Source: Candidatus Tachikawaea gelatinosa (GTDB taxonomy: Bacteria; Pseudomonadota; Gammaproteobacteria; Enterobacterales; Enterobacteriaceae). Taken from it: a DNA stretch of 64,000 bases. This document shows, one piece after another, positions 1-64,000 of this stretch (the stretch's first letter is position 1; every line of letters begins with the position of its first letter). A program made the position numbers and the translations under genes. The stretch covers positions 218,001 to 282,000 of the forward strand of contig NZ_AP014521.1 of assembly GCF_000828815.1 (NCBI RefSeq). The letters are read 5' to 3'. The notes below the pieces were generated by a model. It searched no databases. It was not told the origin of the DNA and saw nothing but the letters and a program-made list of their open reading frames with translations.

Positions 1-1616
1 TTTTTAATTATCGAAATTTGTAAATCAGTAGGAAATTTAAGAGCGGAAATTTCAGTTTTCCAATTACCTCCCAAAATAATATCTGTTCCTCGACCAGCCA
101 TATTAGTAGCAATAGTAACCGCACCAGGTTTTCCTGCTTGTGCTATAATATCTGCTTCATAAGCATGAAATTTAGCATTCAAAACATTATGTTTAATTTT
201 TTCTTTTTTTAAAATTTGAGAAATTTTTTCAGATTTTTCTATAGAAACAGTACCTACTAAAACAGGTTGTTTTTTTAAAACACAGTTTTTAATATCATTT
301 ATAATTGATTTTATTTTTTCTTTCTCTGTAACATAAATTAGATCAGGAAAATCTTTTCTAATCATTGGTTGATTTGTAGGAATGATAATAGTTTCTAGTT
401 GATAAATTGATTTAAATTCTAACGCTTCTGTATATGCAGTACCTGTCATACCAGCTAGTTTTTTATATAAACGAAAATAATTTTGAAAAGTAATAGAAGC
501 AAGAGTTTGGTTTTCGCTTTGAATATTGACTCTTTCTTTCGCTTCTATAGCTTGATGTAAACCATCTGACCAACGTCGTCCTGTCATTGTTCTTCCAGTA
601 TGTTCATCAATAATAATTACTTCTTTATTTTTTACAATATAGTCGACATCACGAATAAAAAGTTTATGAGCACGCAAAGCAGCAATCACATAGTGCATTA
701 ATATAATGTTGTTACTAGAGTATAAAGATTCTTCTTTCTTTATAAATCCTTTATCTACTAATATTTCTTCAATAATTTTTAATCCTCGTTCTGTTAAATG
801 TACTTGTTTTGTTTTTTCATCTATAAAATAATGCCCATTTCCTATAAAATCTTCTGTATCTTCTTTGTCCTGAAAAATAAGATATGGAACAATATCATTT
901 ATTTTTAAGTAAAGGTCAGAACTTTCTTCAGACGGTCCTGATATAATTAATGGGGTACGTGCTTCATCAATTAAAATAGAATCTACTTCATCAATTAAAG
1001 CATAGTTTAATGTTCTTTGTACTTTTTCATTTATATCAAATACCATGTTATCGCGTAAATAATCAAAACCATATTCATTATTTGTTCCATAAGTAATATC
1101 AGCTGAATATGCATTTTTTTTTTCTGAAATACTCATTCCTGATAAATTAATACCAACAGTTAAACCTAAAAACTCAAAAAGTGGACGATTATTTTCAGCA
1201 TCACGTTTTGCTAAATAATCATTTACTGTAACAATATGAACACCTTCCCCGGTCAACGCATTTAAATAAGCTGGCAAAGTAGCAGTTAAAGTTTTTCCTT
1301 CTCCAGTACGCATTTCTGCAATACATCGTCTATTTAAGATAATACCTCCTACTAATTGAACGTCAAAATGACGCATATTGAATATTCGTTTACTTGATTC
1401 GCGTACAGTTGCGAAGGCTTCAACTATAATGTTTTCTAGATTTTCGTTTTTTTTTAAACGATTTCTAAATTCTTGAGTTTTATTTGCTAAATTTTTATCA
1501 GAAAGTTTTGAAAAATCAGATTCCATGCTATTAATAAGATGTACTAATTTATATATAGGACGTAAAATACGATCGTTTTTACTTCCAAACGTTTTTTTTA
1601 AAATTTTTATGAGCAT
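1..1616 (-). CDS. secA: Preprotein translocase ATPase SecA (5' part only, runs off the window)
   Basis: SecA is the ATPase that drives secretory preproteins through SecYEG. The open frame starts at the ATG at 1616 ([16 protein letters not shown]) and reads to the left edge, giving about 538 residues of a protein that is usually about 850-900. The first nucleotide-binding domain shows the Walker A motif MRTGEGKT and the DEAD-like stretch [16 protein letters not shown]. The preprotein cross-linking region follows, and the last residues seen include NMAGRGTDI of the second nucleotide-binding domain. The C-terminal scaffold and zinc-binding tail lie outside the window. The gene sits after lpxC as in E. 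coli, but secM, normally between them, is absent. No internal defect is visible. Confidence 0.97.
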
Positions 1617-1752
1617 AATAATGCATTCTCAATGCAAGTTTTTAATAAAAATCAATGTATAAAATATTTAATATTTTAAAAACTATTTATTTTAAAATAA
1701 AAAAATATATGAATAGTCATTCTTAACTATTTATTATATGTTTAATAATGAG

Positions 1753-2670
1753 TTATTTTTTATAAATTGGAATTTTAAATTTTAAAGAAACATCATCATT
1801 TTTTTTTAAAGTTATGAATTCCCATGAATTTTGATCAGTTAAAAAACATTTTATTAATTTATTATTGAGTTTATGTCCAGATTTAAAACCTGAAAAAGCA
1901 CCAACTATATTATAACCACAAGTAAATAGATCTCCTACTGTATCTAATATTTTATGACAAACATATTCGTTTTTAAATCTTAATCCTCTTTTGTTTACTA
2001 CTTTTCCAAATTTATCTATTACAATGGAACAATTGAGATTACCACCTAAACATAAACCTTTTTTTTTAAAAAGATCAACGTTATACATAAATCCAAAAGT
2101 ACGAGCACAAGCAATTTTTTTAATGAATAGTTTTGTAGAAAAAATCATTTGATAACGTTGTTTTAATAAAAAATTTGTATCTTTTATATTAAAATCAACA
2201 GTAAAGTCAACAAAAAATCCCTTATATGGTTTTATTTCTGCCCATTTATCTTTTTCTTCAACTCGTATTTTTTTTTTAACAAGAATAAACTTTTTTGCAG
2301 TATTTAATTCTTGTATCCCAGCTTTAATTAATAGTTTAATAAATGGCATAGCACTGCCATCCATGATAGGTATTTCTAATCCATCAATTTCTACAATAAC
2401 ATTGTCAATACCTAAACAAGAAAAAGCAGCATTTAAATGTTCTATCGTAAAAATATATATACCTTTTTTATTCGTCAGGCAAGTATTTAATTCAGTACTA
2501 TTTGTAATAGAAGTTTCTTCAAGATTAATAAATGGAACCATATCAATACGACGATATATTATGCCAGTATTTTCAATCGCAGGTTTTAAAAACATTTTTG
2601 TTTTTTTACCAGTATGTAAACCAATACCATAAATTTTAATAATTCTTTTTAACGTTCTTTGTTTAAACAT
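1753..2670 (-). CDS. lpxC: UDP-3-O-acyl-N-acetylglucosamine deacetylase LpxC
   Basis: LpxC removes the N-acetyl group from UDP-3-O-acyl-GlcNAc, the committed step of lipid A synthesis. The 305-residue protein equals the E. coli length. The zinc ligands are present: H78 in TIEHLNAAF, and H239 and D243 in the HKILD motif. The catalytic histidine H266 lies in SGHKL. The gene stands between ftsZ and secA as in enterics, on the same strand as the division cluster. Together with lpxK and msbA in this window it implies that at least part of the lipid A pathway is kept, although many insect symbionts have lost it. The ATG at 2670 aligns with the E. coli N-terminus (MIKQRTLKRI-type). Confidence 0.97.
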   Translation of the reverse strand: MFKQRTLKRIIKIYGIGLHTGKKTKMFLKPAIENTGIIYRRIDMVPFINLEETSITNSTELNTCLTNKKGIYIFTIEHLNAAFSCLGIDNVIVEIDGLEIPIMDGSAMPFIKLLIKAGIQELNTAKKFILVKKKIRVEEKDKWAEIKPYKGFFVDFTVDFNIKDTNFLLKQRYQMIFSTKLFIKKIACARTFGFMYNVDLFKKKGLCLGGNLNCSIVIDKFGKVVNKRGLRFKNEYVCHKILDTVGDLFTCGYNIVGAFSGFKSGHKLNNKLIKCFLTDQNSWEFITLKKNDDVSLKFKIPIYKK

Positions 2671-2713
2671 TTTTTATTTTATATATACAAAAAAACTATA
2701 TATTAAAAATCCA

Positions 2714-3877
2714 TTAATTTTTTTTTCGTAAAAAAGTAGGAATATCTAAATAATCAGTAGTTTTTTTAAAATTATTATTCCTTGTTGTAGGATTATTTTT
2801 AATCGTTTTTTTATTGATGTTCTTTTGGTCATTAACTATATTTTTTTTCGACGAATTGAATGATGAAAAGAAATTTTTATGATTTTCTATTTGATCATTC
2901 ATTATAACCATATCAGAATTATTTTCTATACCTATACCAGTTGCAACAACAGTAACACGTAATTCGTCTTTGATTTCTGGATCCAAAGATGTTCCAATAA
3001 CGACAGTAGCATTATCAGAAGCAAAAGCACGAATAGTGTTACCAACAGTTTCAAATTCATCTAATCTTAAATCAAAACCAGCAGAAATATTTACAAGAAC
3101 ACCACGAGCACCAGAAAGATTAATGTCTTCTAATAAAGGACTAGAAATAGCCATTTCAGATGCTTCTTCTGCACGATTTTCGCTGCTTGAGATCCCTGAG
3201 CCCATCATAGCATAACCCATTTCAGACATAACAGTACGAACATCAGCAAAATCTACGTTCATTAATCCTGGTCTAGTAATAAGTTCAGCTATTCCTTGTA
3301 CCGCTCCTTTAAGTACATCATTAGCTGAACCAAAAGCATCAAGTAAGGATATACCTTTTCCTAAAACTTTTAATAACTTATCATTAGGAATAGTAATTAA
3401 AGAATCAACATGTTTTGATAATTCTATAATGCCTTTTTCTGCAACGTTCATTCTTTTTTTCCCTTCAAAGTTAAAAGGTTTTGTTACTACAGCTACTGTT
3501 AAAATACCTAAATCCTTAGCAATAGTTGCAATAACTGGAGCAGCTCCTGTACCTGTACCACCACCCATACCAGATGCAATAAATATCATATCTGCTCCAT
3601 CCAAAATAGAACGAATAGATTCTCGATCTTCTTCTGCTGCAGTACGTCCAATATCTGGATTAGCTCCAGCACCTAATCCTTTAGTAACATTACTTCCAAT
3701 TTGAATTTTTTGGGGAACAATAGTTTTTCTTAAAGCTTGAGCATCAGTATTAACAGCAAAAAATTCTACACCTTCTATATGTTCTTGAATCATATGTTCA
3801 ACAGCGTTACTTCCTCCTCCTCCAATCCCAATAACTTTAATAACAGCTTCATTATTTACTTCAATGGATTCAAGCAT
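2714..3877 (-). CDS. ftsZ: Cell division GTPase FtsZ
   Basis: FtsZ is the tubulin-like GTPase that polymerises into the division ring. In its 387 residues the tubulin signature GGGTGTG is at about 105-111 and the N-terminal nucleotide loop [10 protein letters not shown] at about 17-26. A variable, Asn/Lys-rich linker lies near 330-375. The conserved C-terminal peptide [11 protein letters not shown], which binds FtsA (and ZipA in E. coli), is intact. The gene follows ftsA in the same direction with a short spacer. Its base composition is less eroded than that of its neighbours, as expected for a strongly constrained protein. Confidence 0.99.
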
Positions 3878-3937
3878 AAGTTTTCCTATTAGGAACTATA
3901 AGTTCCAAATTATTTTAACAGTACTTAGAACAAAGTA

Positions 3938-5194
3938 TTAAAATTCTTTCTTTATCCAATTACTAATTTTTTTAAAAAAATTGTAAAATGCATTATGATT
4001 TTTTTTTATTGATTTTTTTTTTAAAAAAGATTCTTTTCCATATAATAATAAACCTACTGCTGTAGAAAAATTAGTGTTTTTTATTTCATCAGTTAAACCA
4101 GTTATATTTATAGGTTTCCCAATTCTTGTAGGAAGATTAAAAACGTGTTGAGCACAATCAGTTAAACCTTTGATGTTTGAACCTCCACCCGTTAAAACTA
4201 TTCCCGCAGAAAAATTACATATAATGTCGTTTTGATGTAACCAAGTTTGTAATTGCATAATTTCAATTTTTACTAAGTTTAATAATTCAATATAACGAGG
4301 CTCAATAATTTCAGCTAAAGTTTGAATATGTAATTTTTTAGAAAAATTATGACCTATATCAGTTATTTCTATATCTTCATCTTTTTCTATTATAGATTTT
4401 AATGCTGATCCATAACGTATTTTTATTTTTTCTGCATCATTATATGAAATACCAAAGGCATAAGAAATATCGCTTGTAACAGTTTTTCCAGCGTATGGTA
4501 TTACTTTATTATGATATAATATTCCGTTAACGTATACAGAAAGATCAATAGTACCTCCACCAATATCAACAAGACATACACCTAGCTCTTTTTCATCTTC
4601 AGTTAATACTGAAAGACTTGAAGATAAGCCTGAAAAAATTACAGCATCAACATTTACATTACAACGTTCCACTGCTTTTACCATATTTTTTATAATATCA
4701 TTATGGCAAGTAATTAAATGTACTTTTGCTTGCATACGTATACCAGATAATCCTAAAGGATTTTTAATACCTGATTGAGAATCAATTTTATATTCTTGAG
4801 GAATGACATGTAGAATACGATGCTTATCTTTTATTCGTACAGATTTAGCAGTATGCACAACATTGTTAATATCATTCTGAGTAACTTCTTTTTCATACAG
4901 TGGAACTATTCCTATTTCATTTTGAATATTAATTTTTTTATGAGAAAATGCTAAGTATACTGATGAAATTTGACAATTTGCAATTTTTTCTGCTTGATTA
5001 ATAGACTTTTTAATAGATTTTACTACTAATTCTAGGTTATTAACATCACCCTTATCTATACCTTGAGATAAACAGTTTCCAATACCAATAATATTCATTG
5101 TACTATCTGGAAGAATTTCTCCTATTAATACTGAAATTTTTGTTGTTCCGATTTCTAATCCAACAATTAACTTTTTATTAATTACTTTGATCAT
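3938..5194 (-). CDS. ftsA: Cell division actin-like protein FtsA
   Basis: FtsA is an actin-fold ATPase that tethers FtsZ to the inner membrane and recruits later division proteins. The 418-residue protein shows the N-terminal LIVGLEIGTTKI motif, the phosphate-binding DIGGGTIDLS near residue 210, and IVLTGGGSNIKG near 335. The C-terminus ends in a short Lys/Phe/Trp-rich amphipathic segment (FYNFFKKISNWIKKEF) that would serve as the membrane anchor. The start is the ATG at 5194. It overlaps by one base the stop codon of a 31-codon ORF upstream, a TAATG arrangement that suggests translational coupling. ftsQ and ddlB, which precede ftsA in E. coli, are missing. Confidence 0.98.
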   Translation of the reverse strand: MIKVINKKLIVGLEIGTTKISVLIGEILPDSTMNIIGIGNCLSQGIDKGDVNNLELVVKSIKKSINQAEKIANCQISSVYLAFSHKKINIQNEIGIVPLYEKEVTQNDINNVVHTAKSVRIKDKHRILHVIPQEYKIDSQSGIKNPLGLSGIRMQAKVHLITCHNDIIKNMVKAVERCNVNVDAVIFSGLSSSLSVLTEDEKELGVCLVDIGGGTIDLSVYVNGILYHNKVIPYAGKTVTSDISYAFGISYNDAEKIKIRYGSALKSIIEKDEDIEITDIGHNFSKKLHIQTLAEIIEPRYIELLNLVKIEIMQLQTWLHQNDIICNFSAGIVLTGGGSNIKGLTDCAQHVFNLPTRIGKPINITGLTDEIKNTNFSTAVGLLLYGKESFLKKKSIKKNHNAFYNFFKKISNWIKKEF

Positions 5195-5289
5195 TATTTT
5201 TTCAGCCTTTTTCTAGCTTTTATAAATTTACTATTTAAAATCGGCTTAGACATTGATGACAAAATCTCATTTATAGAATAAAGGTTCAT
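5194..5289 (-). other. 31-codon ORF coupled to ftsA, possible ftsQ-position remnant
   Basis: An ATG at 5289 opens a frame ending SKFIKARKRLKK, whose TAA overlaps the ftsA ATG by one base. It lies exactly where the 3' end of ftsQ would be. I see no convincing similarity to FtsQ. It may be a relic that keeps ftsA translation coupled, or pure chance in AT-rich DNA. Confidence 0.2.
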
Positions 5290-5506
5290 ATATCAAAGAT
5301 TAATATATATATTTTTACTAAAAATTTTTATAAATCAAAATATTTATTAAAAATAAATATAAAAAAAAGATTTGATTAATACGTAAAAATATAAGTATTA
5401 AAAATTTAATGAATTATATACTAAAAAAATACATATCATTTTTTTATTTTTTTCATATTTTAATAAAAATTTATCTTATAAATATTTTATTTTCTTTAAT
5501 AAATTT
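5195..5506. other. Gene-poor spacer at the site of the lost ddlB and ftsQ
   Basis: About 310 bases separate ftsA from murC. In E. coli this interval holds ddlB and ftsQ (well over 1.5 kb). Apart from the tiny frame adjoining ftsA, the spacer is low-complexity A+T with no recognisable coding remnant. A ddlA gene elsewhere in the window (24954-26039) supplies D-Ala-D-Ala ligase. Confidence 0.8.
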
Positions 5507-6970
5507 TTATACTTTTTTAAAGTATCTATAAACTATTTTTTTTACAATGTTACTGATATTTCCTGCACCTTGTATTAGTATTACGCTATTTCCTGTTACA
5601 ATAGAAGTAAGTTTTTTGAGTAAAAATTCATTGTTTTTTATTAAAAATGAGCGTTTTTTTTTTTTATAAATATCGTTAATAAGTGCTAAACTATTAATAT
5701 CTTTTATAGGTTTTTCACCAGCAGAATATATGTTCAACATTAACAATGTATCTACTGTTGAAAGTGTTTCTACAAATTCGCTAAATAAATCACGAGTTCT
5801 TGTATAGCGATGTGGTTGAAAAATCATAATTATTTTTTTTTGTGGCCATCCTTTTCTAATAGTATCAATAGTATATTTAATTTCAGTAGGATGATGTCCA
5901 TAATCATCTACTAGCAATATAGTTCCTTTTTTTCCGTTTAAAGGTTGAATATAAAATTTACCCAATAGTTCAAAACGTCTCTTTGTTCCTTCAAATTTTC
6001 TTAAAGCATTTATAGCTATTTTCTCATTAATTCCTTCTACTTGAGAAGTGGCAAATGCAGCAGTTGCATTTAATGCATTATGATATCCAGGTATATTTAA
6101 ATTTATTGTTAATATTGGCTTGTTTTTGCGAATTAAGTTAAAAGATCCTGTGTTTTTATATTGTTGATAATTTGTTATACATATATCTGAGTTTTTATTA
6201 AAACCATAGGTAATAATATTACGTTTAACTTTTTTTAAAATATTACAAATATGTATGTCATCTAAACAAAGTATTGCATATCCATAAAAAGGTAAATTGT
6301 GTAAAAATTTTAAAAAATAATTTTCTAGATTTTTAAAGTTTTCTTTATAAGTAGACATATGATCGTTATTAATATTTGTAATAACAGATATAATTGGTTT
6401 AAGCTCAAGAAAAGAAGCATCGCTTTCATCTGCTTCAGTTATAAAATATTGGCTACTTCCAAGATAAAAATTTTTTTTTGTAGTTCTTAATAATCCTCCA
6501 TTAATAAATGTTGGATCTAATCCATTTTCTTGATATATAGAAGTAATCATAGATGTAGTAGTTGTTTTTCCGTGAGTACCAGAAATAGCAATTCCATAAA
6601 AAAACCTCATAATTTCTGCTAACATTTTAGATCTATGAATAACAGGAATTTTTTTTTTATATGCGGCAATAATCTCTGGATTATTTTTAGAAATTGCACT
6701 AGATATGACTATTAAATCTGTATCTTTAATATTATCTTCATGGTGTCTAAAAAAAACTTTTATTCCAATATCGAAAAGATTTGTAATAAAAAAATTAGAT
6801 TTTTCTAAATCAGAACCTGTAATGTAATATCCAGAATTCGCTAATATAGCAGCAATTCCACACATACCTACACCACCAATTCCAACAAAATGAATCTTTT
6901 TAATATTATACATGATAGGTATAAAAGAATTTTTTTTTATATTTATGTTATCAGTTATATATTTTTTCAT
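5507..6970 (-). CDS. murC: UDP-N-acetylmuramate--L-alanine ligase MurC
   Basis: MurC adds L-alanine to UDP-MurNAc, the first amino-acid step of the cytoplasmic peptidoglycan precursor pathway. The 487 residues compare with about 491 in E. coli. The N-terminal Rossmann motif is HFVGIGGVGMCGIA (about 27-40). The Mur-ligase ATP loop GTHGKTTTT is at about 131-139. The central-domain EADESDASF and NHDHM-type motifs are present (as NINNDHMSTY), as is DDYGHHPTEI in the C-terminal domain. It is the first dcw gene upstream of the ftsA gap and is followed upstream by murG with a short spacer. The ATG at 6970 leaves a 24-residue leader before the Rossmann motif, similar to E. coli. Confidence 0.98.
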   Translation of the reverse strand: MKKYITDNINIKKNSFIPIMYNIKKIHFVGIGGVGMCGIAAILANSGYYITGSDLEKSNFFITNLFDIGIKVFFRHHEDNIKDTDLIVISSAISKNNPEIIAAYKKKIPVIHRSKMLAEIMRFFYGIAISGTHGKTTTTSMITSIYQENGLDPTFINGGLLRTTKKNFYLGSSQYFITEADESDASFLELKPIISVITNINNDHMSTYKENFKNLENYFLKFLHNLPFYGYAILCLDDIHICNILKKVKRNIITYGFNKNSDICITNYQQYKNTGSFNLIRKNKPILTINLNIPGYHNALNATAAFATSQVEGINEKIAINALRKFEGTKRRFELLGKFYIQPLNGKKGTILLVDDYGHHPTEIKYTIDTIRKGWPQKKIIMIFQPHRYTRTRDLFSEFVETLSTVDTLLMLNIYSAGEKPIKDINSLALINDIYKKKKRSFLIKNNEFLLKKLTSIVTGNSVILIQGAGNISNIVKKIVYRYFKKV

Positions 6971-7027
6971 TTTTAATCATAAAAAATTTTATAGAATAAA
7001 ACTTATTAATACATGTTTTCTTTTTAA

Positions 7028-8092
7028 TTATTTTAATGTATTAATTATTGCTTTAGTAAATTTTGCTGTGGAATTTTTCATTGAAAAGACCAAAGATTTT
7101 TGTGCCATTTCTAATAAGTTTTTTCGATTAACATTTTTTAATATTTTTTCTATCAATTCAACAGTTAGATGGGAAGAGTCTAAAATTTTTGCTGCACCTA
7201 CTCGTTCAAGAATTTTTGCATTAAAATATTGATGACGATTTTTATGCTTAAAAGGAATAAATATAGCTGCTAAACCTACAGTAGCTATTTCACTAACTGT
7301 AAGAGCTCCTGCTCTAGCAATTATTAAATCAGCCCAAGCATAAGCATCTTCCATATTATGTATAAATTTAGTAATTTTATAATGTAACGAAAAACAATTA
7401 ATACGGTAATCATTTTTTATTTTTATAAAATTTTTCGTACCAACTTGGTGCCACACTTTAATATAATTTTTCATTTTTAATGCTAATTTGGGTATAATGT
7501 TATTTAAAATTTCTGCACCTTGACTGCCACCAATAATTAAAACTCGAATACGACCAACTCTTTTTTCAAAACGTTTTTTTGGATGTGGTAAACTCAATAA
7601 AGAATCACGTATTGGATTACCAACTACTTCAGTTTCAGAAAATGCAGTAGGAAATGCTTGAATTACTTTACTTGAAAAATTTTTTAAAAATTTGTTAGAT
7701 AATCCAGCAATACTATTTTGTTCATGAACTATTGTTGGAATATTATAGCTCCATGCAGCTAAAATTCCAGGAATAGAAATATAACTTCCCATTCCTAAAA
7801 CAATATTTGGTTTCCATTTTTTCATTATTTCACGTGATTTTTTCCAAGCTCTAAAAAAACCAATTATACTAGAAATAAAACTTTTAATATTTTTTTTATT
7901 ATAGTTACAAAGATCAAAATAGTTAATATTAATACCATTTTTTGGTACAATCTTTGATTCAATACGATTACTAGTACCTAACCAACGAATTTCCCATCCT
8001 TGTTTTATTAAAAAATGAGCAACAGCTAAACCAGGAAAAATATGTCCTCCTGTTCCCCCAGCTACTATCATTAATCTTTTTTTATTCATCAA
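7028..8092 (-). CDS. murG: Lipid II synthase (UDP-GlcNAc transferase) MurG
   Basis: MurG is the peripheral inner-membrane glycosyltransferase that adds GlcNAc to lipid I to give lipid II. The 354-residue length matches E. coli (about 355). The first G-loop, VAGGTGGHIFPGLAVA, lies at about residues 10-25. The GGSQGAEILN loop opens the C-terminal domain, and the donor-binding stretch RAGALTVSEIA (about 259-269) is intact. The start overlaps the end of ftsW by 11 bases, so the two are probably translationally coupled. Confidence 0.98.
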   Translation of the reverse strand: MMNKKRLMIVAGGTGGHIFPGLAVAHFLIKQGWEIRWLGTSNRIESKIVPKNGININYFDLCNYNKKNIKSFISSIIGFFRAWKKSREIMKKWKPNIVLGMGSYISIPGILAAWSYNIPTIVHEQNSIAGLSNKFLKNFSSKVIQAFPTAFSETEVVGNPIRDSLLSLPHPKKRFEKRVGRIRVLIIGGSQGAEILNNIIPKLALKMKNYIKVWHQVGTKNFIKIKNDYRINCFSLHYKITKFIHNMEDAYAWADLIIARAGALTVSEIATVGLAAIFIPFKHKNRHQYFNAKILERVGAAKILDSSHLTVELIEKILKNVNRKNLLEMAQKSLVFSMKNSTAKFTKAIINTLK

Positions 8093-9257
8093 TTATCTCG
8101 TATATAAAAGCTTGTGATCGTAATAAAAAGTTTTCATAATCAATACGTAACAAAAGAAAAATAGATATAGCGTTGATTATTAAACTAGATCCTCCATAGC
8201 TAATAAAAGGTAAAGTTAATCCTTTTGTTGGTAGAATACCTAAGCTTGTTCCTGCATTTATTAATACTTGCATACTTAACCATAAGCCTATGGAATAAGC
8301 TAAAAATCCTGAAAAATATACTTTTTTTTCTAAAGCATCAAATCCTATAGAAAAAGCTTTAAAAATTATACTAAACAATAAATATAATATTATTAATACA
8401 CCAAAAAAACCTAATTCTTCTCCAATAATAGAAAAAATAAAATCTGTATGTGGTTCTGGAAGATAAAAAATTTTTTGTATAGAATTACCTAACCCTGTTC
8501 CCCAGTAATGACCTCTTCCTAATGCCATGAGTGATTGCGTTAATTGATATCCATAATGCAAAGGATCTTTCCAAGGATTGAAAAAAGATAATATTCTATG
8601 TAATCTATAAGGCTTAGTTACAATTAATATTATAATAAATATTATACTAATACAAAAAACAATGAACAGTTGTTTAATTTGTGATCCTGCTAAGTATAAC
8701 ATTAAAAAAGTTGTAGTAAGAATAACAATGACAGTACCTAGATCAGGTTCTAATAACAATAACACTGATAATATACTAACTACAATAAAAGGTTTTAAAA
8801 AATCCCAAAAACTGTTATTTATTTTTTTTATTTTTCGTGATAAATAACTAGCAAGATAACAAAAAAAAGATAACTTTAAAAGTTCCGCAGGTTGAAAATG
8901 TAAACTTCCTATAGAAATCCATCTATGTATTCCATGTATTGAATTTTTTTTGTTTAACAAAAAAACTAAAAAAAACACTGAAATAATTAATAGTTTTTTA
9001 CTTTGCTTTTGCCAAAAAATCATAGGTATTCGTAATATAAAAAATGAAAGAAAAAAAACTAAAAATAAATAACATGCATTACGTTTTGCAAAATAAAATG
9101 GATCGTATAAAAAATGTTCTCCAACATAAAGCGATGAAGAAGTTATCATAATAAAACCAATACTTAACGTAAGTATCATTAACCAAACAAGAGTTTTATC
9201 ATATGGTGCAATATAATTTAATTTTTTTTTAAATATTTTCTTTTTAGAAATAGTCAT
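8082..9257 (-). CDS. ftsW: Septal peptidoglycan polymerase FtsW (SEDS family)
   Basis: FtsW is the multi-spanning SEDS glycosyltransferase that polymerises lipid II at the septum together with FtsI. The 391 residues contain about ten hydrophobic segments. Family hallmarks are HFQPAELLKL (about 121-130), LLEPDLGTVIVI (about 168-179), PEPHTDFIFSIIGEELG (about 268-284), and the C-terminal LPFISYGGSSLI. It lies between murD and murG as in E. coli, two bases from murD and overlapping murG. A second SEDS gene, mrdB, is present at 45336-46442, so septal and elongation enzymes are both kept. Confidence 0.98.
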   Translation of the reverse strand: MTISKKKIFKKKLNYIAPYDKTLVWLMILTLSIGFIMITSSSLYVGEHFLYDPFYFAKRNACYLFLVFFLSFFILRIPMIFWQKQSKKLLIISVFFLVFLLNKKNSIHGIHRWISIGSLHFQPAELLKLSFFCYLASYLSRKIKKINNSFWDFLKPFIVVSILSVLLLLEPDLGTVIVILTTTFLMLYLAGSQIKQLFIVFCISIIFIIILIVTKPYRLHRILSFFNPWKDPLHYGYQLTQSLMALGRGHYWGTGLGNSIQKIFYLPEPHTDFIFSIIGEELGFFGVLIILYLLFSIIFKAFSIGFDALEKKVYFSGFLAYSIGLWLSMQVLINAGTSLGILPTKGLTLPFISYGGSSLIINAISIFLLLRIDYENFLLRSQAFIYEIIDE

Positions 9258-9258
9258 T

Positions 9259-10578
9259 TTAACTGAATTCTTTTGCTAGTTGTGTAAAAATATTACCTCG
9301 ATGCGCAAAATTATCAAATTGATCAGTACTTGCGCAACCTGGTGATAACAAGACTACATCTCCTTTTTTTACTTGTTTAGCAATTTCAATTACTGCTTCT
9401 TTTAAAGTTTCTTTGCATATAGTAATATCAGAAAAAATTGATTCAAATATTTTTCTGTCACGACCAAAAGAATAAATGCGAATTTTTTTTGCTAAAAGAT
9501 CTTTTTTTAATATAGAAAAATTGGCAGATTTTCCGTCTCCTCCTAATAAAAGCCATAAAACGTTTTCACAATTAATACTTTTTAATGCTGCCTGAACACT
9601 TCCAATATTAGTAGACTTAGAATCATTAATCCATTTAATATTGTTTTTTTCAAGTATTAATTGAAAACGATGCGGTAATCCATAAAAATTCTTTAGTGTA
9701 TTGATACAATAATGCCTAGGTAAGTTAATTGTTTCTGATAATGCTAATGCAGCTAAAGCATTAATATAGTTATGATATCCAATTATTTTTAGATCATTAA
9801 CATTTAATATATTATTATTATCAATACGTATCCATTCTTTTGTTTCATTTAAACAATATTGTTGATTTTTTTCTCCAAATTTAACAAAATCTGTATGTAA
9901 ATTATTAATAGGAAAAGTCATGATATCATCAGCATTTACTACTATGTTTTGAGCATCATTATAAATTTGCAATTTAGCAGCACGGTAATCTTTGATACCT
10001 AATGGATATCTATCTAAATGATCAGATGTAATATTAAGAATTGATGAAGATTGAGTTTTTAAATTATAAGTGTTTTCTAGTTGAAAACTAGATAATTCTA
10101 AAACATAAATTTGTATTTTTTTTATTGCTAATAAATTGAGAACAGGAAATCCAATATTTCCTCCAATACCTACGATATAACCAGAATCTTTAATCATTTT
10201 TCCAATTAAAGTAGTTACAGTACTTTTTCCATTAGAACCAGTAATCGCTATAATAGGTAGATTAGTTTCTCTGCAAAAAAGTTCAATATCGCTGATAATC
10301 TCTACTCCGTTCTTCATTGCTTCTAAAAACATTGAATTTTTTATGTTAACACCAGGACTAACAATGATTAGATCTGCTGTTAATATCCACTCTTTTTTGA
10401 AACTACCTAAATGCATTTTTATGAATTTTGGTATTTTTTTATAAATATCAATAGGCAATGTTTGTCTAGTATCTATCATATAAGGAACAATATTTTTTCG
10501 TAAAAAAAAATCAAGACATGATAATCCTGTTATACCTATACCAATAATTACAATTTTTTTTTTTGAATAACTAAACAT
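9259..10578 (-). CDS. murD: UDP-N-acetylmuramoyl-L-alanine--D-glutamate ligase MurD
   Basis: MurD adds D-glutamate to UDP-MurNAc-L-Ala in the cytoplasm. The 439 residues match E. coli MurD (about 438). The Mur-ligase ATP loop AITGSNGKSTV is at about 111-121. ITSDHLDRYP supplies the metal/substrate histidine region, NDSKSTNIGSVQAAL is in the central domain, and LLLGGDGKSANF begins the C-terminal domain. LLSPGCASTDQFDNFAHRG near the C-terminus is typical of the family. The gene is tightly packed between mraY (4 bases) and ftsW (1 base), consistent with one transcript. Confidence 0.98.
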   Translation of the reverse strand: MFSYSKKKIVIIGIGITGLSCLDFFLRKNIVPYMIDTRQTLPIDIYKKIPKFIKMHLGSFKKEWILTADLIIVSPGVNIKNSMFLEAMKNGVEIISDIELFCRETNLPIIAITGSNGKSTVTTLIGKMIKDSGYIVGIGGNIGFPVLNLLAIKKIQIYVLELSSFQLENTYNLKTQSSSILNITSDHLDRYPLGIKDYRAAKLQIYNDAQNIVVNADDIMTFPINNLHTDFVKFGEKNQQYCLNETKEWIRIDNNNILNVNDLKIIGYHNYINALAALALSETINLPRHYCINTLKNFYGLPHRFQLILEKNNIKWINDSKSTNIGSVQAALKSINCENVLWLLLGGDGKSANFSILKKDLLAKKIRIYSFGRDRKIFESIFSDITICKETLKEAVIEIAKQVKKGDVVLLSPGCASTDQFDNFAHRGNIFTQLAKEFS

Positions 10579-10582
10579 ATAA

Positions 10583-11659
10583 TTAATATATTTTTAAGCT
10601 TAATAAACCAACAATAAAACAAATAAAAGAAAAAATCCAAAAACGAATGATAATAAATGGTTCTGAATAACCTTTTAATTCATAATGGTGATGAATAGGT
10701 GCCATTTTAAATATTCTTTTTTTCCTCAATTTAAAAGATATTATTTGTAACATAACTGATAAAGATTCTATTACAAAAATTCCTCCTATAATTAATAATA
10801 AAAGTTCCTGGTGCAATAAAATAGATAATATACCTATAGTTCCTCCTAAAGCTAATGATCCTACGTCTCCCATAAATAACTTTGCTGGATATTTATTAAA
10901 CCATAAGAAACTCATTCCTGCTCCAATAATAGATGCACAAAAAATTATAAATTCATTAGAATAATATAAATAATAAAAATTAAAATGTTTAGAAAGAACA
11001 ATATCTCCAGAAATAAAAGAGACTATAGTTAATGTTATACAAACAAAAATAATTGGTAAAATAACTAGTCCATCTAGACCGTCAGTTAAATTTACAGAAT
11101 TACTAGTTCCAGTAATTACAAAATAAGATATTAATATAAAAAATATACCTATATCTAAAGTATAATTTTTGTAAAAAGTTGGAATAATAATTTGTGTAAT
11201 ATTTTTATTATCGAATAAATATAATAGAATAACTATAATCAAAGCAATAAGTGATTGCCAAAAATATTTCCAAAAAATTGTTAAACCATTTGTATGTTGA
11301 TGAAAAATTTTTTTATAATCATCAATAAATCCAATAATTCCATAGCTAACAAATAAAAAAAGAACATACCAAATATACTTATTACATAAATCTGTCCATA
11401 TTAAAACAGAAAAAATAGTGGTAACTAAAATAATTATCCCCCCCATTGTTGGGGTATTGTTTTTTAATAAATGAGATTTAGGACCATTTTTTCGAATAAT
11501 TTGATTAATTTGTAATTTTTTTAAAAACTTGATAAAAGAAGGTGTTAATATAAATGAAATAATTAAAGTGGTTAAAAAACTCACAATTGCACGAAATTTG
11601 ATAGATATAAAATAATCAGAAAACAATGTTGAATATTTTTTTACTAACCATATAAACAT
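10583..11659 (-). CDS. mraY: Phospho-N-acetylmuramoyl-pentapeptide transferase MraY
   Basis: MraY is an integral inner-membrane enzyme that transfers phospho-MurNAc-pentapeptide to undecaprenyl phosphate, forming lipid I. The 358-residue protein has about ten transmembrane segments. The catalytic acidic residues are visible in GFIDDYKKI (about 109-117), NLTDGLDGL (about 190-198) and LFMGDVGSLALGG. The cytoplasmic MAPIHHHYE motif is in the last third. The start MFIWLV matches E. coli MLVWLA, so the ATG at 11659 is sound. As a result the first 44 bases of mraY overlap the end of murF in a different frame. Confidence 0.98.
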   Translation of the reverse strand: MFIWLVKKYSTLFSDYFISIKFRAIVSFLTTLIISFILTPSFIKFLKKLQINQIIRKNGPKSHLLKNNTPTMGGIIILVTTIFSVLIWTDLCNKYIWYVLFLFVSYGIIGFIDDYKKIFHQHTNGLTIFWKYFWQSLIALIIVILLYLFDNKNITQIIIPTFYKNYTLDIGIFFILISYFVITGTSNSVNLTDGLDGLVILPIIFVCITLTIVSFISGDIVLSKHFNFYYLYYSNEFIIFCASIIGAGMSFLWFNKYPAKLFMGDVGSLALGGTIGILSILLHQELLLLIIGGIFVIESLSVMLQIISFKLRKKRIFKMAPIHHHYELKGYSEPFIIIRFWIFSFICFIVGLLSLKIY

Positions 11660-13013
11660 TTTTATATTCCTGTAGTTTATTTATAATTTCTTCCATGTGA
11701 GATTTTCTTGAACCTTTAATTAAAATTGTTGTTTCTTGATTTTTTTCTAAAATATATATTAATTTTTTAAAAATTTTTTCTTTACTTGTACAATACTCAT
11801 TATTAGTATTTGTAATATACTTTCCATATATTCCAGTACTAATTATTTTATGAATCTTTGATTTTCTTAAAAGATCAGATATTTTAGAATAAATATTTTT
11901 AGTAAATTTTCCTAATTCAAAAATATCTCCAATTACGATAACTTGATACCCTGAACATCTAGATAAAAAATCAATTGCTGCTTTAAAAGAACCATAATTT
12001 GCGTTATATGTATCATCTATTAATAATTGGTTATATGATAATTGAATTGGAAAAAGACGACCAGGTAGATAACGTATTTTTTTTATACCTTGTTGAACAT
12101 CTAATAAAGATAATCCTATAGATATAATTACTGCAGTTGTAGCAACTGTATTAATAATATTATATATACCTAAATTTGGTAAAAATATGTTAATTTTTCC
12201 TTTTGGTGTATGTACAGTAAAATTACTATTTTTAACATTTATTTTTATATTACTTGCCCAAAAACTAATTTTTTTTTTGAGATGTAGAGAAAAAAAAATA
12301 ATATTTTTTTCTTTTAATTGATTTTTCCAGATTTTTAAATATTTAATATTAGAATTAATAATAGCTGTTCCTTTTTTTTTTAATCCAAGAATTAGTTTTC
12401 CTTTTTCTTTTGCAATTCCTTTTAAGGATTTAAACCCATGTAGATGAGCAGCTTCAATATTATTAATTAATATCACATCTGCAGGGAAAAATAATTTTGT
12501 GGATTTATAAATTTCGCCTAATTTATTTGCACCTATTTCAATCACTATATATTTATGTTTTTTTTTTAATTTTAATAAAGTTAATGATATACCGATATAA
12601 TTATTAAAATTTTTTTCAGTATAAAGAATATTATCTCGTTTTTTTAAAATGGCAACAATCATTTCTTTAATAGAAGTTTTTCCAGAAGATCCAGTAATAG
12701 CAATTACTTTTGCTTGAGATTGCTTTCTAAACCAGTGAGCAATTTTTCCAAGTGCTATGTAAGTATCATAAACAATAATTTGTGGTATTGAACAATTTTT
12801 TATTTCTTTATGAACTAGTATTGCATTTACTTGTTTCAAAAACATATTATTAATGAACGTATGAGCGTCAAAATTTTTTCCAACTAATGCAATAAATAAA
12901 CTGTTTCTTACTATTTTTCTAGTATCTGTTATAATATTATCTAGTACTAAATTTTTTCCAATTAATTTACCATAAGTCACAGTAGATAAAGCTTTTAAAG
13001 AAAAAGAAGTCAT
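11616..13013 (-). CDS. murF: UDP-MurNAc-tripeptide--D-alanyl-D-alanine ligase MurF
   Basis: MurF adds the D-Ala-D-Ala dipeptide (made here by DdlA) to UDP-MurNAc-tripeptide, completing the pentapeptide precursor. The 465 residues exceed the E. coli length (about 452). The ATP loop ITGSSGKTSIKEM is at about 107-119, DDTYNANYGSFKAA in the central domain, and IGDIFELGKF and ILIKGSRKSHMEEII in the C-terminal domain. Beyond HMEEIINKLQEY, where E. coli MurF ends a few residues later, this protein carries about 15 extra residues reading into mraY. This suggests loss of the original stop codon. The start overlaps the end of murE by 4 bases. Confidence 0.97.
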   Translation of the reverse strand: MTSFSLKALSTVTYGKLIGKNLVLDNIITDTRKIVRNSLFIALVGKNFDAHTFINNMFLKQVNAILVHKEIKNCSIPQIIVYDTYIALGKIAHWFRKQSQAKVIAITGSSGKTSIKEMIVAILKKRDNILYTEKNFNNYIGISLTLLKLKKKHKYIVIEIGANKLGEIYKSTKLFFPADVILINNIEAAHLHGFKSLKGIAKEKGKLILGLKKKGTAIINSNIKYLKIWKNQLKEKNIIFFSLHLKKKISFWASNIKINVKNSNFTVHTPKGKINIFLPNLGIYNIINTVATTAVIISIGLSLLDVQQGIKKIRYLPGRLFPIQLSYNQLLIDDTYNANYGSFKAAIDFLSRCSGYQVIVIGDIFELGKFTKNIYSKISDLLRKSKIHKIISTGIYGKYITNTNNEYCTSKEKIFKKLIYILEKNQETTILIKGSRKSHMEEIINKLQEYKNVYMVSKKIFNIVF

Positions 13014-14502
13014 TGTTTTATTCCTAAAATGTTTTGAACAATTATTAAATCTGAATAATCAACATATTTGTTATTAATTATTTGATAATTTTCATGTCCT
13101 TTTCCAGCTATAAGAATAATATCTTCTTTTTTTGCAGAAAAAATAGCATATTTAATTGCATTTTTCCTATCAAAAATAATTGATATTTTTTTAAAAATTT
13201 TTATTTCGCTGATAATATCATTTACAATATCAATTGATTTTTCTCTTCTCGGGTTATCATCAGTTATTATTATTTTGTCAGAAAATTTTTCTGCTATTAT
13301 ACCCATGATAGCTCTTTTTTCTTTATCACGTTCTCCACCACATCCAAAAACACACCAAATTTTTCCTTTACAAATATCTTTTAAATTTTTTAATACTTTT
13401 TCTAACGCTTTAGGATTATGTGCATAATCTACTATAACGGTAGGCTTATTTAATAATTGAAACTTTTGCATTCTTCCTAAAGGTAATTTTAGTTGCTTAG
13501 TATAAATAAGCAATTTTTTTAATGGAAAACCTATAACTAATAAAGTAGTAAGAGCAAGAACTATGTTAGTTATATTAAATGTTCCAAACAATTTACTTTT
13601 TATAGTGCCTGGACCCCAACTAGAATTAAAATTAATATCAGTACTATTTTTTTTAATTTTTATTGAAAGAACTGTCAGAAATCTTTTATTAAGAATAGGA
13701 TTCAATTGTTTATTTATATATACACTGACTGCTTCAGGTATTTTTTTAAGCCATTTTCTTCCTATTTCATCATCTGCGTTAATTATTTTATGTTGAACGG
13801 TATGTCGAGAAAACAATAACCATTTAGCTGCTTCATAATTTTTTATATTTTTATGATAGTCAAGATGTTCGTGAGTTAAATTACTAAAAACAGCAGCTAA
13901 AAAATTTAAAGATAATACTCTATGTTGTATTAAACCATGTGAAGAAACTTCCATTACTACATTTTTTACTTTTTTCTTTAAGAAGTAATGTAAAAATTTT
14001 TGTATATCTATTGCAGAATCTGTAGTATTTTTTGAAGTTAATATTTTATGATTATATATCCCGTTTCCTATAGTACTAATTATTGCAGTTTTTTCATTTA
14101 TTAAATACATCCATTGAGCTATTAAATACGTAATAGTGGTCTTTCCATTAGTTCCTGTAATACCAATAACTCTTAAGTTTCTATCCGGATAGTTATAATA
14201 CATTTTAGATAAAACAGATAATTTTTTTTTTAAATTAGTTACATAGATAATTGGGACAAAGCAATTTTTATTTTGTAAATAATTGCAGTTATTAAGTTTT
14301 TTTTTTCTGCGATTACTGCAACCGCACCATTTTTTATAGCTTCTGAAATATAATTACGTCCATCATTTATTTCTCCTAGAATTGCTAAAAATAAATTACC
14401 TGGTCGAACATTTCTACTATCTGTTTCTAAACGATTAAAGCTAATATCTGGTGCAGATATTTTTAAAGGGAGAAGAAATTGTTGAAGATTATAGTTTTTC
14501 AT
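13010..14502 (-). CDS. murE: UDP-MurNAc-L-Ala-D-Glu--meso-diaminopimelate ligase MurE, frameshifted at a poly(A) tract
   Basis: MurE adds meso-diaminopimelate to the peptidoglycan precursor. The gene reads as two frames. Codons from the ATG at 14502 give the N-terminal domain (MKNYNLQQFLLPLKIS to VAVIAEKK). The frame breaks at a run of ten A in the coding strand (T-run 14297-14306). One extra A gives an uninterrupted continuation, LNNCNYLQNKNCFVPIIYV then NLKKKLSVLSKMYYNYP, which aligns with the E. coli GVPVIYLSQLNERLSAL region. The rest is intact: GITGTNGKTTITYL loop, HEHLDYH, SSWGPG, and the meso-DAP specificity motif DDNPR. The repaired protein would be 497 residues against about 495 in E. 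coli. Because MurE is indispensable for a cell that keeps all other mur genes, I infer that it still works through RNA polymerase slippage. A homopolymer sequencing error is the alternative. Confidence 0.9.
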
Positions 14503-14526
14503 ATGTTTTTTATAAAAGTTATTTTT

Positions 14527-16233
14527 TTAAAAAATATCTGGTTTAATGTTTAATATTTCTAATGATCTTTGCATTATTTGTCCAAATATTGGTGCAGATA
14601 CTAATCCTCCATAATATTTTTCAGACGTTGGTTCATCTATAACAATTGCTAAAGCAAGGTAAGGATTACTAACAGGAGCTACACCAGCTGCATAAGCAAT
14701 ATATTTATTAACATAACGTTTCTTTTTATTTATTTTTTTAACTGTACCTGTTTTTATGGCGATTCTATAATCTTTAGTTGCAGCTTGAAATCCACTTCCT
14801 CCGGGTAAAGAAACTTTTTCCATCATCTTAAGTACAATATCCACATATTTTTGTGGGAAAACTTGTTTTCCCAAAACTTGGTGATTTACTTTAATAATAG
14901 AAAGAGGTTTAAAACACCCATGGTTTCCAATAATTGAAAAAGTTTGTGCAAGTTGTAATGGTGTTAGCATTAATCCATATCCAAAAGAAAATGTTGCTAT
15001 TTCTAGCTTAGACCATTTTTTTTTATTAATTGGATTAAATCCTTTATTTTCACCAATCATTCCTATATTAGTTATTTTACCGATACCAAATTTAGAATAT
15101 GTGTCTATTACTTTTGAAATAGGCATTTTTAATGCTATTTTTGAAATAGCAACATTACTTGATTTTTTTAATATATCAATAATATTTAATTGTTGATATG
15201 TTTTCACATCTTTAATGGTATGCTTTCCTATGTTAAAAGGTAAAGTATTAATAATACTATTTTCTTTAATTGTGCCTTGTTGTAAAGCAGCCATTATAAC
15301 AATAGGTTTAATCGTTGAACCAGGCTCAAAAATATCTGTAATAGCACGATTTCTAATCGCATCTTTTTTTGCTTCATTTATATTATTAGGATTATAAGAC
15401 GGAATATTTGCCATTGCTAAAATTTCTCCAGTATCTATTTTAATTAATACTGCAGATCCAGATTTTGCTTTACTAGAAGAAATAGCCATATCTAATTTTT
15501 CATACATAATTTTTTGTAAATTTTGATCAATACTTAATTGTATATCTTGAGATGGTATATTTTTTGTTAAAATTTTCTCTTCAAAAACTTGGTTATATGG
15601 ATCTTTATAAACAATTTTTTTTCCATGTTTTCCAGATAAAAGTGTATTTAAGCTTTTTTCTATACCTTCTAATCCTTGTCCATTATCATCAGCAAAACCA
15701 ACAACATGTGAAGTAATCTTATTATATGGATAATAACGTCTTGATTTTTCTTGTATTTTTATACCTAGTATATTTAGTTTTTTAATAGCTATAGATGTTT
15801 TTTTATTAATATCTTTTTTTAAGTAAAAAAAACGTTTATTCCTATGTTTATAAATTAAATTTAATAATTCAGATAACGGTAAATTTATTATATAAGATAA
15901 TTTTTTTATTTTTTGATCATTTTTAATATCATTATATTTTAATAAAAATTTTGGATCAGCAAAAATATTATATACTTGAAAAGTAATTGCAAGTAAATTA
16001 TTATTTCTGTCTATAATATTTCCACGTCTTGTAGATATCAACTGAATTCTTGATGATCGAATATTTGATTGATGTATTAAAAATTCAAAATCATGAATCT
16101 GAACCCAAGTTAATCTCAATAATAAAGCGATTATTATGCATATAACAAAACTATATATTAATAATGCTCTTTTTTTTTTTGCAGCGAAAGTATCTTTTTT
16201 CTTAATGTTTTTTACATAAGGAAAAAAAATCAT
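14527..16233 (-). CDS. ftsI: Septal peptidoglycan transpeptidase FtsI (PBP3)
   Basis: FtsI is the class B penicillin-binding protein that cross-links septal peptidoglycan with FtsW. The 568 residues show one N-terminal transmembrane helix (about 24-43, ALLIYSFVICIIIALLLRLTW). The dimerisation-domain motif STRRGNIIDRNNNLLA follows. The transpeptidase domain has the active-site serine in EPGSTIKP, the second motif KSSNVA, and the third motif IKTGT. The N-terminal helix stays as an uncleaved anchor. The gene sits between ftsL and murE and keeps the cluster order. Confidence 0.98.
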   Translation of the reverse strand: MIFFPYVKNIKKKDTFAAKKKRALLIYSFVICIIIALLLRLTWVQIHDFEFLIHQSNIRSSRIQLISTRRGNIIDRNNNLLAITFQVYNIFADPKFLLKYNDIKNDQKIKKLSYIINLPLSELLNLIYKHRNKRFFYLKKDINKKTSIAIKKLNILGIKIQEKSRRYYPYNKITSHVVGFADDNGQGLEGIEKSLNTLLSGKHGKKIVYKDPYNQVFEEKILTKNIPSQDIQLSIDQNLQKIMYEKLDMAISSSKAKSGSAVLIKIDTGEILAMANIPSYNPNNINEAKKDAIRNRAITDIFEPGSTIKPIVIMAALQQGTIKENSIINTLPFNIGKHTIKDVKTYQQLNIIDILKKSSNVAISKIALKMPISKVIDTYSKFGIGKITNIGMIGENKGFNPINKKKWSKLEIATFSFGYGLMLTPLQLAQTFSIIGNHGCFKPLSIIKVNHQVLGKQVFPQKYVDIVLKMMEKVSLPGGSGFQAATKDYRIAIKTGTVKKINKKKRYVNKYIAYAAGVAPVSNPYLALAIVIDEPTSEKYYGGLVSAPIFGQIMQRSLEILNIKPDIF

Positions 16234-16238
16234 GTTTT

Positions 16239-16532
16239 TTATGAATCTAAAGAAATATAACGTTTTTTTACGAGAATCTTATGGCTTTCTGCATATTCTT
16301 GTTTTATTTGATTATATTCTACAACTAAATTACTCCATTCACTTAATGTTTTTTTGTTTCTTGTGATGAGTTTATCAATTTCTTTGTTAAGTTTTCTTGT
16401 TTTATATGTAATATCAATTACATATAATGCAGAAACAAGACTAATAAATAACAATATTAATGAAAACTTATTAGAACAAATAAAATCAGTAATAATACTT
16501 TTTGATAAACTATTTTTTTTATGTTTTTTCAT
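16239..16532 (-). CDS. ftsL: Cell division protein FtsL
   Basis: A short bitopic division protein of 97 residues: Lys-rich cytoplasmic tail, one transmembrane helix (about 21-43, FSLILLFISLVSALYVIDIT), then a predicted periplasmic coiled coil (TRKLNKEIDKLITRNKKTLSEW). Assignment rests on this architecture and on position between rsmH and ftsI. Sequence conservation in FtsL is always low. E. coli FtsL is about 121 residues, so this one is trimmed. In E. coli it forms a complex with FtsB and FtsQ. FtsQ is absent from its usual place here. The start overlaps the rsmH stop by 4 bases. Confidence 0.93.
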   Translation of the reverse strand: MKKHKKNSLSKSIITDFICSNKFSLILLFISLVSALYVIDITYKTRKLNKEIDKLITRNKKTLSEWSNLVVEYNQIKQEYAESHKILVKKRYISLDS

Positions 16533-17470
16533 TTTTTTAATTTTTCTGCGATACGTAAAATTGCACTTCTCGAACGTGGATTGTTTGCAATTTCTTGTTT
16601 AGAAGGTTTAATTTTCGGTAATATTTTAAAGTTTTTTTCTAATGATATTAACTGTTTTGAATATAATGGAATATTTTTAGGAATATTAACAATATTATTT
16701 TTTTCTAAAATTATTTCTTTTATTATACGAGTCTCTAATGAATGAAAACTAATTATTACAAGTCTGCCATAAGGAGCTAATATTGCACTTGTTTTTTTTA
16801 ATGCTGTTTTTAATTCATTAAGTTCATTATTGACCCAAATTCGAATGGCTTGAAATGTACGAGTAGCAGGATGTCTTAATAGCTTTTTATTAAAACGTAT
16901 ACTTTTAATAACAATATTTGTTAATTCCTTTGTAGTAGAGATAGTATTTTTTTGGTTATATAAAAAAATTTCACGTGCAATTTTTTTAGCAAACTTTTCT
17001 TCTCCATATGTTTTTAAAATCCAACAAATCTCTTCTTCTTTAGCATATTTTAATTTTTCTTTAGCAGATAACCCATAAGATGGATTCATTCTCATATCTA
17101 AATTGCCGTTATTTAAAAATGAAAAACCTCTTAATGGATCATCTACTTGCATGGATGACATTCCTAAATCAAAAAGAATACCATTAATCTTTCCATGTAG
17201 TTTTCTTTTTAATAAATAATTTTCTATAGAAGAAAATTGTCCATGAATAATACTAAAACGAGAATCTTTTATAGTTCTAGAAAAATCAATTGAGTAAGGA
17301 TCACAGTCAATTGCAATAAGTTTACCTTTTTTGCCTAAACAAGAAAGAATTGCTTTAGAATGTCCACCCATTCCAAATGTTGCATCAACATAAAAACCAT
17401 CATTTTTTATATTTAATGCAGTAATAGATTCTTGTAATAGAACAGGAATATGTTGAATTTTTTTTTCCAT
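16529..17470 (-). CDS. rsmH: 16S rRNA m4C1402 methyltransferase RsmH (MraW)
   Basis: RsmH N4-methylates C1402 of 16S rRNA in the decoding centre, using S-adenosylmethionine. The 313 residues equal the E. coli length. The SAM-binding motif DATFGMGGHSKAIL is at about 29-42. GILFDLGMSSMQVDDPLRGFSF carries the conserved DLG core, RHPATRTFQAIRIWVN lies in the central region, and ISFHSLETRI near the end. The C-terminus keeps NNPRSRSAILRIAE. It is the first gene of the division cluster in transcription order, because mraZ, normally upstream, is absent. Confidence 0.98.
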   Translation of the reverse strand: MEKKIQHIPVLLQESITALNIKNDGFYVDATFGMGGHSKAILSCLGKKGKLIAIDCDPYSIDFSRTIKDSRFSIIHGQFSSIENYLLKRKLHGKINGILFDLGMSSMQVDDPLRGFSFLNNGNLDMRMNPSYGLSAKEKLKYAKEEEICWILKTYGEEKFAKKIAREIFLYNQKNTISTTKELTNIVIKSIRFNKKLLRHPATRTFQAIRIWVNNELNELKTALKKTSAILAPYGRLVIISFHSLETRIIKEIILEKNNIVNIPKNIPLYSKQLISLEKNFKILPKIKPSKQEIANNPRSRSAILRIAEKLKK

Positions 17471-17638
17471 TTTTTTTTAGATTATTAATTCAAACGTAAT
17501 ATGATTAGTTGTTAAAAAATTACAAAAAATTCGTTTTTTAATAAACTATCACATAATTGATTTTTTTTAAATCATATTTTTTACTTATATGAATAGCTGC
17601 CTACATATTTTAATAATTATTTTGTTCAATACATACTT

Positions 17639-18136
17639 TCATAATTGACGTATAGTGCGGCTACCACGAGAAATACCAACGATTCCAGAACGAACAACTT
17701 CTATAATTTCTGATACACTATGTAATATAGCAAGAAAAGCGTTTAGCTTATCACTTTTGCCAATTAATTGAATTGTATATAAAGAAGGCGTAACATCAAT
17801 AATATTACCTCTAAAAATATCAATGTTGCGTTTTATTTCTTCACGTTTATCAGGTAAAGCTTGTACTTTAATTAATATTAATTCACGCTCTATATAAGCG
17901 CCTTGTCTTAATTCACTAACACGTAAAACATTAATTAATTTATGTAATTGTTTCTCAATTTGTTCTAAAATTTGTTCATTACCAACAGTATGAATTGTCA
18001 TTCGTGATAAAGAGGGATCATCAGTAGGTGCTACTGTTAAACTTTCTATATTATAACCACGCTGAGAAAACAATCCAATAACACGAGATAAAACTCCAGA
18101 TTCATTTTCTAAAAGTACTGATAAAATACGACGCAT
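17639..18136 (-). CDS. ilvH: Acetolactate synthase III small (regulatory) subunit IlvH
   Basis: IlvH is the ACT-domain regulatory subunit that stabilises IlvI and, in E. coli, confers valine feedback inhibition. The 165 residues begin [33 protein letters not shown], the first ACT domain with the ligand-binding loop, and continue with a second ACT-like half. It lies 2 bases downstream of ilvI on the same strand, clearly one operon. Keeping the regulatory subunit is consistent with a working branched-chain amino-acid route for host provisioning. Confidence 0.97.
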
Positions 18137-18138
18137 AA

Positions 18139-19857
18139 TTAAGTTTTCTCCATTTTATTTAACCACATTTCATTCATACCTCCATTACGAATTTGCATTG
18201 GATAAACGTTCTCTTCATGATCAATAATAATGTCAACAAACACTAAATGACCATCTTGTAATTTTTTTAATGCAAAAATTAATTTTTTTTCTAAATCATT
18301 TGGATTATTAATTAATATTCCAAAGTGACCATAAGCTTCTGCTAGCTTAACAAAATTAGGTAAAGAATGCATATAAGATTGAGAATAACGACTAGAATAA
18401 ACCATATCTTGCCATTGTTTTACCATACCTAAAAATTGATTGTTTAAATTAATAATCAAAATTGGTAAACGATATTGTAAAGCAGTAGATAATTCTTGAA
18501 TGTTCATCTGTATGCTACCATCACCTGTAACACAAATCACAGTTTTTTTTGGATATGCAATTTTAACTCCTAAAGCAGCTGGTAAACCAAAACCCATTGT
18601 TCCTAATCCTCCAGAATTAATCCAATGACGAGGTTTATTAAAAGAATAATAGAGCGCCGTAAACATCTGATGTTGTCCTACATCAGATGTGAGAAAAGCG
18701 TCACCATTAGTGAAATCACATATTTTTTCTATTACTAATTGTGGTTTTATTTTTTTGCTATTGCGAGAAAAATTTAAACATTTTCGTTTTTTCCAATTAT
18801 TAATAGATTTCCACCAATCGTTTAATGATAACAATAATATTTTGTTTTCTTTTAATAATTCCAACATTTTTTTTAAAATCTTTTTTGCGTCACCTACTAC
18901 AGGAATGTCTGCAATAACAGTTTTTGAAATAGATGAAGGATCTATGTCAATGTGAATTATACTAGCATTTGGACAATATTTTTTTAAATTATTAGTAGTA
19001 CGATCATCAAAACGCACTCCAATCCCCATAATTAAATCAGAATTATGCATAGCCATGTTAGCTTCATAAGTACCATGCATGCCTAACATCCCTAAATTTT
19101 GTGGATGTTTACCTTGTAGAACTCCTAATCCCATTAATGAATTTGTTACAGGAAGATTTAATTTTTCAACTAAACATCTTAGTTCAACATAACAATTTGA
19201 ATATGTCGCACCACCTCCTACATATACAACTGGTTTTCTAGCTTTTATTAAAGTTTGTAAAGCACGTTGAATTTGTCTTTGGTTTCCACGTATTATTGGA
19301 TTATATGAACGAAGATTAACTTTATCTGGCCAAAAATATGGACATTTATATTCTGAACGTAAAATATCCTTTGGAAGATCTACTACAACTGGCCCAGGTC
19401 TTCCTGTAGTAGCTAACCAAAATGCTTTTTTTAAAATTATAGCAATATCTTCTGTTTTTTTTACTAAAAAACTATGTTTTACTATTGGTCTTGAAATGCC
19501 AACCATATCACATTCCTGAAAAGCGTCAAATCCAATTAAAGAAGAAGCAACTTGTCCTGATAAGATAATTATTGGAATAGAATCCATATAAGCAGTAGCA
19601 ATTCCAGTAATAGAATTAGTAGCTCCTGGTCCAGAAGTAACTAAAACAACTCCTACTTCACCAGTTGCTCTAGCATATCCATCTGCCATATGTACTGCAC
19701 TTTGTTCATGACGTACTAATATATGTTGAATGTTTTTCGTTTTATGTAAAACGTCATAAATATCTAGTATCGACCCTCCTGGGTAACCAAAAACTTTTTT
19801 GATCCCTTGATCAATTAAAAATTGTACAATTATTTGAGCTCCTGATAACATGTTCAT
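18139..19857 (-). CDS. ilvI: Acetolactate synthase III large (catalytic) subunit IlvI
   Basis: IlvI is a thiamine-diphosphate and FAD enzyme that makes acetolactate and acetohydroxybutyrate, the first common step of valine, leucine and isoleucine synthesis. The 572 residues match E. coli (about 574). Visible features are the N-terminal [19 protein letters not shown], the catalytic glutamate in [15 protein letters not shown] (about 46-60), the FAD-domain [11 protein letters not shown], and the TPP motif GDGSIQMN through NLNN (about 431-460). An AGAGGAA ribosome-binding site precedes the ATG at 19857. It diverges from leuA, whose product uses the valine-branch ketoacid, so the two operons together supply leucine. 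Confidence 0.98.
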
Positions 19858-20047
19858 TTTATTCCTCTAGAATTTATAATATTTAAAATTACGTTTAAAA
19901 TAAAAAAAACTATATAAGATAAAATTTTAATAAATACAAACTTAAATTTATTATATTTTTTTTTTTAAAAATATATTTTTTTTAATTTTAAAAATATTAA
20001 CAAATACTTACATACTAAATATTAATTTATATAAAATTATTAGTAGT

Positions 20048-20066
20048 AAAAACAAAAGTTGTTTTT
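20048..20066. repeat. Perfect inverted repeat upstream of the leuA promoter
   Basis: The arms AAAAACAA and TTGTTTTT, 8 bases each, flank a 3-base AAG centre. The right arm ends two bases before the candidate -35 box of leuA. It could be an operator or DNA-bending site, or a chance palindrome in AT-rich DNA. Confidence 0.4.
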
Positions 20067-20067
20067 G

Positions 20068-20096
20068 TTGACTTTTATTTAAAAATAATGTAGCTA
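20068..20096 (+). promoter_or_regulatory. Candidate sigma-70 promoter of leuABCD
   Basis: A good -35 element TTGACT (20068-20073) is followed after 17 bases by TAGCTA (20091-20096). A better-looking TATCAT at 20095-20100 would need an overlong 21-base spacer. Placement just upstream of the leader hairpin and leuA supports the call. The -10 is weak. Confidence 0.45.
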
Positions 20097-20128
20097 TCAT
20101 TTAATTTTTAGTGAAATAAATACATTTC

Positions 20129-20154
20129 AAAAACCCGCATACATGCGGGTTTTT
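20129..20154 (+). terminator. Rho-independent terminator hairpin in the leuA leader (attenuator-like)
   Basis: A strong stem pairs AAAAACCCGC with GCGGGTTTTT around an ATACAT loop, followed by A+T with many T. It is the most GC-rich hairpin in the window. It stands between the candidate promoter and leuA, 43 bases before the ATG, where the leu attenuator sits in E. coli and Salmonella. No leucine-codon leader peptide precedes it. No gene on the plus strand upstream needs terminating. Confidence 0.8.
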
Positions 20155-20197
20155 ATTTTCTTTCTCAAAAAGCTGCCATCATAGGATATAAACAAAA

Positions 20198-21754
20198 ATG
20201 AATCAAAAGATTATTGTTTTCGATACTACTTTGCGAGATGGTGAACAAGCATTACAAGCAAGTCTAAATGTAAAAGAAAAATTGCAAATTGCTTTAGCTT
20301 TAGAACGTCTTGGAGTTGATATTATCGAAATAGGTTTTCCAGCGTCTTCGCCAGGTGATTTTGAATCTGCAAAAATAATTTCTAGAAAAATTACAAAAAG
20401 TTGTGTTTGTGGTTTAGCTCGTTGTGTTGAAAAAGATATAACTACAGCATATTCTGCATTAAAAAAAGCAAGGAACTTTCGTATTCATATTTTTATTGCT
20501 ACTTCTCCTATACACATTGTAACGAAACTACGTACTAATCTTAAAGAAATTGTTAGTCGAATAATAAAAATGGTAAAGTTAGCACGTAATTACACCAATG
20601 ATGTACAATTTTCTTGCGAAGATAGCGGCAGAACACCTATAAACGATCTTTGTTATGTAGTTGAAGCAGCAATTAAAGCAGGTGCAAACACAATTAACAT
20701 TCCTGATACTGTAGGTTATACATTTCCTAACGAATATTCAAATATTATTACTCAGCTTTTAAATAAAGTACCAAATATTAGTAAATCTATTCTTTCAATA
20801 CATACTCATGATGACCTTGGAATGGCTGTAGGTAATGCTATAAATGCTATACAAGCAGGAGCAAGACAAGTGGAAGGTACAATTAACGGATTAGGAGAAC
20901 GTGCTGGTAATTGTGCGTTAGAAGAAATTATTATGGCAATTAAAACACGCGAATCGTTTTTTAAGTTATCTACTAACGTAAATTTATCTGAAATTTATAA
21001 AACTAGTCAAATTGTCAGTCAAATTTGTAATATGCCTATTCCATCTAACAAAGCAATAGTTGGAGCAAATGCTTTTTCTCATTCCTCTGGAATTCATCAA
21101 GACGGAGTAATTAAAAATAGAGAAAACTATGAAATAGTTGCGCCTGAATCAATTGGATTTCACAAAATACAATTAAACTTAACTTCACGATCTGGACGTG
21201 CAGCTGTTAAACATAGAATGGAAGCAATGGGATATACAGAAGAAGTTGATTACAATTTAGATAAGCTATATGAAGCATTTCTTAAGCTTGCAGATAAAAA
21301 AGGACAAATTTTTGATTATGATTTAGAAGCTTTAGCATTTATTAATAAACAAAATGAAGATCTCGAATTTTATCAATTAAAAAAATTTGAAATACATTCA
21401 GGATCAATTGTCCAATCAAAAGCGTTAGTAACTTTGTTATGTGGAAATAATTTAATTTCAAAATCTGCTACTGGTAATGGTCCAGTTGATGCAATATATC
21501 ATGCAATTAATCGTATTACAAAACTTAATACTAATCTTCTTACTTATAAATTAATTGCGAAAGGACACGGAAAAAATGCGCTAGGACAAGCTGACATAGT
21601 AGTTGATTATAGAAATAGAAAATTTCATGGTATTGGTTTAGATACAGATATTGTTGAATCTTCTACAAAAGCAATCATTAATGCTTTAAATAATATTTGG
21701 CGTGCTAAAGAAGTAGAAAAAGAATTACAAAAAAAGTTTATAAAAAACAAATAA
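20198..21754 (+). CDS. leuA: 2-isopropylmalate synthase LeuA
   Basis: LeuA condenses 2-ketoisovalerate with acetyl-CoA, the committed step of leucine synthesis. The 518 residues compare with about 523 in E. coli. The N-terminal TIM barrel starts with the signature [16 protein letters not shown] (about 8-23). The metal-binding histidines are in [14 protein letters not shown] (about 203-216), and [11 protein letters not shown] and HSSGIHQDG are intact. The C-terminal allosteric domain that binds leucine is present ([18 protein letters not shown], then [17 protein letters not shown]). AGGA at 20183 is a weak ribosome-binding site. It heads leuABCD, next to ilvIH as in E. coli. Confidence 0.99.
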
Positions 21755-21771
21755 AATTAAGGTCTAATAAC

Positions 21772-22869
21772 ATGTCTAAATCTTTTAACATTGCAGTTTT
21801 ACCTGGAGATGGAATCGGACCCGAAGTCATGAAAGAAGCTATAAAAGTGATTGAATTTATTAATCGAAATTTTAATATACAAATAAATACTTTTGAGTAT
21901 GACATAGGGGGAATTGCAATAGATCGCTATGGAGATGCTTTACCTAAAAAAACTCTTTCAGGATGTATAAATTCTGATGCTATTTTATTTGGTTCAGTAG
22001 GAGGTCCAAAATGGAAAAATTTATCTATAGAAAAAAAATCAATATTATCATTAAGAAAACATTTTAATTTATTTATGAATATTCGACCAATTAAAATATA
22101 TAAAGGATTAGAAAATTTTTCATCTTTAAAAAAAAATATTATTTCTAAAGGAGTGGATATTCTTTGCTTACGTGAACTAACTAGTGGCATTTATTTTGGA
22201 AAACCTAATGGTAGAAAAGGAAAAGGAAAAAAAGAATATGCGTTTGACACTGCCATTTATTATCGTTTTGAAATAGAACGTATTGCACATATTGCTTTTA
22301 AATTAGCACAACAACGTCAAAGAAAAGTTGTTTCAATAGATAAAGCTAATGTTTTGCAAACATCAAATTTTTGGAGAGAAATTGTTATAGAAGTTTCTAA
22401 AAAATATCCTGATGTTTATGTAGAACATATGTATATTGATAATGCTACTATGCAATTAATGAAAAATCCATCAAAATTTGATGTATTGCTTTGTTCTAAT
22501 TTATTTGGAGATATTTTATCTGATCAATGCGCAATGATTACTGGGTCTATTGGCATGTTACCTTCCGCAAGTTTAAATAAAAAAAATTTTGGACTATATG
22601 AACCAGCAGGAGGATCAGCTCCGGATATTGCTGGTAAAAATATTGCTAATCCAATTGCTCAAATTTTATCACTAGCTTTACTTCTAAAGTATAGCTTACG
22701 TTTAAATAAAGAAGCAAAAATTATTGAAAAATCGATATATTCAGTATTAAAAAAAGGATATCGTACTCAAGATTTATTTATAAAAGAAAAAAATACTACA
22801 TTAGTCACTACTGAAAAAATTGGATCTCTTATCCTTGAAGAATTAAAAATGGAAATTAATAATGGCTAA
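21772..22869 (+). CDS. leuB: 3-isopropylmalate dehydrogenase LeuB
   Basis: LeuB oxidatively decarboxylates 3-isopropylmalate with NAD+ to give 2-ketoisocaproate, the third leucine step. The 365 residues begin [16 protein letters not shown]. Substrate-binding arginines are in [14 protein letters not shown] and [12 protein letters not shown]. The metal aspartates are in [23 protein letters not shown], and the NAD-binding loop is [14 protein letters not shown]. The gene follows leuA by 17 bases and overlaps leuC by 8, so LeuB and LeuC translation are probably coupled. GG-containing TAAGGTC upstream is a plausible ribosome-binding site. Confidence 0.99.
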
Positions 22870-24265
22870 AAACTTATATCAAAAAATATTTGATAATCAT
22901 ATCGTACATGAAAAGTTCAAAAAAACACCTCTAATTTATATCGATTTTCACTTAATACATGAAGTGACTTCTCCCCAAGCTTTTGAAAATTTATTAAAAA
23001 AAAATAGAACAGTACGCTGTCCATTAAAAACTTTTGCGACAATGGATCATAATGTTTCTACATTGAAAAAAGATATTAACGATTCTGGAAAGACTGCTTG
23101 TTTACAAATGGAAACACTTATAAAAAATTGTCGCCGTTTTAATATTAAATTATATGATATACATCATCCTTTTCAAGGTATCATACATGTAGTTGCTCCA
23201 GAGCAAGGTATGATATTACCTGGTATGACTGTAGTATGTGGAGATTCTCATACAAGTACTCATGGTGCATTTGGTACTCTTTCTTTTGGTATTGGTACAT
23301 CAGAAGTAGAACATGTCTTAGCGACTCAAACTTTAAAACAAAAACGTTTAAAAACAATTCAAATATGTATTGAAGGTGAGAAAAAAAAATATATTACAGC
23401 AAAAGATATTGCATTATTTTTAATCGGTAAATATGGCAGTTCCTTTGGAAATGGTTGCGTTATTGAATATTGTGGCTCTGTTACCGAAAAATTAAGTATG
23501 GAGGAAAGAATGACTTTATGTAATATGTCAATTGAAATGGGAGCTAAATCTGGATTAATCGCCCCTGATGAAGTAACTTTTTCTTACCTAAAAAATAAAA
23601 TTTTTTTTAAAAATAATGATGGATGGATAAATTTAATAAATTTTTGGAAAACTTTAAAATCTGATGTTAATGCGAAATTTGATAAAAAAGTAACAATTAA
23701 TATTACAGACATTGCACCCCAAGTAACTTGGGGAACTAATCCTGATCAAGTTATAGGCATTAATCAACTAATTCCTAATTCTTCTTATTTTCAAGATAAT
23801 AATAAAAGAAATGCAGCAAAAAAAGCATTAATATACATGGGTCTTAATTCTGATGTTTGTTTAACTGATATTTATGTTGATAAAGTATTTATTGGTTCAT
23901 GTACTAATGCACGAATTGAAGATCTACGTATAGCTGCAAGTATTATCAAAGGAAAAAAAATAGCTAAAAACATTACTGCTATCGTAGTGCCTGGTTCTTC
24001 ACTTGTTAAAAAACAAGCAGAATATGAAGGGTTACATGAAATCTTCATTCAAGCAGGTTTTGAATGGCGTTTTTCTGGATGTTCTATGTGCTTAGGAATG
24101 AATAAAGATCGTTTGAAATCAAAAGAACGTTGTGCTTCTACTAGTAATCGTAATTTTGAAGGAAGACAAGGAAGAGAAGGAAGAACTCATTTACTGAGTC
24201 CTGCTATGGCTGCAGCAGTAGCTATAAAAGGTCGTTTTTTTGATATTCGTAAACTAGGTATTTAA
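22862..24265 (+). CDS. leuC: 3-isopropylmalate dehydratase large subunit LeuC
   Basis: LeuC is the aconitase-family large subunit that carries the 4Fe-4S cluster. With LeuD it isomerises 2- to 3-isopropylmalate. The 467 residues match E. coli (about 466). Key stretches are [36 protein letters not shown] split over about 128-155, and the cluster cysteines in FIGSCTNAR and [10 protein letters not shown]. The C-terminal [23 protein letters not shown] region is conserved. It overlaps leuB and is 2 bases from leuD, a compact operon. Confidence 0.99.
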
Positions 24266-24267
24266 AT

Positions 24268-24894
24268 ATGAATAATAAAAAGATTACATATACAGGAACT
24301 GTTGTGCCTTTTGATATATCTAATATTGATACAGACATTATTATTCCTAAACAGTTTTTAAAAAAAATTACTAGGTGTGGTTTTGGTGATTATTTGTTTT
24401 ATAACTGGAGATATGTTGCTAACAAAAACAAAATCATCAATGATGACTTTATTTTAAATAAACCTAAATATAAAAAATCTAGCATTTTGTTAACCCGAGA
24501 AAATTTTGGCTGTGGATCTTCTAGAGAGCATGCTGTTTGGGCTCTAATAGATTTTGGATTTAAGGTTGTTATTGCTTCAAGTTTCAGTGATATTTTTTAT
24601 ACTAATAGTTTAAAAAACTATCTTTTACCAATAAAACTAACAACAGAAGAAATTAATGAATGTTTTAAAATACTTAATAATACAAAAGATGTATTAACAT
24701 GTATAGTTAATTTAAAAAATCAGACACTGAATTTTCATAATAAAATCTATAATTTTACACTTGATAGTTTTTATCTTTATTGTATTATAAATAATATCGA
24801 TGAAATCGATATTACTCTAAAAGATCAAGAAATGATTAAAAAATATGAAAAAAATTGTTTTGATTTTTCATTAAAAAAGTATTTAAAATATTAA
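24268..24894 (+). CDS. leuD: 3-isopropylmalate dehydratase small subunit LeuD
   Basis: LeuD is the small (swivel-domain) partner of LeuC. The 208 residues start TGTVVPFDISNIDTDIIIPKQFLK, and the active-site loop NFGCGSSREHAVWALIDFG (about 83-101) is intact. Later residues are less conserved and Asn/Lys-rich. The E. coli protein is about 201 residues. It closes the leu operon. ddlA follows on the same strand after 59 bases with no visible terminator, so read-through is possible. Confidence 0.98.
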   Translation: MNNKKITYTGTVVPFDISNIDTDIIIPKQFLKKITRCGFGDYLFYNWRYVANKNKIINDDFILNKPKYKKSSILLTRENFGCGSSREHAVWALIDFGFKVVIASSFSDIFYTNSLKNYLLPIKLTTEEINECFKILNNTKDVLTCIVNLKNQTLNFHNKIYNFTLDSFYLYCIINNIDEIDITLKDQEMIKKYEKNCFDFSLKKYLKY

Positions 24895-24953
24895 AAATAT
24901 ATTACATTGTATTCAATAATAATTCTTTTATTTTTAAATAAATAGGACAAAAC

Positions 24954-26039
24954 ATGAAAAAATTAAAGGTAGGAATTATTTTTGGAGGTCAATCTGTTGA
25001 ACATAATATATCTTTAAAATCTGCAGTGACTATTATTAACTTTATTGATAAAAAAAAATTTGAAGTACATTTATTTAAAATCGATAAAGATGGATTTTGG
25101 TTTTTTTTTGAAAATTTTAATGATGATAATGTAAATAAAAAAACGTTATTTTTATTAAAAAATTCACATTTTTTTAAAAAAATAATGTTTTTTCCAGGTA
25201 AAAACAAATTTTTTATAGTTAAAGATTCATTGATAGAAAAAAAAATTCCCAATATGGATATTATGTTTCCTATAACACATGGAACATTTGGAGAAGACGG
25301 TTGTTTACAAGGAATGTTAAGTTTTTTAAAAATTCCTTTTGTGGGAACAGGTGTTCTTGGTTCTGCAATTAATATGAATAAGGATGTTATGAAACGTATT
25401 TTATTTCATGCAGGTCTAAAAACTGCTTCTTTTATTACTATAAACAATTATGAATTAAAAAATTTTAATATTAGCCAAGATTTTTCTCATCTTGGTTTTC
25501 CATTATTTGTTAAACCTAACAGTCAAGGATCTTCAATAGGTATTAGTAAAGTTAATAGTATTGTTGAGTTAAAGAAAGCTATAGATTTAGCTTTTCAATA
25601 TGATAAAAAAATACTTATTGAGAAAGCAATTAATGGCCGCGAAATTGAATGTGCAGTTTTAGGAAACCATAAATTAATAGTAAGTGTTTTTGGTGAAATT
25701 ATTTCAAAAAACAGGTTTTATTCTTATGATGAAAAATATGGTAATACAAAAAATATACAATTAATCATTCCTGCAAAAATTACAGAAAAACAAAAAAAAA
25801 TATTAACAAACGTTATAAAAAAAACTTTTAAAGTTTTAGAATGTGACGATTTTGCACGTATTGATTTCTTTTTAAAAGGTGAAGATACTGTTGTTATCAA
25901 TGAAATTAATACATTACCTGGTTTCACAAAAAATAGTATGTATCCTAATTTATGGAATTTTAGTGATATAAGTTATACTGACTTAATTACAAAAATCATA
26001 TATATATCATTAAAACGATATCAAAATAATAAAGTTTAG
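24954..26039 (+). CDS. ddlA: D-alanine--D-alanine ligase A
   Basis: This ATP-grasp enzyme joins two D-alanines for MurF. The 361-residue protein is much closer to E. coli DdlA (about 364) than to DdlB (about 306). It opens LKVGIIFGGQSVEHNISLKSA and has the DdlA-type insertion around residues 60-100. It also has PITHGTFGEDGCLQGML, KPNSQGSSIGISK, INGREIECAVLG and VINEINTLPGFTKNSMYPNLW. In E. coli, ddlA maps far from this locus, and ddlB occupies the dcw cluster. Here ddlB is gone and ddlA follows leuD, so the paralogue has taken over the role. AGGACA just upstream of the ATG is the ribosome-binding site. Confidence 0.96.
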   Translation: MKKLKVGIIFGGQSVEHNISLKSAVTIINFIDKKKFEVHLFKIDKDGFWFFFENFNDDNVNKKTLFLLKNSHFFKKIMFFPGKNKFFIVKDSLIEKKIPNMDIMFPITHGTFGEDGCLQGMLSFLKIPFVGTGVLGSAINMNKDVMKRILFHAGLKTASFITINNYELKNFNISQDFSHLGFPLFVKPNSQGSSIGISKVNSIVELKKAIDLAFQYDKKILIEKAINGREIECAVLGNHKLIVSVFGEIISKNRFYSYDEKYGNTKNIQLIIPAKITEKQKKILTNVIKKTFKVLECDDFARIDFFLKGEDTVVINEINTLPGFTKNSMYPNLWNFSDISYTDLITKIIYISLKRYQNNKV

Positions 26040-26063
26040 TTAAAATTTATCTGCTAAAACTTT
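26031..26063. terminator. Possible bidirectional terminator between ddlA and lolE
   Basis: AAAGTTTAG (26031-26039, including the ddlA stop) pairs with CTAAAACTTT (26054-26063) with one bulged base. A T-rich run follows on the plus strand. The genes converge here. The AT-only stem makes it weak. Confidence 0.4.
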
Positions 26064-26066
26064 GTG

Positions 26067-27329
26067 TTATTTTTTCTTTAATAAAGAAATAGGATTAATT
26101 AAAGTTGCTTGTCTAGATGGGTACCAACTAGCTATTAAACTTAGCATTATAGTTATAATAACAACATTAATAATATCTGTTGAATGTAATTCAGAAGGCA
26201 AAAAATCAATACAATAAATATTATTAGATATAAATTTAAAGCCAATAATATTTTCTATTATTTTAAAAATAGTAGTAAGATTTAGAGAAGTTATTATACC
26301 AATGATTATTCCAATAATGTTTCCTGTGAGACCTATAAGAATAGCATACCAAACAAAAATTAAAGCAATTAATTTATCTTCTGCTCCTAATATTTTTAGT
26401 ATAGAAATATCATTATTTTTTTTCTTAATAGTAATAATTAGTGTAGAAACAATATTAAAAGAAGCAACGCTAATTACTAAGATCATACCTACATAAACAA
26501 TAGAACGTATGATTTGAATATCTTTATATATATTACCGTAAGTATAAGTCCAATTTTTTATATGAAAATCAGTATTGTTGATAGTTTGAGTTATTTGTTT
26601 AGTTGTTTTTTCTGCATAAAATGGATTGTTCATTTTCAATGCAATACCAGTAATACTATTTTTTTTCATATTTAAATAATTTTGAGCATCTTCAAGAGGA
26701 ATAATTGCTAGATTTGAATCTAGAACTCCACCTAATTTTAATATTTTTATAACTTTCAGTTGAAGATATTGTGGATATAACAGCATATTTTTTTCATCAT
26801 TATTTGTTTGATATACTAACGTAACCCATTGATTATTTTTTATATTTAACGTTTTTGCAGCACCATATCCTAAAATTATTTGTTTTTTTCCAGATTTAAA
26901 TTGTGAAACTAAGTCTTTATTTATTGCTAGTTTTTTTAACAACAAAGAATCTTTTTCTCTTTTTAAATCGATTCCTGTTAATTGAATAGCTTTTAATTTA
27001 TGGTTTTTTTCTAATAAACCAACAAACTTAACGTAAGGTGTAGCGTTTTGAACATTTGGTACGTTTTTAACAATATTAATAATTTTTTCCCAATTAGAAA
27101 ACGATTTTTTTGTAGTTTCAATTTCTTCATGCGGAATTATTGCAAGAAATCTTTCTTTAAGCTCATGTTCAAAACCATTAACTGCACTAGAAGTAATAAT
27201 CAATACTGCTACTCCTAAGGCAACACAAATAACGGCAATAAAAGATATAAACGACGTTAAAGAAGCGCGGTGATGACAACCACGAATAAATCGCTTTGCA
27301 AAATTAAAAGATAGTAATATATTAGTCAT
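26067..27329 (-). CDS. lolE: Lipoprotein-releasing system transmembrane protein LolE
   Basis: LolE is one of the two membrane subunits of the LolCDE ABC transporter that extracts lipoproteins from the inner membrane and hands them to LolA. The 420 residues have the MacB/FtsX-type layout: an N-terminal helix (about 24-50), a large periplasmic domain, and three C-terminal helices. HHRASLTSFISFIAVICVALGVAVLI, NGFEHELKERFLAIIPHEEIE and IYCIDFLPSELHSTDI align with E. coli LolE rather than LolC. It is last in lolC-lolD-lolE. Retention shows that outer-membrane lipoproteins are still sorted. Confidence 0.95.
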   Translation of the reverse strand: MTNILLSFNFAKRFIRGCHHRASLTSFISFIAVICVALGVAVLIITSSAVNGFEHELKERFLAIIPHEEIETTKKSFSNWEKIINIVKNVPNVQNATPYVKFVGLLEKNHKLKAIQLTGIDLKREKDSLLLKKLAINKDLVSQFKSGKKQIILGYGAAKTLNIKNNQWVTLVYQTNNDEKNMLLYPQYLQLKVIKILKLGGVLDSNLAIIPLEDAQNYLNMKKNSITGIALKMNNPFYAEKTTKQITQTINNTDFHIKNWTYTYGNIYKDIQIIRSIVYVGMILVISVASFNIVSTLIITIKKKNNDISILKILGAEDKLIALIFVWYAILIGLTGNIIGIIIGIITSLNLTTIFKIIENIIGFKFISNNIYCIDFLPSELHSTDIINVVIITIMLSLIASWYPSRQATLINPISLLKKK

Positions 27330-27349
27330 TATTATATAATTTTAACCTT

Positions 27350-28051
27350 TTAAAAAAAATTTGAAAAGTTTAAACGACCATTATTCATTTCTATATGAAA
27401 TGTTAAACACTGAGCCAAAGATAAATCATGTGTAACAACTAAAAAAGTTGTTCCCTTTTTTTCATTTATTTTTTGAATTAAATCGAAAATTAATCGAGCA
27501 TTACGTATATCAAGATTGCCAGTTGGTTCATCAGCCATTATTAATCTGGGTGAATTAACTAAAGCACGTGCAATTGCTACTCGTTGTCTTTCTCCTCCGG
27601 ATAATTCGTAAGGTTTATATTCTGCACGATTTTTTAATCCTACTATTGATAGCATTTCTAATGCTTGACTCGTTGCTTCTTTGCGTTTTTTTTTAGCAAT
27701 TAATAATGGAATAGCAACATTTTCTAGTGCATTAAAATCTGGCAAAAGATGATGAAATTGGTATATAAATCCAATATCTCGATTACGTAATATTGATTTT
27801 TCTTTAGAGTTCATAGTTATAATTGATTGCCCATTAAAAACAATATCACCTTTACTAGGTAATTCTAATCCTCCTAATAAATGTAATAATGTACTTTTAC
27901 CAGATCCTGAGCTACCAACAATAGCTATCATCTGTCCTGATTTTATATCAAAAGTGATATTATGTAAAACATCAGTATAGTTATCTCCGTCATAATAGCT
28001 TTTATATAATTTCTTGCAACTTACTAATGGCAAAAAGTTAGTATTATTCAT
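27350..28051 (-). CDS. lolD: Lipoprotein-releasing system ATPase LolD
   Basis: LolD is the ATPase subunit of LolCDE. Family features are Walker [21 protein letters not shown]-loop [10 protein letters not shown] (the LolD-typical motif), signature [15 protein letters not shown], Walker [14 protein letters not shown], and the H-loop VVTHD. I take the ATG at 28051 ([15 protein letters not shown]), giving 233 residues as in E. coli. The longer frame from 28087 would add 12 residues that lie entirely inside lolC. With this start the gene overlaps the lolC stop by 8 bases (ATGAATAA), which suggests translational coupling. Confidence 0.96.
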
Positions 28052-29240
28052 ATCTAAGAGCCTTAGCAGGTTGAATTTTAGTTGCATACCAAGAAGGATA
28101 AAGCGTAGATAAAAGTGTCACTATCATAGAAATAGTTATAATTATTACGATTTGTAAAACACTTATATTAATAATAGCGCTGTCGCTATTTAAAATAAAT
28201 TTTGTAAATGGAAAAAAATAAGTTAGATAATATGTTATTAATAATCCTAAGCATATTCCTAAACTAGTTCCTAATATTCCTATAATCATCCCGATAATCA
28301 TAAATATTAACATGATGTTTGTATTATTCATTCCTAAAGTTTTTAACACTGCAACTTCTCTTTTTTTATCTATGATGATTAGCCCAAGAGAAGTTAAAAC
28401 ATTAAATGAAGCTGTAATAATAATTAAACTTAATAATAATCCCATAATATTTTTTTCCATTTTTATAGCATGAAATAAATCACCTTTAATCTCTCTCCAA
28501 TCTGTCCAAACCAGATCGTTAGGTACTGTTTTTTTTAAAACATCAGAAATTTTTAAAGGATTATTTAACCATACTCTCCATGATTTTTTTACACCTTTAT
28601 GAAGATGTAAAATATTTAATGCATCTTTAATATTTACAAAAATTTGATTATTTTCTGTTTCATTTTTAGAACCATAAATTCCAACGACATTAAAAAATCG
28701 TTGACTAGGTATTCTTCCTATTGGACTAAAATTTTGAATAGAAGGAATAATAATACGTATTTTATCATTCTTTTTGATATTAAGAAGAGATGACAAATGT
28801 TTTCCAAAAATAACATTATATTGATTTTTAATTAATTTTTTGCTCAAAATTTTACTAAAATATGGAAAATTTTGATTATTTTTTAATTGAATACCTATCA
28901 TTAAACCAGTTGAAACATGTTTAGCACTTTGTAAAATTACTTCAGTAGTAATAACAGGAGCAATATATCTAACATCTTTTAAGTTAAATGTAGAAATTAA
29001 GTCATGATCTATATATGAACGATTTTTATTATCTACTATTAATATGTGAGGTACAAATTTTAATATATTATTTGTAAACTTTTTTTCAAAACCGTTCATA
29101 ATAGATAAAGCAACTGTTAATGCTATTACGCCTAATGCTATACCAATAACAGATAAACTAGAAACAAAAAAATTGAAAAAATCAGATGTAGATCTATATA
29201 TATAGCGTATACCAATAAATAAAGAAAGAGGATAATACAT
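28044..29240 (-). CDS. lolC: Lipoprotein-releasing system transmembrane protein LolC
   Basis: LolC is the second membrane subunit of LolCDE and the docking site for LolA. The 398 residues match E. coli (about 399). The N-terminal [17 protein letters not shown] precedes the first helix (about 24-47, [23 protein letters not shown]). [20 protein letters not shown] leads into a long periplasmic domain. Three helices close the protein, ending [18 protein letters not shown]. The gene leads the lolCDE operon. A 58-base spacer separates it from rsmD upstream on the same strand. Confidence 0.95.
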
Positions 29241-29298
29241 AAATTTTTTTTAAAAGTTAGTTAATATGTAAAATTTTTTAAATTATATTTATATTAAT

Positions 29299-29892
29299 TT
29301 AAATTTTTTCGTATAAAAAGCATGTAACATTACCCATACTTTTTTTATGTTGTAGAAGCCAATTTTTTGGAATATTAAAATTATATTCATTTATTTTTTC
29401 TTTTTTACTTTCAATATAAATAATTGCTTTATCTGATAACCAATGATTTTTTTCTAAAAAATCAATTGTTTTTTTTAATAAATTTTTTAAAAATGGAGGA
29501 TCTATAAAAATTATGTCATATCGATAGTTAGATTTATTAGAAAGCCAATATATAGTGTCTGTTTTATTTGCAATAATGTATTTTTCTGCTTTAATTTCTT
29601 TTATATTTTCAATTAAAATTTTAAAAATTTTTTCTTGTAATTCAAGAAAAGTAACATGTTGAGCATTTCTAGATATAGCTTCCAAACCGAGAGCACCAGT
29701 TCCAGCATAACAATCTAAACAAAAAGCCTTATCTATATAAGGCATTAACCAATTAAATAGAGTTTCACGCATTCGATTGCTTGTTGGACGTAATTCTTGA
29801 TTGTTTATAACAGATATTTTTTTATTTTTCCATTTACCTCCAATAATTCTAATTTTCCCAAATTTTTTTTTTGTATTAATATTTTTTTTCAT
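29299..29892 (-). CDS. rsmD: 16S rRNA m2G966 methyltransferase RsmD
   Basis: RsmD N2-methylates G966 of 16S rRNA. The 197 residues match E. coli RsmD (about 198). GKIRIIGGKWKNKKISV starts the conserved part, then LRPTSNRMRETLFNWL, the SAM loop CLDCYAGTGALGLEAISR (about 59-76), and the catalytic DPPF motif in IIFIDPPFLKNLL. It diverges from ftsY as in E. coli, where rsmD and ftsY are neighbours. Confidence 0.97.
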   Translation of the reverse strand: MKKNINTKKKFGKIRIIGGKWKNKKISVINNQELRPTSNRMRETLFNWLMPYIDKAFCLDCYAGTGALGLEAISRNAQHVTFLELQEKIFKILIENIKEIKAEKYIIANKTDTIYWLSNKSNYRYDIIFIDPPFLKNLLKKTIDFLEKNHWLSDKAIIYIESKKEKINEYNFNIPKNWLLQHKKSMGNVTCFLYEKI

Positions 29893-30015
29893 TACTTTTT
29901 ATTAGAAATAAAACATAAATAACTTTGTTCAAAGAACATTAATTTTATTGTATCTTTTTTTATTATTCAGTTTAATATTACTCATTCATATATAATATAG
30001 GAAATTTACTAAAAA

Positions 30016-31077
30016 ATGAAAAAAGAAAAAAAAAATTATTTCTTTGATCTTTTTAATTTTAAAAAAAAAAATAAAGAAAATCTACAACATGTTAATTTTA
30101 ATGAAGAAAAAAATCAAACATTAAAAAAAAATATTTTTGCATTAGATAAATCTCAAAAAAAAACAAATGATGGTTTTTTTTATCGTTTAAAAAAAAGTTT
30201 ATTAAAAACAAGCAAAAATATTGGATCAGGTTTAAAAAAATTGTTTTTTAATCGTAAAATTGATGATGCTCTTTTCGAAGAATTAGAGGAACAGTTATTA
30301 ATTGCAGATGTTGGTATTAATACTACAAATAAAATACTTAAAAATATAACTAAAAAATTAAGTAAAAAAGAACTAGATAATGCTGAAATTGTTTATAGTC
30401 TGTTAAAAAAAGAAATGATTTCAATTTTGGAAAAAGTTGAAAAACCTATTAAAATTTCAAAAAAAAATCCGTTTATAATAATAATAATAGGTGTGAATGG
30501 ATCTGGAAAAACTACAACAATTGGTAAATTAGCTCATTATTATCAATCGTTAAATAAATCTGTAATTCTAGCGGCAGGTGATACTTTTAGAGCAGCTGCT
30601 AAAGAACAATTAGAAGTATGGGGAAAACGTAACAATATACTAGTAGTAAAAAAAAATGACTGTCGTGATTCTGCTGCAGTAATTTTTGAAGCAATACAAA
30701 TTGCAAAGAAAAAAAAGTCAGATATTTTAATTGCTGATACCTCTGGTAGAATACACAATAATAATTCTTTAATGAAAGAACTAGAAAAAATTATTTGCGT
30801 TATAAAAAAAATTGATCCAAATGCTCCTCATGAAGTTATGTTGACAATTGATGCTAACAATGGTCAAAATTCTATTATTCAAGCAAAAATATTTAAAGAA
30901 AAAATAGGAGTGAATGGAATAATCTTAACTAAATTAGATGGAACAGCAAAAGGCGGTGTTATTTTTTCTATTGCAGAAAATTTTAATATACCTATTCGAT
31001 ATATAGGAATAGGCGAAAAAATTAATGATTTACGTTCTTTTAATGCGAAAGATTTTGTTAATGCACTTTTTAATTAA
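30016..31077 (+). CDS. ftsY: Signal recognition particle receptor FtsY
   Basis: FtsY is the SRP receptor GTPase that delivers ribosome-nascent chain complexes to the inner membrane. The 353 residues are far shorter than the roughly 497 of E. coli, because the acidic A domain is reduced to a Lys/Asn-rich stretch of about 50 residues. The membrane-binding helix GFFYRLKKSLLKTSKNIGSG is kept. The N domain (DALFEELEEQLLIADVG) and G domain are intact: GVNGSGKTTTIGKLA, AAGDTFRAAAKEQL, ADTSGR, TKLDGTAKGG. ftsE and ftsX, which separate ftsY from rpoH in E. coli, are missing. The spacer to rpoH is 78 bases. Confidence 0.98.
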   Translation: MKKEKKNYFFDLFNFKKKNKENLQHVNFNEEKNQTLKKNIFALDKSQKKTNDGFFYRLKKSLLKTSKNIGSGLKKLFFNRKIDDALFEELEEQLLIADVGINTTNKILKNITKKLSKKELDNAEIVYSLLKKEMISILEKVEKPIKISKKNPFIIIIIGVNGSGKTTTIGKLAHYYQSLNKSVILAAGDTFRAAAKEQLEVWGKRNNILVVKKNDCRDSAAVIFEAIQIAKKKKSDILIADTSGRIHNNNSLMKELEKIICVIKKIDPNAPHEVMLTIDANNGQNSIIQAKIFKEKIGVNGIILTKLDGTAKGGVIFSIAENFNIPIRYIGIGEKINDLRSFNAKDFVNALFN

Positions 31078-31155
31078 AAGTTCTTTTTTAGAAAAAATGT
31101 TAATATAAATATGTAATATAAGGATAATGTTTTCGTATAAAATTGGAGGATCTTA

Positions 31156-32013
31156 ATGATCAAAGATATACCAAATTTAGCTAATGCTTCTCTTGGTAAT
31201 TTAGAATCTTATATTCGCACTGTTAATGCATGGTCTATGCTATCTGCAAAAGAAGAAAAAATTTTAGCTAAACGTTTACGTTATCATAGTGATTTAAATG
31301 CTGCTAGAAAAATTATTTTATCTCACCTTCGTTTTGTTGTTCATATTGCACGTAGTTATTCTGGATATGGTTTACCTCAAGCAGATTTAATTCAGGAAGG
31401 AAACATTGGTTTAATGAAAGCAGTTCGTCGTTTTAATCCAGAAATAGGTGTTCGTTTAGTTTCATTTGCGGTACATTGGATTAAAGCTGAAATTCATGAA
31501 TATGTTTTAAGAAATTGGCGTATTGTAAAAGTTGCTACTACAAAAGCACAACGTAAACTTTTTTTTAATCTTCGAAAAACTAAACAGCGTTTAGGTTGGT
31601 TTAATAAAGATGAAGTAGAAATTGTAGCAAAAGAGTTAGGTGTAAGTAGTAAAGATGTACTTGAAATGGAATCACGAATGTCTGCTCAAGATATGACGTT
31701 TGATCTTTCTTCCGATGATGAAAACTACGAAAGCAAAAATTTAGCTCCAGTTTTGTATTTACAAGATAAAAGTTCTGATTTTGCAGATTTTATTGAAGAG
31801 AATAATTGGGAATCACATGCGGTTGATAAGCTTAGTGATGCAATGAAATGCCTTGATCAACGTAGTCAAAATATCATTAAATTACGTTGGTTAGATGAAG
31901 AAAAAAAAGTAACGTTACAAGAACTTGCAAACGAATACGGAGTATCTGCAGAAAGAATACGACAACTTGAAAAAAATGCTATGAGAAAACTTCGTATTGC
32001 AATTGAAAATTAG
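31156..32013 (+). CDS. rpoH: RNA polymerase heat-shock sigma factor RpoH (sigma-32)
   Basis: RpoH directs RNA polymerase to heat-shock promoters. The 285 residues match E. coli (about 284). Region 2 shows the core-binding [23 protein letters not shown] split over about 75-95 and the -10-recognition segment [22 protein letters not shown]. The RpoH-box region follows ([17 protein letters not shown]). Region 4 ends in a helix-turn-helix, [27 protein letters not shown] strong GGAGG ribosome-binding site lies 6 bases before the ATG. Two genes in this window, grpE and hsp20, carry near-consensus sigma-32 promoters, so the regulon is functional. Confidence 0.98.
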
Positions 32014-32027
32014 ATCCTTATATTTTT

Positions 32028-32052
32028 AAGGCGACTGAGAAGTTGCCTTTTT
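32028..32052 (+). terminator. Rho-independent terminator of rpoH
   Basis: AAGGCGAC pairs with GTTGCCTT (one G-T pair) around a TGAGAA loop, followed by a T run. It begins 15 bases after the rpoH stop. On the opposite strand there is no T run, so it serves rpoH rather than the converging yhgN. Confidence 0.8.
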
Positions 32053-32067
32053 AAAGTATCTTTTAAA

Positions 32068-32670
32068 TTAAGTTTTTAAATATACTTTAATTCCATCAAG
32101 AATCATTTGAGTGGATAACATAAACAAAATCAATCCTATTAATCTTTCTAAAGCATTAACCCCTTTTTCTCCTATGAATTGTAAAAAAAAATTAGATAAT
32201 AATAAAATACAAACTGTTATACTCCATGCAATTAATAATGCTAAAACTAAATAACGTATATGTTTTACGTATTGATGTGATAATAAAATTAAAGTTGCAA
32301 GTAAAGAAGGACCAGAAATTAAGGGTATTGCTAATGGTACGATAAAAGGTTCTTCTTTTGTTGAAGAACTTATTTTTTCTTCTATGATAGGAAAAATCAT
32401 TTTTATGGCAATCAAAGATAAAATTATTCCTCCTGAAATAGATACTATTTCAGTTTTTAAGTTTAAAAATATTAAAAATTTTTCTCCAAAAAAAAGAAAA
32501 ATTAACATTAATATCAATGCAATGAACATTTCACGAGTTAAAATAATATATCTTCTTTTTGGATTAATTTTCTTTAGCATTGATATAAAAACTGGAAGAT
32601 TTCCTAAAGGATCCATTATTAATAATAATAATATTGTTGCAGAAATTATTTGATTCATTTTTATATCCAT
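32068..32670 (-). CDS. yhgN: MarC-family inner-membrane protein YhgN
   Basis: This is a 200-residue polytopic membrane protein of the MarC/UPF0056 family with about six transmembrane segments. LLLIMDPLGNLPVFISML near the N-terminus and PLAIPLISGPSLLATLILLS in the middle are family hallmarks with conserved Pro/Gly in membrane segments. The position beside asd matches E. coli yhgN, as does the length (about 197). The biochemical function of the family is not established. I infer only an inner-membrane role. It converges on rpoH and diverges from asd. Confidence 0.92.
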   Translation of the reverse strand: MDIKMNQIISATILLLLIMDPLGNLPVFISMLKKINPKRRYIILTREMFIALILMLIFLFFGEKFLIFLNLKTEIVSISGGIILSLIAIKMIFPIIEEKISSSTKEEPFIVPLAIPLISGPSLLATLILLSHQYVKHIRYLVLALLIAWSITVCILLLSNFFLQFIGEKGVNALERLIGLILFMLSTQMILDGIKVYLKT

Positions 32671-32754
32671 TTTTTTATCAATTATTAATTATTATTAATA
32701 TAACTTGATGAATTAATATTATTAAGTTTATTTTAAATTTAAAAAACATTACGC

Positions 32755-32783
32755 TTGACAAACTTTTTTAATATTATTATTTG
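32755..32783 (+). promoter_or_regulatory. Candidate sigma-70 promoter of asd
   Basis: A perfect -35 box TTGACA at 32755-32760, in one of the few non-A/T spots of the spacer, is followed after 17 bases by TATTTG (32778-32783). A better TATTAT lies after 14 bases. It is 41 bases upstream of the asd start. Confidence 0.5.
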
Positions 32784-32823
32784 TTTTATTTTATATACAT
32801 TAATATAAGAGCAACAAAAAAAT

Positions 32824-33939
32824 ATGAAAAATGTAGGTTTTATAGGTTGGCGAGGCATGGTTGGGTCCGTGCTTATTGATAGAATGCAAGAAGAAAAAGA
32901 TTTTGATATGATCAATCCTATTTTTTTTACAACATCACAATACAACAATCTTGCACCAAATTTTAGTAATAAAACAAATGAAAAATTAAAAGATGCATAT
33001 AATATTGATTTATTAAATAGTTTAGATATTATTGTTACTTGTCAAGGAGGATTATATACAAATAAAATATATAAAAAACTTTTAAAAACTGGATGGAAAG
33101 GTTATTGGATAGATTCTTCTTCTACTCTAAGAATGAAACGTGAATCGATAATAGTATTAGATCCAATTAATTATGATTTAATTATTAATTCTTTAAATAA
33201 AGGAATAAAAACTTTTGTAGGTGGAAACTGTACAGTTAGTTTAATGCTAATGGCATTAAAGGGATTATTTTCTGAAAATTTAATCGATTGGATTTCAGTT
33301 GCAACTTATCAAGCTGCTTCAGGAGGTGGAGCAAAACATATACATGAATTATTAGTGACAATGGGACAAATATATAATTCTGTTGCAAAAAGTTTAAATG
33401 ATCCTCAGATGTCGATTCTTAATATAGAAAAGATTGTGACTAATTTGATCAATTCAAGAAGATTAAAAACTGATGTTTTTGGTGTCCCATTAGCTGGTAG
33501 CTTAATTCCTTGGATTGATATATTATTAAAAAATGGACAAACTAAGGAAGAATGGAAAGGTCAGGAAGAAACAAATAAAATAATTAATTCAAAAAAAATA
33601 ATTCCTATCGATGGAGTGTGTGTCAGAATTGGATCAATTCGTTGTCATAGTCAAGCTTTCACAATAAAGTTAAAAAAAGACATTGATCTAAAAGATATTG
33701 AAAAAATTTTATTAAATAATAATCAATGGATTAAAATAATTCCAAATAATCAAGAATCAACTATTAATCAACTTACCCCTGTAGCTGTAACAGGTAAGCT
33801 AACAATTCCAATTGGAAGATTAAGAAAGTTAAATATGGGAAAGAAATATTTATCAGCTTTTTCTGTTGGAGATCAGCTTCTTTGGGGAGCTGCAGAACCA
33901 ATACGTCGTATACTACAAATATTAATTAAACTCACATAA
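32824..33939 (+). CDS. asd: Aspartate-semialdehyde dehydrogenase Asd
   Basis: Asd reduces aspartyl phosphate to aspartate semialdehyde, the branch point to lysine/diaminopimelate, threonine and methionine. It therefore feeds both host nutrition and the DAP used by MurE. The 371 residues compare with about 367 in E. coli. The NADP-binding start is [17 protein letters not shown], the catalytic cysteine is in [12 protein letters not shown] (about residue 138), and the catalytic histidine lies in [37 protein letters not shown] closes the protein. It stands next to yhgN, divergently, as in enterics. Confidence 0.99.
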
Positions 33940-33957
33940 AATATATAAATTTTATAT

Positions 33958-33998
33958 AATCCCTTATCAAAAATAGAAAGAGTATTTAATAAGGGATT
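33958..33998. terminator. Hairpin between convergent asd and tusA
   Basis: A 10-base stem, AATCCCTTAT with ATAAGGGATT, encloses a 21-base loop, directly after asd and before the tusA 3' end. The loop is long and the T run poor, so it may stabilise 3' ends rather than terminate strongly. Confidence 0.5.
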
Positions 33999-34013
33999 GT
34001 ATGATTTCATTAT

Positions 34014-34262
34014 TTATTTAAAAGATTGTCCAACTCTAATAAAGAATTTGTAAGGTTTAGAATCTATATAACTTTCTAATAAATAGTGTTGCATAAAATA
34101 ACAAAAATTTTCAATATCACAAATTATTGCAGGATCATCTGCTATAACTATTAAAGTATCGTTTTTCTTCATACTACGTATTGTACGACGTACTTGCAAT
34201 ATAGGTTCTGGACAGCGTAATCCACTAAGATTAATAATCTTTTTATTTATTTTTTTGCTCAT
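34014..34262 (-). CDS. tusA: Sulfur carrier protein TusA
   Basis: TusA takes persulfide sulfur from IscS and passes it to TusBCD for 2-thiolation of tRNA wobble uridine. The 82-residue length equals that of E. coli (about 81). The active cysteine lies in the family signature LSGLRCPEPILQVRRTIRSM (C18). ADDPAIICDIENFCYFMQH covers the rest of the fold. It stands between asd and ung, converging on asd. Its retention predicts that the other Tus proteins and MnmA are encoded elsewhere in the genome. Confidence 0.95.
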   Translation of the reverse strand: MSKKINKKIINLSGLRCPEPILQVRRTIRSMKKNDTLIVIADDPAIICDIENFCYFMQHYLLESYIDSKPYKFFIRVGQSFK

Positions 34263-34400
34263 TGTTTTTTTTATAAAAAATTTATAAAAATATTAATTTA
34301 TTAACAGATACAACATTTAATGTTATCTTTATATATAAATCAAAAAAAAGTTAAAATAATATAAAACATATTTTCATCTTATAAAAGAAAGGTTTGAATA

Positions 34401-35064
34401 ATGAATGAAAAAAATTGGGGGTATTTTTTTTCGTTAGAAAAAAAAAAAATATTTCAAAAATATTTTTATTTTTCTTAACAAAGAACTTTCTCTAGGAAAA
34501 ACAATTTATCCTAAAAAAAATGATATCTTCAATGCTTTTAAATTTACACCATTTGAAAAAATTAAAGTTGTCATTATTGGTCAAGATCCTTATTATCATT
34601 ATAATCAAGCCCATGGATTAGCATTTTCAGTTTTACCTACGTATAAACCTATTCCAGCATCTTTAAAAAATATTTATAAAGAAATAAAAAATAATTTTAA
34701 TTATGTAAACGTTCCTAATAATGGATATTTAAAAAAATGGGCAGATCAGGGAATATTATTATTAAACAGTGTTTTGACAGTGGAATCAGGTAAACCAAAT
34801 TCTCATAAAAATATTGGATGGGAAATTTTTACAAACACAATAATTAAAATAATTAATCATTATAAAAAAAAAGTTATTTTTGTTTTATGGGGTAACTATG
34901 CAAAAAGAAAAGAAAAAATAATAGATAATACTCAGCATTTTTTATTAAAATCGTCGCATCCTTCTCCTTTTTCAGCAAATCATGGATTTTTTGGTTGTGA
35001 ACATTTTATAAAAATCAATACATTACTTAAAAAATTAGGAAAAAAACCTATTCAATGGTTTTAA
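34401..35064 (+). pseudogene. ung: Uracil-DNA glycosylase Ung, frameshifted at a poly(A) tract
   Basis: Ung removes uracil from DNA. The ATG at 34401 follows an AAAGG ribosome-binding site and gives MNEKNWGYFFSLEKKK. The frame is then broken at a run of twelve A (34438-34449). One A fewer gives KKYFKNIFIFLNKELSLGK then TIYPKKNDIFNAFKF, which aligns with E. coli Ung. The repaired protein would be 220 residues (E. coli about 229). Later motifs hold up: HPSPFSANHGFFGCEHF and LLLNSVLTVESG. The catalytic-loop motif is altered: GQDPYYHYNQAHG where E. coli has GQDPYHGPGQAHG. The aspartate is kept but the following histidine is shifted or replaced. The gene may be rescued by transcriptional slippage or may be decaying. 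Confidence 0.8.
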
Positions 35065-35091
35065 AATAACATGGTTATTAAAGAGGAAAAA

Positions 35092-35130
35092 TTGCATAAC
35101 AATGCAATTTTATTGCATATTGTTATGCAA
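35092..35130. terminator. Long hairpin between convergent ung and grpE
   Basis: TTGCATAACAA (35092-35102) pairs with TTGTTATGCAA (35120-35130). Inside it, TGCAAT pairs with ATTGCA around a TTT loop, leaving a 2-base TA bulge. The 17 base pairs in all make it one of the longest stems in the window. It is palindromic enough to act on transcripts from both sides. Confidence 0.65.
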
Positions 35131-35180
35131 CTATTAAGTAAATAAAAATATATTTTTTATATATTTTTATTTATAATTGT

Positions 35181-35765
35181 TTATTCAGATACAGAAACAA
35201 CTGCCGGTCGTAATAAGCGTCCATTAAGTTTGTAACCTTTTTGAATAACTTTAATAATTTGATTTGACAACTTTGATTCAGATTTTATTACTGATATTGC
35301 TTGATGTATCTCTGGATTAAAAGGTACATTTTCTTCATTAATTATGCTTATGCCAAATTTGTTTATAGTTTTAATAAAAGCTTTTAATGTTAATTCAATT
35401 CCTTCAATCATTGATTTTAGTTGAACATTATTTTTATCAGATATTTCTAAAGCACGTTCAAGACTGTCAATAACAGGTAATAGATCATGAGCGAATTTTT
35501 CTAATGCAAATTTGTGTGCTTTTTCTACATTTAATTCACTTCTTCTACGAAGATTTTCGTTTTCTGCTTGAGCTCGTAGTTGTATATCTCTTAAAGATTC
35601 TTGAATTTCTATTAATTCAGATTCCAATTCAAAAATACGTTTTTTATCACTTTTATTTCTTATAGGATTTGAGTTTAATTCTTTATTATTATTATCATGT
35701 TGTGTTTCTTGACAAGAATTTTCTAAGTTTTCTTCATTTATTTTTTTTTTTTTTTGATCATTCAT
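35181..35765 (-). CDS. grpE: Nucleotide exchange factor GrpE
   Basis: GrpE releases ADP from DnaK. The conserved part has a long dimerising helix ([20 protein letters not shown] and on, about 45-100), then [21 protein letters not shown] and the beta-domain with [12 protein letters not shown] and [20 protein letters not shown] place the start at the ATG at 35765 ([10 protein letters not shown]), giving 194 residues. The longer frame begins with GTG and lacks a ribosome-binding site. A run of fifteen A (35741-35755 on the plus strand as T) lies at codons 4-9 and is in frame. It is an obvious slippage site. A near-consensus sigma-32 promoter lies upstream. Confidence 0.97.
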
Positions 35766-35810
35766 TAATTTATCCACGTATTATATTTATAGATTATTTG
35801 TTTTATAAAA

Positions 35811-35839
35811 GTATGGGGGATCAATTTAATCTTTTCAAG
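35811..35839 (-). promoter_or_regulatory. Sigma-32 (heat-shock) promoter of grpE
   Basis: On the minus strand CTTGAAA (35839-35833) is followed after 14 bases by CCCCATAC (35818-35811). This matches the E. coli sigma-32 consensus CTTGAA-N13-15-CCCCAT. It lies 46 bases upstream of the grpE start and stands out from the surrounding A+T. Confidence 0.9.
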
Positions 35840-35889
35840 AGAAAAAATTATATAGATTATCTTAGATTTTTTAAGAGATATTAAATTTT

Positions 35890-36783
35890 ATGCAAAAACA
35901 CTTTAATTGTATTGGTATATTAGGAAAACCTCGTTTTTTTTATGCTATGAAAACTCACAAAGAATTATTTTTTTGGTTACAAAAAAAAGGATATCAAGTA
36001 ATAGTAGAGAAAGAAATATTTAACAAATTAAATATAAAAAATTTGAATTGTATAGGAACATTAGAAGATATAGGAAAAACAGCAGATTTAGCTATTGTTA
36101 TTGGTGGAGATGGAAATATGTTAAACGCAGCTCGTTTTCTATCAAATTTTGATATAAAAATAATTGGAATAAATCGTGGAAATCTAGGTTTTTTAACTGA
36201 TCTTGATCATAAAAATATGTATAAACAACTAAATAAAATACTAAAAGGTGACTATTTAACTGAAAACCGTTTTTTATTAGAAATAAAAGAACAAAAAAAA
36301 GAACGTCTGGTACAATTAGGTACTGCTATCAATGAAATCGTTTTACATCTTGATAAAGTTGCAAAAATGATTGAGTTTGCAGTATATATTGATGAGAAAT
36401 TTGCTTTTTCTCAGAGAGCTGATGGCTTAATTATTTCAACTCCAACAGGATCAACAGCGTATGCACTTTCTGCAGGAGGCCCCATTGTTGATCCGTCTAT
36501 TGACGGTATTATTCTTATTCCAATGTTTCCTCATACTTTATCAGCACGTCCATTAGTTATAAATAATAATAGTATTATTCGACTACAGTTTTCTAAATTA
36601 ATATCTAATTTAGAAATTAGTTGCGATAGTCATATTATAATTCCTTATAAGACTGGAAAAGATATCGTAATTCAACGTTCGAAAAGTTATTTTAAATTAG
36701 TACATCCAAAAGAATATAACTATTTTAATATTTTAAGTTCTAAATTGAATTGGAGTAAAAATAACAAAAAATTATACACATAA
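35890..36783 (+). CDS. nadK: NAD kinase NadK
   Basis: NadK phosphorylates NAD to NADP, the only source of NADP in most bacteria. The 297 residues match E. coli (about 292). The catalytic GGDGNML motif is at about 76-82, and [42 protein letters not shown] and [14 protein letters not shown] are all conserved. It diverges from grpE as in E. coli. recN, bamE and the ratA/rnfH pair, which lie between nadK and smpB in E. coli, are absent. A 163-base A+T spacer remains. Confidence 0.98.
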
Positions 36784-36946
36784 ATTTTGTAGTTTTTTTA
36801 TAAAATGATTTATGTAAAATAAATTTAGTATTTTATATAATAGTTATTTAAAATATTAATTATAAATAATTTTTATATAAAAATTTATAAAACTACTAAT
36901 ACTAGTATAGTATATCTTAACATATAAATAAAAAAATAAATATAAC

Positions 36947-37417
36947 ATGTCAAAACAAAACAATTCTATTATTTTATATAATAAAAAAGTACAATATGAT
37001 TACTTTATAGAAAAAAAGTTTGAAGCGGGCATTGTATTGAATGGATGGGAAATAAAATCAATTAGAGCTGGAAAAGTTAACATTACTAATAGCTACGTTT
37101 TTTTACATAATGCTCAAGCATATATTGTTGGAATGACAATTAAACCCCTAATTTGTTCATCCAATAAAATACTAGAAGATTCACAAAGAAATAAAAAATT
37201 GTTGTTTCATAAACATGAAATATCTTCTATATATGGATATGTAAATAGAAAAAAATATACTCTAGTAGCTACATCTTTATATTGGAAAAAGGCTTGGTGT
37301 AAAATTGAAATTGGATTAGCAAAAGGAAAAAAAACAATAGATAAACGAGAAAACATTAAAAATCGTGAATGGAAGATTTCTCAATCTCGTATATTAAGCA
37401 AAAAAATATTAGATTAA
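36947..37417 (+). CDS. smpB: tmRNA-binding protein SmpB
   Basis: SmpB binds tmRNA and brings it to stalled ribosomes for trans-translation. The 156 residues compare with about 160 in E. coli. The oligonucleotide-binding barrel shows FEAGIVLNGWEIKSIRAGK, NITNSYVFLHNAQAYIVGM, RKLLFHKHEIS-like NKKLLFHKHEIS, and LVATSLYWKKAWCKIEIGLAKGKK over two segments. The basic C-terminal tail that probes the decoding centre (DKRENIKNREWKISQSRI) is present. tmRNA starts 43 bases downstream on the same strand, so both partners are kept together. Confidence 0.98.
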   Translation: MSKQNNSIILYNKKVQYDYFIEKKFEAGIVLNGWEIKSIRAGKVNITNSYVFLHNAQAYIVGMTIKPLICSSNKILEDSQRNKKLLFHKHEISSIYGYVNRKKYTLVATSLYWKKAWCKIEIGLAKGKKTIDKRENIKNREWKISQSRILSKKILD

Positions 37418-37460
37418 ACCTAATTTTTATGTTAAAGTCTTTCTTTTGAGTAGTTTTAAA

Positions 37461-37834
37461 GGGGCTGATTATGGATTCGACGAATTTTATAAGACCTAAA
37501 GTGCATGTCGGGGTGCGGTAGGTCCTCGTTAAAAAACCGCAATTAAATAGTCGCAAATAACGACAGGAAATATGCTTTAGCAGCTTAAAAACTGTTTTTT
37601 TAAAGCCCTTTTTTTCAAAGATTTTTTGCTCTAAAGATTTGAAATAAAAAAGGTCACATCAAAAAGAGCACCATGTGAATATTGCCTAAGATAAACACAT
37701 GTGATCAATTTAGGCTAGTTTGTTGTAGATCTGTTTTATCTTTTATAACAGACAAAAATTTTAAGATTAAACTAAACATGTAGTACTGAAGGGAATAGAG
37801 ATTTCGGACGCGGGTTCGACTCCCGCCAGCTCCA
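37461..37834 (+). ncRNA. ssrA: tmRNA (10Sa RNA)
   Basis: The 5' end GGGGCTGATTATGGATTCGACG matches E. coli tmRNA over its opening, shown here in part. The 3' part GCGGGTTCGACTCCCGC is the T arm, and CAGCTCC closes the acceptor stem with GGGGCTG, followed by discriminator A at 37834. CCA is not encoded (AAA follows) and must be added enzymatically. The tag reading frame is 37553-37588, after the conserved AATAGTC, and encodes ANNDRKYALAA ending in TAA. E. coli has ANDENYALAA. The pseudoknot regions are shorter and more AT-rich than in E. coli. It lies directly after smpB, the ancestral order. Confidence 0.96.
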
Positions 37835-37962
37835 AAAAAATTAAATCATATGCTTTTATTCAATCGTAATTTTTTACAAAAAATTATGCATAGTTTTTAA
37901 TTCAAAATTTTTTCATTCTTGATTATCATAAATAAAAATGCTTTTTTAAAAAAAGGATAAAT

Positions 37963-39465
37963 ATGAATGAATTTTATACACGTTTAACAAAAAAACAACG
38001 TTTTTTTGTTTTTTTTTCATGTGTATTAGCTATTTTTATGACTGCAATAGAAATGACCATTATTTCAACAGCTCTTCCAACAATAATTTCTGAACTTGGT
38101 GGTTTTTACTATATTGGTTGGATATTTTCTATTTATTTACTCATACAAGCAGTTACTACACCTATTTATGGAAAGTTATCAGATATCTTTGGAAGAAAAA
38201 AAATTTTTTTCATAGGTATCGTTTTATTTTTATTAGGATCGTTATTTTGTGGTATAACTCATACAATTTTAGGTTTAATTATTTCTAGAGCTTTTCAAGG
38301 TTTAGGAGCAGGAGCAATTATTCCTATTACTTCTATTATAGTTTCAGACATTTATTCGAAAAAAGATAGTACACATATGCAGGGCTATTTATCTAGTGTT
38401 TGGGCAGTAGCTGCAGTGATTGGCCCTTTTTTTGGTGCTTGGATAATTAAATACTTTCATTGGTCATTAATTTTTTGGATTAATATACCAATTGGTATTT
38501 TTTCAATATTAATTTTCATGACGTACTTGCCTGATTGGAATATTGATAGTAAATATGAAGTAGAAAATTTTTGCTCTAAGATATTTTTATTGATTATTAT
38601 GAATGCTAGCTTAATTATATCTTTACAAATACAACAATTAAAATTTTGGACGTTACTATTTTTTTTGATTTTTATAACATCTGTGTACTTTTTTAGAAAA
38701 AAAGAAAATAACTCGAATATTCCTTTATTTCCAAAATATTTTTGGAAAAATAATATACTGTTGATTAGCAATTTAGGTAATATAATTATTGGCGCAATTA
38801 TAATTGGTATTAGTGCATATTTACCTACTTGGATAGAATTTGTTGAAAAAGGAACACCATTACAAGCAGGTATAATACTTTCCATGATGTCTGTTGGATG
38901 GGCTATTGCAAGTTTCTTTAGCAGTTATTTAATATTAAGTACGTCTTATAGACTAACTGCACAAATAGGTTCGCTGCTTTTAACTTTAGGTAGTATATTC
39001 TTATTATTATTAAAAATAAAAAGTTCATTAGTATATATTGGAATAGGAACTTTTATTATTGGTATAGGAATGGGGATGACTAGCACTGCTTTTTTAATGT
39101 CAGTTCAAAATTATATGCATAAAAGCATGATAGGTACATGTACCTCTTTAATTATGTTTAGTAGAATGTTAGGATCATCTTTTGGTATTGCTATGATGGG
39201 AGAAATTTTTAATTTCAATTTAGAAAAAAGATTACCAAATTTAATTAATCCTTTAAATATAGTAATGTCTCATCAAAATAAAAAAAATTTTTCAGAAAAA
39301 GTGTTACATCATATTGTTGATCAAATTTCTTTTTCATTGCACTCTGTTTTTTTAATAACAATGATAATTGCATCATTAAGTATTTTTTTAACATGGGCTA
39401 TTCCATGTAATTTAAAAAAAAATAACAACCTCATAAAGGAAAAAAAAATACAAATAAATAACTAA
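37963..39465 (+). CDS. DHA2-type MFS drug/proton antiporter family transporter
   Basis: A 500-residue inner-membrane protein with about fourteen hydrophobic segments, the layout of the DHA2 (EmrB/QacA) branch of the major facilitator superfamily. Motif A-like GKLSDIFGRKKIF follows the second helix. SRAFQGLGAGAIIPITSIIVSDIY (about 107-130) and SVWAVAAVIGPFFGAWI carry the glycine/proline-rich motif C region. The tail is Lys/Asn-rich and cytoplasmic. Substrate cannot be told from sequence. E. coli yebQ, near htpX, is also DHA2 but does not look especially close. It lies between tmRNA and yoaE. In such a small genome it may export or exchange a metabolite rather than a drug. Confidence 0.85.
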   Translation: MNEFYTRLTKKQRFFVFFSCVLAIFMTAIEMTIISTALPTIISELGGFYYIGWIFSIYLLIQAVTTPIYGKLSDIFGRKKIFFIGIVLFLLGSLFCGITHTILGLIISRAFQGLGAGAIIPITSIIVSDIYSKKDSTHMQGYLSSVWAVAAVIGPFFGAWIIKYFHWSLIFWINIPIGIFSILIFMTYLPDWNIDSKYEVENFCSKIFLLIIMNASLIISLQIQQLKFWTLLFFLIFITSVYFFRKKENNSNIPLFPKYFWKNNILLISNLGNIIIGAIIIGISAYLPTWIEFVEKGTPLQAGIILSMMSVGWAIASFFSSYLILSTSYRLTAQIGSLLLTLGSIFLLLLKIKSSLVYIGIGTFIIGIGMGMTSTAFLMSVQNYMHKSMIGTCTSLIMFSRMLGSSFGIAMMGEIFNFNLEKRLPNLINPLNIVMSHQNKKNFSEKVLHHIVDQISFSLHSVFLITMIIASLSIFLTWAIPCNLKKNNNLIKEKKIQINN

Positions 39466-39528
39466 TCTTAATTTATCAAAAATAAAACATAGTCTTTTAT
39501 AAAAAAGATAACTAAAAATTTTATAAAA

Positions 39529-40287
39529 TTATTTTTTATTTTTGCTGGATAAATATATTTTTTTTTTATATTGTATATTGCGATGTGAAATTTGATTCAA
39601 CATTTCAACAAAGATGGAAAAAATTATACTCGTATAAATATATCCTTTAGGAATAAAAAATCCAAATCCTTCTACAATTAAATTCAATCCAATCATTAAT
39701 ATAATGCTGATACAAAGAATTAAAACATTAGGATTAGTATTGATAAATTTTATTAATGCTTTTGAAGCAATTAAAGTAATAATCATTGATATTATTATTG
39801 CTGATATTACTACAAATAAATTATTGACTATACCAACAGCAGTAATAATAGCGTCTAATGAAAATAATACATCTATAACAACTATTTGAAAAACTATTAC
39901 CCAAAAATTAGAAAAATTTTGATTATATGTATAGTTTTTTGTTGTATTGTAGTTTTTTAATCGTTCATATAATTCTATAATTCCTTTAAAAAACAAAAAA
40001 AAACCACCTACAATAAAAATTATATTACGAATTGTCAATGTAAAATAGCTGAATTTTAATAACGGTTTTGTTAAATGAGTACTCCAAGAAATTAACGTCA
40101 ATAAAATTAATCTCATAATAAAAGCAAAAAATAAACCTAATACCCTTGCTTTTTCACGTTCCTTAATTAAAAGCTTATTAGCTATAATAGAAATAAAAAT
40201 TATATTATCAATACCTAAAAAAATCTCAATGGCTAGTAAAGTCAATAAGCCAACTAGTATTGATGGATCAGTAGTTAAATCCACCAA
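39529..40287 (-). CDS. yoaE: TerC-family membrane protein, truncated YoaE
   Basis: The 252 residues form a TerC-type membrane domain of about seven helices. LLTLLAIEIFLGIDNIIFISI and IDVLFSLDAIITAVGIVNNL carry the paired acidic residues of the family. EGFGFFIPKGYIYTSIIFSIFVEMLNQISHRN aligns with the end of the TerC domain of E. coli YoaE. YoaE is about 518 residues and continues with CBS and CorC/HlyC domains. Those are completely absent here, and the next gene begins only about 60 bases further on. N-terminal sequence (DPSILVGLLTLLAIE, KARVLGL) fits YoaE better than the shorter paralogue YgdQ. The family is linked to metal-ion export. Confidence 0.85.
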   Translation of the reverse strand: MVDLTTDPSILVGLLTLLAIEIFLGIDNIIFISIIANKLLIKEREKARVLGLFFAFIMRLILLTLISWSTHLTKPLLKFSYFTLTIRNIIFIVGGFFLFFKGIIELYERLKNYNTTKNYTYNQNFSNFWVIVFQIVVIDVLFSLDAIITAVGIVNNLFVVISAIIISMIITLIASKALIKFINTNPNVLILCISIILMIGLNLIVEGFGFFIPKGYIYTSIIFSIFVEMLNQISHRNIQYKKKIYLSSKNKK

Positions 40288-40484
40288 TTTGCTCTCCTTA
40301 TAAAATAATAGTTGTTTTTTATTTATAAAATATATTTTATTATTAATGATTTAATAATAAAAAACGATGTTAATTAAATTTTTTAAAAAATTTCAATATA
40401 ATTATATTATATTAATGCGGTTATATTTTCGACTAAAAAGTATAAATCAAAAAAAATAAGAATTGCTTAATAATAAAAAAATTT

Positions 40485-41351
40485 TTATAAATATGTTCCT
40501 TGAATAAGAGCATTAATTCTTTCATCAATAGGTGGATGAGATGCAAGTAATCTACTTAAAGAGAATCTTCCATGAATACAAAAAGTTCTAATAATGTCTT
40601 GTTCTTGAGGTTCGATGCTAATTTTTAATTTTTGCAATGCTGCAATAGTTTGATTAACTCCCACAATTTTTGCTGCTCCTGCATCTGCATAAAACTCTCT
40701 TTTACGAGAAAACCACATTACAATCATACTGGATAAACAACCTAAACAAAACGTAAGAACAGTATAAATAACTGCATAAGGAATATGAAAATTATTTTGT
40801 ATGCCTTTTTTTTCTGAAAAAAATGTAGATATTATATGTGTAACAGTATGTGAAATATATATTACAAAAGTATTAATGATACCTTGTATTAATGTCATGG
40901 TAACCATATCTCCGCTAGAGATATGACTAATTTCATGCGCTAAAATTGCTTTTATTTCATCATTATTTAATCTTTCTAATAAACCTGAAGATAATGCTAC
41001 AATAGCAGAATTACGACTTCGACCAGTTGCGAAGGCATTAATTTCATCATTATTATAAATTACTAGTTGAGGTGTTTTAATTCCTTTAAGTTGAGATTGA
41101 TATTTCATCGCATCAAATAACCAATATTGACGTTCATTTAAAGGAAACTCTATTATTTTTCCATTAACTGTAAATAAAGCAATCCATTTTGCAAGAACAA
41201 GAGAAATAAAAGATCCTAAAAAACCTGATATCCCTGCTATAATAACGGAAAATACAATATTAACTGATTGTACTCCAATTATTTTTAAAACAACTCCCAT
41301 AGTAAACATTGCTGCTAAATTAGTCATTAAAAACAAAAAAGTACGCGTCAT
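40485..41351 (-). CDS. htpX: Membrane zinc metalloprotease HtpX
   Basis: HtpX is an inner-membrane M48 metalloprotease that degrades misfolded membrane proteins under stress. The 288 residues compare with about 293 in E. coli. Two N-terminal helices (about 5-25 and 33-54) precede the catalytic domain with the zinc motif AHEISHISSGD (HEXXH, about 139-143). Two further hydrophobic stretches follow, then WFSRKREFYADAGAAKIVG, which supplies the third zinc ligand. HPPIDERINALIQG closes it. It is near yoaE, as in E. coli, although genes between them are lost. I see no clear sigma-32 promoter upstream. Confidence 0.97.
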   Translation of the reverse strand: MTRTFLFLMTNLAAMFTMGVVLKIIGVQSVNIVFSVIIAGISGFLGSFISLVLAKWIALFTVNGKIIEFPLNERQYWLFDAMKYQSQLKGIKTPQLVIYNNDEINAFATGRSRNSAIVALSSGLLERLNNDEIKAILAHEISHISSGDMVTMTLIQGIINTFVIYISHTVTHIISTFFSEKKGIQNNFHIPYAVIYTVLTFCLGCLSSMIVMWFSRKREFYADAGAAKIVGVNQTIAALQKLKISIEPQEQDIIRTFCIHGRFSLSRLLASHPPIDERINALIQGTYL

Positions 41352-41574
41352 AAAATTTATTCCTAAATATAAATGATAATAATTACTTTTTAATAAAAAA
41401 CATAAAAAATAAAAAATATTTTTAGATAAATAAAATTATGCTAATAAAAAAATAATATAAATTTCATCAATATTTTTTATAGTAATTTATATTTAATATA
41501 ATCTTAAAATTTTTATGAAGAAAATAAGATAGGATAAAGTATTTTTATAATTTTTAATTCTACTAAACAAAAAA

Positions 41575-41603
41575 TTAATGCCTCCAAAAATCAGAGGCAT
41601 TAA
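41575..41603 (-). terminator. Rho-independent terminator of the hsp20 gene
   Basis: A perfect 10-base stem, TTAATGCCTC with GAGGCATTAA, encloses a 9-base loop. On the minus strand it is followed by TTTTTTG. It starts 12 bases after the stop codon of the small heat-shock gene. Confidence 0.85.
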
Positions 41604-41614
41604 TATGAAATCCT

Positions 41615-42109
41615 TTATTGCGAATATTCAACATTTTTCCTTCGATTATCCTTAGATTCACAAGTATTAATTGTAATTTTTTTTGGTTTTTCTTCTTCTG
41701 GTATTTCATATTCTAATAATAACTTTAAAAGACCTAAATGCAAACTTGCAGACTGAACTTTGATTTTGTTATTTAAATTAAAATCTAAGTGAAAGCTATT
41801 TTTTTTGATTCCTTGATGTAACCATTTTTTATTACTTTCTTTTTCAGATTCTACAATGTCTTCATTTTTTCCAATGATTGTTAGTTGATTATTTTTTAAG
41901 GAAATATTAAGATCACTTTCTTGATATCCTGGTACACTAACCACTAACTCATAGTGAGTTTCATCGTTTTTTATTAGATTATATAACGGAGAATCAGACA
42001 AAGGAACATCTCCAGTTAGTTTACTAAAAAGCTTATCAATTTTCTCAAATCTATCTGAAAATAAATTATCAGTCAGCTCTGGTATAATAGAAAGAGGACG
42101 ATACATCAT
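41615..42109 (-). CDS. ibpA: Small heat-shock protein (Hsp20/IbpA family)
   Basis: IbpA-type proteins hold unfolded proteins in a refoldable state for DnaK and ClpB. The 164 residues have an N-terminal arm (FSDRFEKIDKLFSKLTGDVPLSDSP, shown in part), then an alpha-crystallin domain from about 47 to 140: YELVVSVPGYQESDLNISL, NNQLTIIGK, KNSFHLDFNL and the conserved A-x-x-x-x-G-L-L form SASLHLGLLKLLL. The C-terminal anchoring motif I-x-I appears as ITI in KKITINT. It is expressed from a near-perfect sigma-32 promoter and ends in a clear terminator, so it is a single-gene heat-shock unit. Confidence 0.93.
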   Translation of the reverse strand: MMYRPLSIIPELTDNLFSDRFEKIDKLFSKLTGDVPLSDSPLYNLIKNDETHYELVVSVPGYQESDLNISLKNNQLTIIGKNEDIVESEKESNKKWLHQGIKKNSFHLDFNLNNKIKVQSASLHLGLLKLLLEYEIPEEEKPKKITINTCESKDNRRKNVEYSQ

Positions 42110-42180
42110 AATTACTACCTCTCTAATTTTAATAAACTAAAAAATTTTTAAGATTTAAAAAATTTCTATCCACAGTAGCG

Positions 42181-42209
42181 ATAATGGGGGTAAAATTTCT
42201 TTTTTCAAG
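42181..42209 (-). promoter_or_regulatory. Sigma-32 (heat-shock) promoter of the hsp20 gene
   Basis: On the minus strand CTTGAAA (42209-42203) is followed after 13 bases by CCCCATTAT (42189-42181), an essentially perfect sigma-32 site. It stands about 72 bases upstream of the ATG at 42109. The GGTAGT ribosome-binding region lies between. Confidence 0.93.
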
Positions 42210-42269
42210 TCTTTGCACAAAATTTTATTAATTAAAATATGCATATATCTATTAATAATAGAAAAATAT

Positions 42270-43163
42270 TTAAATTTGTTTGTCAGCATGATAAGAAGAT
42301 CTAACAAAAGGACCGCATGTAGCTTGCTGAAATCCCATTTCTATAGCTTTTTCTTTTATTTTTTGAAATTCATCTAAACTAAAGTATCGCTTAATTGGTA
42401 AATGTTCAGCGCTTGGTTGCATATACTGACCCACTGTTAATCTTGTAACACCACTTGAACGTAAATCATGCATAGTTTCAAAAATTTCTGATAGTTTTTC
42501 TCCAAGTCCAACCATAATCCCAGATTTTGTTGGAATATGAGGATATATTTTTTTAAACTTTTTTAATAAATTTAGAGAATTTTTATAATTTCCTCCAGGG
42601 CGAATTATCTTGTAAAGACGATTAACATTTTCTATATTATGATTAAATACATCTGGGGTAGCTATTTTAAAAGCTTTAATTGCAATATCAACACAATTTC
42701 TAAAATCAGGTACTAATATTTCTATTTTTGTTAAAGAATTATTTTTTCGAATAACTTTAATGCATTGAGAAAAGTGGTTTGCTCCTCCATCTTTTAAATC
42801 ATCACGATTTACAGAAGTTATTACTACATATTTTAATGACATTTTTTGAATAATTTTTGCTAATTTTTTAGGTTCATCATCAGATGGTTTATGAGGTCTT
42901 CCATGTATTACATTACAAAATGGACATTTACGAGTACAAATGTTTCCGAGAATCATAAAAGTAGCAGTGCCACGATTAAAACATTCTGGTAAATTCGGAC
43001 AAGCAGCTTCTTCACAAACAGAATGCAATTTATTTTGTCGCATTATTAATTTTATTTCTTCTATTCGTGAAAAATCTTTTGGTAATTTAATTTTTATCCA
43101 TTCTGGTTTTTGTAATGTTTTTTGAACACTTTTATTGATTATTTTTACTGGAATATACGTCAT
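42270..43163 (-). CDS. lipA: Lipoyl synthase LipA
   Basis: LipA is a radical-SAM enzyme that inserts two sulfur atoms into octanoyl chains on lipoyl domains of 2-oxoacid dehydrogenases. The 297 residues are slightly shorter than E. coli (about 321), with the loss at the N-terminus. The auxiliary cluster cysteines are in [12 protein letters not shown] (about 45-56) and the radical-SAM cluster in CTRKCPFC (about 71-78). The C-terminal RSSYHADKQ supplies the conserved serine ligand. It lies downstream of lipB on the same strand as in E. coli. lipB and lipA together imply that a lipoate-dependent dehydrogenase is retained. Confidence 0.98.
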
Positions 43164-43243
43164 ATATTATCTTCTTTTTAAGTAAAAAGTGTTTAAAAAA
43201 AAATAGAAAAATAAATATTCACTATTTTTTATTAAAAGAACAT

Positions 43244-43900
43244 TTACCTTTCAAAGGGTAACCAATATGTTTTTTTATAGCATAATTTTGCTAGACTCAA
43301 AAAATTTCTTATTAGAATTGGCTGTATATCTTGCATAGTAACTGTATTGTTGAAATCACTAATTTGTGTCATTTTTAATCCATTATATCCACAAGGATTA
43401 ATAAAAGAAAAAGGAGATAAATCCATTTTAACATTTAAAGATAAACCATGCATTGAATATCCTTTACGAATTTTTAGTCCTATTGAGCAGATTTTTTTTT
43501 TTTTAATATAAACACCTGGTGCATTAATTTTAGAAACAGATTTAATATCAAAATATAATAAAGTTGAAATTATAGTGTTCTCTAAAAGAGAAACTAATTG
43601 ACGTATATTAAGATTAATACGTTTTAAATTTAATAAAAAATAAACAATTTGCTGTCCTGGACCATGGTAAGTAATCTTACCTCCACGATCACTTTGTGTT
43701 ACTGGAATATTTTTGATATTTTTAAAATTTTTTTCTTTTATTAAAGATTGACCTGTAGTAAAAATAGATGGATGTTCAAGTAACCAAATCTCATCAGGTG
43801 TATAATTATGACGATTTTCGGTAAAATCATGCATAGCTTGATAACTTACATCCCAAGATAAAAATTTATGTTCACGAACAAAAAGTATATTATTTTTCAA
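43244..43900 (-). CDS. lipB: Octanoyl-ACP:protein N-octanoyltransferase LipB
   Basis: LipB transfers octanoate from acyl-carrier protein to lipoyl domains, providing the substrate for LipA. The 218 residues compare with about 213 in E. coli. DRGGKITYHGPGQQIVYFLLNL is the family signature. The catalytic lysine lies in KKKICSIGLKIRKGYSMHG, and the catalytic cysteine in INPCGYNGLKM. The N-terminal DEIWLLEHPSIFTTGQ is conserved. ybeD, between dacA and lipB in E. coli, is absent, leaving a 92-base A+T spacer. Confidence 0.98.
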   Translation of the reverse strand: MKNNILFVREHKFLSWDVSYQAMHDFTENRHNYTPDEIWLLEHPSIFTTGQSLIKEKNFKNIKNIPVTQSDRGGKITYHGPGQQIVYFLLNLKRINLNIRQLVSLLENTIISTLLYFDIKSVSKINAPGVYIKKKKICSIGLKIRKGYSMHGLSLNVKMDLSPFSFINPCGYNGLKMTQISDFNNTVTMQDIQPILIRNFLSLAKLCYKKTYWLPFER

Positions 43901-43992
43901 AATGAAATATAAAATTAGTTAAAATAAATTAAAAATAAATTATAAAAATATAAATTAACATTTAATATTTTTTCAAAGTTATTCAACGAATA

Positions 43993-45216
43993 CTATTTCT
44001 TAAAAATTAAGAAAATTATTGATCGGATATAATCAATCATATAATTAAAAAAATTTCCTTGTAAAACATCTTCAAGAACAATAAGAGGTTGTTTTTTAAT
44101 AACTTCGCTATCTAATGAAAACTTTATTATCCCTATTTTTTGTTTTTTTTTTAAAGGAGCTAAAAAGTGCTCATTTTTAATTAATAAATTATAATGCATT
44201 TTAATATCTTTAATTTTATTATAAGGAACTGTTAAATAAACATTTTCATTAACGCCGAGATATACATCTTTGTTCCCACTATATAAAACAGGTTTTTTTG
44301 TTAAAACTACGTTTTTTTTTAAGGCTAAAATAGTTCTATACGAATTAAAACCCCAATTTAATAAAATTTTGCTTTCTTTATCTCTTGTTATATCATCTGG
44401 TTCACCTAGAACCACAGCAATTAAGCGCATTGAATTTTTTTTTGCAGAAGTAACTAAATCATATCCAGATAATTTTGTATGGCCAGTTTTGATTCCATCT
44501 ACATTTAAATCTTTGTCCCAAAGTAATTTATTCCTATTGTTTTGTTTAATGTTATTGAAAGTAAAATATTTTTCTTTATATATTGAATAATCTAAAGGAC
44601 ATTCTTTTATTAAAGATCGACTAATATGAGCTATGTCTCTTGCTGAGATATATTGTCCTTTTGAATCAAGTCCATGAACTGTTTTAAAAAAAGTATTTTT
44701 TAAACCTAAAGATAAAGCACAATCGTTCATAATTTTTATGAACTCTTTCTGTGTGCCATATATATGATCAGCTATTGCTACACAAGCGTCATTTCCAGAT
44801 TGCAACACTATACCTTTAATTAAAGATTCTACTGTTACTTTATCGCCTGGTTTTAAGAACATTAAAGAAGAATCTTTAAAAATAGGATTTTCTTTTGCCC
44901 ATGCATCTTTCCCAATTTTTACTAAATCATTACGATGAATAATTCCTGCACTAATAGATTTTCCAATAATATAACTTGTCATAATTTTTACTAAACTTGC
45001 GGGATCTCGTCGGACATCAGCATTTTTTTCTGCTAATACTTTGTTCGAGTCATAATCTATTAAAATGAATGCTTTAGCTTTTAATTTAGGTAAATCAGAT
45101 TGTATAAAATTTATATTATTTGTATTTGCAATTGCTAAATTACAACTAAAACAAAAAATTAAAAAAAATTTATGAAAATTTTTTAAAAATGATATGAGAA
45201 TATTAAATTTATTCAT
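43993..45216 (-). CDS. dacA: D-alanyl-D-alanine carboxypeptidase DacA (PBP5)
   Basis: DacA removes the terminal D-Ala from peptidoglycan stems in the periplasm. The 407 residues match E. coli PBP5 (about 403). A signal peptide (about 1-30, hydrophobic FFLIFCFSCNLAIA) is followed by LPKLKAKAFILIDYDSNKVLAEKNADVRRDPASLVKIM in part. The active-site serine is in SLVK, SGN in QSGNDACVAIADHI, and KTG in VDGIKTGHTKLSGY. The C-terminal domain ends in an amphipathic membrane anchor (NFFNYMIDYIRSIIFLIF). It is downstream of mrdB. rlpA, between them in E. coli, is gone. Confidence 0.98.
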   Translation of the reverse strand: MNKFNILISFLKNFHKFFLIFCFSCNLAIANTNNINFIQSDLPKLKAKAFILIDYDSNKVLAEKNADVRRDPASLVKIMTSYIIGKSISAGIIHRNDLVKIGKDAWAKENPIFKDSSLMFLKPGDKVTVESLIKGIVLQSGNDACVAIADHIYGTQKEFIKIMNDCALSLGLKNTFFKTVHGLDSKGQYISARDIAHISRSLIKECPLDYSIYKEKYFTFNNIKQNNRNKLLWDKDLNVDGIKTGHTKLSGYDLVTSAKKNSMRLIAVVLGEPDDITRDKESKILLNWGFNSYRTILALKKNVVLTKKPVLYSGNKDVYLGVNENVYLTVPYNKIKDIKMHYNLLIKNEHFLAPLKKKQKIGIIKFSLDSEVIKKQPLIVLEDVLQGNFFNYMIDYIRSIIFLIFKK

Positions 45217-45335
45217 ATTGAAAACGTCTAATTTTACTATTGTTTTGAACGATAGGATGATTGTAAAGTATGCTACTTTCTTATTTTTATATAAATATAC
45301 TACAAAAGTAATAAGAAAATGTAATAAATTTATTT

Positions 45336-46442
45336 TTATAACTTATTTTTATGCGAATATAAAGACATAATAATACCAAACTCTGCCATTAATGTAACTA
45401 ATGAAGAACCTCCATAACTGATTAAAGGTAATGGTAATCCAACTACTGGTAGTATACCACTAACCATACTAATATTAATAAAAACACAAAAAAATAACGT
45501 TAACATTAACCCACTAATTAAAATTCTTGCGAATCTGTCATTTGTTTGTATTGCAATAAATAATCCTCTAAAAATTAATATCAAATATAAAATGATAAGA
45601 ACTATAACTCCTATTAAACCAAACTCTTCAGCAATGACTGAAAAAACAAAATCTGTATAAGGCTCTGGCAAAAACTGCAATTTTGATTGAGTGCCATTTT
45701 TCCATCCTTTACCATACAATCCACCAGAACCAATTGCAATTTTTGATTGAATAATATGATAACCTGCTTTTAAAGATACACTATCAGGTTTAAATAGTGT
45801 CAATATACGATTTTTTTGATAATCATGCATAAAAAAAAACCAATATATTAATGAAAAAATTAGTAATGTTAAAATGAATGTTAAAATTATCTTCCAATTT
45901 ATACCTGCAAGAAAAAGCACTAAAAATCCCGATAATAAAATAATGCATGCTGTTCCTAAATCAGGTTGTTTTGCTATTAATATGGCAGGAATTGCAATTA
46001 AAATTAATGAGACGCAAAAATTTTTAAATTTTATAGGAAAACCAGTATGATTAACTATTTGTGTTATCAATAATGGTACAGCTATTTTTAATGTTTCAGA
46101 TGGTTGAAACTGAATAATTTTTAAATTAATCCAACGTTGCGATCCTTTACTCATATATCCGTAAATATTTACAAAAACTAATAAAAAAATACATATTATA
46201 TAAAAATAAAAAGCATACTTTTGATAACTTTTAGGTGAAATGTTCGCTGTTATAAATAAAATAAATGTTCCTATAATAATTTGAAAAATTTTATTATAGA
46301 TTATTGTTACATTTTGTGTTGCAGCACTCCAAATAATTATTACACTATAAATTAATAATGTAAATATAATGAATAAGAATAAAAAATCAAAATTTAATTT
46401 TCTAAATATTGTTTTTTTTAATAAATTTTGAGAAAAAACCAT
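45336..46442 (-). CDS. mrdB: Rod-shape peptidoglycan polymerase RodA (MrdB)
   Basis: RodA is the SEDS glycosyltransferase of the elongation machinery, paired with PBP2. The 368 residues match E. coli (about 370) and have about ten helices. SKGSQRWINLKIIQFQPSETLKIAVPL, KQPDLGTACIILLSG, GSGGLYGKGWKNGTQSKLQFLPEPYTDFVFSVIAEEFG (quoted in parts) and LPLISYGGSSLVTLM are the hallmarks. IKSKIAIGSGGL-type sequence is specific to RodA rather than FtsW. It directly follows mrdA. Its presence suggests a rod-shaped cell or at least lateral wall synthesis. Confidence 0.97.
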   Translation of the reverse strand: MVFSQNLLKKTIFRKLNFDFLFLFIIFTLLIYSVIIIWSAATQNVTIIYNKIFQIIIGTFILFITANISPKSYQKYAFYFYIICIFLLVFVNIYGYMSKGSQRWINLKIIQFQPSETLKIAVPLLITQIVNHTGFPIKFKNFCVSLILIAIPAILIAKQPDLGTACIILLSGFLVLFLAGINWKIILTFILTLLIFSLIYWFFFMHDYQKNRILTLFKPDSVSLKAGYHIIQSKIAIGSGGLYGKGWKNGTQSKLQFLPEPYTDFVFSVIAEEFGLIGVIVLIILYLILIFRGLFIAIQTNDRFARILISGLMLTLFFCVFINISMVSGILPVVGLPLPLISYGGSSLVTLMAEFGIIMSLYSHKNKL

Positions 46443-46496
46443 GTTTTTTTTTCCATATTTGGATATTATAATTAATCCATATTATGCAATGACAAA

Positions 46497-48377
46497 CTAT
46501 TTATATATTTTTTGTAAAGCAATATAATCAGTAATTTTTTTCATAATCTTTCCAATATTAACTTCACGTCCACCATTCTCTATAATGATAGAAATAACAA
46601 ATCTAGGTTTATTATAAGGCATAAACGCTATCATGATTTTATGATCACGAAGATTTTTAGGAATATCAGTATAGCTTTGATTTTTTTTTAGATTAAAAAG
46701 TTGTGCTGTTCCTGATTTTGCTCCAATTTTATATTGTACGTTAACAAAATTTTTATACGCAGTTCCGCTTTTTCGATGTGCAACACCATACATTGCATTT
46801 TTTATAATTTTCCAATATTCATAATTTTTGTCATCTAAAATAAAATCTTTTTTATGCTCTTCTTGAATTTTATATAAACGATTTTTTTTTGATATAGAAT
46901 TCACAATATGAGGAGTTTTACTAACACCATTGTTAACTAAAGTAACAAGTGATTTATTCATTTGAACTAATGTAGATGATAAATATCCTTGTCCTATTCC
47001 TACAGGAATAGTATCTCCTTGATACCATTTCTCTTTAAATTTATTTTTTTTCCATTCACGTGTAGGAACAATACCTAAACTTTCTGTAGGCAAATCTATA
47101 CCTGTTTTTTTACCATATCCAAATTTTTTTATCCATTTTGAAAGATTATCAATACCCATTTTATAAGATATTTCATAAAAAAATATATCAGAAGATTCTT
47201 CTATTGATTGAGTTATATTTAAATCTCCATGTCCATATTTTTTCCAATCATGAAATAATTTCATTGAAGTTGGTAATATCCAATAACCACTATCGCGTAA
47301 AATAGTATCTTTATTAATTATTTTTGAACTGAGTGCTGCAAAAGCAATATATGGTTTTATAGTAGATGCAGGTGGATATAGTGCTTGAGTTACACGATTA
47401 TATAAAGGTTTATGTAAATTATTTAATAATAAAAAATAACTATGCTTAGCTATATTATGAATAAAATTATTAGGATCATAACTTGGGGTAGAAACTAAGG
47501 ATAAAACTTCTCCATTTTTAGGATCGCTTATAATAACTGCTGCACAGTAATTATTAATTAAACTTTCAATATATCTTTGAAATTTAATATCAATAGATAA
47601 ATGCAAATCTTCTCCAATATCTGGCATTTTTTTGTATAATATCTTAGTTTCTTGTCCAAGACTATTAATTTCAATTTTTTTATATCCTAATTTACCTTTT
47701 AAATTATGATTATACTGTTTTTCAATACCTGTTTTACCAAAATAATGAGGAGATACATATTTTTCTATGTTTTTTTCTGAAGTAATTGGTATAGTATCTG
47801 GTCTATTATTTCCAGAAACATAACCTATAGTATGTGATGTTAAAGATCCATAAGGATAATAACGATATTGGTGAGAAGTAATTACTATTTCTGGAAAATC
47901 ATAAAGATTGACAATAAGTTTTGCCATTTGTACAAAATTTATATAATTTTTAATAATAAATGAATGAAAATATGAATTTTTATAATACTTTTTTTTTAAA
48001 ATTTTTATTTCTGTTGAGTTAAAATTAAAAATTTTTTTAATTTTATTAAATTTTTCATCTGTGAATTTTGATTTTAAATATAATTTTTTGTTTTTATAAG
48101 GAATAAATTTGGCCTGGTAATAAACGCAATTTTTTGCTAATAAAAATCCATCTCGTGAATATATATTTCCTCTTAAAGATGGAATAGATTTTATTCTTAA
48201 ACGATTTTTATTTGATTGGTTAGAATAATGTTTAAATTGTAGTATTTGTAAATAATAAAAATTTACTATTTGTAAGCAAGAAAGAAAAAAAACTATAAAT
48301 AAAGCAAAAAAAACACGTCGTATAAAAGTGTTTGTTTCTTCTATATCATTTTGTACAAATTTTTTATAAAACATCAT
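46497..48377 (-). CDS. mrdA: Elongation-specific transpeptidase PBP2 (MrdA)
   Basis: MrdA is the class B penicillin-binding protein that cross-links lateral-wall peptidoglycan with RodA. The 626 residues compare with about 633 in E. coli. One N-terminal transmembrane helix (about 21-46) leads to LRGNIYSRDGFLLAKN and the pedestal domain. The transpeptidase domain has the active-site serine in YPPASTIKPYIAFAAL, ESSDIFFYEI as the second motif, and KSGTAQLF as the third. GQGYLSSTLVQM is typical of PBP2. rsfS and rlmH, upstream of mrdA in E. coli, are absent; a 158-base A+T spacer separates it from nadD. Confidence 0.98.
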   Translation of the reverse strand: MMFYKKFVQNDIEETNTFIRRVFFALFIVFFLSCLQIVNFYYLQILQFKHYSNQSNKNRLRIKSIPSLRGNIYSRDGFLLAKNCVYYQAKFIPYKNKKLYLKSKFTDEKFNKIKKIFNFNSTEIKILKKKYYKNSYFHSFIIKNYINFVQMAKLIVNLYDFPEIVITSHQYRYYPYGSLTSHTIGYVSGNNRPDTIPITSEKNIEKYVSPHYFGKTGIEKQYNHNLKGKLGYKKIEINSLGQETKILYKKMPDIGEDLHLSIDIKFQRYIESLINNYCAAVIISDPKNGEVLSLVSTPSYDPNNFIHNIAKHSYFLLLNNLHKPLYNRVTQALYPPASTIKPYIAFAALSSKIINKDTILRDSGYWILPTSMKLFHDWKKYGHGDLNITQSIEESSDIFFYEISYKMGIDNLSKWIKKFGYGKKTGIDLPTESLGIVPTREWKKNKFKEKWYQGDTIPVGIGQGYLSSTLVQMNKSLVTLVNNGVSKTPHIVNSISKKNRLYKIQEEHKKDFILDDKNYEYWKIIKNAMYGVAHRKSGTAYKNFVNVQYKIGAKSGTAQLFNLKKNQSYTDIPKNLRDHKIMIAFMPYNKPRFVISIIIENGGREVNIGKIMKKITDYIALQKIYK

Positions 48378-48535
48378 TCTTTTTTTTTAAATAACTATGT
48401 AGTAATCAAATATACCTAATTTTTTTTAAATTATGTATTAATAATATATTTTTTTTAATTGGCAACGAATTTATGCAAATATATGCATTATAATTATCAA
48501 AAAAAATTTAAAAAAAAACAATCACTAGTTAATCG

Positions 48536-49183
48536 CTATGAATTGCAATATAAATTAAAACGATCGATATACTGAATAATATTATCAGGTAATAAATTTT
48601 TGCATGATATCTTTTGATTAATTCTTAATCGAATATCAGTCGAAGATATATTATATAATGGAATTTTTGAGAACCAAATATAACCATGTGATTTATTAAA
48701 TATAATATCTTTATTATAGATACGATTTTTATCAATCCATATTTTAGTAGAATGCTCATAATTTTTATGAGAAAAATTTAAACGCGGGCATACCAATAGA
48801 TGACATAGTTTTAATAAATCTTGCCACTTATACCATAAGTGTATGTCAAATAAAGCATCTTTTCCAATAATAAATGCAATAGATGTTTTTTTTCCTAATT
48901 CCATACGAATTTTTTTTAAAATTTTAACAGTTTGACATACATGATTTATTTCAAATTCACGAAAATCGATATCAAATAACGGATCATTATCTATAGCATA
49001 TTTTAACATTTTTAATCTATGATAACTAGGTGTTTTTGAAGGTATTCGATGAGAAGGTAAATGATTAGGTAAAAATGTTATCTTTTTTATTGTTAACTCA
49101 TTTGCTAGAGCTTTAACAGAATTAATATGCCCATAATGTATGGGATCAAAAGTTCCACCAAAAAAAGCATAAAAATTAAGCAT
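48536..49183 (-). CDS. nadD: Nicotinate-mononucleotide adenylyltransferase NadD
   Basis: NadD adenylates nicotinate mononucleotide in NAD synthesis, and NadK elsewhere in the window uses the product pathway. The 215 residues match E. coli (about 213). The nucleotidyltransferase motif FFGGTFDPIHYGHI (about 8-21) has the HxGH-type element. PNHLPSHRIPSKTPSYHRLKML follows in part, and the C-terminal SSTDIRLRINQ motif is intact. It overlaps holA by 8 bases, so the two are coupled. Confidence 0.97.
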   Translation of the reverse strand: MLNFYAFFGGTFDPIHYGHINSVKALANELTIKKITFLPNHLPSHRIPSKTPSYHRLKMLKYAIDNDPLFDIDFREFEINHVCQTVKILKKIRMELGKKTSIAFIIGKDALFDIHLWYKWQDLLKLCHLLVCPRLNFSHKNYEHSTKIWIDKNRIYNKDIIFNKSHGYIWFSKIPLYNISSTDIRLRINQKISCKNLLPDNIIQYIDRFNLYCNS

Positions 49184-50141
49184 AACCAGGTTTAAAAATT
49201 TTTATATTAGCTAAAAATAATGAAATTCTTTCTAAAGTTATCCAAGTATTTTTATTATCATTTGTTTTAATATTTTTTTCAATTATTATTAATTGTTGAA
49301 AAATTTTAATAAAATCTTTTTTTATAAAATTATTAAATTTTTTGTAAAAAGATACATCTTTCATTATAGATAACATGTGTTTTTGTAAAATACGCAATAA
49401 AAGTAAAATTTCTATATTATTACTTTGCATCACTCGTAAAATATAAATAGTTTTTCGAACATTTTGAGAAAAAATAGCATTAATCCAATGAAAAGGCATA
49501 AAAAAAGATGAATTTTTAAATGTATTTTTAACCTTTAAATAAGAAACTTTTTTGTTTGGAAATAATAGTGTACAAATTTCCAATGTGTTATATAAATCTT
49601 CTATGTTATTTTCATAATATTGTTTGAATAAATCTAAAGTTTTTTGATCTAAAATTAGTTTTTTTTGATTAGCAATAAATAAAATAAAACTTGAAATATT
49701 ATCTTGTTTATATATGTTACAATTAATTAATACATTATTTTTTTGAAAAAATTGAATTAATTTATCATTATATGATGATTTTCTTTGATCTTTTATTAAA
49801 AGAAATAATATATTTGTATAGGTTTGAATAATTTTTATTAGATCATTATCAATATTTATATGTTTTTTTTTATCATTATAGTTGATTATGAAAAGCTTTT
49901 TTTCATTAAATAAATTTAATGTTTTACATTCTAATATAATATTTTTTATAGAATCTTCTGTGATTAAATCAAAAGAAAAATGTTGAGTAAATCCTGCATT
50001 TATAGCAATACTTTTAAAGTATTTTTTATATTTATTTATTAAAATAGATTCATTGCCAAATAATAAATAATTTTTTTTAGCATTTTTTTTAAAAAAAAAT
50101 GAATTAAATTCTTGAAAAGAAATTTTCATTAATTCTATCAA
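49176..50141 (-). CDS. holA: DNA polymerase III delta subunit HolA
   Basis: HolA opens the beta clamp within the clamp-loader complex. The protein is divergent and Lys/Asn/Ile-rich, as usual for delta in reduced genomes, with 321 residues against about 343 in E. coli. Support comes from position between leuS and nadD, the N-terminal YLLFGNESILINKYKKYF, and NSSFFMPFHWINAIF, which aligns with HFTPFHWVDALL of E. coli. LRVMQSNNIEILLLLRILQKHML is in the C-terminal domain. lptE, which lies between leuS and holA in E. coli, is missing. Confidence 0.93.
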   Translation of the reverse strand: MIELMKISFQEFNSFFFKKNAKKNYLLFGNESILINKYKKYFKSIAINAGFTQHFSFDLITEDSIKNIILECKTLNLFNEKKLFIINYNDKKKHINIDNDLIKIIQTYTNILFLLIKDQRKSSYNDKLIQFFQKNNVLINCNIYKQDNISSFILFIANQKKLILDQKTLDLFKQYYENNIEDLYNTLEICTLLFPNKKVSYLKVKNTFKNSSFFMPFHWINAIFSQNVRKTIYILRVMQSNNIEILLLLRILQKHMLSIMKDVSFYKKFNNFIKKDFIKIFQQLIIIEKNIKTNDNKNTWITLERISLFLANIKIFKPGYA

Positions 50142-50271
50142 ACATTTATTTAATAATATGTTATGAAATTTTTAATAAAAACTAAATTTAATAAAAATAG
50201 TTTTTATTAAATATAATATGTTTTATTTCATGTAATTTACAAGATAATTGCATTAATAAAATTAGCACTGA

Positions 50272-52875
50272 CTATTCTAAAACAAAATTAATAATTTTTC
50301 TAGGTAAATAAAAAGTTTTTTTAATTTTATGTTTAATAAAATATTTTTCTAATTTTTTTTCATCAAAAATTTTTTTAGTAATTGTTTCTCTAGTATCATG
50401 AATATTTACGTTTATTTTAAAACGCATTTTTCCATTAATTTGAACTATTAAAATATATTTTTTTTGCTGTAATGCTTGTTTATCAACAGTAGGCCATGAT
50501 ACATAATCAATACTTTTTTCATTTTCTAAAGATTGCCATAAAACATAGCAAATATGAGGTGTAAAAGGATAAAGCATAAGAATTATCGATGATAAAGCTT
50601 CATTAATTAATAAATGATTTATGTTTTTTTTCTTTATTTGTTGAACAACCTCATTAGTTAATTCCATAATTGATGCTATAGCAGTATTAAAAGATTGACG
50701 TTTATGAAAATCATGAGTTACTTTTTCAATGGTTTTATGTATTTTAAAACGAAATAGTTGCTCACTATCATTTAAGTTATTTAAATTAATTGATTTTTTT
50801 TCTTTTTTTATATGTTCTTTGTATTGATACGTTAAGCTCCAAATTTTTTTTAAAAAACGATGAGCACCTATAATTCCTGATTCTTTCCACTCTATACTCA
50901 GTTCTACAGGAGCAGCAAACATAATAAATAAACGTAAAGTGTCAGCTCCATATTTTTGTATAATTAAACTTGGATCAATTCCATTATTTTTTGATTTTGA
51001 CATTTTACTTATGCCATCATAAATTAATTGATTATTTTTATTATCATAAGCTTTAATTATGTTACCTTTTTGATCATATTTAACATGTACTTCTGATGGA
51101 GAAATCCAGTTCCGTTGTCCATTAATATCTTTATAATAAAAAGCATGATTTAATACCATACCTTGACACAATAATTTTTTAGCAGGTTCATTGGAACAAA
51201 CTAATCCTATATCACGTAACATTTTATGAAAAAAACGAAAATACATTAAATGCATAATAGCATGTTCTATTCCTCCTATATATTGATCTATTGGTAACCA
51301 ATAATTTGCTTTTTTAGTATCTACCATCCCGTTTTTATAATTAGCACAAGTATAGCGAATATAATACCAAGATGATTCAATAAACGTATCAAATGTATCA
51401 ATTTCACGTAATGCAGGTTCTCCATTAAAAAAAATTTTTTGCCATTTATAATTAGTTTTTAAAAAATTTTTAGATGAATAAAAAATATTTTCAGGTAAAA
51501 TAACGGGTAATTCACTTTCAGGAACAGTAACAATTTTACCATTTTTTAAATATATTACAGGAATAGGAGCACCCCAATATCGTTGTCTAGATATACTCCA
51601 ATCACGTAAACGATATTTAATTTTACGAAAAATTATATTTTCTTTAGAAAGAATATCAAAAATATTTTTAGCAGCCTCAGTACAGTTCAAATCATTAAAA
51701 TGATCAGAGTTAAATAATATATTATTTTTTTCTATATTTTTTTGAGCATTATATTTGATATTTGGTATACTGCCATCGTTATTTAAAATAACAGATTTAA
51801 TTTTAATACCATATTTTTTAGCAAATTCCCAATCTCTTTGATCATGAGCAGGAACTCCCATTATTGCGCCTGTGCCATATTCTTTCAATACAAAATTTGT
51901 TATCCATACCGGTATTTTTTTTTTGGAAATAGGATGAATAGCAAAAATACCAGTGTTTATTCCTTTTTTTTCAATTGATGAAAAATCAGATTCCGATACT
52001 TTTATAGAATTACATTCTTTAATGAAATCTTTAAATAATTGATTTTTTTTAAAAAATATTTTTTTTGTTAAAGGATGATCAATAGATAAACCAATATAAG
52101 TTACACCCATAATGGTTTCATGTCTCGTAGTATAAATTGCAATTTTTTCTTTTTTTTTGTTATCAAATATTATATCAAAAAAAATTTCTACTCCTTCAGA
52201 ACGACCAATCCAGTTTTTTTGCATTTTTTTTACTTTATCTGGCCAATCTAATTCTTTTAAATCATTTAATAATTCTTCTGCATACTTTGTTATCCTAATA
52301 AACCATTGATTAATTTTTTTTTTTTCTGTTTTTGCTTCACACCGCCAACATAAACCATTAATAACTTGTTCATTAGCTAAAACTGTTTTGTCATTAGGAC
52401 ACCAATTTACTGAAGTTTTTTTTTTATAAACTAAACCTTTTTTTAAAATTTTAATAAAAAACCATTGTTCCCATTTATAATAATCAGGCGAACAAGTAGT
52501 TATTTCACGACTCCAATCGTAAGCAAAACCCATGGATTTTAATTGCCTTTTCATTACATTGATGTTTTCTTTAGTCCAAACAGCAGGTGGTATATTATTT
52601 TTTAATGCTGCATTTTCTGCAGGCAGACCAAAAGCGTCCCAACCGATGGGTTGCAGAACATTTTCTCCTAACATACGATGATAACGAGAAATAACATCTC
52701 CAATCGTATAATTACGAATATGTCCCATATGTAAGCTTCCAGAAGGATATGGCAGCATAGAAAGACAATAATATTTTTTTTCTTTTTGATTTTCTAAAAC
52801 TTTATAGGTTTTTTTTTTATGCCATATATTTTGAACAAAACTTTCTACATTTTTTGCAAAATATTCTTCTTTCAT
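50272..52875 (-). CDS. leuS: Leucyl-tRNA synthetase LeuS
   Basis: LeuS charges tRNA-Leu and edits mischarged products. The 867 residues compare with about 860 in E. coli. The class I HIGH motif is HMGHIRNYTIGD (about 48-59) and the KMSKS motif is present as KMSKSKNNG. The CP1 editing domain has TTRHETIMGVTYIGLS and GTGAIMGVPAHDQRDWEFA. The C-terminal anticodon-binding and tRNA-arm domains are present, ending PRKIINFVLE. The gene begins with MKEEYFAKNVESFVQNIW. A 442-base gene-free spacer separates it from argD upstream. Confidence 0.99.
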   Translation of the reverse strand: MKEEYFAKNVESFVQNIWHKKKTYKVLENQKEKKYYCLSMLPYPSGSLHMGHIRNYTIGDVISRYHRMLGENVLQPIGWDAFGLPAENAALKNNIPPAVWTKENINVMKRQLKSMGFAYDWSREITTCSPDYYKWEQWFFIKILKKGLVYKKKTSVNWCPNDKTVLANEQVINGLCWRCEAKTEKKKINQWFIRITKYAEELLNDLKELDWPDKVKKMQKNWIGRSEGVEIFFDIIFDNKKKEKIAIYTTRHETIMGVTYIGLSIDHPLTKKIFFKKNQLFKDFIKECNSIKVSESDFSSIEKKGINTGIFAIHPISKKKIPVWITNFVLKEYGTGAIMGVPAHDQRDWEFAKKYGIKIKSVILNNDGSIPNIKYNAQKNIEKNNILFNSDHFNDLNCTEAAKNIFDILSKENIIFRKIKYRLRDWSISRQRYWGAPIPVIYLKNGKIVTVPESELPVILPENIFYSSKNFLKTNYKWQKIFFNGEPALREIDTFDTFIESSWYYIRYTCANYKNGMVDTKKANYWLPIDQYIGGIEHAIMHLMYFRFFHKMLRDIGLVCSNEPAKKLLCQGMVLNHAFYYKDINGQRNWISPSEVHVKYDQKGNIIKAYDNKNNQLIYDGISKMSKSKNNGIDPSLIIQKYGADTLRLFIMFAAPVELSIEWKESGIIGAHRFLKKIWSLTYQYKEHIKKEKKSINLNNLNDSEQLFRFKIHKTIEKVTHDFHKRQSFNTAIASIMELTNEVVQQIKKKNINHLLINEALSSIILMLYPFTPHICYVLWQSLENEKSIDYVSWPTVDKQALQQKKYILIVQINGKMRFKINVNIHDTRETITKKIFDEKKLEKYFIKHKIKKTFYLPRKIINFVLE

Positions 52876-53317
52876 AAATACTTTATAACCTTATAAAAAA
52901 TGCGTACTGTAATATTATATACAAAATTTAGTTATTCTTAATAGCAAATCTTATCTAAAAACTTAGTAAAAAAACATAAAAATTTTATTACTAAAGATAT
53001 TTTTTTTATTTTAAATAATCGTTAATAAATTATTTTTAATATAATAAAAAAGTTAATTTGCATATAATAAAAAATTTAAAAAAAAATTCTTAATAAATAA
53101 TTAATCTAAAGCGAATATATTCAATTTTTTTAAAAATATCATATTCATTTTAAATGAATTATTTATTAAAAATTAGGATGAAATTTTTAATAGATAAATT
53201 GCATCATTCAATAGATAAAAAAATTTATAGTAAAATTTATATAAACTGTAACCATAATTATGGTCATAATAGCTATATTATAAAAACATATTTTAATATA
53301 AAAAAATATTATGTTTT
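52876..53317. other. Gene-free spacer between argD and leuS, with a candidate leuS promoter
   Basis: Both flanking genes point left. The spacer is low-complexity A+T with stops in all frames. The only feature I can support is TATAAT on the minus strand at 52919-52914, about 40 bases upstream of leuS, with a weak TTAAGA 16 bases before it. No terminator with a GC-containing stem is visible after argD. Confidence 0.6.
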
Positions 53318-55332
<2,015 letters not shown>

Positions 55333-55500
55333 TTATTTTTCTAATATATTAATTGCTTCAGATTTTAATAAAATTGGAATTTTACTGCATATAGGGTAAA
55401 CTAGTTGTTCTTTATGACATATTAGAAACTCTCTTTTATACAAAAGAAGCTGACCTTGACATACAGGGCAACTCAAAAAATTTAAAAAAAAACGATTCAT
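55333..55500 (-). CDS. ycaR: Trm112-like small protein YcaR
   Basis: A 55-residue protein, MNRFFLNFLSCPVCQGQLL and on, that fits the UPF0434/Trm112-like family and E. coli YcaR (60 residues). Shared points are the N-terminal L-x-x-LSCPVC pair of cysteines, the central LICHKEQLVYPI (E. coli LICKLDNLAFPL), and IPILLKSEA (E. coli IPVLLETEA). E. coli has an aspartate/glycine turn where this one has a third cysteine (YPICSKIP). Position upstream of lpxK in the lpxK-ycaR-kdsB order is decisive. Function is unknown; Trm112-type proteins act as zinc-binding partners in other systems. The start is the ATG at 55500. Confidence 0.88.
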   Translation of the reverse strand: MNRFFLNFLSCPVCQGQLLLYKREFLICHKEQLVYPICSKIPILLKSEAINILEK

Positions 55501-55561
55501 TTCTTTCTCTTTCTACTTTGTTAAAATCGATATTAAAAAGTTATATTTTATGTGGTGAAAT

Positions 55562-56587
55562 TTATCTAGCTTTAAATAATTTTTGAATTTTTTCTAATAA
55601 AAAAGATTGTGATTTTTTATCAAATTCAATATCTATCGGTAAAAACCACCAGTTTTTTCGTGCAAAACTTTGACATTTAATTGCATCTTTTTCTGTCATA
55701 ATCAAAGACTCATCATTTTTAATCATTTTGTATAATTCTTTTTTTAAAAAAAAATAATGATCAGGAAATATAATTTTTTTTATAGGAATTACACCATTTT
55801 TTTTTAATATAGAGAAAAAACGATCAGGGTTAGCTATACCAGAAATTGCAACAATTTTGTTTAATTGTTTGGGAAAAACTTTAGATTCATCTATTATATT
55901 TATTGCAAATTTTGTTTTAACCCTCATACATAGTTCTTTTTTTTTAGGAACTCCTTGATTTATAATAACTACATCTACACTTCTTAAACGTTGAGTTCCT
56001 TCTCTCATTAGTTCTAAAGGTAAGAAAGATCTATTTTCAAAACGGTGTATATCATTATTTATCATTAATATTTCAAAATCTCGTGCTAATGCATAATGTT
56101 GTAAACCATCATCCGAAATAATGAGATCGACGTTATGTTTTTTTAAGATTAATTTAACAGCATCAGAACGTTTTGGAGCTACAGCAACTGGTACAGAAGT
56201 TTTTTTAAAAATCAATATTGGTTCATCTCCTACTTCTTGATAAGAAGTATTATTATTTACCAAAATAGGATAATTTTTAGATTTTCCACTATATCCTCTA
56301 GATATTACAGCTACAAAAAATTTTTTTTTCAATATGTTTGTTAACCAAATTACTAGCGGAGTTTTTCCATTTCCACCAACCGTTAAATTACCTATGATAA
56401 TAACTGGAACAGGTGCTTTCCATTTTTTCAACCATCTTTTTTTATAAAGAATACGAATAATATATGTGATTGCCCTATATATTAAACTTAAAGGAAACAG
56501 GAATAAAAAAGAGAATAAACGATGTCTTTTCCAAACCTCATAATTTTTAATTATATTGCATTTTATATAGTTGAGAATATTTGCCAT
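55562..56587 (-). CDS. lpxK: Tetraacyldisaccharide 4'-kinase LpxK
   Basis: LpxK phosphorylates the 4' position of the lipid A disaccharide at the inner membrane. The 341 residues compare with about 328 in E. coli. An N-terminal hydrophobic helix (FLFLFPLSLIYRAITYIIRIL) anchors it. The P-loop is IIGNLTVGGNGKTPLVIWL (about 62-80), with SRGYSGKS, VGDEPILI, ISDDGLQHYALARDFEI and MTEKDAIKC following. The first ATG gives an overlap of 41 bases with the 3' end of msbA and about ten more residues than E. coli, so the real start may be slightly internal at a non-ATG codon. ycaQ, between lpxK and ycaR in E. coli, is absent. Confidence 0.96.
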   Translation of the reverse strand: MANILNYIKCNIIKNYEVWKRHRLFSFLFLFPLSLIYRAITYIIRILYKKRWLKKWKAPVPVIIIGNLTVGGNGKTPLVIWLTNILKKKFFVAVISRGYSGKSKNYPILVNNNTSYQEVGDEPILIFKKTSVPVAVAPKRSDAVKLILKKHNVDLIISDDGLQHYALARDFEILMINNDIHRFENRSFLPLELMREGTQRLRSVDVVIINQGVPKKKELCMRVKTKFAINIIDESKVFPKQLNKIVAISGIANPDRFFSILKKNGVIPIKKIIFPDHYFFLKKELYKMIKNDESLIMTEKDAIKCQSFARKNWWFLPIDIEFDKKSQSFLLEKIQKLFKAR

Positions 56588-58282
56588 TTTTTTTTAATAA
56601 ACTATTATGAGTACCCTTTTCTATAATTAGTCCATCTTCTAAAACTATAATTTCATCAGCTTTTTCAATAGTAGACAATCGATGTGCAATTACTAATAAT
56701 GTACGATTTTTACAAATTTTATTTAAAACTAATTTAATTGAATATTCTGATTCGTTATCAAGAGTTGATGTTGCTTCATCTAGAATTAAAATAGGACATT
56801 TTCTAAATAATGCTCGTGCAATTGCAATACGTTGTTTTTGACCACCTGATAATATTGCTCCATTTTTACCTATAATAGTATCAAAACCATTTTTCATCTT
56901 CTTTATAAAATCTATTGCATGTGCCATTTCTGCTGCTTTTTCAATATCATTACGATTGTATCTTTTATCAAATGCATAAGAAATGTTATTTGCAATTGTA
57001 TCATTAAATAAATAAATATCTTGCGATACCAACGCAAATTGGTTACGTAAATAACGCAATTGATATTTACGTAAATCATAACCGTCTAAAAAAATAGATC
57101 CATTTTTTATATCATAAAAACGGGTTAATAATTTTACTAAAGTGGATTTTCCAGAACCAGATTTCCCAACAAGACCAACCATTTTACCCGGAGATAATTT
57201 TAAATTAATTTTATGTAAAACTGGTGAATTAGATCCCGGATAAGTAAAGTTAACATTATAAAATTCTAAATATCCTTTAGCACACTCAATAACTTTTTTT
57301 CCATTATCATTTTCTTTTTTCTGATCGAGAATAGTAAAGATCGTTTGACAAGAAATCATACCTTTTTGAAATTGAGTATTTATGTTAGTTAAAGATTTTA
57401 AAGGACGCATTAAAGCAATCATACATGAAAATATTACAGTGATTATTCCTGGGGAAAGAGTACATATAATTTTAGGTAAACTAGATATATATAAAATAAA
57501 AGCTAATACTAAAGATAGAATAAATTGTATTATAGGATCAAAAATTGATAATGAAGAAACCAACTTCATATTTTGTTGACGAGTACGATTACTAATTTTT
57601 TCAAATCTTTTTTGTTCTAACTTTTGTCCTCCAAATATTAAAATTTCTTTATGACCTTTTAACATTTCTTCTGTACTATTTGTCACTTGGTCCATATTAT
57701 TTTGCATTTTTTTACTAAAATTACGAAGTTTTTTTGAAAAAAAATGAATAGTTATCAAAACTATAGGAGAAAATAAAAGTAAAATTAAAGAAAGCTTCCA
57801 ACTGTAATAAAACATCGTAATAAATAAAGCAATAATAGAAGTAGTTTCTCTAATTAAAATAATTAAAGCATTAGATGAAGCATCAGCAACTTGTTCTACA
57901 TCATAAGTAACACGTGTTAATAAAGTCCCTATTGATTGCTGATCAAAAAATGCTACAGGTACTTGCATAATATGCTCAAATAAACGACGACGAATAGTCA
58001 TAACAACTTTACTAGAAACCCAAGAAATAGAACAACTAGAAATATAGCTAGTAATTCCTCGAAAAAATATTAAAAAAACAATCTCTAATGATATCCATAA
58101 AATAATTTCATTTTTTTTACTAAATCCATTATCTAAAATTGGTTTTAAAAGTGAAATCAATAAAGTATCACAACCGGCGTTTAATATTAAATTGATTGCA
58201 GCTATAAATAAACCAATTTTATAAGGAGATATAACAGGCCATAATCTCCGAAAAGTTTGGAGAGTAGATTTTTTTTTTTCAT
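56547..58282 (-). CDS. msbA: Lipid A flippase MsbA, frameshifted at a poly(A) tract just after the start
   Basis: MsbA is the homodimeric ABC exporter that flips lipid A-core to the outer leaflet. The in-frame part from about 58265 to 56547 encodes STLQTFRRLWPVISPYK, then ILNAGCDTLLISLLKPILDNGF and the whole rest of MsbA: six helices, Walker [14 protein letters not shown], signature LSGGQKQRIAIARAL, Walker B ILILDEATSTLD and H-loop IAHRLSTIEKADEI. No in-frame ATG exists before this sequence. The ATG at 58282 is followed by a run of eleven A (58269-58279 as T). One more A would place it in frame, giving 578 residues against about 582 in E. coli. A short TTG start at 58160 would delete the first helix. 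I infer slippage rescue. Confidence 0.88.
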
Positions 58283-58536
58283 ACTTTTTTATTAAAAATT
58301 TTTATAGAACATAGTATTATTTTGAATAATTTTAATAAAAGTACTATGAATTTAATAAAGTTATCAATTTTTTCTATACAGTTATTAATAGAGACGCAAT
58401 ATTTTTTATTTTTTATAGAAGAGAGATAACCTAATAAAAAATTAATAATTTTTCATTTGTATCTCATTATCTCTCATAAAAATTATAAACAACATTTTTT
58501 AAAAAAATTATAAATAAATATCTAATAAAATATATT
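58283..58536. other. Spacer between rpsA and msbA at the site of lost ihfB
   Basis: ihfB and ycaI, which lie here in E. coli, are missing. The spacer has a 9-base inverted repeat, GAGAGATAA (58421-58429) and TTATCTCTC (58467-58475), around a long A+T loop. This may form the 3' hairpin of the rpsA transcript. Nothing else is visible. Confidence 0.5.
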
Positions 58537-60216
58537 CTATTCTGATTTTGCAGCTTTAAATGCTTCAGCCATAGTATTTAAAAAACGATTTTCATCTTTT
58601 TTGTTAGTATTTTTAACATTTTTTTTATCAGATAAACGATTTTTTTTATTAATGATAAGATTAATAATTCTATTTTTTCTATCAATATTAACTAATTTAA
58701 CATTGACTTTTTCTCCAATTTTTAAACTTTTTAAATATAAATTATCATTATTTTGATCATTTTCATCATTATCAGTGAAACGAATATATCCTTCAACACT
58801 ATCTGATAGTGCTATTATTAAGTGTTTACTTGATATTTTTTTTATTTTTCCATCGACAATTGATCCCTTTTTATTTTTTATAAGATATGTATTAAATGGA
58901 TCTTCTGATAAATGTTTAATACTTAAAGAAATACGTTCACGTTCAGCATCTACTTGTAACAAAACTGCAGTGATTTTTTCACCTTTTTTATATTTAGAAA
59001 CAGCTTCTTCGCCACTGACGCTCCATGAAATATCAGATAAATGTACCAATCCATCGATTCCTCCATCAAGTCCAATAAATATTCCGAAATCAGTGATTGA
59101 TTTAATTTTTCCTTCAACATGATCACCTTTTTTATAACGATCGGAAAATTCCTGCCATGGATTTATCTTACATTGCTTGAGACCTAAAGAAATACGACGG
59201 CGATCTTCATCAATATCTAAAACCATAATCTCAACTAAATCGTTAACATTTACAACTTTAGATGGATGAACATTCTTATTAGTCCAATCCATTTCAGAAA
59301 CATGTACTAAACCTTCTACTCCTTCTTTTATTTCAACAAAACAACCATAATCTGTCAAATTTGTTACACGACCAGTTAGTTTTGTATTTTCAGGATATTG
59401 TTTAGCAATAGCTAACCATGGATCTTCTCCCATTTGTTTTAATCCAAGAGAAACACGTGTTCTTTCTTTATCAAACTTAAGAACTTTAACGATAACTTCT
59501 TCTCCTACGTTAACAATTTCACTAGGATGTTTAACACGTTTCCATGCCATATCAGTTATATGTAACAATCCATCTACACCACCTAAATCAATAAATGCAC
59601 CATAATCAGTAAGATTTTTTACAATACCTTTAATATCTTTTCCTTCTTCTAAACTTGATAATATTTGATCTCTTTCAGTGTTATTTTCAGATTCAATGAC
59701 AGCACGACGAGATACAACTACGTTATTTCTTTTTTTATCTAATTTTATTACTTTAAATTCTAATTCCTTACCTTCTAAATTTAAACCATCTCTTACAGGA
59801 CGAATATCTACTAAAGAACCTGGTAAAAATGCGCGTACACCATTTATTTCAACAGTAAACCCACCCTTTACTTTACCATTTATTTTTCCAAATATTTTTG
59901 TTGATTCATTATAAACTTTTTCTAACGATACCCAAGCTTCATGTCTTTTTGCTTTTTCTCTCGATAGCAATGTTTCACCAAAGCCATCTTCAATAGCTTC
60001 TAATACAACATCTACTTTATCACCAATAGAAACTTCTATTTCACCTTGCGAATTTTTAAATTGTTCAGAGGGAATAGAAGATTCAGATTTTAATCCAGCA
60101 TCTACAACAACAATATCCTTATCTATAGAAACAACTACCCCGCGAATAATAGCACCTGGACGAATTTCAATTTCTTTTAAAGACTCTTCAAAAAGTTGAG
60201 AAAAGGATTCAGTCAT
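58537..60216 (-). CDS. rpsA: 30S ribosomal protein S1
   Basis: S1 unfolds and docks mRNAs on the 30S subunit. The start is the ATG at 60216 ([17 protein letters not shown]), identical in register to E. coli. A TTG-like upstream extension is not supported. The 559 residues contain six S1 RNA-binding repeats. The first two ([45 protein letters not shown]) bind the ribosome, and the next four show [24 protein letters not shown] and similar repeats. The C-terminus ends [13 protein letters not shown] as in E. coli. There is no Shine-Dalgarno sequence, as also known for E. coli rpsA. Confidence 0.98.
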
Positions 60217-60317
60217 ATTAATAATTTTTAAAAATTTTAAGTTAAAATCCATCTATTTTCCATATTAAATGAAATTTATTGAATGAAAACCTGCTTATTT
60301 CCAAAGCTAGGAATGAG

Positions 60318-61028
60318 TTATTTATTTTTTTTATATTTTATATTAAACCTATGACATATATATTGCAATGTAGTATCAATTATTTGCTCAATAGATATAT
60401 TACTAGAATCTATAATTAAAGCATTTTTAGTTGGTTTTAATGGTGAAATTAGACGTTCTGTATCACGATTATCTCTCTTTTTTATTTCTTTGATAATATC
60501 TTGATTACGAATAAAAAATCCTTTTTTTTTTAATTGTAAAATACGACGTTTTGCACGAATCTTTATATTTGCATCAAGAAATATTTTAACTTTTGCATCT
60601 GGAAAAACAACCGATCCCATATCACGACCGTTTGCAATTAATCCAGGATATTGACGAAAATTTCGTTGTTTTTTTAAAAGATTATATCTGACTTGAGGAT
60701 AAGTTGCCAAAATAGATGCTAATTCAGAAATATTTGGGGTATTTATATCATTAGTTATGTTTTTGTTATTTAACATGGTTATTAAAATATCATACTTTTT
60801 GATACAAGTAATATTTAAATTTAAAGCAATACTGGCTATTTTTTTTTCATACTCATAAGAATTAGGTTCATATTTTATTTGATTTTCTAAAAGAACTAAA
60901 GCTAAAGATCTATAAAAAATACCAGAATCTAATAAATGCCATTTCAAATAATTAGAAATATATTTAGATAAAGTACTTTTTCCAGAACTGCTTGAACCGT
61001 CAATAGCTATTACGGGAATTTTATTCAT
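60318..61028 (-). CDS. cmk: Cytidylate kinase Cmk
   Basis: Cmk phosphorylates CMP and dCMP. The P-loop is IDGSSSSGKSTLSKYI, with the Cmk-typical WHLLDSGIFYRSLAL, then GRDMGSVVFPDAKVKIFLDA and KRDNRDTERLISPLKP. I place the start at the ATG at 61028 (MNKIPVIAIDG), giving 236 residues, close to the roughly 227 of E. coli. A longer open frame reaches 61160, but those 44 residues have no counterpart and overlap the aroA 3' end. The gene lies between aroA and rpsA as in E. coli. Confidence 0.97.
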   Translation of the reverse strand: MNKIPVIAIDGSSSSGKSTLSKYISNYLKWHLLDSGIFYRSLALVLLENQIKYEPNSYEYEKKIASIALNLNITCIKKYDILITMLNNKNITNDINTPNISELASILATYPQVRYNLLKKQRNFRQYPGLIANGRDMGSVVFPDAKVKIFLDANIKIRAKRRILQLKKKGFFIRNQDIIKEIKKRDNRDTERLISPLKPTKNALIIDSSNISIEQIIDTTLQYICHRFNIKYKKNK

Positions 61029-61083
61029 AATATATATTAAATAAACAAGAGTAAAAAAAGGTATATAAATTCTTGAGTAAGAA

Positions 61084-62379
61084 TTAGGTAGTATAACTAA
61101 TTTCTTTAAAAACTCTGAAAAAGTTTGGAAAAGTTTTTGAAACACATTTTGGATTAACAATAGTAACTGATTTATTAGATAAAGCTATTAAAGAAAAACA
61201 CATTGCCATACGATGATCATTATATGTATTAATTTTAGCATGATGAAATTTTTTAGGCGGAGTAATTATTAAATAATTTTGTCCTTCTTCTATGCACGCT
61301 CCAATTTTTCTTAGTTCTGTTGTCATTGCTTTTAAACGGTCTGTTTCTTTAATGCGCCAATTATAAATATTTTTTAGTATAGTTGTTCCTTTTGCAAAAA
61401 CAGCTACTATAGCTAAAGTCATTGCAGCATCTGGAATATGATTTACATCCATATTAATTGCCCTTAATTGACCATTTCTTTTACAAGTAATATTATTTTT
61501 ACCCCAATAAATATTGGCTCCCATTTTCGCTAAAACATCTGCAAAAAAAATGTCACCTTGCAAACTATTTTTATTTATACCACTGACTTTTACTATTCCA
61601 CCTTTTATTGCTCCTGCTGCTAAAAAATAAGACGCTGACGTCGCGTCTCCTTCGATTAAATAATTTTTAGGAGAAATGTATTGCTGATTACCTAATATAA
61701 TAAATTTTTTATAAGAATCATGTTGTATTGTTATACCAAAATATTTTATTAAATTTAACGTGATATCAATATAAGGTTTCGAAACTAATTCATTTTTTAT
61801 ATAAATTGTAGTATTTTTTTTTGCTAAAGGTGCCATCATTAATAAAGCACTCAAAAATTGACTAGATAAATTTCCATTTAATTGAATATCTCCTCCAGTA
61901 AAACCTCCCTTTATTAATAAGGGTGGATAATTTTTTTTGCCAACATAATCAATTTTTGCTCCACCTTGAGTTAAAGCATCAACAAGATGAAAAATAGGTC
62001 TTTCAGTCATTCTTTGTTCACAAGTTAATAATATATTTTTATTTGCTAATGATAGCATTGCGGTTAAAGAACGCATTGCTGTACCAGCATTACCAAGGAA
62101 TAATGTAATTAAATTATTACTTTTGGGATTTATTTTTTTTCCTTGACCAAACATTTTACAAATATTTAAATTTTCAGAAAATTCGTATTTTACATCTAAA
62201 ATTTTTAGAGCATTTAACATATGTTCAACATCATCACTTTTTAAAAGATTTTCAATATTAGTTTTTCCATTTGCTATAGAAGATAAAAGTAATACTCTAT
62301 TAGAAATACTTTTTGATCCAGGTAAATTAATATTACCATTAACATAATCTATAGGTTTTAAAGTTAGACTTTCGTGCAT
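61084..62379 (-). CDS. aroA: 3-phosphoshikimate 1-carboxyvinyltransferase (EPSP synthase) AroA
   Basis: AroA joins shikimate-3-phosphate and phosphoenolpyruvate in the pathway to phenylalanine, tyrosine and tryptophan. The ATG at 62379 ([15 protein letters not shown]) has GGAG nine bases upstream and matches the E. coli start; a TTG five codons further out is not needed. The 431 residues show [82 protein letters not shown], and [13 protein letters not shown]. It lies directly downstream of serC, the conserved serC-aroA operon. Confidence 0.98.
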
Positions 62380-62457
62380 ATAAAAAATCTCCAAAAATTT
62401 ATAACTATAATAAAAATGGTTTATTAATCTATTAACATTAATATAATTTTTTTGTAT

Positions 62458-63546
62458 TTAATACATATTTTCTTGAAAATCTATCATAAATTTAGCTAGT
62501 TTTTCTACTCCTTCAATAGGCATAGCGTTATAAATAGAAGCTCTTATCCCACCAATTATACGATGGCCTTGTAAACCATAAAGACCAATTTTTTGTGCAT
62601 CTTTTAAAAACTTTTTCTCTAATTTTTTATTAAGTAATTGAAAAGAAATATTCATTAATGAACGATTATTATTAGAAATATGATTGATATATAGATCACT
62701 ATTATCAATAGTTTTATATAATAATTCAGATTTTTTTTTATTAATATAATTTATTGTATGGATACCTCCATTTTTTTTTAACCATTTTAAAACTAATCCA
62801 GCTACATACCATGAAAAAGTAGATGGAGTATTAAACATAGATTCGTTTTCATAGAGTGTTTTATAATTAAGAATAGATGGAATATATTTATTTGTTATAT
62901 TTAAAAGTTCTTCTCGTATAATAACGATCGTTAATCCAGCAATGCCTACGTTTTTTTGAGCACTAGCATAAATAAGATCATAATTATTAATATTAATAGG
63001 ATATGCTAAAATTATTGAAGAAAAGTCAGCTACTACTATTTTTTTTTCAAATTTTGGTTCTTCATAAATTGCTATTCCTTCAATTGTTTCATTTGGACAA
63101 TAATGTAAATATTTTGAATTTTTGCTTAAAATCCATTCTTTCATAGGAAGAATTGAACAAATATTATTATTTATAATTCTTGCATCTATTTTATTAGGAA
63201 GACAATATTTTTCTGCTTCTTTTTTTGCAGATAATGACCAATATCCAGTATTTATATAATCAGCAGTCATATTCTCTTTTGATAAGAGATTTCCAGGAAC
63301 AGCTGAAAATTGAGCACGTGCTCCACCATGACAAAGTAATATCTTATAATTTTTAGGAATATTTAAAAGTTCGCGCAAATCTTGTTTAATAGTTTTTGAC
63401 ATTTCTATAAATTCTTTACTACGATGACTGATTTCCATAACAGATACACCTAGTGAATGCCAATTAGGTATTTCTTTTTTTATTGTTTGTACTACTTCAA
63501 ATGGAATCATGGAAGGACCAGCACTAAAATTATATATTTTTTTCAT
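62458..63546 (-). CDS. serC: Phosphoserine aminotransferase SerC
   Basis: SerC is a PLP enzyme that makes 3-phosphoserine. It also catalyses a step of pyridoxal phosphate synthesis in enterics. The start chosen is the ATG at 63546 (MKKIYNFSAGPSMIP), which aligns with E. coli MAQIFNFSSGPAMLP. A start at 63558 adds four residues. The 362 residues contain CHGGARAQFSAVP, TGYWSLSAKKEA, ADFSSIILAYPININ, the PLP lysine in ASAQKNVGIAGLTIVI, FNTPSTFSWYVAGLVLKWLK and GHRIIGGIRASIYNAMP. It heads the serC-aroA-cmk-rpsA series. Confidence 0.98.
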   Translation of the reverse strand: MKKIYNFSAGPSMIPFEVVQTIKKEIPNWHSLGVSVMEISHRSKEFIEMSKTIKQDLRELLNIPKNYKILLCHGGARAQFSAVPGNLLSKENMTADYINTGYWSLSAKKEAEKYCLPNKIDARIINNNICSILPMKEWILSKNSKYLHYCPNETIEGIAIYEEPKFEKKIVVADFSSIILAYPININNYDLIYASAQKNVGIAGLTIVIIREELLNITNKYIPSILNYKTLYENESMFNTPSTFSWYVAGLVLKWLKKNGGIHTINYINKKKSELLYKTIDNSDLYINHISNNNRSLMNISFQLLNKKLEKKFLKDAQKIGLYGLQGHRIIGGIRASIYNAMPIEGVEKLAKFMIDFQENMY

Positions 63547-64000
63547 TATTTTTACCATAAAATTTAAGTTTTATAAATTGCAAAAAATAGCTGAAAACTA
63601 TCTTTTTTAACTATTATTAAATATAATATGTTATTATTAGTGGGTTTTTTTATATGATTTCTATAAAAATACCTATATTATTATTAATTTTTTTTTAAAT
63701 AAAAAAATTCACATCACACCTTTATTTAAAAATAACAAACATTTAATTTAACTTTTTATAAAAATTATAAAGAATGATAACTATCTGATAAATATTATAT
63801 TGTAAAAAATTTATATTGTAGATTTATAAAAGTACAAATATTGTAAAAAAATATAATATAATTCAAATTATTAATAAAAAACATTTTTAGAAAAATGTGT
63901 ATTCGTAGAAATTTTTAAAAAATTAAAAAAACTAAAAAAATAGATTTAGAATTGTATCATAATATTTATAACGGATAATATTTATTTCTAGTTAAAGTAA
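63547..64000. other. Gene-free end of the window upstream of serC
   Basis: About 450 bases of low-complexity A+T with no open frame of note on either strand and no RNA gene visible. It should hold the serC promoter, but no element matches well enough to call. Confidence 0.6.

Follow-up and report, generated by a model that had tools for sequence, protein, structure and literature searches.

Genes that are frameshifted in a poly(A) tract and that undergo transcriptional slippage there have been described in Buchnera and Blochmannia (Tamas et al. 2008 and Wernegreen et al. 2010, as presented in PMC3017870, PMC2831843 and PMC5009743). In the Illumina-based genome of B. vafer, which has 153 coding poly(A) runs of at least nine nucleotides, eight such genes were read as candidates for rescue by slippage (PMC3017870), and corrected transcripts have been reported to make up fractions of 12–50% for endosymbiont genes (PMC5009743). 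A start-proximal A-run is known from Listeria monocytogenes, where changes in the length of the 5′ poly(A) tract of inlA truncate the product early, after 8 amino acids (Orsi et al. 2010, PMC2831843). A third point of comparison is programmed −1 frameshifting on A-runs (dnaX type), which uses the slippery heptamer A AAA AAA.

The msbA locus analysed here lies in a stretch of 64,000 nucleotides (hereafter the window) from Candidatus Tachikawaea gelatinosa, the gut symbiont of urostylidid stinkbugs. The window has a GC content of about 25% and falls within a single contig of 708,439 bases; the source is probably the shrunken genome of an insect symbiont. The genus contains one species in the genome set, no genome of the same genus appeared among the relatives in the Enterobacteriaceae, and a search of genome contigs for close relatives gave only Pantoea sp. 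Brub (60%) and more distant matches. The following features of the locus, all on the minus strand, are needed below.

58280..58282, minus strand: ATG, the start codon of msbA as judged by its position in homologues.
58269..58279, minus strand: A11 tract (T11 on the plus strand), where the frame breaks; one more base would bring the ATG and msbA frames together.
58202..58282, minus strand: predicted out-of-frame product of an unslipped transcript, 26 codons plus stop.
56547..58268, minus strand: intact reading frame of msbA (573 codons and a stop), with no usable in-frame start at its 5′ end.
58290..58292, minus strand: ATA, upstream of the tract and the only unusual (table-11) start codon that the msbA frame has there.
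58158..58160, minus strand: TTG, the first codon of the msbA frame that could be an ordinary alternative start; initiation here would cost 36 conserved residues, helix 1 among them.
55562..56587, minus strand: lpxK, the downstream gene, which overlaps the end of msbA by 41 bases (TIGR00682, 298.4 bits, cut-off 91.95).

On the minus strand the A11 tract is followed by TCTACTCTCC. The frame that opens at ATG 58282 reads MKKKNLLSKLFGDYGLLYLLIKLVYL and stops after 26 codons, which bears out the statement of the initial annotation that this ATG is followed by eleven A and by a frame that does not encode MsbA. The msbA frame has TCT 58268 as its first codon and is open for 573 codons (56550–58268). 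Between the stop codon TAA 58304 and this TCT, its codons are AAA TTT TTA ATA AAA AAG TAT GAA AAA AAA AAA, and there is no ATG, GTG, TTG or CTG among them. The msbA frame scores 925.6 bits against NF008381 (cut-off 867) and 748.4 bits against TIGR02203 (cut-off 602), both of which are equivalog models, and is also identified as MsbA by a search of the organism's own genome. The Walker A, LSGGQ, Walker B and H-loop motifs are all present, and the operon partner lpxK adjoins. Profile scores and codon reading thus agree with the earlier claim that the alternative frame is MsbA with its helix 1 (STLQTFRRLWP) and has no ATG, and the tract is, as also claimed, a single A short of joining the two frames.

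In 29 relatives, the ATG of MsbA lies 5–8 codons before the motif S-T-x-Q-T-F-R-R-L-W-P, matching the position of ATG 58282. The 36 residues that precede TTG 58160 have a mean identity of 64.7% to the 29 relatives, as against 61–62% elsewhere in MsbA, and the first membrane helix falls within them. The tract therefore sits at the true start of msbA. Translation might instead begin at a non-standard in-frame codon, ATA 58292, or at TTG 58160, as the initial annotation had itself allowed. Although both codons are in the msbA frame, ATA is a very weak start codon, ATG 58282 sits where the homologues start, and initiation at TTG would remove a segment that is as conserved as the rest of the protein and carries helix 1, so that TTG is unlikely as a working or long-standing start. 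We regard this explanation as extremely improbable. Among the positions that are invariant in the 29 relatives, 192 of 212 are kept. Coding constraint thus persists in the frameshifted msbA, although this observation is also compatible with a very recent lesion.

The situation closely resembles that in Buchnera and Blochmannia. The genome is small, AT-rich and rich in runs, as befits a reduced insect symbiont, and msbA carries a single one-base lesion in a run of at least nine A and is otherwise open. As in those symbionts, several essential genes are affected, at a similar rate per tract (see below). The case differs from them in that it concerns another symbiont lineage and in that the tract of msbA lies directly behind the start codon. 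The resemblance to inlA lies in a start-proximal A-run in which a change of length truncates the product early (26 residues in msbA). However, the inlA tract varies between strains by mutation, whereas msbA encodes a conserved housekeeping transporter and is seen in a single consensus sequence.

The same lesion recurs elsewhere in the genome. We surveyed stretches around tracts and added pattern searches, together covering 335 kb of the 708-kb genome. The sample favours long runs and falls short of a census, and the number of genes found is a lower bound. Eleven genes are split at A/T runs of 9–12 and are otherwise open: msbA and the ten that follow.

14297..14306, minus strand: A10 (T10 on the plus strand) splitting murE 66 codons in; N-terminal half 14305–14502, C-terminal half 13010–14296.
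34438..34449, plus strand: A12 splitting ung 12 codons behind its ATG; open frame 34438–35064 (NF003589, 303 bits, cut-off 223).
L112:992-1002: run splitting tmk.
L076:3907-3915: run splitting coaA.
L076:5374-5382: run splitting birA.
L140:1025-1035: run splitting ispE.
L074:1016-1027: run splitting priA.
L115:1524-1535: run splitting rimM.
L086:1463-1472: T-run splitting lolA.
L081:3279-3288: run splitting mltC.

For five of these genes (murE, tmk, coaA, ispE and priA), the two halves hit the same family, each at the next part of its profile; the halves of murE, for example, match positions 3–64 and 79–491 of NF001123. Ten of the eleven breaks are one base short and only that in ung is one base long (two-sided p = 0.012). 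The broken fraction rises with the length of the A-run: among gene-spanned runs of 8, 9, 10, 11 and 12 nucleotides, 0/111, 2/69, 2/27, 3/14 and 3/11 are broken (runs of 8–9 versus at least 10, Fisher p = 2e-4). Intact runs were counted here from open frames instead of curated genes, and long runs are over-represented in the sample.

Several further candidates were set aside. At L105:991-1001 (minus strand), a frame resembling the C-terminal, uroporphyrinogen methyltransferase-like part of CysG begins near an A11 without a clear start; it was left out of the count because it has no recognisable upstream partner. A seeming second msbA-like start tract, in yicC at position 500346 of the genome (G000), belongs to an intact gene with its own upstream ATG. 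T-run candidates in L114, L116 and L127, A-run candidates in L040 (masked sequence) and small open reading frames in the window were dropped as non-genes.

These results bear on a further proposal of the initial annotation, namely that a tract right behind the start codon makes expression of msbA an on/off function of slippage. The break does lie in the A-tract, and restoration by slippage is the most likely route to protein; the notion of a switch found no support, as at least ten further genes are broken in the same way. Six of them (murE, coaA, tmk, ispE, priA and birA) have the break at least 50 codons inside the gene, so the position of the msbA tract at the start looks incidental. Nor would slippage be expected to act as an on/off device, since published slippage gives a graded mixture of transcripts, of the proportions cited above. 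The related suggestion that the tract sets a low level of the flippase is likewise unsupported, given that the same lesion is found deep inside many other genes. Long A-runs are common here, with hundreds of matches to A10 in the genome. There are 67 sites at which ATG is followed by at least eight A, compared with 27 for a reversed control pattern, an excess that is expected from A-rich gene starts. Only at msbA is the gene frame left without a start. The other genes with such sites are in frame, including rsmB (named from its sequence), which has ATG plus A11, and this argues against the start tract as a switch.

The pattern of breaks also has to be weighed against the main rival explanation, which has an appreciable if minor chance of being right: that the tract was undercalled in sequencing or assembly, the true tract being in frame and msbA an ordinary intact gene. 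Homopolymer undercalls would look like the breaks found here, which are confined to long A/T runs, become more frequent as the runs lengthen and, but for one of the 11, lack a single base, and tmk, murE, coaA, ispE and birA, all among the affected genes, are essential in E. coli. On the other hand, most long genic runs are in frame, including the longest in the window, an A15 near the start of grpE (35741–35755, minus strand) and an A13 within lipB (43492–43504, minus strand). Furthermore, breakage per coding run of at least nine has much the same rate here (ten A-run genes, with about 125 such runs sampled) as in B. vafer (8/153), whose genome is Illumina-based. In-frame runs of up to A15 and the similar rate in B. 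vafer speak against undercalling as the sole explanation.

If the tract is real, MsbA could in principle be made from unslipped mRNA by ribosomal −1 frameshifting. The ATG frame reads ATG AAA AAA AAA AAT and thus offers the A AAA AAA heptamer in the zero frame, and a shift of −1 is what would be required, as in frameshifting of the dnaX type. However, unlike in the dnaX type, no stimulator structure above chance lies downstream (z = −0.62), the msbA break falls at codons 2–4, and the arrangement is not common to ung. Because the offset of ung is in the other direction, ribosomal −1 slippage cannot serve all of the broken genes, and we consider it very improbable as the source of MsbA.

We lean, with some reserve, towards an ordinary replication-slippage frameshift in an AT-rich endosymbiont that is partly rescued by RNA polymerase inserting A. 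Replication slippage would alter tract lengths in AT-rich, recombination-poor endosymbiont genomes and would have left the one-base frameshift in the A11 of msbA. RNA polymerase would then insert an extra A in a fraction of transcripts, from which MsbA would be made, and a ribosome slipping back on the same A-run could add to the output, while unslipped transcripts would yield the 26-residue peptide only. We infer that the genomic tract is truly A11 and that msbA transcripts are heterogeneous in length. Because the rest of the msbA frame is intact and under constraint, slipped transcripts most likely continue to supply MsbA. In Buchnera, 151 of 157 transcriptional insertions but only 16 of 57 deletions were in homopolymer runs (PMC5574713); with such a bias, the breaks retained in a genome reliant on rescue should be chiefly those that insertion can repair, which is the direction seen. 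None of the transcription errors that Traverse and Ochman found in the same study restored a frame (PMC5574713), which weighs against a large rescue.

The functional context of MsbA in this organism is unusual. The genome contains intact lpxA, lpxB, lpxC and lpxK, along with another intact LpxA-like gene, probably lpxD. No match for WaaA, KdsA, LptD or LptF/G was found in the whole genome; LptD is present in 50 of 60 relatives. MsbA would thus face lipid IVA without Kdo, and it seems to have been kept in the absence of both Kdo and LPS export. One relative with a 0.5-Mb genome (G005) has a match to MsbA (52% identity) without a match to LptD, a possible parallel. The suppressors carried by E. 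coli strains depleted of Kdo include msbA52, which alters base 52 (codon 18) of msbA (PMC4404585); the proline that corresponds to this position is unchanged here, in RRLWP. Since the Kdo and LPS-export steps, which would normally come next, seem to have been lost, msbA might be a fresh pseudogene on its way out. Yet its 573 codons contain neither a stop nor a second frameshift, its motifs are intact and its invariant residues kept, and the lpx genes listed above are likewise intact, so that we hold a dying gene to be highly improbable. A more far-reaching version of the rescue explanation is that breaks stay one base short because RNA polymerase prefers to insert A in long runs, a bias that would shape which lesions survive and that in msbA would dampen export of lipid IVA in a cell without Kdo and Lpt machinery; this we find improbable.

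If the breaks are undercalls, about a dozen genes, msbA included, have been wrongly read as broken. Otherwise, with 11 genes in 335 kb, they would add a further lineage to a phenomenon already known from endosymbionts, for which Buchnera and Blochmannia are the best-documented cases. The dependence on run length and the 10:1 bias in direction agree with the bias of RNA polymerase towards insertion. Provided that the tracts are real, this genome would be well suited for asking whether errors in transcription determine which frameshifts can be tolerated.
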